DNA of 43,440 nucleotides from an uncultured Gammaproteobacteria bacterium. Its GTDB lineage: Bacteria; Pseudomonadota; Gammaproteobacteria; Arenicellales; JAANXG01. Position numbers and translations under genes: made by a program. Below are positions 1 through 43,440 of the stretch, in pieces. How positions within the stretch are numbered: the stretch's first letter is position 1; the number at the start of each line of letters is the position of its first letter. The notes beneath the pieces are model-generated. The model worked only from the letters and a program-made list of their open reading frames with translations. It searched no databases and was not told where the DNA came from. The stretch spans positions 1 through 43,440 of the forward strand of contig CAMYKK010000031.1 in assembly GCA_947258975.1 (NCBI GenBank), in the 5' to 3' direction.

Positions 1-25
1 GTTTTCGGTAACTACTTGTTTTGTT

Positions 26-99
26 TGGCTGGGGGAGAGGGATTCGAACCCCCGCTGGCGGAGTCAGAGTCCGCAGTCCTACCACTAGACGATCCCCCA
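26..99 (-). tRNA. glnV-like: tRNA-Gln (anticodon CUG)
   Basis: The minus strand folds as a complete cloverleaf. The acceptor arm TGGGGGA pairs with TCCCCCA, followed by discriminator G and an encoded CCA (26-28). The D-loop contains AGTGGTAGGA, the anticodon stem GCGGA/TCCGC closes loop CTCTGAC with anticodon CTG, and the T-arm carries GGTTCGAATCC. The acceptor beginning T-G and the anticodon match bacterial glutamine tRNAs that read CAG. It lies downstream of rpsI on the same strand but has its own promoter-like sequence. Confidence 0.95.
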
Positions 100-112
100 A
101 GGATCAGGTAAC

Positions 113-141
113 AAGATACAAGCGAAAAGGGGTCACGTAAA
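113..141 (-). promoter_or_regulatory. putative sigma70 promoter of the tRNA-Gln
   Basis: On the minus strand TTTACG (136-141) and TATCTT (113-118) are separated by exactly 17 bp and end 13 bp before the first tRNA base. Each hexamer matches the consensus at 4 of 6 positions. The spacing and position are right for a tRNA promoter; assignment is by pattern only. Confidence 0.45.
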
Positions 142-217
142 GGCGTGTTGTAATAATGACAGATCCCGTTACGGGCGAGATTTTTTGGGGGTGCATCGTC
201 ACAAGAAGATCGCTGCT

Positions 218-244
218 CTTGTCCCCGCATAGCAGGGGAGCAAG
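218..244 (-). terminator. hairpin after rpsI
   Basis: On the minus strand CTTG-C-TCCCC pairs with GGGGA-CAAG (nine pairs, one bulged C, 8-nt loop), about 40 nt after the rpsI stop codon. There is no U-tract, so it is a possible 3'-end-stabilising or weak termination structure of the rplM-rpsI mRNA rather than a canonical intrinsic terminator. Confidence 0.35.
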
Positions 245-285
245 CCGCTCCGACAAGCTATGTTGTGCTTGAAAAAGCCTATGTG

Positions 286-684
286 CTAGCGCTTGCTGTA
301 CTGCGGCCGTTTACGTGCTTTGTGGAGGCCCACCTTTTTGCGTTCGACTTCCCTCGCGTCACGAGTGACGAACCCGGCCTTGCGGAGCTTGCGGCGCAGG
401 GTCTCATCATAATCGAGCAGGGCGCGAGTAATGCCGTGGCGAATCGCTCCGGCTTGCCCACTGTTACCGCCACCGTCGACGTTTACTTCGATGTCGAATG
501 TGCTCTGCACGTCCGCAGTGACCAGTGGTTGCCGCGCGATCATGCGCGACGTCTCCCGTCCAAAATATTCATCGAGCGGAAGCCGGTTTACGATAATTTG
601 TCCACTGCCACGCGTGAGACGCACCCGTGCGGTCGACGACTTGCGCCGACCCGTACCGTGATAACTCTGTTCGGTGTTCGCCAC
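286..684 (-). CDS. rpsI: 30S ribosomal protein S9
   Basis: The 132-residue product is the normal bacterial S9 length. It begins [21 protein letters not shown] and ends with the basic tail RKRPQYSKR, which in S9 reaches the P-site tRNA in the small subunit. The GRRKSS(T/S)ARV motif near the N-terminus and the central [10 protein letters not shown](T/A)RAL segment are family hallmarks. It follows rplM by 17 bp, the universal bacterial pairing, so the two are almost certainly one transcript. Nothing about it looks unusual. Confidence 0.98.
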
Positions 685-701
685 TTAATACCTCTGCACG
701 A

Positions 702-1130
702 TTATAGCTCTAACGGCTTTGGTTGCTGCGCTTGGTGCCGATGTTCGGGCCCCGCATAGACATGTAACTTGGAAAACATCGCTCGGCCGAGAGGATTCTT
801 GGGCAGCATCCCCTTTATGGCTGTCTCGATGACAAATTCGGGGCGTCTCGCTATGACTTTCTCGAACGTTTCTGACTTGATGCCGCCCGGGTAACCGGTA
901 TGCCGGTGATAGATCTTGTCGCTCGCCTTGTTGCCGGTCACCCGGACCTTGCCTGCGTTGATCACCACGACATGGTCACCGGTATCCATGTGGGGAGTGT
1001 ATTCGGGCTTATGCTTGCCCCGCAGGCGACGGGCAACCTCGGTGGCGAGACGTCCCAACACCTTGTCGGTGGCGTCAACAACATACCAAGTGCGCCGTAT
1101 ATCTTTGGGTTTTGCAGAATAGGTCTTCAT
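702..1130 (-). CDS. rplM: 50S ribosomal protein L13
   Basis: Read from ATG at 1130 the product has 142 residues and begins [20 protein letters not shown], the same length and start as E. coli L13. An upstream in-frame ATG (1166) would add 12 residues not found in the family, so I reject it. Family motifs [31 protein letters not shown] and [21 protein letters not shown] are all present. L13 binds 23S rRNA and is an early 50S assembly protein; in E. coli it also represses its own operon through the leader. No Shine-Dalgarno sequence precedes this start, and the 5' region holds an unusual structured RNA (see the ncRNA entry), so control at the leader is plausible. Confidence 0.97.
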
Positions 1131-1170
1131 ACCGGTTGTTGCGCCCAATGGAGAGCGGGGGCGCATACTA

Positions 1171-1185
1171 CTAAAGGAGGATATA
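1171..1185 (-). other. anti-SD-like CCTCCTTT motif in the rplM 5' UTR
   Basis: The minus strand reads ATATCCTCCTTTAGTAG just 5' of the rplM start region. CCTCCTTT equals the anti-Shine-Dalgarno segment of 16S rRNA. The same ATCCTCCTTT string occurs about 100 nt further 5' inside the putative small RNA (1277-1287). On the plus strand it looks like a perfect SD (AAAGGAGG), but no plus-strand gene follows it. Its function is unknown. Confidence 0.5.
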
Positions 1186-1236
1186 AGTTACAAGACACCT
1201 GCGCGACATCGCGTTGTGCGGCAGGGGGATGCAGGC

Positions 1237-1268
1237 AAAAAAAAGGCGTGGCTTAGAGTAGCCACGCC
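1237..1268 (-). terminator. intrinsic terminator between the leader RNA and rplM
   Basis: On the minus strand GGCGTGGCT-ACTCTA-AGCCACGCC is followed by eight T residues (1237-1244). A 9-bp perfect stem with a 6-nt loop and U8 is a textbook Rho-independent terminator for minus-strand transcription entering from 1370. Confidence 0.9.
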
Positions 1269-1370
1269 CAAACCACCAAAGGAGGATGGAGGAGACTGTC
1301 ACGGGGTATCCGCGTCCGAGCCAATACCCCGGTGTTGGTTCGCCCTGAAGCGCTACCACAACTTCAGGAT
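1238..1370 (-). ncRNA. structured small RNA or attenuated rplM leader
   Basis: A near-consensus promoter would start transcription at about 1370. The ~132-nt RNA then contains four elements. Hairpin 1 is CCTGAAG (1362-1368) with CTTCAGG (1344-1350). Hairpin 2 is CGGGGTAT (1324-1331) with ATACCCCG (1302-1309). A C/U-rich stretch follows, containing CTCCTCC and ATCCTCCTTT (about 1277-1296). A perfect 9-bp terminator stem with U8 ends it (1237-1268). CCAA(C)ACC just 5' of hairpin 2 can pair with GGTTTGG just 5' of the terminator, closing a multi-branched domain that presents the CCUCC-rich strand as unpaired. No convincing protein is encoded. It could be an independent sRNA or the attenuated leader of rplM, which starts 107 nt past the U-tract. 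I do not recognise a known RNA family. Confidence 0.6.
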
Positions 1371-1376
1371 ATAATA

Positions 1377-1405
1377 ATTATCTAATATTACTTAGAATTT
1401 GTCAA
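1377..1405 (-). promoter_or_regulatory. strong sigma70 promoter upstream of the rplM leader RNA
   Basis: Minus strand TTGACA (1400-1405, 6/6 match) and GATAAT (1377-1382, 5/6 match) are separated by a 17-bp AT-rich spacer. This is the best promoter sequence I see in the window. Predicted initiation at about 1369-1371 falls on the first base of hairpin 1. Confidence 0.85.
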
Positions 1406-1566
1406 ATCCATCCTTTAGTTATCATTATAGACGAAAATTTCCGTATAACACGCTGTATTTCAGATGAGTTCCTGCCCCCGCACGGCTCGTGGAGCAGTAG
1501 GATCAAGATCGCTTTTCGCTACCGCCGCACGTGGACAACTCCCATTGCACCAGCTTAGTGCGCGGA

Positions 1567-1884
1567 TCAAATGCGCAGACGTTCGACCACCCGCCCGTTG
1601 ATGAGGTGCTCCTCAATGATCTCGTCGATGTCTTCTTCATCCACGTAGCTGTACCAGATCCCCTCCGGATATACCACGATCACCGGCCCTTGCGTGCAGC
1701 GGTCCAAGCAGCCGGCCTGGTTGATGCGCACGCCTCCCTGGCCGTGAATGCCCAGCTGTTTGGCTTTAGCCTTGGCATAATCGCGCATCTCCGGGGAGTC
1801 ATGATCGGCGCAACATGCCTTATCATTATCGCGTTGATTGACACAAAAAAACACGTGGCGTTGGTAAAATGGTTTATCGGACAT
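1567..1884 (-). CDS. (2Fe-2S) ferredoxin, thioredoxin-like fold
   Basis: The 105-residue soluble protein has the cysteine pattern of the thioredoxin-like 2Fe-2S ferredoxins (COG3411): VFFC near residue 14, ACC near 24-25, and GCLDRC near residues 58-63 followed by GPVIVVYPEG. The family carries one 2Fe-2S cluster and acts as a small electron carrier; its members resemble the HoxE/NuoE ferredoxin domain. The C-terminal IIEEHLINGRVVERLRI is typical of stand-alone members. It is separated from the downstream leader-RNA promoter by 160 bp and from the upstream dehydrogenase by a terminator, so it is probably monocistronic. The redox partner cannot be told from the neighbours. Confidence 0.85.
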   Translation of the reverse strand: MSDKPFYQRHVFFCVNQRDNDKACCADHDSPEMRDYAKAKAKQLGIHGQGGVRINQAGCLDRCTQGPVIVVYPEGIWYSYVDEEDIDEIIEEHLINGRVVERLRI

Positions 1885-1978
1885 TCCGCAGCGCCTGAGG
1901 CAAATGTTACACCGAGGAATCTGATCGCCGGCGATGGGGCCGGGCGGCCGGACACCACACTAGAGAGATGAAAAAACG

Positions 1979-2023
1979 GAAAAAATGGGGGGCCGAGTCT
2001 ATGACTCTGCCTCCCATTTTTTT
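1979..2023. terminator. bidirectional-looking intrinsic terminator
   Basis: AAAAAATGGG (around 1980-1989) is complementary to CCCATTTTTT (2013-2022), with additional GGC/GCC pairing inside, and A/T runs flank both sides. On the minus strand it would end the glcDEF-dehydrogenase operon whose last stop codon is at 2123. No plus-strand gene reads into it. The rest of 1885-2122 shows no gene. Confidence 0.75.
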
Positions 2024-2122
2024 CCACACGGAGCGGGTTGAATTGCTTATGCCAATCAAGTTGATAACTTCCTATTTCGCTGCCTTGGGGTCATATGCGG
2101 GGGCAACAGATTAGACCCGCAA

Positions 2123-3472
2123 TCATAGTGACCCGTGGATGAATTCGTGTTCCATCCGCCGCCGTAATTCCAATGCACGGGAAGCTTGCGGTGGGTCAAC
2201 ATCGCGCCAGTTGACGGGCTGCTTAGCCGCCACCGGTCGGTGCAGTCGGACGCCGGCAGACAAACCCAGCGGCAACAGGCCGTTCTGAACGCTATCCGCT
2301 GCCGGCACCAATTTACCATACACCGTATATCCTCCCTCCCCGTCAAGCATTTCACCCGCTGCAAGGTCGCGCTTGGCCACCGCCGCAACGTCGGCGTTGA
2401 ACTGCGCCGCCGTCCCGGTCGACTCGTTGCGCAGCGCCGCGTGTGCGACCGACAGGCCGAGTTCCAAACCGATGAAATGCGTAGGCCGGTACAAAACAGC
2501 ATAGCGGCCGCTGTCGTCGGTGACCACGCCGTATTCGCTAAAGCAGCGCTGCACATAATCGTTTTCGGATTCAAAGGTGGCGTACACGCCCCACCGCAGA
2601 TCCTTTTCCACCGCTGTGCCATCCCGGTGCAAGCTGGACACCACCTCCACCGTCCCGCTGCGATCCAACACGCCACCATGGACCTTGGGACGGCACACTT
2701 GCGCCAAGTCGTCGACCGAACTCGGCGGAAACTGTAATCCATCCGCTTGCGGCATCAGGCCGGTGGCATTAGCCACCGCCGCCATCTCAATCGACGATTT
2801 GGTACCGTCAAGAAACGAATTGAACATCTGCGCGTTGTAGTCGCCGCTCTGGACTTGCTGGCTCGTGAAACCATAATGCCCCCAGACCGTGTCCGGGGTG
2901 GACTCGTGGTACGCCGGCAGGTATTTGGTCCCCTTCCCCGCACAGGTAACGGTAAAACCAGCGGTTCGCAACAGGTCCACCAATTCGCAGATCAACGCAG
3001 GTTGGTCGCCATTGGCCAACGAGTAGACGACACCCGCTCGGGCCGCTTGTCTCGCCAACAGCGGACCGACCACCGCATCTGCCTCGACGGTCACCATCAC
3101 CACATGTTTACCGGCGTCAAAGGCGCGCAGGACATGATCCACGCCGGCAATCACATGGCCGGTACACTCAATCACCACATCGATGGCCTCGGTGGCAAAT
3201 ACAACATCGACATCGTCGGTGACCAGAGTTCGACCCTCGGCAAGCGCCTGGGCTACCGTGGATGCACCATGCGCTGTGCTTGGCCATCCGATACGTTGGA
3301 GACTGGACGCAACCTTGGATGGATCGAGATCGGCGATCACAACGACATGCAGCCCGGGCGTGGCCGGCGCCTGGGCGAGAAACATGGAACCGAACTTACC
3401 GGCGCCTATCAGTGCGACGCGAATTGGATCGTTCGCCTGTTGCCGTTGTCTTAGTTTTTCGAATAGCGCCAT
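2123..3472 (-). CDS. NAD(P)-binding homoserine-dehydrogenase-like protein with SAF domain
   Basis: A Rossmann segment with GAGKFGSMF (about residues 20-28) and IADLDPSKV opens the protein, followed by VFATEAIDVVIECTGH, the substrate-domain motif NGDQPALICELVDLLRTAGF and GKGTKYLPAYHESTPDTVW. The C-terminus carries a SAF-type domain (KRDLAAGEMLDGEGGYTVYGKLVPA). This architecture matches COG4091, annotated as predicted homoserine dehydrogenase; its members are thought to act on small hydroxy-acids or sugar acids. I chose ATG at 3472; a TTG six codons upstream is less likely. It lies 56 bp downstream of glcF on the same strand and before a terminator, suggesting it is the last gene of the glycolate operon. 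The substrate is unknown. Confidence 0.75.
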   Translation of the reverse strand: MALFEKLRQRQQANDPIRVALIGAGKFGSMFLAQAPATPGLHVVVIADLDPSKVASSLQRIGWPSTAHGASTVAQALAEGRTLVTDDVDVVFATEAIDVVIECTGHVIAGVDHVLRAFDAGKHVVMVTVEADAVVGPLLARQAARAGVVYSLANGDQPALICELVDLLRTAGFTVTCAGKGTKYLPAYHESTPDTVWGHYGFTSQQVQSGDYNAQMFNSFLDGTKSSIEMAAVANATGLMPQADGLQFPPSSVDDLAQVCRPKVHGGVLDRSGTVEVVSSLHRDGTAVEKDLRWGVYATFESENDYVQRCFSEYGVVTDDSGRYAVLYRPTHFIGLELGLSVAHAALRNESTGTAAQFNADVAAVAKRDLAAGEMLDGEGGYTVYGKLVPAADSVQNGLLPLGLSAGVRLHRPVAAKQPVNWRDVDPPQASRALELRRRMEHEFIHGSL

Positions 3473-3528
3473 CTGTGAGTTGTACCGCAAGTGCTAACCG
3501 ATTGTACCCCCCAACCGGAATGCAGCGC

Positions 3529-4740
3529 TCAACCGGGCTGGTCGTCGAGCAGCTCAATCCAATGTCTTACCGGAACTTCCGCGTCAGCCTGCATATGCGC
3601 CAGGCAACCAATGTTTGCGGTGGCCACCAGGTCCGGGTCGCCCGAGCGTAACGCCTGCAATTTATTTTTCTTCAATTGATCGGCGATTTTTCTTTGGAGT
3701 ATCGAATAGGTGCCCGCAGAACCACAGCATAGATGCGCATCGGGAACCGGGGTCAGGCTGGCCCCGGCACGCGTCAAAATGGCTTCTACGACGCCGCTCA
3801 GTTGCTGACCGTGCTGCAGCGAGCATGGGGAATGAAACGCCACCTGCGTATCCGTCGCGATGCGCAACGGATCGAGATTCTCACCGTGCAGCACCTCGCA
3901 AAGATCTTTGGTGAGTTCGGACACCCGCGCGGCCTTTTCGGCGTATGCGGGATCATTGCGCAACAGGTGGCCGTACTCCTTGACCAGCACGCCGCAGCCG
4001 CTGGCGGTCATGACGATTGCTTCTGCGCCTTGCTCGACATGAGGCCACCAGGCGTCAATGTTGCGCCGCATGAAAGTGAGGGCTTCTTCCGGTGCCGACA
4101 AATGATGGCTTAGCGCGCCGCAGCAGGTGTCTTGCGCGGCGATCAGCCGGATCCCCAAGCGGTCCAACACGCGGGCCGCAGCGGCATTGATTCGCGGCGC
4201 AAGCGCCGGCTGTACGCAACCCTGCAACACGAGCATGGTGCGCGGGTGACTATTCTGCGGCCACGGCCCGGCGGACGACGATGCCGGCACCAAGCGCTTG
4301 ATCGGACTCGGCAACGCTGGCCTGACCCACTGACCGAGTTTTAGCAACGAACCGAAGCGCTGCCGATATGGAATAATCATCCGCAGGACCTTGCGCGTGA
4401 CACGATCGACCGCCGGCCGTTCAACACGCTTGTCCACCACTTCGCGGCCGATATCGAGCAGACGCCCGTACTGGACCCCGGAAGGACACGTGGACTCGCA
4501 ACTGCGGCACGTGAGACAACGGTCAAGATGTTTCTGGGTGGTGCCGGTGGGGGTCTCGCCCTCCAGCACTTGTTTCATCAAATAGATGCGGCCCCGTGGA
4601 CTATCGAGTTCATCTCCCAGCAGTTGATACGTAGGGCAGGTGGCAGTGCAAAATCCACAGTGCACACAAGCCCGCAGTATGGCCTCGGCCTCTGCCCCTG
4701 TTTCCGTTCCTCGAATAAATTCTGCGAGCGTGGTTTGCAT
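3529..4740 (-). CDS. glcF: glycolate oxidase iron-sulfur subunit GlcF
   Basis: Two [4Fe-4S] ferredoxin motifs, CVHCGFCTATCP (about residues 25-36) and CLTCRSCESTCP (about 75-86), are followed by two CCG-type domains, CCGALSHHL and CCGSAGTYSI. This is the GlcF layout, and the 403 residues match E. coli GlcF. It transfers electrons from the GlcD/GlcE flavins toward the respiratory chain at the membrane face. It is last of glcD-glcE-glcF. ATG at 4740 is used; the GTG one codon earlier is equally close and neither has a clear SD. Unusually for this operon there is a 139-bp gap before it with a possible internal promoter. Confidence 0.93.
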   Translation of the reverse strand: MQTTLAEFIRGTETGAEAEAILRACVHCGFCTATCPTYQLLGDELDSPRGRIYLMKQVLEGETPTGTTQKHLDRCLTCRSCESTCPSGVQYGRLLDIGREVVDKRVERPAVDRVTRKVLRMIIPYRQRFGSLLKLGQWVRPALPSPIKRLVPASSSAGPWPQNSHPRTMLVLQGCVQPALAPRINAAAARVLDRLGIRLIAAQDTCCGALSHHLSAPEEALTFMRRNIDAWWPHVEQGAEAIVMTASGCGVLVKEYGHLLRNDPAYAEKAARVSELTKDLCEVLHGENLDPLRIATDTQVAFHSPCSLQHGQQLSGVVEAILTRAGASLTPVPDAHLCCGSAGTYSILQRKIADQLKKNKLQALRSGDPDLVATANIGCLAHMQADAEVPVRHWIELLDDQPG

Positions 4741-4879
4741 CACATTTTAGGTCACAAGAATAAAATTATGAGCAAGGAACTATAAGTGTCAGCCCCAAAG
4801 TTTAAACACCCCAAACATCACATGCTAGCAGCCGATTGCGGTCCGTGTTTCAACCCTTCGATCTGCACTTCCCACGTTC
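4741..4879 (-). other. glcE-glcF intergenic region with weak promoter-like sequence
   Basis: The minus strand contains CTGACA followed after 18 bp by TAATTT (in about 4760-4790), inside an AT-rich stretch within 50 bp of the glcF start. This could be an internal promoter giving extra glcF transcription. No gene or strong hairpin is visible here. Confidence 0.3.
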
Positions 4880-5959
4880 TTACAATTCCCTATACAGCCG
4901 CCCGGGGTTGAATATCCGCTGGGGATCGAAAGCATTTTTCAAATTCCGATGCAGGTTGAACAGTCCCGGGGGCAGCGGATGGAACACCTCGTCTGATCGA
5001 TCCCCGCCGCGAAACAGGGTTGCATGCCCGCCCACAGCCTCCACTTGTTTGCGAATCACAACCGCTTGCGCATCGCTTTTCAACCAACGTTGCCCTCCTC
5101 CCCATTCTATCAACCACTCACCGTCGAGAGGCAGCGGCGGCGCGGCCTGCGGCACCGAGATACGCCACTGAGATCGATCATCGGCAAAAAACGCATGGCG
5201 GTGCTCTTTGACGCTATGCCAAAACGCTGCGCCTTCATCGATTAATTCGCCATCCAGTCTGCCAATCGCCGCCTCCACTCCTTTTACGGAACCGGACACG
5301 CGAACGTAAAGCGTACCGTCATGATGACACGTGCCCGAAATCGGGATCGGCTGCCCGGCCCATTCGTTCATCTGCTCAATCGCTTGCGAGCAGAGCATTG
5401 AAATTCGAACCGTCTCCTCGCGGGCGGGAATGGGCAACACCTTCATCGACACCTCGACAATCACTCCCAAGGTGCCCAAGGCCCCAACCACCAGTCGCGA
5501 GATGTCGTAACCAGCGACGTTCTTCATGACTTGCCCGCCGAAGCGCAGCAACTCGCCGCGGCCGTTGATGATCCTGGTACCCAACACAAAATCCCGCACC
5601 GACCCGGCATAAGGTCGGCGGGGTCCGGACAATCCGCAAGCGATTGCACCACCCACGGTGGCACCCTCAGCAAAATGCGGCGGCTCAAATCCCAGCATCT
5701 GACCGTGCTCGGCCAGAGCTGATTCGAGTTCCGCGAGCGATGTCCCGGCGCGTGCGGTAACGACCAATTCCGATGGCTCATAGCTGACTATGCCGTTATG
5801 GCCGCGTAACTCCAGCGGTTGTCCTTCACTCGCGCGACCATAAAAGGCCTTGGTGTCACCTCCCCGGAGACGCAACGGCACGCCCTCGGTGATCGCCTGC
5901 TTGACCAACAGAGAGATCTCCTTGTCAACGTTGTTGCCGGCTTGCCCCACGGACTGCAC
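4880..5959 (-). CDS. glcE: glycolate oxidase FAD-binding subunit GlcE
   Basis: The 359-residue protein has an N-terminal FAD-binding PCMH-type domain: LRLRGGDTKAFYG, GIVSYEPSELVVTARAGTSLAELE, LGFEPPHFAEGATVGGAIACGLSGPRR and the block GSVRDFVLGTRIINGRGELLRFGGQVMKNVAGYD. It ends IFNPGRLYREL. These are diagnostic of GlcE, the shorter flavoprotein partner of GlcD. It starts with GTG four bases after the glcD stop, so translation is probably coupled. The complex oxidises glycolate to glyoxylate. Confidence 0.93.
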   Translation of the reverse strand: MQSVGQAGNNVDKEISLLVKQAITEGVPLRLRGGDTKAFYGRASEGQPLELRGHNGIVSYEPSELVVTARAGTSLAELESALAEHGQMLGFEPPHFAEGATVGGAIACGLSGPRRPYAGSVRDFVLGTRIINGRGELLRFGGQVMKNVAGYDISRLVVGALGTLGVIVEVSMKVLPIPAREETVRISMLCSQAIEQMNEWAGQPIPISGTCHHDGTLYVRVSGSVKGVEAAIGRLDGELIDEGAAFWHSVKEHRHAFFADDRSQWRISVPQAAPPLPLDGEWLIEWGGGQRWLKSDAQAVVIRKQVEAVGGHATLFRGGDRSDEVFHPLPPGLFNLHRNLKNAFDPQRIFNPGRLYREL

Positions 5960-5963
5960 CCGG

Positions 5964-7451
5964 CTAAAACCGCTCCAGTTCCGGGAACTTCAATTCACCT
6001 TTATGTACGTGCATGGCACCGAACTCCGCGCAGCGGCTCAGGGTGGGAACCGCCTTACCCGGATTGAGCAGGTTGTTGGGATCAAACGCCGCTTTCAACG
6101 CATGGAATTGGCTTAGCTCTGATTTGTCGAACTGCACACACATCTGGTTGATCTTTTCCACCCCAACACCATGCTCGCCGGTGATCGTGCCGCCAACTTC
6201 GACGCTCAACTCCAGAATCTTGCCGCCCAACTCCTCGGTGCGTTCAAGCTCACCGGGCTGATTGCCGTCGTAAAGAATCAAGGGATGCAGATTGCCGTCG
6301 CCGGCGTGAAACACGTTGGCGATTCGCAGGCCGTATTCTTGTCCCATTTCCGCAATGCGGGTCAAAACGTAACCGATTTTTTTTCTCGGTATGGTGCCGT
6401 CAATACAATAGTAATCCGGTGACAGCCGTCCCGCCGCGGGAAATGCCGCCTTGCGCCCGGACCAAAACAGCTGCCGCTGCTGTTCGTCTTGGGCGATACG
6501 CATATCGGTACAACCGCTTTCTTCCAATACCTTTTGGACCTGCTCGATGTCATCGCTAACCTCTTCGGGCGTTCCATCCAGTTCGCAAAACAGTATTGCC
6601 GCGGCATCGACATCATAACCGGCGTGCACAAAATCTTCCGTCGCGCGAGTCGCCAGGTTATCCATCATCTCCAAGCCGCCAGGGATGATCCCCGTTGCAA
6701 TGATGTTGCCCACCGCGTTACCCGCCTTCTCGATATCGTCAAAAGACGCCATGATCAGTTTGGCCGAGGCCGGCTTGGGCAACAGCCGGACGGTTATCTC
6801 AACGATGATACCCAGCATTCCTTCAGAACCGGTCATCAACGCCAACAAGTCATAGCCAGCGGCGTCCAGGCTATCCGCACCGACGGTGACTAAATCGCCC
6901 TCCACGGTGACCACCTGCAGCTTCAAGATGTTGTGAACCGTCAATCCGTACTTCAGGCAATGCAGGCCACCGGCATTTTCGGCCACATTGCCGCCGATGC
7001 TGCAGGCTATTTGCGACGAGGGGTCCGGCGCATAATAAAATCCCGACGCGGACACCGCTTCGGAAATGGCGAGATTGCGCACCCCTGGTTGCACCCGGGC
7101 GGTGCGATTGAGCAGATCGACGTCGAGAATCCGGTTGAACTTGGTGAGACTCAACAACACACCATTTTCCAGCGGCAGCGCGCCTCCCGACAGGCCCGTT
7201 CCAGCCCCACGCGCGACTACCGGGATCTGCTGACTCGCGCAATAACGCATCACTGTCTGCACTTGTTCAATTGTGTCCGGCAGTACGACAACCAGCGGTA
7301 GCTTGCGGTAGGCGCTGAGGCCATCGCACTCGTATGGACGAAGCTGCTCGGGATGATCGAGCACCGCCGTTTCGGGCAGCCATTGCCGCAGCATGCGCCC
7401 CAGGGTGCCTCGATCTACTCCGGCCGGTGCACGTTCCGCAGTCTGGGCCAT
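5964..7451 (-). CDS. glcD: glycolate oxidase subunit GlcD (FAD-linked)
   Basis: A 495-residue FAD-linked oxidase. The PCMH FAD domain shows VVARGAGTGLSGGALP, ARVQPGVRNLAISEA and DPSSQIACSIGGNVAENAGG; the C-terminal FAD-linked oxidase domain shows NVFHAGDGNLHPLILYD and GTITGEHGVGVEK, and it ends in NPGKAVP. It is the catalytic 2-hydroxyacid-oxidising subunit. ATG at 7451 is chosen because AGGAGA (7461-7466) lies nine bases upstream; the open frame extends 23 codons further without a family match. It is the first gene of glcD-E-F. No glcC regulator or glcG is present in the window, and the region upstream carries a dispersed repeat. Confidence 0.95.
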   Translation of the reverse strand: MAQTAERAPAGVDRGTLGRMLRQWLPETAVLDHPEQLRPYECDGLSAYRKLPLVVVLPDTIEQVQTVMRYCASQQIPVVARGAGTGLSGGALPLENGVLLSLTKFNRILDVDLLNRTARVQPGVRNLAISEAVSASGFYYAPDPSSQIACSIGGNVAENAGGLHCLKYGLTVHNILKLQVVTVEGDLVTVGADSLDAAGYDLLALMTGSEGMLGIIVEITVRLLPKPASAKLIMASFDDIEKAGNAVGNIIATGIIPGGLEMMDNLATRATEDFVHAGYDVDAAAILFCELDGTPEEVSDDIEQVQKVLEESGCTDMRIAQDEQQRQLFWSGRKAAFPAAGRLSPDYYCIDGTIPRKKIGYVLTRIAEMGQEYGLRIANVFHAGDGNLHPLILYDGNQPGELERTEELGGKILELSVEVGGTITGEHGVGVEKINQMCVQFDKSELSQFHALKAAFDPNNLLNPGKAVPTLSRCAEFGAMHVHKGELKFPELERF

Positions 7452-7526
7452 GGTTTCATCTCTCCTGGACGGGGACCGCCAACATACCATGATCCCTATG
7501 CGAAAGGCACTAGCCAGCATTTCTGA

Positions 7527-7586
7527 CCAGGACCCGGATGCTGGCGCACACTGCGACTACGCGCAGCACAAGGGACTTGCGCGACG
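7527..7586 (+). repeat. dispersed ~60-bp repeat, copy 1
   Basis: This stretch matches 32701-32760 at about nine in ten positions, including an uninterrupted shared core around GCGCACACTGCGACTACGCG. Internally GCGCA recurs three times, and CTGCG-actacg-CGCAG can form a short hairpin. It sits in the 219-bp gap between divergent glcD and the peroxiredoxin gene. It encodes nothing convincing and resembles REP-like intergenic repeats. Confidence 0.8.
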
Positions 7587-7670
7587 GAGCCCCCACAGAC
7601 GGTTAGCCCTTGCAACCCACCGTCGCTGGACTTAGGCTGACTGCACCAAACCGCTGTGAGGAATGCGCAC

Positions 7671-8153
7671 ATGTCCATACAAGTCGGCGATCGGATCCCC
7701 AATGTCACACTGTACGTCATGGGCGAGGGTGGTCCCCAGCCGGTGACCACCGATGAAATCTTATCCGGTAACAGGGTGGCGCTTTTCGCCCTGCCCGGCG
7801 CGTTCACGCCGACCTGTTCCGCCAGTCACCTACCAGGCTTCGTTGTCCACGCCGACGAGATCCGCGCGAAGCAAATTGACCAGATCGTCTGCTTGTCCGT
7901 GAACGACGCCTTCGTCATGGATGCCTGGGGCAAGGCGCAGAATGTCGGCCACAATATACTGATGGTGGCCGACGGCAACGCCGATTTCACCGAGGCGGTT
8001 GGATTGGATGAGGACCGCCACGACCGCGGTATGGGAATTCGCTCGCAGCGCTATTCAATGATCATCGAAAACAGCATAGTGAAAACGTTGAACGTCGAGG
8101 CACCGGGAAAGTTCGCAGTGAGCAGCGCCGAGCAGATCCTCAAACAACTCTAA
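7671..8153 (+). CDS. peroxiredoxin, Prx5 type
   Basis: The 160-residue product contains the peroxidatic signature PGAFTPTCSASHLPGF with the catalytic cysteine around residue 49, preceded by VALFALPGAFTP, and later VNDAFVMDAWGKAQNV, typical of the atypical 2-Cys/1-Cys Prx5 (AhpC/TSA, redoxin) group. It reduces H2O2 and organic hydroperoxides using glutathione or thioredoxin. ATG at 7671 is preceded by TGAGGAAT at proper spacing; a GTG five codons earlier overlaps that SD and is less likely. The end overlaps the convergent azlD stop by four bases. No fused glutaredoxin domain is present. Confidence 0.92.
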   Translation: MSIQVGDRIPNVTLYVMGEGGPQPVTTDEILSGNRVALFALPGAFTPTCSASHLPGFVVHADEIRAKQIDQIVCLSVNDAFVMDAWGKAQNVGHNILMVADGNADFTEAVGLDEDRHDRGMGIRSQRYSMIIENSIVKTLNVEAPGKFAVSSAEQILKQL

Positions 8154-8479
8154 TTGATCAGCCAACGTATCAGAACCGCGGATCCTGCGCCAACGAACAA
8201 CGCCAGCGGAATATTGCGAATCCAGCGATAAAATCCCAGCGCAACAGCCAGCCCGATGAACTTGATGCAGGTATCCATCCCGAAGACCAGCCGCCCTCCA
8301 TCCAACAACAGCGCTTTGGACACGATGCCGGCAGCAATAGCGAACGAAACGTAAGTGAGAAAATCAACATAGCGGCGGCCGACATCACGCAACGGTATCC
8401 ATAAGAATGGCGCTGCGCGCAGGACATAAGTCCCTGCGGCCGCGCCACCGATGGCTAAGAACCACTGCAAATCCGTCAT
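8150..8479 (-). CDS. azlD: AzlD family branched-chain amino acid export subunit
   Basis: A 109-residue hydrophobic protein with about four membrane segments and the family landmarks TYVLRAAPFLW near the N-terminus and YVDFLTYVSFAIAAGIVSKAL centrally. AzlD pairs with AzlC to form an exporter for branched-chain amino acids and analogues. The start at 8479 overlaps the azlC stop in an ATGA arrangement, which indicates translational coupling; longer upstream starts would lie inside azlC and are rejected. Confidence 0.9.
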   Translation of the reverse strand: MTDLQWFLAIGGAAAGTYVLRAAPFLWIPLRDVGRRYVDFLTYVSFAIAAGIVSKALLLDGGRLVFGMDTCIKFIGLAVALGFYRWIRNIPLALFVGAGSAVLIRWLIN

Positions 8480-9165
8480 CGCTTCGCCGCCGTAACAATC
8501 ACCCCTGCCCCGATGGCCGCCACGAACAGGCCCCATCCCGGCAACAATAATTCCAGGGGCGGTGTGAACAGCAGTCCGATGATGACCGCTGCGATCTCAA
8601 AACGACCTTTGGTTTCGCCGATCAACAATAACGAGAAATAAATAGGCAGAAATAACGTTGCGCCAAACGCCAATAAGGCCGGCAATCCGGCCCCGATCAT
8701 CACACCAATCGCCGTTCCCACGATCGCTGCGGTAAAGGTCATGACTACCACGCCGCGATAGAAATCGAACAAATCCACCGGCTCATCGCGGCGTGATTGG
8801 AAAAACGTCACCAGATAGGAAGAGGCGCTCACAAACTGCGCCCAATACGTAAGACGTGCTCGTGGCACTTCGTCGAAAAAATTCGCCAACGTCAGGCTCA
8901 TAACGAAGAACCGCAGATTCACCAGTACACCGACCGAAATCACCTGCAGCAAGGCGTGATCCTGCATCGCCATATCGAACATCGCGAATTGCGCCGGCGC
9001 TGCGAATATCGCCACCGTCGACAACAGTGAGGCCAAGGGCGGCAGATCAGCAACTTCAGCGGCGATGCCGACACCGATAAATATCGCGACAAATGTCGGC
9101 GCGACGCCCCCTCCGGCCTTAATACCCCGCTTGACGTCTGCGGACACAGTACGTAGAGATACCAA
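8476..9165 (-). CDS. azlC: AzlC family branched-chain amino acid export permease
   Basis: A 229-residue integral membrane protein with roughly five to six hydrophobic segments. AIFAAPAQFAMFDM and NLRFFVMSLTLANFF correspond to the conserved AzlC core, normally (S)GA.QF and N.R..(L/M)(S)..L. It precedes azlD with a 4-bp overlap. The only start supporting the N-terminus is TTG at 9165. The role is export of branched-chain amino acids together with AzlD; the exact substrate cannot be told from sequence. Confidence 0.9.
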   Translation of the reverse strand: MVSLRTVSADVKRGIKAGGGVAPTFVAIFIGVGIAAEVADLPPLASLLSTVAIFAAPAQFAMFDMAMQDHALLQVISVGVLVNLRFFVMSLTLANFFDEVPRARLTYWAQFVSASSYLVTFFQSRRDEPVDLFDFYRGVVVMTFTAAIVGTAIGVMIGAGLPALLAFGATLFLPIYFSLLLIGETKGRFEIAAVIIGLLFTPPLELLLPGWGLFVAAIGAGVIVTAAKR

Positions 9166-9234
9166 ACCGAACGACCAAGCTAACAGTGAACAAGAGCGTT
9201 TTGAGTACTATTCCTAGCCGTATATTGCAACCAG

Positions 9235-10299
9235 TCAAATCGCCGACGCGATCGCTTGCCCCAACTCACTGGTGGTAGCCTTGCCGCCCATATCCGGCGT
9301 GTGCAGACCCGGCTCCGCCAGCACGTTCTCGATCGCTCGCTCCACGGCCTGTGCTGCGTCGCGATGCCCGAGGTGATCCAGCATCATGCTGGCGGACCAG
9401 ATTTGGCCGATCGGATTGGCGATGCCCCGGCCGGCAATGTCCGGAGCCGAGCCGTGCACGGGCTCGAACATGCTGGGGAAACGGCGTTCGGGGTTGATGT
9501 TGGCGGATGGCGCGATGCCGATGGTCCCCGCCACGGCGGGGCCGAGGTCGGACAGGATATCGCCAAACAGATTGCTCCCCACCACGACGTCAAACCAATC
9601 CGGATGCAGCACAAAATTCGCGGCCAGGATATCGATGTGATATTGATCGGTGCGGACATCCGGATAATGACCGGCCATCGCCGTGAAGCGCTCGTCCCAA
9701 TACGGCATGGTGTGCATGATACCATTGGACTTGGTCGCCGATGTCAGATGTTTGGCGTCGCGGGTCTGGGCCAACTCAAAGGCGTACCTGATAATACGGT
9801 CGACCCCGGAACGGGTGAATACGCTCTCCTGTACCACCATCTCCGCATCGGTATCCCGGTAAAGACGCCCGCCGATCTCCGAATACTCACCCTCATTGTT
9901 CTCGCGGACCACGACAAAATCGATGTCGTCCGCACCACGGTCCCGCAATGGTGATTGGATACCGGCGAGCAGGCGCACCGGCCGCAGATTGACATATTGC
10001 TGCATCTCACGGCGAATGGGTATCAAAAGACCCCATAGCGAGACGTGGTCCGGCACGTTGGGAAAGCCGACCGCGCCCAAGAAAATGGCGTCGGCCGGTT
10101 CGAGTTGCGCGAGCCCATCCTCCGGCATCATCTCACCGGTCTTGGCATAGGTTTCACAACTCCACGGGAACTCCATCCAACTGAATTCGATACCGAACCG
10201 GCCCGCAACGTGCTCCAAGACCCGTATTCCCTCCGGGACCACTTCTTTACCAATCCCGTCCCCGGGTATTACTGCGATGTTGTAATGCGTTTTCGTCAT
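9235..10299 (-). CDS. tartrate/D-malate dehydrogenase family (isopropylmalate dehydrogenase-like)
   Basis: The 354-residue enzyme has the beta-decarboxylating dehydrogenase layout: IAVIPGDGIGKEV at the N-terminus, the long block NLRPVRLLAGIQSPLR, FVVVRENNEGEYSEIGGR, the catalytic stretch TSATKSNGIMHTMPYWDE, DQYHIDILAANFVLHPDWFDVVVGSNLFGDILSD with metal-binding aspartates, and FEPVHGSAPDIAGRGIANP. The E-GEYS-GGR version distinguishes tartrate dehydrogenase/decarboxylase and D-malate dehydrogenase (TtuC/DmlA) from LeuB. It uses NAD and a divalent metal. ATG at 10299 is chosen because the nine upstream codons do not resemble the family. It follows the liv operon after a structured gap. Confidence 0.88.
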   Translation of the reverse strand: MTKTHYNIAVIPGDGIGKEVVPEGIRVLEHVAGRFGIEFSWMEFPWSCETYAKTGEMMPEDGLAQLEPADAIFLGAVGFPNVPDHVSLWGLLIPIRREMQQYVNLRPVRLLAGIQSPLRDRGADDIDFVVVRENNEGEYSEIGGRLYRDTDAEMVVQESVFTRSGVDRIIRYAFELAQTRDAKHLTSATKSNGIMHTMPYWDERFTAMAGHYPDVRTDQYHIDILAANFVLHPDWFDVVVGSNLFGDILSDLGPAVAGTIGIAPSANINPERRFPSMFEPVHGSAPDIAGRGIANPIGQIWSASMMLDHLGHRDAAQAVERAIENVLAEPGLHTPDMGGKATTSELGQAIASAI

Positions 10300-10372
10300 T
10301 GTGCGACATCCACCATTCTCAGTCACTTCTTAAAGATACGCAGAAAATAAAGCCCGGGTGATGCATTTCGTA

Positions 10373-10419
10373 CCTGACTCCAGGCACCGATCCGGGTCCT
10401 GCGGCCCCGGACCGTCAGG
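10373..10419 (-). terminator. structured region after livF (putative terminator or stabiliser)
   Basis: CCTGAC (10373-10378) pairs with GTCAGG (10414-10419). Inside, GATCCGGG (10389-10396) pairs with CCCGGACC (10406-10413) including one G-T wobble. The folded element starts about 7 nt past the livF stop codon on the minus strand. No clean U-tract follows, so whether it terminates the liv transcript is uncertain. Confidence 0.4.
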
Positions 10420-10425
10420 CCTGTT

Positions 10426-11301
10426 TTACCCACCCAGAAATAGTCGTCCGACTTCCGGATCCGCCAATAACCTATCCCCCGTATCCGCCATCGCGATTTC
10501 GCCAGAGACCATGACATAACCCACATCAGAGAATTCGAGGCCCTTCTTGGCGTTTTGCTCGACCATGATGATGGTCTTGCCTTCGTTGTGTTGCAGGTCT
10601 TCGAGGATCTCGAACACGGTGTTGATGAAGCGCGGCTCCAACCCAATTGACGGCTCATCCACCAACAGTATGTCCGGATTCATGACCAGGGCACGCGAGA
10701 TCTCCAGCAGACGCCGCTCCCCGCCCGATAGCACTCTCGCCGGCTGGTTGCGGCGTTCGGCCAGCTTTGAATATTTGTCGAAGATTCTTTCTGCCGCGTC
10801 CCGCGCGTGCGCCGAATCCTCCATGAGGTATCCACCCATCCACAGGTTTTCCTCCACGGTCATGTCGGGAAACACGGAGTTGTCCTGAAGAATATAGGCA
10901 ATTTTTGCCTTCTTGAGTTTCTGGTTGGGCCCAAGCTTGGTGATGTCCTGATCATTCACCCGGATCGACCCGCCCATGATGTTGGTAAACCCGTAGATCG
11001 AATGCAGTACCGTGGATTTGCCCGCGCCGTTCGGCCCGATCAAACACAGTGACTGGCCCTTGCGGACCTGCAGATGAACATCGAATAAGATCTGCATCTT
11101 GCCATAACCGGCATTGAGGCCGTCAATGGTGAGCAGCGGCGCGTTGTCCGCGAGCGTGGCAAACGTATCCACCGTAGGGTGATCGTGCGAGAGCGCGCCG
11201 GCCTCGCGCGCAACCTCGTCCACCGATAACACCGTATCCACCGTCCCCGCACCATGTCCGTGGACCCTGGAATCGGTCTTGTCGTGGTCCTTCTCCACCA
11301 T
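10426..11301 (-). CDS. livF: HAAT-type ABC transporter ATP-binding protein LivF
   Basis: The ATPase core from about residue 55 carries Walker A GPNGAGKST, the Q-loop region AYILQDNSVFP, signature LSGGERRLLEISRAL, Walker B DILLVDEPSIGLEP, and the H-loop replaced in register by IMVEQNAK as usual for LivF. With LivG it powers uptake of branched-chain amino acids or related amides. The ATG overlaps the livG stop (TGATG). The first ~54 residues form a His/Asp-rich, low-homology extension (VHGHGAG, LSHDHPTVDTF) that ordinary LivF proteins of ~235 residues lack. A shorter start inside the frame is not obvious, so I keep the long form. Confidence 0.92.
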   Translation of the reverse strand: MVEKDHDKTDSRVHGHGAGTVDTVLSVDEVAREAGALSHDHPTVDTFATLADNAPLLTIDGLNAGYGKMQILFDVHLQVRKGQSLCLIGPNGAGKSTVLHSIYGFTNIMGGSIRVNDQDITKLGPNQKLKKAKIAYILQDNSVFPDMTVEENLWMGGYLMEDSAHARDAAERIFDKYSKLAERRNQPARVLSGGERRLLEISRALVMNPDILLVDEPSIGLEPRFINTVFEILEDLQHNEGKTIIMVEQNAKKGLEFSDVGYVMVSGEIAMADTGDRLLADPEVGRLFLGG

Positions 11302-12044
11302 CAGTGTGCGCCCAGATAGGCGTCAATCACCCGTCGATCGTTCTGGATATCTTCAGGAGCGCCATCCGCCAATAATTCGCCGTGGGCCAGGCAATAAATG
11401 TGCTGGGCGAGGTTCATGATTACGCGCATATTGTGTTCGATCACGAACAGGGTGATGCCGAATTCGGCGTTGGCGCGCTTCAGCCTATCAATGAGACCGT
11501 TGATGAGTGTCGGGTTGATACCCGCAGTCGGTTCGTCGAGTAACAGCGCGGCCGGCTCATTCATCAATGCCATCGCAAACTCCAGCAACTTCTGCTGGCC
11601 GAATGACAAGTCTGCGGCAAGCAGATGGCGTTTAGCATACAGGCCGACAAACTCGAGTAAATTCTCTGCCCGTTCGGCGACTTCCGGTGGAAACTTTCGC
11701 AGCATCGTTGCGAAGTTGTCATCCACGTGCGGCAGGCTGATTTGCATATTTTGCACGCAGTTCATCTTGCCGAAGATGCGGGTCTGTTGAAACGTGCGCA
11801 GCAGACCCAAGCGCGCTATTTGCGGCGTCCTCAGGCGCGACAGTTCGGCGCCCTGGAACCGCACGGCGCCGCTATCGATCGGATGATAGCCAACGATGGA
11901 ATTGAACAACGTGGTCTTGCCGGAGCCATTCGGGCCGATCAAGCCGATTATCGAACCCTCGGGCACTGACAAGCTGACGTTGTTGTTCGCGATCACGCCG
12001 CCGAAGGTCTTGGTGACGTTCTCGACTTCCAAGATCGCGCTCAC
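11301..12044 (-). CDS. livG: HAAT-type ABC transporter ATP-binding protein LivG
   Basis: The 247-residue ATPase shows Walker A GPNGSGKTT, signature LSFGQQKLLEFAMALM, Walker B ALLLDEPTAGINP and the LivG-characteristic LFVIEHNMRVIMNLA. The NPTLINGL segment and the C-terminal GAPEDIQNDRRVIDAYLG are typical. It starts with GTG overlapping the livM stop (GTGA), so translation is coupled. It pairs with LivF as the heterodimeric motor. Confidence 0.94.
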   Translation of the reverse strand: MSAILEVENVTKTFGGVIANNNVSLSVPEGSIIGLIGPNGSGKTTLFNSIVGYHPIDSGAVRFQGAELSRLRTPQIARLGLLRTFQQTRIFGKMNCVQNMQISLPHVDDNFATMLRKFPPEVAERAENLLEFVGLYAKRHLLAADLSFGQQKLLEFAMALMNEPAALLLDEPTAGINPTLINGLIDRLKRANAEFGITLFVIEHNMRVIMNLAQHIYCLAHGELLADGAPEDIQNDRRVIDAYLGAH

Positions 12045-13105
12045 CGCTCTCCCTCCAGCGACACCTGTACCCGGCGCGCGTCCTCGTCGACGACCTCACC
12101 GAACCGCTGCGGCCAGCGTTCGCGCAACCACCCGACGATCCCCAACGGGAAGAACACCACCACGACAACGATCAAAAGACCCAGCGCGACACGCTGCCAG
12201 CCGAACAGATAAATCCAGAAGAATTCCTGGGTAACGTGAAACACCGTCGCGCCGATGACCGGCCCCCACAGCGTGCCCTTGCCGCCGAGGATGGCCATCA
12301 GCACCATCCAAACCCCAAAGGTGGGCCCGGCAAACGCCACATCCGTGGGATCGATGAATATCACCAGATTGCCAAACGCGCCGCCGGTCAACGCCAGGAA
12401 AAAGCCCGATACGCACCAGGCGACGGTCTTGTAGCGGGTGGCATGCAAACCCAAAGCATCGGCCTTGTCCTCATCGTCGCGGATGGCGTTGATTGCCAAT
12501 CCAAACTGACCGGCATACAGGCGCTTGAGCGCCGCAAACGTAATCATCGCCAGCACCAAGAACAAATAAAAAAAGAACGGACCGCGCTCGCCGAGGGCGT
12601 CGGGCAACAACGGCGTCACCAAGCCCGACCCGGCACCGATGTAATCCCAACCGCTGGCCAGCTCGCCGGCAGCGATGCCAAGACCCAGCGTGCAGATCGC
12701 GAAATAATGTCCGCGCAGCCCGAGAATACCGGAACCCAACAGCGCGGCAATCACCACCGCCAATACCGCACCGCTGCCCATGCCCAGAGCCAACCCGATC
12801 AAATACTCCACCGGGGTCAACGCCGCCTGCTCGCCGCCGGCGACACTGGCATATTCTTCGACCGTAAAGTACAGATCCCGCTGCACGACCGCGGTGGCAT
12901 ACATGCCGACACCGAAAAAAACGATGTTGCCGAACGAGTTGTAGCCCATCTGTCCGCCCATCACGTCCCAGGTCATGGCAAACAGAATCATCACCCATAG
13001 AAACGCAAATTGGATGAGGTAGGGTTGCAATAGGGGGATCTGAGGGATGAGCAGCGCCGCGATCGCCGCCGCCACGTACAGCGCCGTTTTGCCGCGGCGA
13101 TTCAT
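12041..13105 (-). CDS. livM: HAAT-type ABC transporter permease LivM
   Basis: A 354-residue inner-membrane permease with eight to nine hydrophobic segments. The conserved GQMGYNSFGNIVFFGVGMYATAV, LRGHYFAICTLGLGIAAGELASGW, LAINAIRDDEDKADALGLHATRYK (the coupling-helix region contacting the ATPase) and LGGKGTLWGPVIGATVF mark it as LivM. The start overlaps the livH stop in ATGA. It works with LivH as the membrane channel. Confidence 0.94.
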   Translation of the reverse strand: MNRRGKTALYVAAAIAALLIPQIPLLQPYLIQFAFLWVMILFAMTWDVMGGQMGYNSFGNIVFFGVGMYATAVVQRDLYFTVEEYASVAGGEQAALTPVEYLIGLALGMGSGAVLAVVIAALLGSGILGLRGHYFAICTLGLGIAAGELASGWDYIGAGSGLVTPLLPDALGERGPFFFYLFLVLAMITFAALKRLYAGQFGLAINAIRDDEDKADALGLHATRYKTVAWCVSGFFLALTGGAFGNLVIFIDPTDVAFAGPTFGVWMVLMAILGGKGTLWGPVIGATVFHVTQEFFWIYLFGWQRVALGLLIVVVVVFFPLGIVGWLRERWPQRFGEVVDEDARRVQVSLEGER

Positions 13106-14001
13106 TTGAGGACCTGGCGTTGGCGCTTGAGAAACATGTTACGCACCAGCAGGATGACCACCAACAGCCCGAACACGAACCCTATCTGGAATTCGGCGCC
13201 AAGCAGAAAGGCGGCGAACTGCTCCGCCGCGCCCAGCCCCAAGGCCGCGGCGACGACCGCGGCGATGTTGCCCAATCCGGCCACCACCACGATCATGAAC
13301 GAACGTATGGTATAGGCCAGACCGATGAAGGGCTGGATCACCCAGGTCATCACCACCAGCGCCCCGGCGGCGCCGCACAGGGCGGCGTTCATCGCGAACG
13401 TCATCGCATAGACCCGATCGGTGTTGATCCCCATCAGGCGCGCGGCGCGGGCATTCTGCGCAGTGGCACGGATCGCCTGTCCCATGCGCGACTTTTTGAA
13501 GAACAACACCAAAACCACACCGACCACAATTACCACGGCGAAGGCCACGAGTTTGATCTGACTCACGGTCACTTGATTGTCGAACAGGAAAAACTGCCCC
13601 AGTCCGGATTCGACGGACTGGATGTCGGCGCCGAAGATCTGATCCATCAACTGCTGCAGGAGAATGGAAATGCCGAATGTCGCCAGTATCGAGATGAACA
13701 GATCGCGATCAACGACCCGGTATATCACCGCCCGATAGATGACCCAACCGACGATGAACAACACCACCGCCGCTACCGGGACGCCGAACAAGGGGTGAAT
13801 CCCGGCGTTGTACAGTGTCAAGGTGACATAACCACCGAGGATGACGAAATCGCCCTGGGAGATGTTGATGATGTTCATCACCCCCCACAGCAAGGCCATG
13901 CCGTAGGCGGCCAAGGCGAAGATCGACCCCACCAACAAGCCGTCGATCAGCAGCTGCACCGAAAAGATCGGTGCTTGTAATAGGATCTCGAGGTTGCCCA
14001 T
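13102..14001 (-). CDS. livH: HAAT-type ABC transporter permease LivH
   Basis: The 299-residue permease has about eight membrane segments with LLIDGLLVGSIFALAAYGMALLWGVMNIINISQGDF near the N-terminus, the LivH coupling region RMGQAIRATAQNARAARLMGINTDRVYAM and a C-terminal LGNIAAVVAAALGLGAAEQFA. It follows the binding-protein gene after a 50-bp gap holding a GC-rich hairpin and overlaps livM by four bases. Confidence 0.94.
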   Translation of the reverse strand: MGNLEILLQAPIFSVQLLIDGLLVGSIFALAAYGMALLWGVMNIINISQGDFVILGGYVTLTLYNAGIHPLFGVPVAAVVLFIVGWVIYRAVIYRVVDRDLFISILATFGISILLQQLMDQIFGADIQSVESGLGQFFLFDNQVTVSQIKLVAFAVVIVVGVVLVLFFKKSRMGQAIRATAQNARAARLMGINTDRVYAMTFAMNAALCGAAGALVVMTWVIQPFIGLAYTIRSFMIVVVAGLGNIAAVVAAALGLGAAEQFAAFLLGAEFQIGFVFGLLVVILLVRNMFLKRQRQVLK

Positions 14002-14013
14002 TACGAATAGCCC

Positions 14014-14033
14014 GCCCCCAGCGAACCGGGGGC
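14014..14033 (-). other. intercistronic hairpin between SBP gene and livH
   Basis: GCCCCC (28-33 side) and GGGGGC (14-19 side) on the minus strand form a stem with an 8-nt GGTTCGCT-type loop, 18 nt after the SBP stop codon. There is no U-tract, so it likely blocks 3' exonucleases and raises the relative yield of the SBP message. The same arrangement occurs in both TRAP operons of the window. Confidence 0.55.
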
Positions 14034-14051
14034 GACCCTCAGCAACCTAAG

Positions 14052-15293
14052 TTACCGCTCGCTCCATTTGGGGCGCGGATGAATGAGCTTGTCCGACGCC
14101 CACTTGGTTGGTGCGACGACCTTGTACTGGCCACTCTGGATCTGGCGCAGCACCATCGGCTTGGCAACGTTCTTACCGGTCTCATCAAATTTGATGTTGC
14201 CGTAGAAGGTCTGCATGTCAGTAGCTGCCAGTGCGTCGCGCAACTTGCCGGTATCGAAGGAATTCGCGCGCTGGAGGGCATCTACCCAAACGAGCACCGA
14301 GGCGGTGGATTCGGCGGCCTGGTACGGTGGCGTATAGCCGTATTCCTTCTCAAACAGCTTGGCGTAATCGGGCGCCGCGCCGAAGTATTTGTCCTGATAC
14401 GTCATGGTCTCCGCCCACTGGGTGGCGCACAAGGTGTAGTCGGCGCCGGGGCCGAACTTGCCCACCACGTCCGCTGCTTCGCAGTGGGTGATGGCAAACA
14501 TCGGCACGTCGACCTTCTGCTCCATCATTTGACGCACCGCGGTGGCCGCACCCTTGGAATGACCTGAGACCACCAGGACGTCCGGTTTCAACGCCCGGAC
14601 CTTGGTCAAGGTGACCGTCATGTCGTTCAGCTCCTTGGGCAGCTTGTCGTCGATGACAACGTTCATGCTGTGTGTCTGCGCATCGTCCAACACGCCGGCG
14701 CGGATGTCCTGGGAGAACGGATCGTTCTCCATCGCCAGCGCCAACTTGATGCTGGACGGGTCTTTGCCCGCCGCCAACGCCTGCTGGGCGGCCAGATTGA
14801 TGGCTTCGGCCAGGTACTGCTCCGACGTCGACAGCACCGCAAACAGGTATTTGTAACCCTTGTTGAACAATGACCGGGATGCGCCGTTGCCCTCGACCAT
14901 GGGAATCTTATACTTCTCGGTCACCGGCGCCATCGCCTTGGTGAGGCCCGAGCTGTACGGGCCCAACATGTATTGGACGCCATCTTGCTTGATCAGGCGC
15001 TCGGCCAGCTGGGCCCCGCGCGCGGGCGTGGACTCGTCGTCATAGTAAATTACCTTGAGCTTGTAGTTTTTGCCATCGACATTTATGCCGCCCATTTCGT
15101 TGACTTTCTTGACGGCCAGCTCATAGCCGTTCTTGGTGTGCTTGCCGTTGGTCTTATATTTGCCCGTAAACGACAGGGCGGCGCCGAGAATAATCGTATC
15201 GCCCTCGACTTTTGCGTGCGCGGCGCCGGCAAAAGACATCACCAGCGCGACCGCGGTAAGCGGGGCGAAGACAGGTTTGAGGTATCGAAACAT
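14052..15293 (-). CDS. livK-like: HAAT-type ABC transporter periplasmic substrate-binding protein
   Basis: The 413-residue product begins with a Sec signal peptide (hydrophobic stretch LTAVALVMSFAGAAHA, cleavage after AHA near residue 27). The mature part starts with IILGAALSFTGKYKTNGKHTKNGYELAVKKVNEMGGI, the Peripla_BP_6 (LivJ/K-like) signature, and contains DDESTPARGAQLAERLI and MLGPYSSGLTKAMAPV. Substrates of this family include branched-chain amino acids, amides, urea and aromatic acids; I cannot choose. AGGAGGA lies five bases before the ATG. First gene of the operon, so it is likely to be the most abundant product. Confidence 0.92.
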   Translation of the reverse strand: MFRYLKPVFAPLTAVALVMSFAGAAHAKVEGDTIILGAALSFTGKYKTNGKHTKNGYELAVKKVNEMGGINVDGKNYKLKVIYYDDESTPARGAQLAERLIKQDGVQYMLGPYSSGLTKAMAPVTEKYKIPMVEGNGASRSLFNKGYKYLFAVLSTSEQYLAEAINLAAQQALAAGKDPSSIKLALAMENDPFSQDIRAGVLDDAQTHSMNVVIDDKLPKELNDMTVTLTKVRALKPDVLVVSGHSKGAATAVRQMMEQKVDVPMFAITHCEAADVVGKFGPGADYTLCATQWAETMTYQDKYFGAAPDYAKLFEKEYGYTPPYQAAESTASVLVWVDALQRANSFDTGKLRDALAATDMQTFYGNIKFDETGKNVAKPMVLRQIQSGQYKVVAPTKWASDKLIHPRPKWSER

Positions 15294-15609
15294 AATTTCC
15301 TCCTGGTTCCTCTGGTTTAGTTCTCTCTGTGTGTGACCCCCTCCTTAGTTTGAGCATCCCTGTCCACTACTTTATCGCCGCCCGCCTGCTAAGCCAAGCG
15401 ATTTTACCGCTTCTGTGCTGCGGGTGGCACGAATTCCGGGGTTCCACGATGGGTCGGGATTCATGCAGGCCGGTCCATTTGTGGGATCGGGGACCGCGGA
15501 TATTGGTGAAGGCGTCGCGAGGCACTTCGGCACGCTTGGCAGTTTCTTCACCGACAGCATTCCCCATTACGACGCTACGATTATCATTTGAATCGTTTAT
15601 GCTAAGGCC
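15294..15609. other. intergenic region between divergent livK-like and acyltransferase genes
   Basis: This 316-bp gap holds no convincing gene. A weak minus-strand promoter for the liv operon is TTGGCT (15392-15397) and TAAAGT (15369-15374) with a 17-bp spacer, giving a ~70-nt leader with a good SD. On the plus strand TTTATGCTAAG sits just before the acyltransferase ATG and could be a -10 element. Short open frames here look like chance. Confidence 0.35.
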
Positions 15610-16467
15610 ATGCTCGCCGCTACATTAACACTGCTGTCCCGTTTACCTCTCTCCGTATTGTATGGTTTTTCACCGCTCATCGGGTTTGTACTCTATCGTT
15701 TCGCGCCATCGCGGCGTGCAATCGTATTGGGTAATCTAAAGAGAGCGTTCCCGCAGCGGGATATCCAAGCGGTTGACCGCTTGGCCCGCGAGATCTACCG
15801 CAATTACGCAGACGTTACGGTGGAAATGATCAAGTCACTGACTATCCGTGCGTCCGATCTGGATCGGCGGATAAAGATTTCCGGTGGCGAGACGATTGAT
15901 CATTATTTAACCCGAGACCAACCGGTGTTGGTGACCGTGGCCCACCAATGCAATATCGAATGGTTGCTGCTGGCAATGAATTTAAAGTTCGACTACCCGT
16001 TGGAAGCGGTCTATCGGCCCCTAAGCAACCGCTCGCTGGAATCACTAATGACGAGAATCTATCGAAGGTTCGGCGGCAAATTGATCCCAGATCGTGGCGT
16101 GGTGTCCGAGGTCATGCAACGACGTGGTGAGCCACGCCTGGTCTCCATCGCTCCGGATCAGGCGCCCAATTGGCAAGATGAGACCTACTGGACCACATTC
16201 TTGAATCAGGAAACCGGTTTTTTTCAAGCGCCGGAGATTCTGGCCAGGTTCGCGAACTACCCGGTGGTGTTTGTCGGCATGTCACGCATCAAACGCGGCT
16301 ACTATCAAGCTGATATTCACTTGCTGGCTGAGCCGCCATACCCAAAAGGCGGGCATGCGATCATTGAAGGCTACGTGCAAGCTGTTGAGGCGCAAATCAT
16401 CGCCAATCCTGCGGACTGGTTCTGGTTTCACAACCGATGGAAGCGCAAACGTTCGCTATACGGCTGA
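15610..16467 (+). CDS. LpxL/HtrB-type lysophospholipid acyltransferase
   Basis: The 285-residue protein has an N-terminal hydrophobic anchor (LPLSVLYGFSPLIGFVLYRF) and the LpxL/LpxM-family blocks RRAIVLGNLKRAFP, the catalytic HX4(E/D) motif in VTVAHQCNIEWLLLAM (His and Glu at roughly residues 117 and 122), VYRPLSNRSLESLMTRIYRRFGG and DQAPNWQDETYWTTFLNQETGFF, and it ends in PADWFWFHNRWKRKR. The family transfers an acyl chain from acyl-ACP to a lipid A precursor or related acceptor at the inner membrane. Its end overlaps the convergent acyl-AMP ligase-ACP gene by 12 bp, so it may use that carrier domain as donor; this is inference. It could also be the ordinary lipid A late acyltransferase. Confidence 0.88.
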   Translation: MLAATLTLLSRLPLSVLYGFSPLIGFVLYRFAPSRRAIVLGNLKRAFPQRDIQAVDRLAREIYRNYADVTVEMIKSLTIRASDLDRRIKISGGETIDHYLTRDQPVLVTVAHQCNIEWLLLAMNLKFDYPLEAVYRPLSNRSLESLMTRIYRRFGGKLIPDRGVVSEVMQRRGEPRLVSIAPDQAPNWQDETYWTTFLNQETGFFQAPEILARFANYPVVFVGMSRIKRGYYQADIHLLAEPPYPKGGHAIIEGYVQAVEAQIIANPADWFWFHNRWKRKRSLYG

Positions 16468-18411
16468 CACCCTGCGCTCGAGAAATTCCGCCAGTGCCGC
16501 CAAGGTTGGAAAGTCAAACAAATCCATCAGCTCGACACACCCAGGAAACGCTTCTTCTATGTGTTCGTGAATTTCGATGAGCTTCAACGAACTAGCGCCG
16601 GTCTCGAAAAAGTTGTCGTGCCGGCCCAGCCGGATATCACCGAGCGCTTGATCGCAGATATCCCTGAGGCGGCGTTCAACATCGGTTACCGGCGCGTCAT
16701 ATACAACCGACGCCGTTAGTTGTCGCAGCGTTACCAGGTCGTCGTCATATTCCCCCGCCAAATAGGCATCTACCAGCGCAAAACGCTGCACTTTTCCACT
16801 GGTCGTCTTCAACATCCGCGACACCGGTACGATTTCAGACACCTCAGCGCCGGTGTGCTCGTTGATGTAGCTGGCCACATCGCGCGCCAGAGTTGCGAAA
16901 TCGCCAAGATCCCCCCGATGCAAAACAAACACTAACACCTTATCTGTGTCGGAGCCCTCGTCGCGATAACTACCGACGGCCACTTTTCCCAACTCCAACC
17001 GGCCCGACTGCAGCGCGACCGCCTCCAGATCATGGGCGTAGAAGTTCTGACCGTTAACAAATAGCACATCCTTTTCGCGGCCGGTAATGAACAATTCACC
17101 GTCCTCCATAAACCCCAAGTCGCCGGTCTCCAACCACCCTTTCCCGTCGATGACCGCTTTGGTGGCGCCGGGATCGAGATAATACCCCGAGGTGACATTG
17201 GGTCCATGGATCAGGATGCGGCCGATGGTGCCATCCGGAAGAGGTGTTTGCTCGCGGTCCACTATCCGTATCTCGCACCTACCGACAGCGTGCCCCACAC
17301 TCACACAGCGCATCGCATGGGCCTCACCGGGCGCGTGGCGCACGGTATGGCCCACGCCCGCCGAGCGGCGATCGATGTCCTGCCAGCGCACGGCGCGATC
17401 GAGATGCGGAAACGATACGGCCAGAGTCGCCTCAGCCAGACCATAGACCGGGAACATGGCTTTACGGCGCAGGCCATATGGCTCCAGGGCCTGCAAAAAC
17501 TCTTCGCACAGGGATGCGGATATAGGTTCAGCACCGTTAAAGATCAACCGCACGTGTGATAGATCGACATCGGTATCGTCGAATTGACGCTTTTTGAACA
17601 CCCGCAGGAAATGTCGGTAACCGAAATTGGGAGAGCATAAGATATTGGCGCGCTCCGAACTCGCAGCCTGCAGCCAACTCAATGGCCGGCGAATGAATAC
17701 TTCGGTATCCATTAAATAGTGATGCATTTCACTGACCAACATATTCAAATGAAATCCGATCAATCCCATATCGTGAGTCAGCGGCATCCAACTCAAGCTG
17801 ACATCGTCACGCGTGAATCGGGCTGCCGCAACGATATCGTGAATGTTAGCGAGTATATTTTCGTGCGTGAGCACGATCCCCTTTGGTTCGCTGGTTGATC
17901 CGGAGGAATATTGAACGAAAGCGACGTCGTCGCGGTTCACGCTCGCGATGTCGCCGGGCTGCGACGTGTCGTGAATGTTGTCGGTAAGCAAACACCGCGA
18001 TTGCATCTTGTCATAGGCTTCCGCAATGCCCCGGCTCTGGGCAAAATCACGCAGACGGTGCCAAATTGGACGATCGGTGTACACGAACGCACTGGGGAGT
18101 TGTTCATAAACACGAAACAGCTTTAATCGCTGCTCATCGGACACCCCGACGGCAATCGGAACCGGAATGATGCCACCGTACACACAGGCCCAGAATGCAT
18201 CTATGAACCGTTCATTATTATTCAGCAGCACGATCAATTGATCTCCCTGCCTAATCCCTCGATCCTGGAGATAGCGAAGAATACCGATCGCCCTTGCGTA
18301 CAGATCAGAGAACGAAATCGACCGGCTGCGATCTTGCGGTGCTAAGTACGTAATACGCCGATCTGAATCGCGGAATTTGTTTAATGCTTCGGGTAACGTC
18401 TGATATGCCAT
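16456..18411 (-). CDS. fatty-acyl-AMP ligase fused to an acyl carrier domain
   Basis: A 651-residue two-domain protein. The adenylation domain has P-loop VQYSSGSTSEPKGIVLTH, YGLAEATLAVSFP, LETGDLGFMEDGELFITGREKD and a C-terminal TTSGKVQR lysine, matching fatty-acyl-AMP ligases (FAAL). The last ~80 residues are a carrier domain with DNFFETGASSLKLIEI, the serine after GAS being the predicted phosphopantetheine site. It would activate a free fatty acid as the adenylate and load it on its own carrier. ATG at 18411 (AYQTLPEAL follows) is used. The preceding coding remnant is a P450 C-terminus that ends at 18414, consistent with a former P450-FAAL operon. No condensation or ketosynthase module is nearby. 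Confidence 0.88.
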   Translation of the reverse strand: MAYQTLPEALNKFRDSDRRITYLAPQDRSRSISFSDLYARAIGILRYLQDRGIRQGDQLIVLLNNNERFIDAFWACVYGGIIPVPIAVGVSDEQRLKLFRVYEQLPSAFVYTDRPIWHRLRDFAQSRGIAEAYDKMQSRCLLTDNIHDTSQPGDIASVNRDDVAFVQYSSGSTSEPKGIVLTHENILANIHDIVAAARFTRDDVSLSWMPLTHDMGLIGFHLNMLVSEMHHYLMDTEVFIRRPLSWLQAASSERANILCSPNFGYRHFLRVFKKRQFDDTDVDLSHVRLIFNGAEPISASLCEEFLQALEPYGLRRKAMFPVYGLAEATLAVSFPHLDRAVRWQDIDRRSAGVGHTVRHAPGEAHAMRCVSVGHAVGRCEIRIVDREQTPLPDGTIGRILIHGPNVTSGYYLDPGATKAVIDGKGWLETGDLGFMEDGELFITGREKDVLFVNGQNFYAHDLEAVALQSGRLELGKVAVGSYRDEGSDTDKVLVFVLHRGDLGDFATLARDVASYINEHTGAEVSEIVPVSRMLKTTSGKVQRFALVDAYLAGEYDDDLVTLRQLTASVVYDAPVTDVERRLRDICDQALGDIRLGRHDNFFETGASSLKLIEIHEHIEEAFPGCVELMDLFDFPTLAALAEFLERRVSAV

Positions 18412-18413
18412 TT

Positions 18414-18680
18414 TCACCGTAATACGAGTTGAAATATGAGATTATGCGCGCTCCGTAAGTTTACGCGCGGTTCCATTTCCACTGGTTCTTTTCCAACATA
18501 ACGGAGCGCCAGGTTGCGGACGACCGCCGCAACGTGAATCTGCATGTCGGCCAGCGCAAAGTTTTCTCCCACACAATGTCGAGGTCCGGCAACGAACGGT
18601 AAGTACCCAAACCGGTACCGCACCAGCGAATCGCCGGTGTCACCGACGTCGAATTGGTCTGGCGGCCCTGGGGGAAGCGG
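18414..18680 (-). pseudogene. cytochrome P450, C-terminal remnant only
   Basis: The frame encodes FGYLPFVAGPRHCVGENFAL, the cysteine-containing heme-binding loop of P450s (FxxGxRxCxG), followed by ADMQIHVAAVVRNLALRY, the helix after the loop, and a normal C-terminal strand region ending in FQLVLR. Upstream of about DQFDVGDTGDSLVRYR the frame changes to sequence with no P450 character, and the ~330 residues expected before it are not in any frame upstream, where a GGDEF/EAL gene begins within 310 bp. The protein would lack the I-helix, ExxR and substrate pocket, so it cannot be a working P450. It directly abuts the FAAL start. Confidence 0.8.
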
Positions 18681-18990
18681 CGTGCTTTGTTTTTCTTGTG
18701 GATTCAACTTTGACTCGAAGCATTTGCCATCCGGGGCCGTACACAATCCGCGATAACAATCCTGCAGTCCGGACTTCCCGCCTTGGTGTAATACGCCGGC
18801 GAGCAGTGTGTCGGACTTGGGATATTTCTACTGCGGCGGCGGGACAGTCGGCCCACTGCGACAATTTCGCTCTTTTACCAGCCCGCTATTGGCCACGAAA
18901 ATCGTCACACGAGTCTCGATCTTCCACCAGCCTCGCTGCGATCACGTCGGCCCGACCGACTGTTGGTGCTGAAGGTGAGATCAGCCGTAA
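18681..18990. other. non-coding or decayed stretch between P450 remnant and EAL gene
   Basis: I translated the minus strand here by eye and found no P450 ExxR/PERF segment and no other recognisable domain. Open frames are short. It may be the scar left by deletion of the 5' part of the P450 gene. Confidence 0.4.
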
Positions 18991-20997
18991 TCAAACAGCG
19001 TGACGCACTGGCCGCTCGGATATCATATCAGGAATGGCTGCCGATGGTACCGGCGGAGAAAACAGAAAACCTTGAAATTCGTAGCAGTTCTGGGAGCGCA
19101 GAAACTCGAGCTGATGAATTTCTTCCACGCCTTCCGCGACCAACTTGATCCCTAGGCTGTGCGCCAATGCTGCAATCGTCTTGATAATCGCCACATCCTT
19201 TTCACTCGTTGCCAGATCCTTAACAAAAGTGCGGTCGATCTTAAGATAGTCGAGCGGTAACCGCTTGAGATAGTTCAGTGATGAGTAACCGGACCCAAAA
19301 TCGTCGATGGAGATGGACACGCCGATTTCTTTGAGGTCTTCCATTATCTTGATGATGTTATCGATGTTGTCGATGAGTACGCTCTCGGTCAATTCCAGTT
19401 CCAAGAATTCCGCGTACAATCCGGATTGGTCCAGGGCGCCTCTGACCATGTCGACAAACGAGTCCACTCTGAATTGTCCTGACGAAATGTTTACCGACAC
19501 CCGAACCGGCAGCCCGGCATCGTGCCACTCTCTTGTCTGCTGGCACGCGGTTCGCAAAACCCATTCCCCAACCGAGTTAATCAGCCCCATCTGTTCGAGC
19601 AGTGGAATGAAACTGTTCGGCGGCAGCAAACCACGCTCGGGATGAGCCCAGCGAAGCAGCGCCTCCACCGCAACAATCTTCCCCGAGGCGGCTTCAACCC
19701 GCGGCTGGTAATACAGAACGAACTCATTATGCTGGAGCGCCTGCGCCAGCCGGGTCTCGAAGTCGAGCTGGTCTAGGGCATGTTGTTTCATCGCCGCCGA
19801 GTAATACCGGTACTGATTACGGCCCTCTTGCTTGGCGAGGTGCAGGGCGGTATCTGAATTTTTCACCAACATTTCCGCGGATGAATCATCCTGTGGAAAG
19901 ATGGATATACCGACACTCAAAGTAACCATCAGGTCTTGATTGTTGACTATTATCGGGGCGGTCATCGATTCTATGATACGCAGCGCCAAGCACGCCGCAT
20001 CTTCGGTATTACGAATTGGTTCCATGATCACGGCGAATTGGTCGCTTCCGGTCCGAAATAACATGTCGCTCTCACGCATACACGACTGCATGCGCTTGGC
20101 GCACGTCCGTAACACTTGATCGCCCACCGACTGCCCAAGGCTGTCGTTCACGAGCCTGAAATGATCAAGATCAAGTTGCAGCAGGCCCAACATTCGGCCG
20201 CCGATCAGGGCACGATTAACGTGCTCTTGCAGACTCTCTCCAAAACTGGTCCGGTTATGAAGCCCGGTAAGCGGATCATAGTGAGCTTGATAGTGGATCT
20301 TGGCTTTGTGCTCCAGCCGTTCTTTATCCTGCTTTTCAATAGTCTTATCCGCTTGCCGTACAATAAAAAATAGGAAGACGTACAACAGTGACAAAGTGCC
20401 CACAACCCAGAAAATAATGCCTCGCTGGTGTTTGCTTAACTCGACGATCAGGTCGGTAACGTCGGAGTACATCTCTATCACTGCCTCCACCGGCGCATTG
20501 CCGCTAATACGGATCGGGATATAGGAGGAGACCAAATTACGATCTACAATCACTCCTTCGATCGTGTCGAAGCGATCCCTAAACGTGATCTTTCCCATGG
20601 GCACGCCCGTCTTTGCGCTGGTAAAACCTGAATTGCGGCTTTTGTCCTGCCCAATCTGCACCGGGTCAGTGGAAAACACCGTGATGCCCGCAAGATCGTA
20701 AATCTTGATTTTTACCACGCTCGATCGCGCGATGTATTGCGATACATCCTGACGCAATTTACGGATGACCTCGTGCCTTCGCAGTTCATCTCTGGAAAAG
20801 CGCGATGCATCGATGAGAAACGCAGCGTACCTTGGCCAGATGGTGTTCGAGAATACCTGAGTGAGGGTGGCGTGGGATCTTATCTCCTGATCGATGACCC
20901 CACGCCACATGAGATGTCGGTACGCCAACAGGAGTACAACAACAGCAATAATGCCTACGAGGCTGGTGATTAAGCCGTAGCGGTGCGATTTAAACAT
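18991..20997 (-). CDS. membrane c-di-GMP phosphodiesterase (EAL) with degenerate GGDEF domain
   Basis: The 668-residue protein has one membrane segment near the N-terminus (LITSLVGIIAVVVLLLAY), a periplasmic sensory region of ~180 residues, a second membrane segment (FWVVGTLSLLYVFLFFIV), then GGDEF and EAL domains. The GGDEF active-site loop reads GSDQF, so cyclase activity is improbable. The EAL domain keeps VEALLRW, the conserved ELTES and DDFGSGYSSLNYLKRLPLDYLKIDRTFV, KLVAEGVE and QGFLFS, as in active phosphodiesterases that hydrolyse c-di-GMP. ATG at 20997 is preceded by AGGGG. It stands alone on its strand and its signal is unknown. The stop is near 18991, next to decayed sequence. Confidence 0.92.
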   Translation of the reverse strand: MFKSHRYGLITSLVGIIAVVVLLLAYRHLMWRGVIDQEIRSHATLTQVFSNTIWPRYAAFLIDASRFSRDELRRHEVIRKLRQDVSQYIARSSVVKIKIYDLAGITVFSTDPVQIGQDKSRNSGFTSAKTGVPMGKITFRDRFDTIEGVIVDRNLVSSYIPIRISGNAPVEAVIEMYSDVTDLIVELSKHQRGIIFWVVGTLSLLYVFLFFIVRQADKTIEKQDKERLEHKAKIHYQAHYDPLTGLHNRTSFGESLQEHVNRALIGGRMLGLLQLDLDHFRLVNDSLGQSVGDQVLRTCAKRMQSCMRESDMLFRTGSDQFAVIMEPIRNTEDAACLALRIIESMTAPIIVNNQDLMVTLSVGISIFPQDDSSAEMLVKNSDTALHLAKQEGRNQYRYYSAAMKQHALDQLDFETRLAQALQHNEFVLYYQPRVEAASGKIVAVEALLRWAHPERGLLPPNSFIPLLEQMGLINSVGEWVLRTACQQTREWHDAGLPVRVSVNISSGQFRVDSFVDMVRGALDQSGLYAEFLELELTESVLIDNIDNIIKIMEDLKEIGVSISIDDFGSGYSSLNYLKRLPLDYLKIDRTFVKDLATSEKDVAIIKTIAALAHSLGIKLVAEGVEEIHQLEFLRSQNCYEFQGFLFSPPVPSAAIPDMISERPVRHAV

Positions 20998-21230
20998 CGA
21001 TCCCCTCTCGTGGCCGCCCACCGCGACACACGGCTGCCCTCCAGGCCACACCCAAGCGCCACACCGATGCCCGGGATTGGCGTACCTCCGCTCGCCGTAG
21101 AGTTATCGCGAAAAAGCACTCGCCAAACCAAGTACTTATGACGCGCTGGATGCTCACCCCCGGTACCGGAATAGTCGTCTCATTACACCTCTAAGTGTAG
21201 GTGGAATAAGCATTTTTTCCAGCAACATAC

Positions 21231-21524
21231 ATGGTTTCCGCAACCGGAAACCTTACCTCGAAGGTCATCGGCCGCGGTTGCGCTGGTGGTCGATTAAAGT
21301 GTAACACCCGTGACGCACATCGCACTGTCGACCGCCTACGCGGCGAACTTCAAGGCGTTATCCGGATATCCGCCGGTGTGTCGACGTGGAAACCCGGTAA
21401 GACCGCAGATGCGATGATTCGTGAAGCAGACCGGAGTCTGTATGATTCCAAATCGGAACGAGCAGTTGTTCCCGTCGACAACGCACTCACGGACACAGCC
21501 CCTCGCGTCCAGGCTGAGGATTGA
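21231..21524 (+). pseudogene. relic of a GGDEF diguanylate cyclase C-terminus
   Basis: The second half of this frame reads VIRISAGVSTWKPGKTADAMIREADRSLYDSKSE, the alpha-helical C-terminal end of GGDEF domains (normally SxGVxxxxxGxxxxxLxxxADxALYxAK). The active GG(D/E)EF loop and everything before it are absent; the first ~45 codons show only a possible stump. It lies just upstream of the divergent EAL gene. I infer a truncated remnant of a deleted or recombined cyclase rather than a gene. Confidence 0.6.
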
Positions 21525-21631
21525 CGCGGCTTCAGAGCGATGCCGCGTACGGCAATCAGGCGACAAACCGCAATGACGTTCGGGCACCGCATAGACGAGA
21601 AAACCAACCGCAGTTCGCGATTCACTCGTTA

Positions 21632-22522
21632 CTAGCGTTCGTCCGGTGGCGGGACCACGACGTCCTCATATCTATGCCGTTTTGTAATCAAGCTGCTATA
21701 AAAAAACACATCCAACGCAACGTCATACTGAGACCGGCTGATATGCACATCCGGATTCCAACAACCTAGCCGTTGATAAAACTCAATTGCCGCGGCGATC
21801 GCGCCGGTGTCTATGCCCTTAAAAAAATCCGCTTCGGCCGCCGCTATTTCGGCGGCCGATGCGCGGTTCACATAGTCCCGCGCCTGCCGATAAGCGGTCA
21901 TGAACGCCAGCGCCATATCGGTTTCCAACCATTCCCGGGTAGCCGCCAGGCTACTGAACGCGACCGGACCGATCGCTGCACCGAGCGCGGCAACGATGTG
22001 TGCCGCGCCGTCTTTCTCCATCTGTTGGGGCGCCGGTCCTTGTAGATGCACATAGTCACCCCGTCCCGCATAGAAAGCGCTTTCAATCTCGTGCACGTCT
22101 CCCGCATCAATGGCATTGATGGCCGCGTAATCCACACCCATATTGTGCGCCGCATATTTAAACATCGCCAACGGCTGTCCGAAATGATCGACCAGCACGT
22201 CGCGTCCACGCAGATTTTGCCAGGTAAAATCCGGCTCCGGTTCGCGGCCGGCGATGAAGAAACCATCGCGTTCGTTGATCTGGGCGAAATGCACGGCGCC
22301 ATTCGGTTCACCCTTCTCCATCGGTCCCCAACTCGCTGCAACCGAAGACTGGCCGACATGAACAGAACCGTCTGCGAGCCCATCGGCAACGGACTTTTGC
22401 GGCGTCATGATCGAATAGCTCGGCTCCAATCCCTGTTGCTGCAAGAATCCGGCGCTGATTGAAGAAATCAATGGACTATAAAACACCGAATGCCGGGAAA
22501 CCATAATATGTATCTGCGCCAA
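21632..22522 (-). CDS. NMT1/THI5-like substrate-binding protein without signal peptide
   Basis: The 296-residue protein reads like the SsuA/THI5-like binding-protein superfamily: SPLISSISAGFLQQQGLEPSY, a gating stretch ADGSVHVGQSSVAASWGPMEKGE, and the hinge-like LRGRDVLVDHFGQPLAMF. The N-terminus (MAQIHIMVSRHSVFYSPL) is a beta strand, not a signal peptide, so it appears cytoplasmic. No permease or ATPase gene is adjacent. It may be a ligand-binding regulator, a salvage enzyme related to THI5 proteins, or a binding protein exported some other way. It diverges from the frameshifted dehydrogenase and has an extended -10 promoter. Confidence 0.7.
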   Translation of the reverse strand: MAQIHIMVSRHSVFYSPLISSISAGFLQQQGLEPSYSIMTPQKSVADGLADGSVHVGQSSVAASWGPMEKGEPNGAVHFAQINERDGFFIAGREPEPDFTWQNLRGRDVLVDHFGQPLAMFKYAAHNMGVDYAAINAIDAGDVHEIESAFYAGRGDYVHLQGPAPQQMEKDGAAHIVAALGAAIGPVAFSSLAATREWLETDMALAFMTAYRQARDYVNRASAAEIAAAEADFFKGIDTGAIAAAIEFYQRLGCWNPDVHISRSQYDVALDVFFYSSLITKRHRYEDVVVPPPDER

Positions 22523-22595
22523 AATAACCTCCCGTTGCGATCAACCCTGTTCGCGGTGTGTTGTTTGTTGTTGATGTAATATACAGACCGTTCGG

Positions 22596-22604
22596 ATTAT
22601 ATCA
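22596..22604 (-). promoter_or_regulatory. extended -10 promoter of the THI5-like gene
   Basis: Minus strand TGATATAAT is a perfect extended -10 (TGnTATAAT), about 75 bp before the ATG at 22522. No good -35 lies 17 bp upstream, which extended -10 promoters do not require. The rest of 22523-22764 holds no gene. Confidence 0.5.
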
Positions 22605-22764
22605 GCAGCCCGCGGTTTGGATCCCGTACCGATGGTTTTTCCGAGCCCGCGAACAACGCCGTCAGCGGATAAAAAAGTCATGCGCCTCCCTTGATGCTGT
22701 GGGCAGTGGCGAACAGACTCATCCGGGTTAGAATCGCAACGGTCCAAATTCAACAGCGAAAAAC

Positions 22765-23648
22765 ATGACCCATTCGAGTGACGAAACCATTGGCTTTATC
22801 GGTCTGGGACTGATGGGCCGCCCTATGGCCATCCACTTGCACCAATGCGGATATCCTCTGGTCATTTGCAACCGTAGTCAGCCGGTGGTGGTGGAGTTGT
22901 GTGCCCTCGGTATGACCGCCGCAGCGTCTCCACGGGACGCCGCCCGGCAGTCTACGATCATTATCGTGATGGTGTCCGACACCGCCGCGACTGAGGCGGT
23001 GCTTCTAGGTGGCGAGGGTGTGTGCAGGGATTACGGCCCGGGTCGCTGGTTATCGACATGGGGACAACGGCGGTAGCGGCGACGCGCCATTTCGCCCACG
23101 AGATCGGGAAACGCGGGGGCAAATACCTCGACGCCCCGGTGTCCGGCGGCCAGGTCGGGGCCCAACAGGCGGCCCTCACCATCATGGCCGGCGGCAGTGA
23201 AGCGGTTTTTGCACGAGCCAAACCGGTGTTTGCAACGCTCGGTCGTCACGTCACCCGGGTCGGTGACGTCGGCGCTGGTCAAGTGGCGAAGGCCGCCAAT
23301 CAAATCATCGTTGGACTGACCATCGGCGCGGTCGCCGAGGCACTGACGTTGGCGAAGAAAGCCGGGGTTGATCCAGCCAAAGTCCGTGCAGCCTTCGAGG
23401 GCGGTTTCGCGTGGTCACGCATCATGGAACTGCACGGGCAACGCATGATCGATGCTGAGTTTGCTCCCGGCGGCAAAGCCGCGACCCAACGCAAGGATCT
23501 CGCTCAAGCATTGGAACTAGCGGAACAAATCGGCATCGATCTGCCGGCGACCCGTTTGAACCGGGACCTGTATGATCGACTCATCGACCAAGGCGGCGGT
23601 GAACTCGACCACAGCGCATTGGTCAAGGTCATCGATTCGGAAATCTAA
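22765..23648 (+). pseudogene. 3-hydroxyisobutyrate dehydrogenase-like oxidoreductase, frameshifted
   Basis: The first frame (22765-23022) gives FIGLGLMGRPMAIHLHQCGY, the NAD-binding Rossmann start of the GarR/MmsB family. Around 23019-23024 the tract GTGTGTG breaks the frame. The rest, in the +2 frame to 23648, gives PGSLVIDMGTTAVAATRHFA, YLDAPVSGGQVGAQQAALTIMAGG, the catalytic-lysine motif VGAGQVAKAANQIIVG, and KDLAQALELAEQIGIDLP. Removing two bases restores one 293-residue protein of normal length, GGEGVQGLRPGSLV across the joint. Either a recent slip in a dinucleotide tract or a sequencing error; the gene is otherwise intact. Substrate would be a beta-hydroxyacid such as tartronate semialdehyde or hydroxyisobutyrate. 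Confidence 0.85.
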
Positions 23649-23680
23649 CTGACGCGCTGCGGCGGACAGGCCGGTGTCAA

Positions 23681-23869
23681 TCAAACGTCAGAGGTTTCGC
23701 GTTTCTTCTGACTCTCGCTGCGAATCTCACGGAAGAAATCATAGATCCCCATGATCAATACCACAATGACAATGATCCAGAGATCCGGTTCATTCACGAA
23801 CACGGTAACCACGCCCATAAAGACAACGAGGGAGAGCATGGAAATTGTGGCCAACAGTTTGTCTAACAT
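23681..23869 (-). CDS. small hydrophobic protein of unknown function
   Basis: The 62-residue product has two hydrophobic stretches, LLATISMLSLVVFMGVVTVFV and WIIVIVVLIMGIYDFF, and a charged tail (REIRSESQKKRE), consistent with a small inner-membrane protein with two spans. Its ATG overlaps the amidase stop by seven bases (ATGTTAG), so it is probably translated with the TRAP-amidase operon. I recognise no family. It might be an accessory to the transporter, but nothing in the sequence proves this. Confidence 0.6.
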   Translation of the reverse strand: MLDKLLATISMLSLVVFMGVVTVFVNEPDLWIIVIVVLIMGIYDFFREIRSESQKKRETSDV

Positions 23870-25236
23870 GGTATCTGCAGCTCGCTTTGGGATTCGTCCT
23901 TGACGTGTTGATCCAGCCAGCGCGCGGTCCGCAGCAAGCGCGCATCGTCGTTGCGCGCGCCCACCAGTTGAACGCCGATGGGCATATTATTGCTGCCCTG
24001 CAGCAGCGGCAGGCTCACCGCCGGCAACCCCATCAATGTCCACAAAGTACAGAAGACCGGATCACCGGTGGAATCGAGCCCCAACGGGGCCTCGCCGGTG
24101 GTCGCCGGAGTGATAATCGCATCATACCGATCGAATACCTGCGCGAGTCCGGCGTAGAGCACATCGATCATATCCAGCGCCCTGTTGTATTCAATCGCCA
24201 AACAGCCTTGCCCTTCCTCGATCATACCCCGCAGCCTCGTGCTCAACTTGTCCTTTCCGTCTTCGTACAGCCGTCCTAGACCTTTTGCCAAATCGGCATA
24301 CATGATCGTGCGGTGCCAGCCTACCGCCGAGCCGAACAGCTCCGGCAGCTCAATCTCATCGCAGTGGCCGCTGAGTAAATCCGCCAGCTCGGTAAAGGCG
24401 CCGTGGACGTCCTCGTCGGCCTGGTCCCACACCGGCGATTTAACGAACACCAGGTTCGGCGCCAGCGGCGGCTCCGACATCGCGGTGGCCACCAGATGCG
24501 GACGCGCCCGCAACCGCGTGTCAGGGTCGCGAACGTCATACCCGACCAGCGGCTCCGTGACCAGAGCGAGGTCTTCCACACAACGCGCAAACACCCCGAT
24601 GGTATCCAGAGCACGTGACAAAGACAGCACCCCCTGCCGCGAGATGGCACCGAAACTCGGCTTGAATCCATACACGCCGCAATAGGACGCCGGACGGATC
24701 ATCGAGCCGTTGGTCTGACTGCCGAGCGCCAGCGGTACCATGTTGGCGGCCACTGCGGCTGCCGAACCGCTGGATGAACCACCTGGAGTCCGCGCCGGGT
24801 CGTTCGGATTGGTGGTCTTACCCGGTGAGTACACCGCGAGTTCGGTGCTGACGGTCTTGCCGAGGATGATCGCCCCGGCCTCGCGCAACGCGGCAACCGC
24901 TTGCGCATCGCCGGTAGGTTGACGTCCGGCGAACAGCGGCGTACCGCACTCGGTGGGCATGTCATGAGTGTCAATAATGTCTTTCACGCCGACCGGCAAG
25001 CCATGCAACGGACCAAGATCGGCGCCGGTTTGCCGGAATTCATCTGCCCGGCGCGCCTGCTCCACGGCGTACTCTGGGTCGATGTGGATCCACGCCCGCA
25101 CCGTCTTCTCCCGCGCTTCGATGTGCTCCAGACATGCCCGCACGTACAGCGCAGAACTCAACTCACCGTTGCGGATCTGTTGCGCCGCTGTGGTGGCGCT
25201 AAATTCCGCCGCGGTCAATTGCGTGTGGCCGTCCAC
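23863..25236 (-). CDS. amidase, amidase-signature (Ser-Ser-Lys) family
   Basis: A 457-residue protein with LGKTVSTELAVYSPGKTTNP (catalytic lysine in GKT, near residue 94), GGSSSGSAAAVAANMVPLALGSQTNGSMIRPA (the glycine/serine-rich signature with cis-serine and nucleophilic serine, roughly 170-190) and YGFKPSFGAISRQGV. These hallmarks indicate hydrolysis of a carboxamide. No signal peptide, so it acts in the cytoplasm. It follows dctM by six bases and precedes the small membrane protein. Its place after the TRAP genes suggests it processes the imported substrate, which may therefore be an amide. The natural substrate is unknown. It also could be a Glu-tRNA amidotransferase A-like paralog, but gatB/gatC are absent here. 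Confidence 0.88.
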   Translation of the reverse strand: MDGHTQLTAAEFSATTAAQQIRNGELSSALYVRACLEHIEAREKTVRAWIHIDPEYAVEQARRADEFRQTGADLGPLHGLPVGVKDIIDTHDMPTECGTPLFAGRQPTGDAQAVAALREAGAIILGKTVSTELAVYSPGKTTNPNDPARTPGGSSSGSAAAVAANMVPLALGSQTNGSMIRPASYCGVYGFKPSFGAISRQGVLSLSRALDTIGVFARCVEDLALVTEPLVGYDVRDPDTRLRARPHLVATAMSEPPLAPNLVFVKSPVWDQADEDVHGAFTELADLLSGHCDEIELPELFGSAVGWHRTIMYADLAKGLGRLYEDGKDKLSTRLRGMIEEGQGCLAIEYNRALDMIDVLYAGLAQVFDRYDAIITPATTGEAPLGLDSTGDPVFCTLWTLMGLPAVSLPLLQGSNNMPIGVQLVGARNDDARLLRTARWLDQHVKDESQSELQIPC

Positions 25237-25242
25237 AGGATC

Positions 25243-26604
25243 CTACCGGGCCTTGCCGTACACGAGATCTGGTAGATACATGATGATCTGGGGGAATATA
25301 TACAGTAGCACCATAGCCAGAATCACCATCGACAGAAACGGCAACACCCCCTTGAATATATCGACGAGCTGCACGTGCGGCGGCGCCACTCCCTTGAGGT
25401 AATACGCCGCCATCGCCATCGGCGGGGTGAGAAAAGAGGTCTGCAGATTCATCGCCACCAATATTCCGAAAAACAAGGGATCGACCCCGAAGGCCGGCAA
25501 CATCGGCAGAAAGATCGGGACAAAAATAATGATGATTTCGCTCCACTCCAGCGGCCACCCGAGCAGGAAGATAATCAACTGCGCCATGATCAGAAACATA
25601 ACCGGGCTCAATCCCATCCCCAATACCGTTTCCTCGATGAGTGAGTGGCCACCTAGATAGGAGAACACCGACGCAAACGTCCACGATCCGACAAACAGCC
25701 AACACACCATCGCCGAGGTACGCACGGTGAGATAGACCGATTCCTTCAAGCGTTCCCAGGTCAGGGCGCGGTATGCAGCGGCCAGAACCAGGCCACCCAG
25801 GGCGCCCATCGACGCGGCCTCCGACGGGGTGGCAAGGCCGAACAATATCGCCCCAAGCACCGCAAAGATCAGGAACGCGAGCGGGAAAAACGAGGTCAAC
25901 ATCATCAAGATTACCCGGCCGTAGGAGAGATTTCCCAATTCCTCCGGCTTGGGCTTGGGCGCCAGACTGGGGTTCCACATCGCCCGGCCCATCACGTAGA
26001 TGATATAGAGCCCTGCCAGCATGAAACCAGGGAGGATCGCGCCGGCGTACAGCCGCACCACCGAGACGTTGGAGGTTGCGGAATAGACGATCAACATAAT
26101 GCTGGGTGGGATCAGGATTCCGAGGCAGCCGCCGGCGCAAATCACACCGGCTGCGAAGCTGACGTCGTAGCGCGCCTTGAGCATGGAGGGGAATGCCAGC
26201 AGCCCCATTAACGTCACCACCGCGCCGATGATCCCGGTGGCGGTCGCAAACAACGCGCAGGTTCCGAGCGCCGCGATCGCCATCGAGCCGGGCAAACGGC
26301 GTGCGGCAATCTGCATGCTGAAGAACAGACGATCGACGATATTGGCGCGCTCCACAATGTAACCCATGAACAGAAACAGCGGCACCGCGGTGAGCACATC
26401 GTTGGCCATGACCGAGTAGGTCTGATTGACAAGCAAATCGAAGATCTGATTGTCAAACAAAGAGTTCATCCGCTCGGCGTCGTAATACGCGTAGTAACCG
26501 AACGCTACGCCCATGGCCATAAGTGTGAAACAGATCGGAAAACCGAGCAGTATCGTGAGCACGAATATGCCGAGCATGATGACGGCGATAAGGGGGTCAC
26601 TCAT
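25243..26604 (-). CDS. dctM: TRAP transporter large permease (DctM/FcbT3 type)
   Basis: A 453-residue membrane protein with about 12 to 13 hydrophobic segments, IPPSIMLIVYSATSNVSV, FATATGIIGAVVTLMGLLAFPSM, GLATPSEAASMGALGG and a long hydrophobic C-terminus, typical of the DctM ion-coupled permease. ATG at 26604 overlaps the dctQ stop by eight bases; an upstream start would extend into dctQ. It forms the transport core with DctQ for the ligand delivered by the adjacent binding protein. Confidence 0.93.
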   Translation of the reverse strand: MSDPLIAVIMLGIFVLTILLGFPICFTLMAMGVAFGYYAYYDAERMNSLFDNQIFDLLVNQTYSVMANDVLTAVPLFLFMGYIVERANIVDRLFFSMQIAARRLPGSMAIAALGTCALFATATGIIGAVVTLMGLLAFPSMLKARYDVSFAAGVICAGGCLGILIPPSIMLIVYSATSNVSVVRLYAGAILPGFMLAGLYIIYVMGRAMWNPSLAPKPKPEELGNLSYGRVILMMLTSFFPLAFLIFAVLGAILFGLATPSEAASMGALGGLVLAAAYRALTWERLKESVYLTVRTSAMVCWLFVGSWTFASVFSYLGGHSLIEETVLGMGLSPVMFLIMAQLIIFLLGWPLEWSEIIIIFVPIFLPMLPAFGVDPLFFGILVAMNLQTSFLTPPMAMAAYYLKGVAPPHVQLVDIFKGVLPFLSMVILAMVLLYIFPQIIMYLPDLVYGKAR

Positions 26605-27214
26605 GTTTGTCTTCCCCCTTGACGTGTTCGACGAACTCTTCCAGCCCCCCGGTCTCCTCATGTTGGTGCTGCATCATGGCTTCCATCTCTTCCACGTCCT
26701 CCAGATGTATCGGCCACTCTCCGGTGCGGATACAAACGATGCAGCGGCATACCTGAGCCATACCTTGCAGCAATAACAGCCCGCCGGCCACCGGGATGAT
26801 CGTCTTGAATTGAAAGATGGGCACGTTCGCCGGGCTCATTACGCTGACTTCCTTGTAGAACCACGACTCGCCCGCGTAATCGGTGCCGGCAATGATGAAC
26901 GCGAGAATTCCGGGAAAGAAAAATAGAAAATAGAGCACTAACTCGACACGCGCCTGGGTTTTCGGCTTCCAAAGCCGGTACAGCACATCGCCGCGGACGT
27001 GGCCATCGCGTGACAGGGTATAGGCACCCGCCATCATGAACAGCGCGCCATACATCATGTAACTGATGTCGAACGCCCAGGAGGTGGGATCTCTCAATAT
27101 ATAGCGGACAAAGACCTCATAGCTGACGCCAAAGGTCATAATCAGGATGCACCATGCGAACGCTTTCCCAGCCCAAGCGGATACACGGTCCACGAACAGG
27201 ATGAAGCTCAGCAT
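26597..27214 (-). CDS. dctQ: TRAP transporter small permease (DctQ/FcbT2 type)
   Basis: A 205-residue protein with four membrane spans, the DctQ domain block WCILIMTFGVSYEVFVRYILRDPTSWAFDISYMMYGALFMMAGAYTL and a C-terminal cytoplasmic acidic tail (VEEMEAMMQHQHEETGG) longer than usual. It bridges binding protein and DctM. The gap to dctP (27215-27309) contains a very stable hairpin. Confidence 0.9.
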   Translation of the reverse strand: MLSFILFVDRVSAWAGKAFAWCILIMTFGVSYEVFVRYILRDPTSWAFDISYMMYGALFMMAGAYTLSRDGHVRGDVLYRLWKPKTQARVELVLYFLFFFPGILAFIIAGTDYAGESWFYKEVSVMSPANVPIFQFKTIIPVAGGLLLLQGMAQVCRCIVCIRTGEWPIHLEDVEEMEAMMQHQHEETGGLEEFVEHVKGEDKHE

Positions 27215-27257
27215 CGCTAACGCCCGATGTTGGTAGAAATGCGGCTAGTGCCCGCCC

Positions 27258-27281
27258 GGGCGGCGCCCCACGGCGCCGCCC
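27258..27281 (-). other. intercistronic hairpin between dctP and dctQ
   Basis: GGGCGGCGCC and GGCGCCGCCC form a perfect 10-bp all-GC stem with a 4-nt loop, about 30 nt after the dctP stop codon. No U-tract follows. It probably protects the dctP message and gives it higher yield than dctQM. Confidence 0.7.
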
Positions 27282-27309
27282 GACACGAACGGTTTTGTTA
27301 ACGCCTTAT

Positions 27310-28449
27310 CTAAGCGATCTCGCCAGGGAAGTAGTGCTGGAAGGCGAGCTTGTAATCCGCCGAGTTCATGAGATCGTAAAACGCCACCCGGTGCGACCAT
27401 TCCTTTTGGCTCTTCACCACCTTGGCGAAGAACGGATCCGTTTCGAGTTTCTTCAGAACCGTATCCCAAGAACCGAGCTGGGCCTTCATGATCGACTGGT
27501 CGGTACGATACACATTGACGCCGTGTTTTTTCATCAGGTCCTGCAGGTCGCGAGAATAATTATCCAACGCGAAACCGTAGTTCGCGGTGTTGGTGGCCTC
27601 CGCACCGTACTCGAGGATCGCCTGTTGCTCCTTGGCCAGGCCGTTGAACTTGTCCTTATTGAAGATGATCTCGAAGAACTCCGCCGCCTGGTGATAGCTA
27701 CCCATGTGATAGTGCTTGGACACGTCCTGGGCGCCGAACTGCATGTCGGAAGTCGGGTTGTTGAATTCGAAGGCCTCAATGACACCGCGCTCCAGTGCCG
27801 GGACGATCTCGCCGCCCGGAAGCTGGGTCACCTTGAGCCCCATGCCCTGCATGATGTCGGTGGCCAATCCCACGGTGCGGTACTTCAGGCCCTGCATGTC
27901 GGCGGCACTCTTGACGTGCTTCTTGAACCAGCCCAGGGGTTGGGTCGGCATCGGCATGGCAAAAAAGCCCACCAGATTCAACTTGAGAATATCCTGGACT
28001 AGTTCTTCATACAGTTGCTTACCGCCACCGTAGTGGATCCAGGCCAGGATCTGCGACGCATTGGCGCCGAATACCGGACCGGTGCCGAACAGCGAAGCGG
28101 CCTTGTTCTTGCCGTACCAGTAGGCGGTCACGGTGTGCGCGCCATCGAGCACGCCCTTGTTCACTGCATCCTGTACCTGAAACGCCTTGACCACTGCGCC
28201 CGCCGGTAACACGTCGACCTTCAAGCGGCCGCCGGACATTGCCTCGACGCGTTCCGCATACTGCCGGAACATGTCCTGGAAGATCGCCTTGGCGCCCCAG
28301 GAACTCTGCATCTTCAGGGTTTTCGTTTGCGCACGCGACACCATGGGGAATCCCAAGGTCGCCGCACCCGCGGTTGCCGCCCCCGCGGTCTTAAGAAACT
28401 TGCGGCGACCGGACGCAGTCTTCGCGCCCTTCTCGATCTTAGATTGCAT
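27310..28449 (-). CDS. dctP: TRAP transporter substrate-binding protein, Tat-exported (FcbT1/TakP type)
   Basis: The start is ATG at 28449 with AGGAGGAG just upstream. The 379-residue precursor begins MQSKIEKGAKTASGRRKFLKTAG, a twin-arginine signal (RRKFLK) followed by a weakly hydrophobic stretch and cleavage around VSRAQ. The mature protein contains DVLPAGAVVKAFQVQDAVNKGVLDGAHT, KYRTVGLATDIMQGMGLKVTQLPGGEIVPALERGVIEAFEFNNPTSD, matching the COG4663 branch that binds 2-oxoacids, chlorobenzoate or mannitol. Tat export suggests it folds with ligand or metal inside the cell, as known for TakP-like members. Coupling to an amidase is unusual. Confidence 0.92.
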   Translation of the reverse strand: MQSKIEKGAKTASGRRKFLKTAGAATAGAATLGFPMVSRAQTKTLKMQSSWGAKAIFQDMFRQYAERVEAMSGGRLKVDVLPAGAVVKAFQVQDAVNKGVLDGAHTVTAYWYGKNKAASLFGTGPVFGANASQILAWIHYGGGKQLYEELVQDILKLNLVGFFAMPMPTQPLGWFKKHVKSAADMQGLKYRTVGLATDIMQGMGLKVTQLPGGEIVPALERGVIEAFEFNNPTSDMQFGAQDVSKHYHMGSYHQAAEFFEIIFNKDKFNGLAKEQQAILEYGAEATNTANYGFALDNYSRDLQDLMKKHGVNVYRTDQSIMKAQLGSWDTVLKKLETDPFFAKVVKSQKEWSHRVAFYDLMNSADYKLAFQHYFPGEIA

Positions 28450-28646
28450 GCTCTCCTCCTCTGGAATAATCGCTAAAAACACTGTCTTCAGTCGTTGTCG
28501 AAATGTTACCGCGAAGGGCATCCCCCACGGACAGCGGTTAACATACACCGGTAACCAGCCGATGTATAGCCAGTCGGGCTCTGTGTCGGACAGGCTTATC
28601 CCTAATGAATACGAGGAATTATGCCGGAGCCGGTACAATCCGAAGC
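28450..28646. other. divergent intergenic region, dctP / GlcF-like gene
   Basis: The gap between the divergent dctP and GlcF-like genes contains no recognisable promoter pair of good quality. A nine-codon frame (ATG at 28620, ending TGA overlapping the ATG at 28647) preceded by GAGG could couple translation of the GlcF-like gene, but this is marginal. Confidence 0.2.
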
Positions 28647-29918
28647 ATGACCCACGCGGCACCAGTGACAGACCGGTTCCCGCTCGAGGACGTCGACAAG
28701 TGCGTCCAGTGCGGGTTGTGCTTGCCGTATTGTCCCACGTACCGGGAAACCGGTGACGAAAATGAATCTCCGCGGGGCCGGATCGCGCTGCTGCGCGCCA
28801 TGATCCGCAACGAGCTTCCGTTGACCCCAAGACTGGAGTCGCATCTTGACCGTTGCCTGTCCTGCCGCAATTGCGAAACGGCATGCCCGGCCCAGGTGCC
28901 CTACGGACGGCTGATCGACGACGGGCGTGCGTTCATCGCCGCCAAACGCCGCGAGCCCCGGGGCCGGCGTGTGCTGAGGAGGTGGACGGTGGACGGAATA
29001 CTCGCGCGTCCCAATCGACTGCTTTGGGTCGGCCACCTGCTCCGAGGATATCAGCGTTCGGGCTTACAAACGATTGTTCGCGGCTCCGGACTCTTACGAC
29101 CGCTGGGACTGGCAACGATCGAAGCACAGCTGCCGATCGTTCCCATACTAAAACACTACGCCATCGCGTATCCCGTCAACGGAGAGACGCGCGGCGACGT
29201 GGCCCTGTTCCTTGGCTGCATCGCCCGCATCGTGGATCAGCCGACCATCGACGCGGCGATTCGGATACTCAACAAGTTGGGATACCGTGTGCGAATACCG
29301 CGCGGGCAAAATTGTTGCGGCGCCATCCATCAACACGCCGGCGACGTACAGGGCGCACGGCGGCTGATGGCACAAAATCTGAATGCTTTTCCCTCGTCGG
29401 GCGACATGCCTGTTATTTCCTTGGCGAGCGGTTGCGGTGCAATGCTTCTCGAGTATGGACAACACGTATCCACCCGCGACGCAACGGAGTTTGCTATGCG
29501 GGTGCATGATTTCGGCGCGTTTATCGAAGACCGTCATGCCGCACCTTTCGAAAATGCCCTCACACACCTTGGCAAAATCGCGGTGCATGAACCATGCTCC
29601 TTGCGAAATGTCATGCAGACCGCCAAAAAAACTTACAACTTATTGAACCGCTTGTCCGCAACGGAAGTGAGTATAATATCCAACCAAAGCACCTGCTGCG
29701 GTGCCGCGGGCACCTATTTCCTTACGCAGCCGCAATTGTCCGAGGTTTTTCGCGACGACACGCTGCGTACTATTCACGAAAGCGGTTGCGACACGCTCGT
29801 CACCTCGAACATCGGGTGTGCCTTGCACCTCGCGGCCGGCATCGCCAGCCGGCATCTCGACGTCGAGGTCGTACATCCGGCGATTCTTATCGATAGAGCG
29901 TTGCGGCTCGACAGCTGA
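28647..29918 (+). CDS. orphan GlcF-like iron-sulfur protein
   Basis: A 423-residue protein with CVQCGLCLPYCP (about residues 19-30) and CLSCRNCETACP (about 69-80), each giving a [4Fe-4S] cluster, then two cysteine-rich CCG-type domains: GQNCCGAIHQHAGD and STCCGAAGTYFLTQPQ. This is the same architecture as GlcF, and it is clearly a paralog of the glcF product in this window, but no GlcD/GlcE-like gene is adjacent. It may pair with an oxidase encoded elsewhere, or with GlcD/GlcE. ATG at 28647 is used because the earlier in-frame start (28605) lacks SD and homology. It precedes coq7 by 46 bp, so the two may share a transcript. Confidence 0.85.
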   Translation: MTHAAPVTDRFPLEDVDKCVQCGLCLPYCPTYRETGDENESPRGRIALLRAMIRNELPLTPRLESHLDRCLSCRNCETACPAQVPYGRLIDDGRAFIAAKRREPRGRRVLRRWTVDGILARPNRLLWVGHLLRGYQRSGLQTIVRGSGLLRPLGLATIEAQLPIVPILKHYAIAYPVNGETRGDVALFLGCIARIVDQPTIDAAIRILNKLGYRVRIPRGQNCCGAIHQHAGDVQGARRLMAQNLNAFPSSGDMPVISLASGCGAMLLEYGQHVSTRDATEFAMRVHDFGAFIEDRHAAPFENALTHLGKIAVHEPCSLRNVMQTAKKTYNLLNRLSATEVSIISNQSTCCGAAGTYFLTQPQLSEVFRDDTLRTIHESGCDTLVTSNIGCALHLAAGIASRHLDVEVVHPAILIDRALRLDS

Positions 29919-29964
29919 GGCGAGGGGCTTGCGCGCGAGGGCTCGCGTCTTGTATCTTGGCTGC

Positions 29965-30600
29965 ATGCGCGAATATTCAATACTTGACGAGGTGATCAAT
30001 CATCTCGATCAGGGTCTACGCACCGTATTCGGCCGGCCACCCCGGCAACGGGCGACGCCGCAACCCGAAGTGACCGGCGACGATCTCAGCGACAGCGAGC
30101 GCGACCTTGCAGCCGCACTGATGCGCGTGAATCATGCGGGTGAAGTATGTGCCCAAGCCTTGTACCAAGGTCAATCGCTGACCGCCCGCTCAAACCAGGT
30201 CCGGCAGACCATGTCCGACGCGTCGGCCGAAGAAAACGATCACCTGGTCTGGTGTGAGGAGCGCATCGACGAACTGGGAAGCCACAAGAGCTTGCTCAAT
30301 CCTTTATGGTACGCCGGCTCGTTCACCATCGGCGCGCTCGCCGGTCTCGCCGGCGACCGCATCAGCCTGGGATTTCTGGCTGAAACCGAGCGCCAGGTGG
30401 TGCGCCACTTGGAGGGGCATCTAGACCGGCTGCCGGTGAACGACACCAAAAGTCGCGAGATTGTTGCGCGGATGCGTGATGATGAAGCGGGTCACGCCAC
30501 CACCGCAGTGAAGGCAGGTGCGGCGGAATTGCCGGATTTTGTTAAAAAAACGATGGGCTTGGTGTCAAAGGTGATGACCACGACTGCCGAAAGAGTATAA
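29965..30600 (+). CDS. coq7: 5-demethoxyubiquinol hydroxylase Coq7 (non-heme diiron)
   Basis: The 211-residue product has the two-fold ExxH diiron arrangement: LMRVNHAGEVCAQALYQGQ (first Glu), SAEENDHLVWCEERIDEL (Glu-x-x-His), then ETERQVVRHLEGHLDRL and DDEAGHATTAV. These are the ferritin-like bundles of Coq7, which hydroxylates C6 of the quinone head in ubiquinone biosynthesis. The membrane-binding helix region LNPLWYAGSFTIGALAG is present. Coq7 replaces UbiF in many proteobacteria. Start 29965 gives the family-like MREYSILDEVINHLD. Confidence 0.95.
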   Translation: MREYSILDEVINHLDQGLRTVFGRPPRQRATPQPEVTGDDLSDSERDLAAALMRVNHAGEVCAQALYQGQSLTARSNQVRQTMSDASAEENDHLVWCEERIDELGSHKSLLNPLWYAGSFTIGALAGLAGDRISLGFLAETERQVVRHLEGHLDRLPVNDTKSREIVARMRDDEAGHATTAVKAGAAELPDFVKKTMGLVSKVMTTTAERV

Positions 30601-30659
30601 CGGTAGATGGCGGCGGCTTCTCAACGCCAGCATCCAGGATCCCTGGCGCACTGTCCGGG
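30601..30659. repeat. convergent intergenic gap with a partial copy of the dispersed repeat
   Basis: Between coq7 and the convergent mipA the sequence CCAGGATCCCTGGCGCAC resembles the start of the ~60-bp repeat with an internal deletion of about seven bases. CCAGG-ATC-CCTGG is a perfect palindrome. It may act as a two-way terminator but lacks T-runs. Confidence 0.35.
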
Positions 30660-31532
30660 CTAGTCCGATTGTTCTACGCGGCGCATGTCCTTGACTTCGA
30701 CCATACGTTTGGAGCGGCCGATAAATCGTGCGTAGATAAAACCAAAGGTTAGGGCATCATTGCGCTCCACCAGGGGGCTGTCTTCGAATGTGGCCCCGGT
30801 CAAGCGGTCGTAGCGCACGAAAAGGCTCATCCAGCTCTTCTTTCCGCGCGACACGAAGGTTCCGATAAAACGGGTGCCGCCAAAACCGCCGTTGCCGTCA
30901 AATGCCGAACGCGCATCAGTCGCAAATTCGGGATCAACGCGATAATAATAGTCATGAAACTCGTTATCACCGAACTCCAACCCTCCCGAAAGACCCAATC
31001 GCCAGCGCCGACTGAATAGATCAACCCGCTGGTAGAATGTGAGGTGGGGCGAGGCGGTCCACCCGACTTGTTCAAGCGAGTCTCCGATCGCGAACACCGA
31101 GCGCACCGGCAGATTAAGCAATAGCACCTGACGCGATGGTCGATCAGGCCACAGGCGTAACTGCACTAACGGCCCCAGTTGCAGCGTGGGATCCAGATCG
31201 GGCATACCTGCGCGAGCACTTGTATCGTCGCTATTGACGGAGGTGTTGGCATCCACGCTGAAGTCGAGTTCCAGTCGTTCGCTGCCATAGAAAACACCAC
31301 GAACGCCGCGATCATCGATGCGTAGAAACTCGCCGCGATATACCGGATAGACAAATGGAAATGCGATCCGCCGATTGTCGTCAGATCCCCGGTACTCGGG
31401 GACTTGAAGCGCACCTCCACCCAGAGCAATCTCCCACAACGGCAACTCTTCTGCGTGTGCAACCGGCGCCATCCACACCAACAGTGCCGTAGCAACGACC
31501 AGCCCCCGATTTTTTATTGCTGTCACATCCAC
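30660..31532 (-). CDS. mipA: MipA/OmpV family outer-membrane protein
   Basis: A 290-residue protein with a signal peptide (LVVATALLVWMAPVAHA) and the MipA/OmpV signature near the mature N-terminus: GGGALQVPEYRGSDDNRRIAFPFVYPVYRGEFLRIDDRGVRGVFY. Beta-barrel alternation continues to the end. MipA anchors the lytic transglycosylase MltA to a peptidoglycan-synthesising complex in E. coli; OmpV-type members are porins. It starts with GTG at 31532 or two codons later, four bases after the upstream broken gene, so the two were translationally coupled. Confidence 0.88.
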   Translation of the reverse strand: MDVTAIKNRGLVVATALLVWMAPVAHAEELPLWEIALGGGALQVPEYRGSDDNRRIAFPFVYPVYRGEFLRIDDRGVRGVFYGSERLELDFSVDANTSVNSDDTSARAGMPDLDPTLQLGPLVQLRLWPDRPSRQVLLLNLPVRSVFAIGDSLEQVGWTASPHLTFYQRVDLFSRRWRLGLSGGLEFGDNEFHDYYYRVDPEFATDARSAFDGNGGFGGTRFIGTFVSRGKKSWMSLFVRYDRLTGATFEDSPLVERNDALTFGFIYARFIGRSKRMVEVKDMRRVEQSD

Positions 31533-31536
31533 GATC

Positions 31537-32012
31537 TCAGTAACCCTTCAGAGCCATCAAGTATATCAGCCGGGACCCGGATTCCTTTTGCGCCACCACT
31601 TCTTTTTCGTTTACGTTCTCGCGGCGCCGACGTCGGCCAGATTGCGCCAACACCAAACACAGCGCAGCACCCATAGCGACGGTAAGTCCGACGGCACGCA
31701 ATAGTGGAGTCTGCGATGGCGGAACACCGCTTCCTTGGGGACCATCAACGGTAACCGCAGTGATCATCTCGTTGAACGGCGCCAATACAGGTTTTTCAAG
31801 CGTATGCCGAGCGGTGAAACGAAGCGTTCCTGACAAAATCAGCTCGTCCCCCAAAAGCCTGGTCGCTGCTTCTCAACCCACGTTGATGCCAACTGCTTAA
31901 CACCGGACAAGAGCGTCATCAATTATTTCCTTGTCCACTCGGTATCCGCTGCGCCGACCGTGATCGGGACTGACAACAGCGTCACGACTACATATCGAAA
32001 TAGACTGCTCAC
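31537..32012 (-). pseudogene. broken secreted-protein gene upstream of mipA
   Basis: From GTG at 32012 (preceded by AAGGAAGG) the minus strand encodes a clear signal peptide, MSSLFRYVVVTLLSVPITV followed by GAADTEW, and then meets TAA at 31923. In the same frame an ATG-starting segment follows (MTLLSGVKQLASTWVEKQRPGFWG) until it leaves frame at a G5 tract near 31854. Adding one G would join it to the 3' frame that runs SGTLRFTARHTLEKPVLAPF, a membrane segment (RAVGLTVAMGAALCLVLAQS) and an Arg-rich tail ending four bases before mipA. I read this as one exported, membrane-anchored protein interrupted by a stop codon and a frameshift. No family is recognised. Alternatively the 3' part is an independent small gene starting at TTG 31854. 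Confidence 0.45.
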
Positions 32013-32227
32013 TATTTGTGTCCCTTCCTTTGTGTACCTTGATCAGCCGGTTGCCCCGCTGACTGCACCCAACTTCCCGGGTGATGGTGGGAGGATCGAG
32101 TGGTTGCACAGCGCGCGGGCACGATGAGGAAGACGCCACAAACAGGTCTGGGAGGCCCGCGGATGGAGATCAGAGAGGGAGCCGGCTGCGATCAATCCGC
32201 ATGCAGCAGTCGCCGCGGGCATGACGG

Positions 32228-32584
32228 CTAGCGGATAAGTCCCACGTCATTGGGCACTGAAATGATCACCCGATCGCGTTCGAAATAGACGGTATAGTCC
32301 GAGTAGCGCCAACGGAATATAGGTGGCTCACCCACCGCCGGCAGCTGCTCTTGGGGGTCGCCAAACTCATTTCGCACCGCGTTCTGAGTTAGATTGTTTT
32401 GCGGCAATATCCCGCCCGGCGCCGGGGGACGGTGGCCACTGGGGAGAGCCTGGCCGGCACCTTGCGGCACACCTTCCGGCGGTGTCAGAGCCGTGCCGTG
32501 GTAACGCCACTGTCCGCCATTCACGGTCGTTGGCAACAGGATGACGCCAATGATCAAACTGGAAACTGCCGGCCACTTGCACAT
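32228..32584 (-). CDS. small periplasmic protein, BamE/SmpA-like
   Basis: The 118-residue product starts at ATG 32584 with a signal peptide (VSSLIIGVILLPTTVNG). The mature part is Pro/Gly-rich (HGTALTPPEGVPQGAGQALPSGHRPPAPGG) and the C-terminus reads QNAVRNEFGDPQEQLPAVGEPPIFRWRYSDYTVYFERDRVI, the same pattern as BamE/SmpA-type small outer-membrane lipoprotein folds (…V..xFGxPxxxxxxx..WxYxxxxVyFe…). No lipobox cysteine is visible. It could be an envelope-assembly or stress protein; I cannot assign a function. Between it and the mipA operon lies ~200 bp without genes. Confidence 0.65.
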   Translation of the reverse strand: MCKWPAVSSLIIGVILLPTTVNGGQWRYHGTALTPPEGVPQGAGQALPSGHRPPAPGGILPQNNLTQNAVRNEFGDPQEQLPAVGEPPIFRWRYSDYTVYFERDRVIISVPNDVGLIR

Positions 32585-32700
32585 CTCGGACTCCCTATAA
32601 TCTGATTGTTTTCGCTGCAGCAAATCATTATACGCCCCCGGCAAGTATATCCGGATACGGTCAACAGGCGCGGCCAGACGAACCTAGTCCGCATTCGTCA

Positions 32701-32760
32701 CCAGGATCCCGGATGCCGGCGCACACTGCGACTACGCGCAGCACAAGGGACTCGCGCAGC
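32701..32760 (+). repeat. dispersed ~60-bp repeat, copy 2
   Basis: Nearly identical to 7527-7586 over ~60 bases, with one inserted T near the start. It lies between ctaA and the BamE-like gene. Outer bases CCAGG and CCTGG give a possible stem around the element. Confidence 0.8.
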
Positions 32761-32784
32761 GGCGCACCTGGTGAGCAATGCGGG

Positions 32785-33855
32785 CTAGGAGCGAAATGCG
32801 CGTTTTTCGCGCAACAAACCGTGGGTTGCCCACAGCGCCATGGTCAATAACAGCATAGCGCCACCTTGATGCAGTGCCGCCACCGACACCGGCACGGTAT
32901 TGATTAGAGTGGTGATACCCAGCGCAATCTGCACCACCAGCATCACCAATAAACCGTGCGTCGCGAGCCGCACCGGTGGTGATACACTGGCGAGCAAAAC
33001 CGATAACCAGAACAGCGGTACCGACACCGCCAGTACGAGCGCAATGATCCGGTGGGTAAATTGCACTGTCGCCAGGTTTTCAAACAAATTACGCCACGCC
33101 GGTTGCAACGCCCAAATGCCCTGCGGCACCCAATCACCATTCATGGTTGGAAACGTGTTAAACGCGAATCCCGCCTTGGTTCCCGCCACGAATCCACCAC
33201 TTATGATCATGGCTCCCACCAATGCGGTCACGCAAACACTCAAACGCCATGGGGGGGCAACCGACCAGGAACGCTTATGTTTGCCGCCGGCAATCAATCC
33301 CAGGACCAACCACAGCATGTAACCGTATATAAAAACCGCCAAGGTCAAGTGCGCGGTCAGCCGATACGGGCTGACGTGAGGTTCGTCAACCAATCCGCTT
33401 TTCACCATGTACCAACCAAGCAGACCTTGGAGTCCACCCAAACAGAACACACCAAGCAGCTTCGGCACGAGGGGCGTTGGAATCCGCCGCCCAAACCAGA
33501 AAAACAAAAATGGAATTAAAAAAATCAATCCTATGGCCCGCCCGAGAATACGGTGCGCGTACTCGAACCAAAAGATGGGCTTGAACTCAGCCAACGTCAT
33601 GTCTTGATTGTTTTTTCTATACTCCGGATACTGCTGGTACGCGCTAAAGGCGTCCTGCCAATCGGACTCGGTCAACGGAGGCAGCACACCCATAACCGGT
33701 TGCCATTCCACCATCGACAGTCCGGATTGCGTCAATCGAGTCACGCCGCCCAGAACCACCATTGCGAATACCGTGATGCAACATACTAATAACCAAACGG
33801 CGATAGGTGTCTGGTCGGCCTTTACGAGCGCGGCATGAGTCGAAATCGCTCTCAC
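32785..33855 (-). CDS. ctaA: heme A synthase CtaA (COX15-like)
   Basis: A 356-residue membrane protein with eight spans. Heme-ligand histidines are in EYAHRILGRAIG, TAHLTLAVF, VQFTHRIIALVL and ALHQGGAML, and the first span ends with LGGVTRLTQSGLSMVEWQPVMGVLPP, the COX15-type signature. It converts heme O to heme A for aa3-type cytochrome oxidase. It follows fabB by 14 bp on the same strand, which is an unusual position: the partner ctaB and cox genes are not in the window. Confidence 0.93.
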   Translation of the reverse strand: MRAISTHAALVKADQTPIAVWLLVCCITVFAMVVLGGVTRLTQSGLSMVEWQPVMGVLPPLTESDWQDAFSAYQQYPEYRKNNQDMTLAEFKPIFWFEYAHRILGRAIGLIFLIPFLFFWFGRRIPTPLVPKLLGVFCLGGLQGLLGWYMVKSGLVDEPHVSPYRLTAHLTLAVFIYGYMLWLVLGLIAGGKHKRSWSVAPPWRLSVCVTALVGAMIISGGFVAGTKAGFAFNTFPTMNGDWVPQGIWALQPAWRNLFENLATVQFTHRIIALVLAVSVPLFWLSVLLASVSPPVRLATHGLLVMLVVQIALGITTLINTVPVSVAALHQGGAMLLLTMALWATHGLLREKRAFRS

Positions 33856-33869
33856 GAGTGGCGTGTATG

Positions 33870-35084
33870 TCAGTCGAGACGTTTAAATATCAGGGAGCTG
33901 TTGGTGCCGCCAAAACCAAAGCTGTTTGACATTACGAGATTCAGTCCGGCGTCAGGCTGCGTATCACGGACAATTGGAAATCCCTCTGCCTTCGGGTCGA
34001 GTTCATCGATGTTTGCCGAACCGGCGATAAAGCCGTGCTCCATCATCAGCAGACAATAGATCGCCTCACATACCCCTGCCGCACCGAGCGCATGCCCGGT
34101 GAGCGATTTGGTTGAACTCACCTTTGGTATCCGCTCGCCAAACACTTCCCGTAGCGCCTCCAATTCGCGGACATCGCCTATGGGAGTGCTGGTACCATGA
34201 GCATTGATATAGTCGATGGAACCGTCGACTGTTTCCAGGGCTTGACGCATACAGCGCACTGCACCCTCCCCAGAGGGTTGCACCATGTCATATCCATCCG
34301 AGGTCGCGCCGTAACCTACAAGCTCGGCATATATCTTTGCCCCGCGCCGCAGCGCATGCTCTAATTCTTCGACCACCACGACTCCACCACCACCGGAGAT
34401 GACGAATCCATCGCGACTTACATCGTAGGGGCGCGACGCCTTCGTGGGGGTCTCGTTGAAGTTTGACGACAACGCCCCCATGGCATCGAACAGCACGGTC
34501 ATGGTCCAATGGATCTCTTCGCCACCACCGGCGAAAACCAAGTCCTGCTTTCCTAGTTGAATCAATTCCGCACCGTGACCGATGCAATGCGCGCTGGTGG
34601 CGCACGCTGAGCTGATGGAGTAACACACCCCTTTGATCTTGAACGCAGTGCCCACACAAGCGGCATTCGTGCTGGACATCGTGCGCGTCACCATGTAGGG
34701 ACCGACTTTTCGCACCCCGCGTTGCCGTAACAGGTCCGCGGCTCTCACGACGTTCTCAGTGGACGGGCCGCCGGAGCCCATGATCAGTCCAATGCGCGGA
34801 TCAGAGATCTCGCTGTCATCGAGTCCCGCGTCCGCCAGCGCTTCGCGCATGGCCAGATAATTGAAGGCGGCTCCATCTCCCATGAACCGCTTGACCTTGC
34901 GATCGATCTGGCCATCCAGATCGGCGCTTATGGTTCCCTCAACATGGCTGCGCAATCCCATCTCCTGATAGACCGGCTGCACTTGGATTCCGGAACGCGC
35001 ATTCAACAGGCCATCCAAGACCGCTTGCTGGTCACTTCCAATGCTGGAAACCACACCAAGTCCGGTTATGACGACACGACGCAT
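33870..35084 (-). CDS. fabB: 3-oxoacyl-ACP synthase I FabB
   Basis: 404 residues, with the catalytic cysteine in [17 protein letters not shown], the two histidines in [11 protein letters not shown] and [15 protein letters not shown], and the end [18 protein letters not shown], as in E. coli FabB. It elongates the cis-3 unsaturated acyl chain produced by FabA. It follows fabA by 19 bp; the two form the conserved unsaturated-fatty-acid operon of gammaproteobacteria. Confidence 0.96.
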
Positions 35085-35103
35085 TGCTCTCCTCGTTTAA
35101 AAA

Positions 35104-35628
35104 TCAAAAACCTTCGTCAGAAGTGAATAAACCGACCCGTAAATCCTTAGCATAATAGATCTCCCTATCGTCTGCCTCCATAACACCGCTGGCGATGCCC
35201 ATACACAGATTGCGCATGATTACCCGTTTCAAATCAACGCGGTATTTCACAAGCCTTGTATCTGGCGTGACCTGTCCGGTGAATTTAACCTCACCCGATC
35301 CGAGGGCACGACCACGTCCCGGACCGCCGCGCCATCCAAGAAAGAAGCCTACGAGCTGCCAGAGTGCATCCAAGCCCAAGCAACCGGGCATTACTGGGTC
35401 CCCTACGAAATGACAATCAAAAAACCACAAATCGGGCTTGATATCCAATTCAGCAGTAATCATACCTTTGTTATGGGCACCACCGTCCACGGTGATCTGC
35501 GTGATGCGGTCAAACATAAGCATGGGCGGCAACGGCAGTTGCGCGTTACCGCGACCAAACAGCTCGCCGCGGGCACAAGCCAGAAGGTCATCGTAATGGT
35601 AATGATTTTTGGGGACGCTTGGATTCAT
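35104..35628 (-). CDS. fabA: beta-hydroxydecanoyl-ACP dehydratase/isomerase FabA
   Basis: The 174-residue protein has the FabA sequence [30 protein letters not shown] (catalytic His and Asp), [11 protein letters not shown] at the N-terminus and [14 protein letters not shown]. It dehydrates and isomerises C10 hydroxyacyl-ACP to make the cis-3 double bond. The 144-bp gap upstream holds a short 13-bp palindrome GCATACGGTATGC (35749-35761), a possible operator, and an end-of-gene region for the AEC permease. I see no clear FadR/FabR box. Confidence 0.96.
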
Positions 35629-35772
35629 TGCCTGTATAGCGGGACGATATGGAGTTTTTGCAACCGGTTAGGGTAACGCCGCCGGGCAAAAAATCAAGGC
35701 TACCGACGCAGAAATAACCATTTCAGTCAATCCCGGACTGGTCCACGTGCATACGGTATGCCGGATCGCACA

Positions 35773-36654
35773 TCAGGGCAAAATGAGCGCCAGCATAACT
35801 GGGATCAGCACCACACTGGAAAGGGTTCCAATCACCACGATGGAAGCCACTTTGCGCGGTTCTTGATGGAATTGCTCGGCGAACAAGAAGTTCATTACCG
35901 CCGGTGGCAACGCACCAAAGAGCATCAACTGCCTGGCCTGCAAATCCGGCAGATCAACAACCCATGTCACTACCCACGCCGTCGCCACCCCGACGGCCGG
36001 GCACACGATCGCTCCTATCAATCCGATCTTCCAATCGTGCCAATCAAATCTGGTCAGCCGCACGCCTAGCGAAAACAACAGTAAAGGTATCGCAACCTGC
36101 CCCAACATCTCGATCGGAAACTCAATGGCCAGGGGTAAGTGCCACTTCATCAGGCTGAACAACAATCCTGCAATCGACGCCACCAAGATGGGCGTACGAA
36201 ATAGCGCAACCGGGTGTACGGTGTGGTCGAGCAAATAACGTCCCAGGGTGAAGTGCAGAAAGTTACCGGCGACAAACAATACCACCGCGGCGGATAACGC
36301 GGAATCCCCAAACGCCAGCACGAACAGCGGCAATCCCAGGTTCCCGTAGTTGGTAAACATCATGGGAGGGACAAACGTGCGCCAGTCAAAATTGAGCCGG
36401 CGGGCAATCGGATAGCTCACCAGACCCGACCCCAGCATCACCGCGATACCAGCGAGCGCCAGAGATAGGTATTGTTCCGGCGCAAACTCCCTGCGAGCCA
36501 GCACAAAAAAGATCAGTGCCGGCGCAAAGATATCCATGATCAACTGATTCAATATCGCCATTTCCGGTTGCTTGCGGCGCCCGTAAAGGTAGCCGACGGC
36601 CACGATTGCGAATATCGGAAAGACGATGGTGACAATGCGAAGGATCATCTGCAT
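35773..36654 (-). CDS. AEC-family (auxin efflux carrier-like) permease
   Basis: A 293-residue membrane protein with about ten spans; ALIFFVLARREF, MMFTNYGNLGLPLFVLAFGDSALSAA and the repeated half with GALPPAVMNFLFAEQF fit the AEC family. In bacteria such proteins often carry organic acids such as malonate, lactate or malate. It is downstream of lutC (81-bp gap), so lactate or a related acid is a plausible substrate. Confidence 0.82.
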   Translation of the reverse strand: MQMILRIVTIVFPIFAIVAVGYLYGRRKQPEMAILNQLIMDIFAPALIFFVLARREFAPEQYLSLALAGIAVMLGSGLVSYPIARRLNFDWRTFVPPMMFTNYGNLGLPLFVLAFGDSALSAAVVLFVAGNFLHFTLGRYLLDHTVHPVALFRTPILVASIAGLLFSLMKWHLPLAIEFPIEMLGQVAIPLLLFSLGVRLTRFDWHDWKIGLIGAIVCPAVGVATAWVVTWVVDLPDLQARQLMLFGALPPAVMNFLFAEQFHQEPRKVASIVVIGTLSSVVLIPVMLALILP

Positions 36655-36735
36655 TGGATGCTCAACGCCGGCGGCTCAACCGGGGGCAGAATGCACGAGG
36701 TGGAAATTCAGTTTCTAAATTGATTGGAATGCGAA

Positions 36736-37380
36736 TCAGTCTTCGATCACTATCACATGCAGTCGGCGAGGACCGTGGGCGCCGAGTTGGATTGTCTGTT
36801 CGACATCGGCGGTCCGGGATGGGCCGGTGATCAAATTTACGGTGCGCGGCATCACGGTCGCGCGGTCACGTAATAACCGCCACGCATCCTCGAGATGAGC
36901 GACAATCTGCAGTGCGCTGACTACGACGATATGGTCATCCGGGAGAAAGTTGATGGTGGTAGGATTGTCAGCCCCGGATAACATCACCAGGGTACCGGTT
37001 TCGGCCACACCGGCAAACGCTGCGCCGACACCGATATGATCATCGCCAGTCGCCGGACCGGCGTGAATCTCCCACTCCGCCGGCCATATCAACTCATGGA
37101 TCAACGGGTGCTCAGCCACGACCAATCGCGGCTCGAGACGGTGCCGGTCCAGATAGTCAGCCGTCGCTTGCACGACATCAGATACTGCGTTAACCCGATC
37201 TACCGTACCCGCGGCCGTGTGCAGCTTTTCGATAAAACATGCAAGCGGATCCTTTTCCAAACGTGGGCGTACATTGGATTCCGGCGCTGGCAAGCGGTCG
37301 ACCGGCGGCGCTGCAAGCGGCGCGCTGCGCTGCAACGAGCGGCGAATCCGGGTAAAAATCTGTTCGCGGGCCGCACTCAC
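36736..37380 (-). CDS. lutC: lactate utilization protein LutC (LUD family)
   Basis: The 214-residue protein contains the LUD domain with AGPATGDDHIGVGAAFAGVAETGTLVMLSGADNPTTINFLPDDHIVVVSALQIVAHLEDAW, and NLITGPSRTADVEQTIQLGAHGPRRLHVIVIED at the C-terminus, matching LutC/YkgG. GTG at 37380 overlaps the lutB stop (GTGA), which I prefer to the longer frame beginning inside lutB. It is the third subunit of the LutABC complex oxidising L-lactate to pyruvate. Confidence 0.93.
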   Translation of the reverse strand: MSAAREQIFTRIRRSLQRSAPLAAPPVDRLPAPESNVRPRLEKDPLACFIEKLHTAAGTVDRVNAVSDVVQATADYLDRHRLEPRLVVAEHPLIHELIWPAEWEIHAGPATGDDHIGVGAAFAGVAETGTLVMLSGADNPTTINFLPDDHIVVVSALQIVAHLEDAWRLLRDRATVMPRTVNLITGPSRTADVEQTIQLGAHGPRRLHVIVIED

Positions 37381-38786
37381 CGCCGCCCTTTCCACAATCG
37401 TTGAAACGTCGCCCCCTGTGGGGCGGGCAAGTCCCGCACCTGGGTCCAACCCGAGGCCAAGGGCAGCGCACGAAAGCGTCCCGCACGTCTACCGATTCTT
37501 CCCAGCACAGTACTCATCACACCGGTGACCGCCTGATATAATCCGGGCCGCCTGGCGAGCAAACCCCACGCCTTCAGCGCCCAACGCGCACGCGCGTCGG
37601 AAAGCTTGCGCTCGTGTTCCTTGAACCGCAGCGTACGCAACATATCGGGCAACGGTATGCTCATTGGGCACACCTCGCCGCAACGGCCGTTCAACGTGCA
37701 GGCATTGGGCAAATCCCGTGCGTTTTCCAGACCTATCATCAAGGGTGTCAACACCGAGCCCATGGGGCCGGGATACACCCACCCATAGGCATGACCACCG
37801 ATCGCGCCGTAAACCGGGCAATGGTTCAGACAGGCGCCACAGCGAATACAACGCAACATGTCATGGAATTCGTTGCCCAGCATTTCACTGCGGCCGTTGT
37901 CGACGATCACGACATGGAATTCTTCCGGACCATCCTGATCATCCGTCCGCTTCGGCCCGGTGGATAGTGTCGTATAGCTCGACATCTCCTGGCCGGTGGC
38001 ACTACGCCCCAGAAGTCTGAGCAGGACCGTCATGTCGTCCAGCGACGGAACTACCTTTTCAATACTGGCGGTAACGATGTGCTTACGCGGCAGTATCTGC
38101 GTCAAATCGCCGTTGCCCTCGTTGGTCACAATTACCGTCGACCCGGTCTCGGCGATCAAAAAATTCGCGCCGGTAATCCCGACGTCGGAACTTAGAAACT
38201 TCGAACGCAATACCTGCCGTGCTTCATTAACGATGTCTTCGGTTTCCGTGACCAAGCCGGTCAAACCGTACTTCTCGTGTTCCGCGTGGAAAAGTTCGGT
38301 GATCTGATCCCGGGTCTTGTGCACTGCCGGCGCAATAATGTGACTGGGTGGTTCGTGGGCCAACTGGATGATGTACTCGCCCAGATCGGTCTCCACAACC
38401 GTGTGGCCGGCGCGCTCCATGGCGGCATTGAGACCGATTTCCTCCGACACCATCGATTTACCTTTGAGCACCTGCTTTCCGGACTGGCCGATAATGGCCA
38501 GCACTGCCGAACATGCTTCTTCCGCTGTCCGTGCCCAATGCACTTGGCCGCCGGACTCGAGCACCTTGCGCTCGAACTGATCCAAGTAATAATCCAGATG
38601 CGCCAGCGTATGCTCTTTAATCGACTTTGCCTCGGCGCGTATTTGTTCGAACTCGGGAAGCCTGTTGACTGCCAACCGGCGCTTATCAACAAATCCGCCT
38701 TTGGCCTTGGCCATGGCCTGCTGCAGCGACACGTTTTGTAACGCAGCCTCCGCTCGGCGCTTGAAGTCGGCTGTGGATCGCTGCAT
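37377..38786 (-). CDS. lutB: lactate utilization iron-sulfur protein LutB
   Basis: The 469-residue protein combines an LUD-type N-terminal domain (VGITGANFLIAETGSTVIVTNEGN) with two ferredoxin [4Fe-4S] motifs, CIRCGACLNHCPVYGAIGGHAYG (near residue 310) and CTLNGRCGEVCPMSIPLPDMLR, as in LutB/YkgF. ATG at 38786 lies four bases after the lutA stop; an earlier start would overlap lutA. It is the electron-transfer hub of LutABC. Confidence 0.95.
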   Translation of the reverse strand: MQRSTADFKRRAEAALQNVSLQQAMAKAKGGFVDKRRLAVNRLPEFEQIRAEAKSIKEHTLAHLDYYLDQFERKVLESGGQVHWARTAEEACSAVLAIIGQSGKQVLKGKSMVSEEIGLNAAMERAGHTVVETDLGEYIIQLAHEPPSHIIAPAVHKTRDQITELFHAEHEKYGLTGLVTETEDIVNEARQVLRSKFLSSDVGITGANFLIAETGSTVIVTNEGNGDLTQILPRKHIVTASIEKVVPSLDDMTVLLRLLGRSATGQEMSSYTTLSTGPKRTDDQDGPEEFHVVIVDNGRSEMLGNEFHDMLRCIRCGACLNHCPVYGAIGGHAYGWVYPGPMGSVLTPLMIGLENARDLPNACTLNGRCGEVCPMSIPLPDMLRTLRFKEHERKLSDARARWALKAWGLLARRPGLYQAVTGVMSTVLGRIGRRAGRFRALPLASGWTQVRDLPAPQGATFQRLWKGRR

Positions 38787-38790
38787 TGCC

Positions 38791-39531
38791 CTATGATTTC
38801 CCGTCACCGATCGCGGGTTGATCGGTCATGGCCGCCAGCACTTCAGCAACGTGGTAGACCTTGATCCGGCTGTCTTCGCGCTTCAACCTGCCCGCGATAT
38901 TCAATAGGCATCCCATGTCGCCACCCAAAATACAGTCAGCTTCGGCGGCCACAATGTGCGCAGTCTTGTCACTCACCATGCGCTCGGAGATCTTGGGGTA
39001 CTTGATGCAGAACGTGCCGCCGAACCCACAACAGACCTCGCTGTCCTCCATCTCCTTCAAGGCCAGGCCGCTGACTTTCGAGAGTAGCGCCCGGGGTTGT
39101 TGTTTGATCCCGAGTTCACGCAGTCCGGAGCAGGAATCGTGGTAGGTCACGGCAGCCGTAAAACTCGATTCCACGTCCTGCCATTCCATCACATCCACCA
39201 AAAACGCCGTGAGTTCGAAACACCTCCCGGCAAGTTGTTGGGCGCGATCAAACCACTCGGCATCGCCCTTTAATACGCGCGGATAGTGCTCCTTGATCAT
39301 CCCGATGCAAGAGCCGGATGCTGCGACTACATAGTCAAAAGATTCAAATGCGGCGATGACTTGACGGGCAATATCCGCAGTGGTTTGTTGATCACCGTTG
39401 TTATACGCAGGCTGCCCGCAGCAGGTCTGCCCGCGCGGTACTGCGACGATGCAACCGGTTTGTTCCAACAGCTTCACCGCCGCAAATCCCACACTGGGGC
39501 GGAATAGATCAACCAAACAAGTCACAAACAA
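38791..39531 (-). CDS. lutA: lactate utilization protein LutA (cysteine-rich)
   Basis: Two CCG domains, GQTCCGQPAYNNGD and SEVCCGFGGTFCIKYPKISERM, with the central SGSCIGMIKEHYP and YHDSCSGLRELG, define LutA/YkgE (246 residues). The frame has no ATG at the start; it opens with TTG (39531) or the GTG two codons later, and the conserved beta strand before LFVTCLVDLF lacks a good start. Gap to dctM is 51 bp. Confidence 0.93.
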   Translation of the reverse strand: MFVTCLVDLFRPSVGFAAVKLLEQTGCIVAVPRGQTCCGQPAYNNGDQQTTADIARQVIAAFESFDYVVAASGSCIGMIKEHYPRVLKGDAEWFDRAQQLAGRCFELTAFLVDVMEWQDVESSFTAAVTYHDSCSGLRELGIKQQPRALLSKVSGLALKEMEDSEVCCGFGGTFCIKYPKISERMVSDKTAHIVAAEADCILGGDMGCLLNIAGRLKREDSRIKVYHVAEVLAAMTDQPAIGDGKS

Positions 39532-39582
39532 ACCGACGCTTGGCGAAGGGCGATTGTCGGGTGTGGTTGTAATGGGGGCCTA

Positions 39583-40968
39583 CTAGTCGTATGCGACCGA
39601 CGGCAGCCAGGTCACCAATTCCGGGAATGTGATGACCACCGCCAGACCGATAAGCTGCAAAATGATGAAGGGAACCACGCCCCGGTATATATCGGTGAGG
39701 CGCACCTCGGGTGGACACACACCCTTGAGATAGAACAGCGCAAACCCCACCGGCGGGGTTAGAAACGACGTCTGTAGAGCCACAGCCACCAGCATCACAA
39801 ACCACACCAGCGCGGGATCATCGATCTTGCCATACCCTTCGATATCAAAACCCAGGGCTGCGACCACCGGCGACAGCAACGGCAGCATGATCAGGGTGAT
39901 CTCGATCCAATCGAGCAGAAACCCGAGCAAAAAAACTATCCCTAAAATGCACAGCAATATACCGTAGGGCCCGAACGGTAGACTGGTCAGCATCTCTTCG
40001 ATGAGTTGGTCTCCACCCAGTTCCCGCAGCACCAATGCAAAACAGGTCGCACCCAGAAAGATTGCGAAGATGTATGCGGTGGTGTTGTAAGTGGAAATCA
40101 ACACTTCCTTGAACACGCGCAGATTGAGTTTTTTGTTATACGCGGCAAGTACTACGGCGCCGAGCGCGCCGACTCCGCTGGCCTCGGTCGGGGTGGTGAT
40201 ACCGGCGAAAATCGATCCCAACACGGCAAGGATCAGCAGTGCCGGTGGCAGCACCGAAAACAATACGTTGGCGATGGTATGCCAACCGATGGGGCGGCGG
40301 TCGGGGGACAGCGGCGCGGCCTGCGGTTGCATGTAAGCAAAAGCCAGGATATACGTGATATATAAGCTGCCGAGTATCAGACCCGGGAATACCGCGCCCA
40401 TAAACAAATCGCCGACAGACAACGCGAGTTGATCGGCCATGATCACCAGCATGATGCTGGGGGGGATCAAGATCCCCAGGCAACCGGCGCCGCAGATGGT
40501 GCCGGTAGCCAACGCCCTGCTGTATCCCTGATTCATCATTGCCGGCAAGGACAACAGGCCCAGCAGCACAACGGACGCGCCGATAATACCGGTGGATGCC
40601 GCCAGGATGATGCCGATCACGGTCACCGTCACCGCCAGACCACCACGCACCTCGCCGAACACCTCCTGCATCGCATGCATCATGCGCTCCGCGACTCCGG
40701 ATTTGTCCAACATCAAACCCATGAAGATGAACATCGGGAGCGCCACCAGCACCCAGTTGTCCATAATCTTGTAGATCCGGTTCACCACCAGTCCGAGGGT
40801 GAGAAAATCCAAACCCGTAATCGTGCCAAAATACATGTCCGCCAGGTAACCGACCCCCGCGAATAGGACGCCGATCCCACCCAACACATAGGCAACAGGA
40901 AAACCCGTGAACAGGAAGGCAGCGAAGGTCAAGAACATCGCGATTACCAGAATGTTGTTGATGTCCAT
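39583..40968 (-). CDS. dctM: TRAP transporter large permease DctM
   Basis: A 461-residue multi-span protein with SGVAERMMHAMQEVFGEVRGGLAVTVTVIGIILAASTGIIGASVVLLGLLSLPAMM, GAGCLGILIPPSIMLVIMADQLALSVGDLFMGA and GITTPTEASGVGALGAVVLA, the DctM hallmarks. It starts four bases after the dctQ stop. It is in one operon with dctP, dctQ and lutABC, implying that the transporter feeds LutABC. Confidence 0.93.
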   Translation of the reverse strand: MDINNILVIAMFLTFAAFLFTGFPVAYVLGGIGVLFAGVGYLADMYFGTITGLDFLTLGLVVNRIYKIMDNWVLVALPMFIFMGLMLDKSGVAERMMHAMQEVFGEVRGGLAVTVTVIGIILAASTGIIGASVVLLGLLSLPAMMNQGYSRALATGTICGAGCLGILIPPSIMLVIMADQLALSVGDLFMGAVFPGLILGSLYITYILAFAYMQPQAAPLSPDRRPIGWHTIANVLFSVLPPALLILAVLGSIFAGITTPTEASGVGALGAVVLAAYNKKLNLRVFKEVLISTYNTTAYIFAIFLGATCFALVLRELGGDQLIEEMLTSLPFGPYGILLCILGIVFLLGFLLDWIEITLIMLPLLSPVVAALGFDIEGYGKIDDPALVWFVMLVAVALQTSFLTPPVGFALFYLKGVCPPEVRLTDIYRGVVPFIILQLIGLAVVITFPELVTWLPSVAYD

Positions 40969-40972
40969 CGAC

Positions 40973-41530
40973 TTAGCTCCGGCGGACCAAGACCACGAAA
41001 TCGCGGATCAGCCGCGACAGAACCGCCAGACCGAGCATTCCGAAACTGATGGGAATCACCGCCTTGATCGCCCAGCGCCACGGCAACCCGGTGGGTGCAT
41101 CGGAGCGCTCATTGAGACGCCAGGATTCAGCGACGAAATCCATGCTGTGATAAAACACCACGTAGATAAACGGAAACACGAACACAATAATGCCGAAAAT
41201 CTCCCAGAAACGTACTGTATTGGGGGACAATCTCATGGCAATGAAATCCACGCGGATGTGGGAGTTGGTCACCTGCGCGTATGACAAGCCGAACATGACG
41301 CCCGCTGCATAAAGGTGCCATTGCAGTTCCTCGTACTTGGGGTCACCGGTGCCGAAGCCGTAGCGCAACACCACCTGCACGATAATCACAGTGATCAGGA
41401 AGGCGTTCAGCCAGCACAGCACCTGCGCACTTGCGCGGATAAAGGTGTCTATCCAATCCGCTAGGGGAACCGGCGGCTCATTTTCCTGGCCGTGCATAGG
41501 CGGATTACTGGTGGTCTCGGGCGCCGACAT
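40973..41530 (-). CDS. dctQ: TRAP transporter small permease DctQ
   Basis: A 185-residue protein with four membrane spans (NAFLITVIIVQVVLRYG, YAAGVMFGLSYA, IFGIIVFVFPFIYVVFYH, AVIPISFGMLGLAVL) and the DctQ-like ...ELQWHLYAAGVMFGL...; the N-terminal ~25 residues are hydrophilic (ETTSNPPMHGQENEPPVP). It lies between dctP and dctM. Confidence 0.9.
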   Translation of the reverse strand: MSAPETTSNPPMHGQENEPPVPLADWIDTFIRASAQVLCWLNAFLITVIIVQVVLRYGFGTGDPKYEELQWHLYAAGVMFGLSYAQVTNSHIRVDFIAMRLSPNTVRFWEIFGIIVFVFPFIYVVFYHSMDFVAESWRLNERSDAPTGLPWRWAIKAVIPISFGMLGLAVLSRLIRDFVVLVRRS

Positions 41531-41552
41531 ATTGGCTCCTCCAGGCCAAGCT

Positions 41553-41583
41553 CAGCGGCGCTCTGCTATTGAGAGCGCCGCTG
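41553..41583 (-). other. intercistronic hairpin between dctP and dctQ of the lut operon
   Basis: CAGCGGCGCTCT and AGAGCGCCGCTG form a perfect 12-bp stem with a 7-nt loop, about 70 nt after the dctP stop codon. No U-tract follows on the minus strand. A stabilising hairpin is the most likely role, as in the other TRAP and the liv operon. Confidence 0.7.
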
Positions 41584-41651
41584 CGATTGGCTGACAGTTT
41601 TGGTTAACTGCTTATCTGTTGTCAACAGCGGAGTGGAGATCCGCGTGTTAA

Positions 41652-42719
41652 CTACTTGGGAAGCGTTCTGGGAAGAAACGCGTAGGACTGCCACAAGGCG
41701 TAACCCTTACGAAATTCCTGCATGTCGTCCCACACCTTTTTAAAATACGCGTCCTTGGCGGCCATATCGTTTGCGACACCTTCCCAAGTCTTCTTGTACA
41801 GCGCCAACATGTCGCCGGACCAGTATTTGAGCTGGACGCCGTTTTTCTCCACGTTTTCCTTCATTACCGAAAATTGGAGGGCCTCGCCCTCAGCCAGCGA
41901 GTTCGCTGTGGCGGCCATGGTGATCATTTCTATCACCATCCTCTGATGATCGCTCAGTCCGTTCCACACGTCTTTGTTGATCAACAACTCGAACACCGTC
42001 GCCTGCTGATGCCAACCCGGAAAATAGTTGTTCTTCACCAGCTTGTGAAACCCGAGAAGCTTGTCGATGGCCGGCATCGAAAACTCCGTCGCGTCGATGG
42101 CCTTTTTCTCCAACGCCGGAAAGATCTCTCCACCCGGGAGCAGACTCGTCGACACCCCGAGCTTTTGCATCACTTGCCCGCCTAATCCAAAAAATCGCAT
42201 CTTCAGCCCTTGGAGATCATCGGCACTGTTGATGTCCTTGCCAAACCAACCGGAGGTCTCCGGGGCAATGATGCCGCATACCAGCACCTTGACGTTGTAG
42301 CCGGCCTGATCGTACATCTCCTGATACAGTTTCATACCGTTGCCGTACCACAGCCACGCCAGATACTCCCCGGCTTCCGGTCCGAACGGCACTGCGGAAA
42401 AAAGTGGCGACGCGGGAATCTTGCCGGACCAATAACCCGCCGTGGTGTATCCGGAGTTGACCTTGCCCGACGACACCGCGTCCAGAATCTCGAACGGCGC
42501 GACCAGTTTCTTGGGCTCGTAGACCTTCATCTTGACACTGCCTGCACTCAGGGTGTCGACGCGGTCACCTACCCACTTGATGGTAGTGCCCAGACCTGGC
42601 AGCTTGGTCGCGAAAGCAATCGGGGTCTTGAGCAGTACGGGCTTGTCCGCCGCAAATGCTGGAATGGATGCCGCCCCGAGGCTTATTGCAGCCACGATGG
42701 CGATAAGGGGCTTTCTCAT
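41652..42719 (-). CDS. dctP: TRAP transporter substrate-binding protein DctP
   Basis: The 355-residue precursor has a Sec signal (IAIVAAISLGAASIPAFA, cleaved after AFA). The mature part shows VKMKVYEPKKLVAPFEILDAVSSGKVNSGYTTAGYWSGKIPASPLF, DLQGLKMRFFGLGGQVMQKLGVSTSLLPGGEIFPALEKKAIDATEFSMPAIDK; the Arg in KMRFFG is the family carboxylate-binding residue. GGAGG stands nine bases before ATG. Given lutABC downstream, lactate is a reasonable ligand, not proven. Confidence 0.93.
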   Translation of the reverse strand: MRKPLIAIVAAISLGAASIPAFAADKPVLLKTPIAFATKLPGLGTTIKWVGDRVDTLSAGSVKMKVYEPKKLVAPFEILDAVSSGKVNSGYTTAGYWSGKIPASPLFSAVPFGPEAGEYLAWLWYGNGMKLYQEMYDQAGYNVKVLVCGIIAPETSGWFGKDINSADDLQGLKMRFFGLGGQVMQKLGVSTSLLPGGEIFPALEKKAIDATEFSMPAIDKLLGFHKLVKNNYFPGWHQQATVFELLINKDVWNGLSDHQRMVIEMITMAATANSLAEGEALQFSVMKENVEKNGVQLKYWSGDMLALYKKTWEGVANDMAAKDAYFKKVWDDMQEFRKGYALWQSYAFLPRTLPK

Positions 42720-42950
42720 TTGTATGATCCTCCATTGGGGTCGATTGGAACCGACATTGGCGACCGGCTCACGCGTTGTTATAACCGTTCATTGCGTCGC
42801 ACGAACGTTGCGTCTTTATACAACATTTCTATAAGGCTATCCATTGGATATAGTGCCGTTGGCCAGTGCAGCCTGCTTGACACCAAAATTAATGGATGTT
42901 TTTCAAAGGCCTAATCCGTATATTGCACCATTGTTATCTGCGAGCGACTC
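42720..42950 (-). promoter_or_regulatory. promoter/operator region of the TRAP-lut operon
   Basis: TGGATA (42838-42843) and TATAAA (42815-42820) with a 17-bp spacer form a candidate promoter. Just inside the predicted transcript, TTGCGTC occurs twice on the plus strand at 42792-42798 and 42808-42814, spaced 16 bp, and a GTTATAAC palindrome lies at 42778-42785. These may be a regulator site. No gene is present in this gap. Confidence 0.4.
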
Positions 42951-43256
42951 ATGAAATCTAATCATTGTTACCCTGGTATCGACCAAGACAAACATGGCGG
43001 CATGACCGATATCGGCCGCATCATTCGTGATGCTTGGCTGTTTGAAATCCTTGATAAAAACGAGACCTGCGCCGGCTGGAGCTATCAACAGATCGACCGA
43101 CTGTACGATCAAGTGACGCAGGCGTGGCAAGCCTACGGCCACCTGGTATCGAACCTGCCGGCCGAATTACGCTCGCGGCACACCGAAATATATGCGCAGG
43201 CGATACAACTGGCGCGGGATTGCGGTTGGGATCCGGAGCTGGACGATGATGACTAA
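42951..43256 (+). CDS. small acidic protein of unknown function
   Basis: A 101-residue, soluble, mainly helical protein rich in Trp and acidic residues with no signal peptide (…DIGRIIRDAWLFEILDKNETCAGWSYQQIDRLYDQVTQAWQAYGHLVSNLPAEL…, ending WDPELDDDD). It diverges from the TRAP-lut operon across a shared promoter region. A second in-frame ATG at 43002 (MTDIGRI) is a plausible true start, giving 84 residues. It looks like a conserved protein rather than chance because of its composition and regular helices. I do not recognise a domain. Confidence 0.55.
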   Translation: MKSNHCYPGIDQDKHGGMTDIGRIIRDAWLFEILDKNETCAGWSYQQIDRLYDQVTQAWQAYGHLVSNLPAELRSRHTEIYAQAIQLARDCGWDPELDDDD

Positions 43257-43268
43257 CCCATATTCTTC

Positions 43269-43300
43269 AACAGGATCCCGGATGCTGACGCGGGACGGAT
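43269..43300 (+). repeat. third, partial copy of the dispersed repeat
   Basis: CAGGATCCCGGATGCTGACGC matches the left ~20 bases of the 7527 and 32701 repeats, then diverges. It lies immediately downstream of the small acidic gene and upstream of the strong inverted repeat. Confidence 0.4.
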
Positions 43301-43309
43301 ACTTCAAGG

Positions 43310-43346
43310 GGGTCTGACCCCTTCCAAAGACGAAGGGGTCAGACCC
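43310..43346. repeat. perfect inverted repeat GGGTCTGACCCCTTC
   Basis: A perfect 15-bp inverted repeat (43310-43324 with 43332-43346) with a 7-nt loop caaagac. The right arm is followed by AATGGCACTAAGTTAAGCC, which resembles sequence near ends of some transposable elements. No transposase is inside the window, and the sequence continues past the edge. It may be a terminator for the small gene or the border of a mobile element. Confidence 0.5.
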
Positions 43347-43440
43347 GAATGGCACTAAGTTAAGCCCCTTCAGCATGGTATCGGTTACGGTGCGGGATTT
43401 CTTTCATTTGATGTCGTGGGGCGGTTAGAAGTGGGAAGGG

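Follow-up and report, generated by a model that had tools for sequence, protein, structure and literature searches.

A predicted small RNA with an anti-Shine-Dalgarno core upstream of rplM in Gammaproteobacteria, probably related to the S17 and double-hairpin RNAs

The window analysed here, a stretch of 43,440 nucleotides from an uncultured gammaproteobacterium of the order Arenicellales, contains between a 2Fe-2S ferredoxin gene and the ribosomal protein gene rplM a short segment with a promoter, a terminator and a C/U-rich core. Is this segment a leader through which rplM is controlled, or the gene of a small RNA (sRNA) in its own right, and, if the latter, to which family does the RNA belong and which mRNAs would it act on? 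The reading argued for below, at a probability of about 0.8, is that of a stand-alone trans-acting sRNA, homologous to the S17/double-hairpin family, which would block mRNAs at their ribosome-binding sites, probably together with Hfq.

The transcription unit and its relation to rplM

The features of the locus are listed here, each with the evidence on which it rests.

1377..1405, minus strand: sigma-70 type promoter of the sRNA, TTGACA-17-GATAAT (sequence signals)
1303..1370, minus strand: 5′ domain of the sRNA, two hairpins (predicted folds; varies among genomes)
1288..1302, minus strand: single strand with Site 1 (CUCCUCC, 1294-1288), where the conserved 3′ module begins (alignment A3)
1273..1289, minus strand: small hairpin CCAUC[CUCCUUU]GGUGG, with the anti-Shine-Dalgarno Site 2 in its loop (84 sequences)
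1237..1269, minus strand: intrinsic terminator, stem GGCGUGGCU/AGCCACGCC and T run (covariation, 84 sequences)
1165..1193, minus strand: probable own promoter of rplM, TTGTAA-17-TAGTAT (12 of 13 family genomes)
705..1130, minus strand: rplM (ribosomal protein L13), start without a Shine-Dalgarno (SD) sequence (tblastn, ORFs)
684-286, minus strand: rpsI, after rplM (tblastn, ORFs)

The sRNA promoter, with TTGACA (1405-1400) and GATAAT (1382-1377) 17 bp apart, has 11 of 12 matches, which no other promoter-like site of the window reaches and for which a first-order Markov control (40 simulations) gives 0.2 sites per window; it had been called the strongest there, and this is confirmed. The terminator consists of a perfect 9-bp stem followed by 8 T, the T run reaching 1237, and no other perfect stem of at least 8 pairs stands directly before six or more T in the window. 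From these signals an RNA of about 134 nt is predicted (~1370-1237, minus strand), in agreement with the ~132 nt first proposed, and the T run ends 106 nt before the rplM ATG, where 107 nt had been given. Both CTCCTCC and ATCCTCCTTT are present in the C/U-rich segment, as described. By blastn, 29 of 60 genomes match at E ≤ 1e-5, the window's own included, and this conservation indicates that the signals are more than chance. The claim that no protein is encoded stands in part: a 62-codon open frame with a GTG start (1359-1171, minus strand) overlaps the sRNA, but many indels in the family alignment (A4) argue against a coding role.

The promoter element ATATTAGATAATTATTATATCC (1388-1367, minus strand) spans the -10 hexamer and is identical in 11 of 13 family genomes. 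Its conservation exceeds the needs of a promoter, in some relatives it shares bases with a palindrome, TCTAATATTAGA, and it may be the site of some regulator; a reading as a Fur box or palindrome was considered, by eye only, and was not retained. Upstream, at 1433-1424 (minus strand), lies a second -10-like sequence, CGTCTATAAT (or GTCTATAAT, CGTCTATACT), which is kept in close relatives (L010-L015) and possibly forms a tandem promoter with that of the sRNA.

An alternative already raised in the original prediction is that the region is a terminator-controlled attenuator of rplM-rpsI, with L13 or translation capacity setting the readthrough. It draws on the position of the sRNA, which was surveyed in 80 loci, namely 70 of the 135 genomes of the class that match the covariance model described below and 10 divergent loci. 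The 70 are nearly the best-scoring, seven genomes of like score (G348, G422, G242, G330, G102, G393 and G417) having been left out. In 53 of the 80 loci rplM follows on the same strand within 1.2 kb, and among exact-core matches with more than 700 bases of room the sRNA stands upstream of rplM in 49 of 108. Several observations count against attenuation. No rplM is found downstream in 27 of the 80 loci (three of which had fewer than 600 bases of room), nor on contig L146, which carries the sRNA three times in succession. Past the terminator, 12 of 13 family genomes have a second promoter sequence, in which TAGTAT is preceded at 17 bp by a hexamer of the TTG or TTT type, or in one genome by TCGACA; the scan covered the 17-bp spacing only and chose another site in the thirteenth genome (L019). 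A transcript shared with the sRNA, with no separate promoter for rplM, is thus not what these sequence signals suggest. The nine rplM start regions printed have no SD with which the sRNA could pair, no terminator-switching element was seen, and no L13 leader family is among the Rfam matches listed. Since rplM has a probable promoter of its own after the terminator and lacks an SD, control of rplM through this region is very unlikely, and the stand-alone sRNA is preferred. A repeat just before rplM, ATCCTCCTTTAGT, was examined as a second copy of the core and rejected: it falls between the two hexamers of the rplM promoter, and the relatives printed have a different sequence there.

Fold, conservation and family assignment

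The 129-nt part from 1365 to 1237 folds at -53.5 kcal/mol (z -3.2), which 1 of 200 shuffled sequences matched. The two clean hairpins claimed at the outset are present in the predicted folds of the 5′ domain, CCUGAAG..CUUCAGG at about 1369-1343 and GGGGUAU..AUACCCC at about 1330-1303. The multi-branched fold is likewise among the predicted folds, but it is just one of several. The anti-SD strand is displayed, as foreseen, in the single strand (Site 1) and in the loop of the small hairpin (Site 2). In 12 of 13 family sequences (L010-L022; GGTA in L011) the second hairpin of the 5′ domain (1330-1303, minus strand) carries GGA in its apical loop, and from its sequence this loop looks like a CsrA/RsmA site.

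Compensatory changes among homologues had been named as decisive for the fold, and they occur in the terminator and the 5′ hairpins but not in the core hairpin. From 102 segments collected, an alignment of 84 (A3) was obtained by leaving out mainly near-identical ones and tandem copies. In A3, 8 of the 8 terminator pairs show double-sided changes, with 85 double-sided cells versus 16.6 in whole-structure shuffles, and 96.4% of cells are paired. Seven close sequences keep the 5′ hairpins, two pairs being changed on both sides; outside the genus the sequence of this domain diverges. In the small hairpin CCAUC/GGUGG, 97.6-100% of cells are paired in the 84 sequences, no pair has a double-sided change, and the U.G pair has become C-G in three sequences and U-A in three. 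An alternative register of this hairpin fits slightly worse, or about equally well, and CUCCUU is in the loop in both registers. Because the core hardly varies, covariation cannot settle the structure of the small hairpin. Three sequences (L055, L061 and L268) carry the variant CCAUC[CUCCUAGU]GGUGG, in which the loop is longer and the stem is kept, and this favours the CCAUC/GGUGG register. Twenty-five successive core bases, CTCCTCCATCCTCCTTTGGTGGTTT, are invariant in the 20 best blastn matches of the order, loop and single strand included, and most core bases are conserved at 90% or more in the 84 diverse sequences.

At curated thresholds, Rfam finds only a tRNA in the window. At relaxed thresholds the best match of the sRNA is RF02278, 'Betaproteobacteria toxic small RNA' (44.5 bits, E 4.7e-8), which covers the last ~65 nt, comprising UCUCCUCC, the hairpin with its CU-rich loop and the terminator. 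The next match by score, NmsRb (RF02877), has 24.9 bits, far under its cut-off of 52. The window RNA has the layout of the RF02278 family, that is UCUCCUCCA, a CCA..UGG stem with a CU-rich loop and an intrinsic terminator, in the same order. It differs in having a shorter hairpin stem, another terminator, a two-hairpin 5′ domain and one copy in its genome, not several. The curated cut-off of RF02278 is 50 bits; by this cut-off the window RNA is outside the family, and it is therefore filed here as an RNA that works alike and probably has the same ancestor.

Published members allow a closer comparison. Four double-hairpin RNAs of Burkholderia cenocepacia (ncS03, ncS05, ncS27 and ncS62/bdhR1) are described as bearing RF02278, and their CU-rich parts, those of ncS27 included, are predicted to cover ribosome-binding sites (PMC5688073, PMC4603805). 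S17 of Bordetella pertussis adjoins coq7, and its 190-nt form, S17L, is reported to be cut by RNase E to 67 nt; it is described as Hfq-dependent, with direct repression of one tested gene in a reporter assay and candidate targets reached through Site 1, at the 5′ end, and Site 2, in the first loop (PMC11722255). In S17, 27 nt are reported as 100% conserved in various Betaproteobacteria, with a 2-nt mismatch there to bdhR1 (PMC11722255). Going by its published description, S17 resembles the window RNA in its own promoter, its long form, its Rho-independent terminator and its conserved 3′ part, with Site 1 at the 5′ end of that part and Site 2 in a loop; coq7 is a neighbour in some relatives of the window as well. 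The two differ in length, 190 versus about 134 nt, and in that the window RNA has the ferredoxin gene and rplM on its two sides. NmsRA/NmsRB of Neisseria (RcoF, RF02877) are described as having a UC-rich single strand between stem-loops and a UC-rich loop, partly complementary to the region around the SD, and as acting at ribosome-binding sites on fusions (PMC5362039); unlike the window RNA, they form a tandem pair and have other hairpins.

With a match to RF02278 at E 4.7e-8, albeit under the cut-off, and a layout shared with the published S17 and double-hairpin RNAs, the statement that no described family fits is not supported. The CcsR or cuckoo-type sRNAs of Alphaproteobacteria display CCUCC in loops, so that they have the anti-SD principle in common with the window RNA. 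No such family is among the 13 Rfam matches listed; of the likeness to the CcsR group first suggested, only that in mode of working stands.

CU-rich anti-SD loops occur in several unrelated sRNAs, and an independent gammaproteobacterial sRNA could have converged on the anti-SD sequence and so have acquired its likeness to RF02278. The differences in the sequence of the 5′ domain and of the terminator would fit such an origin, as would the orientation of coq7, which is not the same in gammaproteobacterial and Rfam-type loci. Against it stand two sequences, L127 (titled Gallionellaceae) and L189, which have the exact 22-nt core of the window and also score above the RF02278 cut-off, at 51.8 and 50.5 bits, respectively; they thus bridge the window group and the Rfam group. 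L189 resembles L127 in its RNA and its upstream neighbour. Moreover, single-stranded site, hairpin and terminator come in the same order in both groups, and intermediates such as L224 (65.6 bits) exist. The common core, the layout and the intermediates speak for shared descent over convergence, which we regard as very unlikely; the shared neighbourhood is weaker support. Homology and architecture are thus matters of observation, and the window RNA is a relative of S17 and the double-hairpin RNAs, probably from the same ancestor. Adjoining the sRNA of L127 there is a sub-threshold match to a group II intron (255-326, plus strand; 37.6 bits, cut-off 40).

Distribution and gene neighbourhood

Outside the window's family, the likeness is mostly confined to the 3′ module. 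The covariance search over relatives that had been proposed was run with a model, R1, built from the 20 best blastn matches and roughly calibrated. At E ≤ 0.001, R1 matches 83 of the 109 genomes searched in the order and 135 of the 369 in the class, the window's genome included, and 103 of the 135 class matches have E ≤ 1e-8 at this rough calibration. Of these 369 genomes, the RF02278 model matches 103 at E ≤ 0.001, and in 2 it passes its cut-off. A search at phylum level gave matches in 10 of 299 genomes, namely the window's own and nine others from the class; for 269 of the genomes without a match no lineage was listed, so that this search says nothing on absence outside the class. The exact 22-nt core is found in at least 118 stretches of named genome contigs, and the 80 titles listed include Thiocapsa, Thioalkalivibrio, Sedimenticola, Thiothrix, Arenicella, Thiodiazotropha and Gallionellaceae. 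In the Thiotrichaceae contig L146, three copies of the sRNA stand in tandem (5782-6024), and genome G360 has six matches in the class search with R1. These copies, with which genome G341 is grouped, are sibling sRNAs, as in Neisseria and Burkholderia. An origin in a phage or plasmid was considered and dismissed: there was no match in phage or plasmid records, and the exact core is absent from IMG/VR.

Besides rplM, other genes recur around the sRNA. Among the 80 loci surveyed, coq7 is near in 30 and a ferredoxin or glcF gene is present in 42, while 14 have none of rplM, coq7, ferredoxin and glcF. In Rfam-type loci (L211, which equals L229, and L212, L226, L227 and L228) coq7 precedes the sRNA by 583-749 nt on its own strand, whereas in the gammaproteobacterial loci for which the strand of coq7 is printed it lies upstream on the opposite strand; the two groups therefore share a neighbourhood but not an orientation. 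No coq7 was found in the window's 2.8-kb locus (L037); elsewhere in the order it does occur near the sRNA, for example in L025 and L027. In Thiodiazotropha, tgt-like and queA-like genes, so labelled by inspection, adjoin the sRNA. In one locus (L024, genome G019) the sRNA follows a ferredoxin gene and has an unrelated membrane protein gene downstream instead of rplM.

This kind of sRNA is known and has been studied mainly in Burkholderia and Bordetella. What looks new is its commonness in other Gammaproteobacteria, where Rfam rarely calls it (2/369 versus 135/369). One gammaproteobacterial report was found, PMC8780938, which describes a strain of Aeromonas salmonicida with an annotated Betaproteobacteria toxic small RNA; the word Gammaproteobacteria is absent from the main text of the S17 study (PMC11722255). 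In open-licence titles and abstracts, a body of text that mostly excludes subscription papers and bioRxiv-only preprints, no report of a class-wide spread or of a link to rplM was found.

Candidate targets and proposed mode of action

Site 1 and Site 2 are the complements of GGAGGAGA and AAAGGAG(GAU), and both can pair with purine-rich ribosome-binding sites, GGAGGA and AAAGGAGG. The window contains three genes for periplasmic solute-binding proteins (SBPs), at 14052-15293, 27310-28449 and 41775-42566, all on the minus strand, one of the branched-chain amino acid type and two of the TRAP DctP type. Among SD-led starts of the window's ORFs, the two best sRNA pairings are at the branched-chain amino acid SBP gene and a TRAP SBP gene, and the third SBP gene (DctP) ranks fifth. 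In the whole genome, which has 16 labelled SBP genes, the 11 that are SD-led by the rule used here show stronger pairing than 57 other genes with SD-led starts (median -20.2 versus -14.7 kcal/mol, p 1e-4). Because the three window genes had prompted the idea, the comparison was repeated without them, and the difference remained (8 versus 57 genes, median -19.1 versus -14.7 kcal/mol, p 0.0023). None of 200 shuffled sites gave as large a gap, most shuffles losing the SD match. Pairing with the 16S tail is also better for SBP genes (p 0.026), so that the target signal is partly plain SD strength; the excess of sRNA pairing over 16S-tail pairing has p 0.03 with the window genes left out. Within the genome GGAGGA is not clearly preferred (4/6 versus 10/17 after GGAGG, window genes left out). 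Long antisense targets were sought as well, and none went beyond the backwards control: with up to 3 mismatches in 17 nt there are 6 genome sites, one of them the sRNA's own gene, versus 7 in that control.

A second comparison used dctP genes in 20 other genomes of the order, 11 with the sRNA (93 matches) and 9 without (89), from which 61 and 49 matches were taken, with an ORF in 60/61 and 49/49, respectively. For want of an SD-led start, 16 of 60 genes were dropped in genomes with the sRNA and 3 of 49 in those without. The start regions of the 44 distinct genes from genomes with the sRNA pair more strongly than those of the 45 from genomes without it (p 0.0011 on genome medians, and p 0.012 for the excess over 16S pairing), and other genes (23 versus 18) show no difference in this direction. 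The gap is not clearly better than that of shuffled sites, 30 of 200 of which gave one as large, and it is largely base composition, as the regions differ in G+C (0.44 versus 0.34). An A follows GGAGG in 16 of 18 dctP starts with the sRNA and in 5 of 14 without (Fisher p 0.0025, the orthologues not being independent). Together with the 32 transporter-related genes or operons described among the S17 candidates (PMC11722255), these data suggest transporter genes, above all those for SBPs, as the likeliest targets.

The pairing, the part of Hfq, the processing and the targets are proposed here from the homologues and from this modest target signal. Transcription would start at ~1370 and stop at 1237, giving an RNA with a variable two-hairpin 5′ domain followed by a near-invariant 3′ module of Site 1, Site 2 hairpin and terminator. 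By analogy with S17, RNase E perhaps cuts off the 5′ domain, possibly in the region 1288..1302. Site 1 and Site 2 would then pair with purine-rich ribosome-binding sites, and the sRNA, probably with Hfq, for which the window's genome has a gene, would block ribosome binding on a set of mRNAs, most likely those of transporter genes and foremost of SBPs.

An RNA with such a core could instead mimic the 3′ end of 16S rRNA and, as a general decoy competing for SD sequences, lower translation globally, with little choice of target. Its AUCCUCCUUU resembles the 16S tail, and the target signal, as noted, is in part plain SD strength. Toxicity points the same way: RF02278 RNAs carried into E. coli by a cloning vector are described as toxic there (PMC4603805), and overexpression of ncS27 as slowing growth (PMC5688073). 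By contrast, overexpressed S17 is reported to leave the exponential growth of E. coli unimpaired (PMC11722255), defined target sets are described for S17 (PMC11722255) and NmsR (PMC5362039), and the conserved core is longer than a match to the SD requires. We consider a general decoy unlikely and retain an sRNA that acts on selected mRNAs.

A further, tentative step is to suppose that the sRNA and its place by coq7 and rplM predate the split of Beta- and Gammaproteobacteria, and that it is a class-wide, ancestral anti-SD regulator restraining nutrient uptake. This is doubtful, and it is put at lower odds because the orientation of coq7 differs between the two groups. If it were true, the restrained proteins would be the periplasmic TRAP and ABC solute-binding proteins, whose ribosome-binding sites would have been drawn to GGAGGA; the RNA would be a core sRNA of many sulfur-oxidising and environmental Gammaproteobacteria, and S17, bdhR and NmsR would be late derivatives. 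The RF02278 model of Rfam merits rebuilding. If the proposed sRNA is confirmed, it would be a trans-acting sRNA with very wide conservation beyond the enteric model organisms, and in non-pathogenic hosts such as Thiocapsa roseopersicina, Thioalkalivibrio and Thiothrix it could be studied how targets are chosen with a near-universal anti-Shine-Dalgarno seed.
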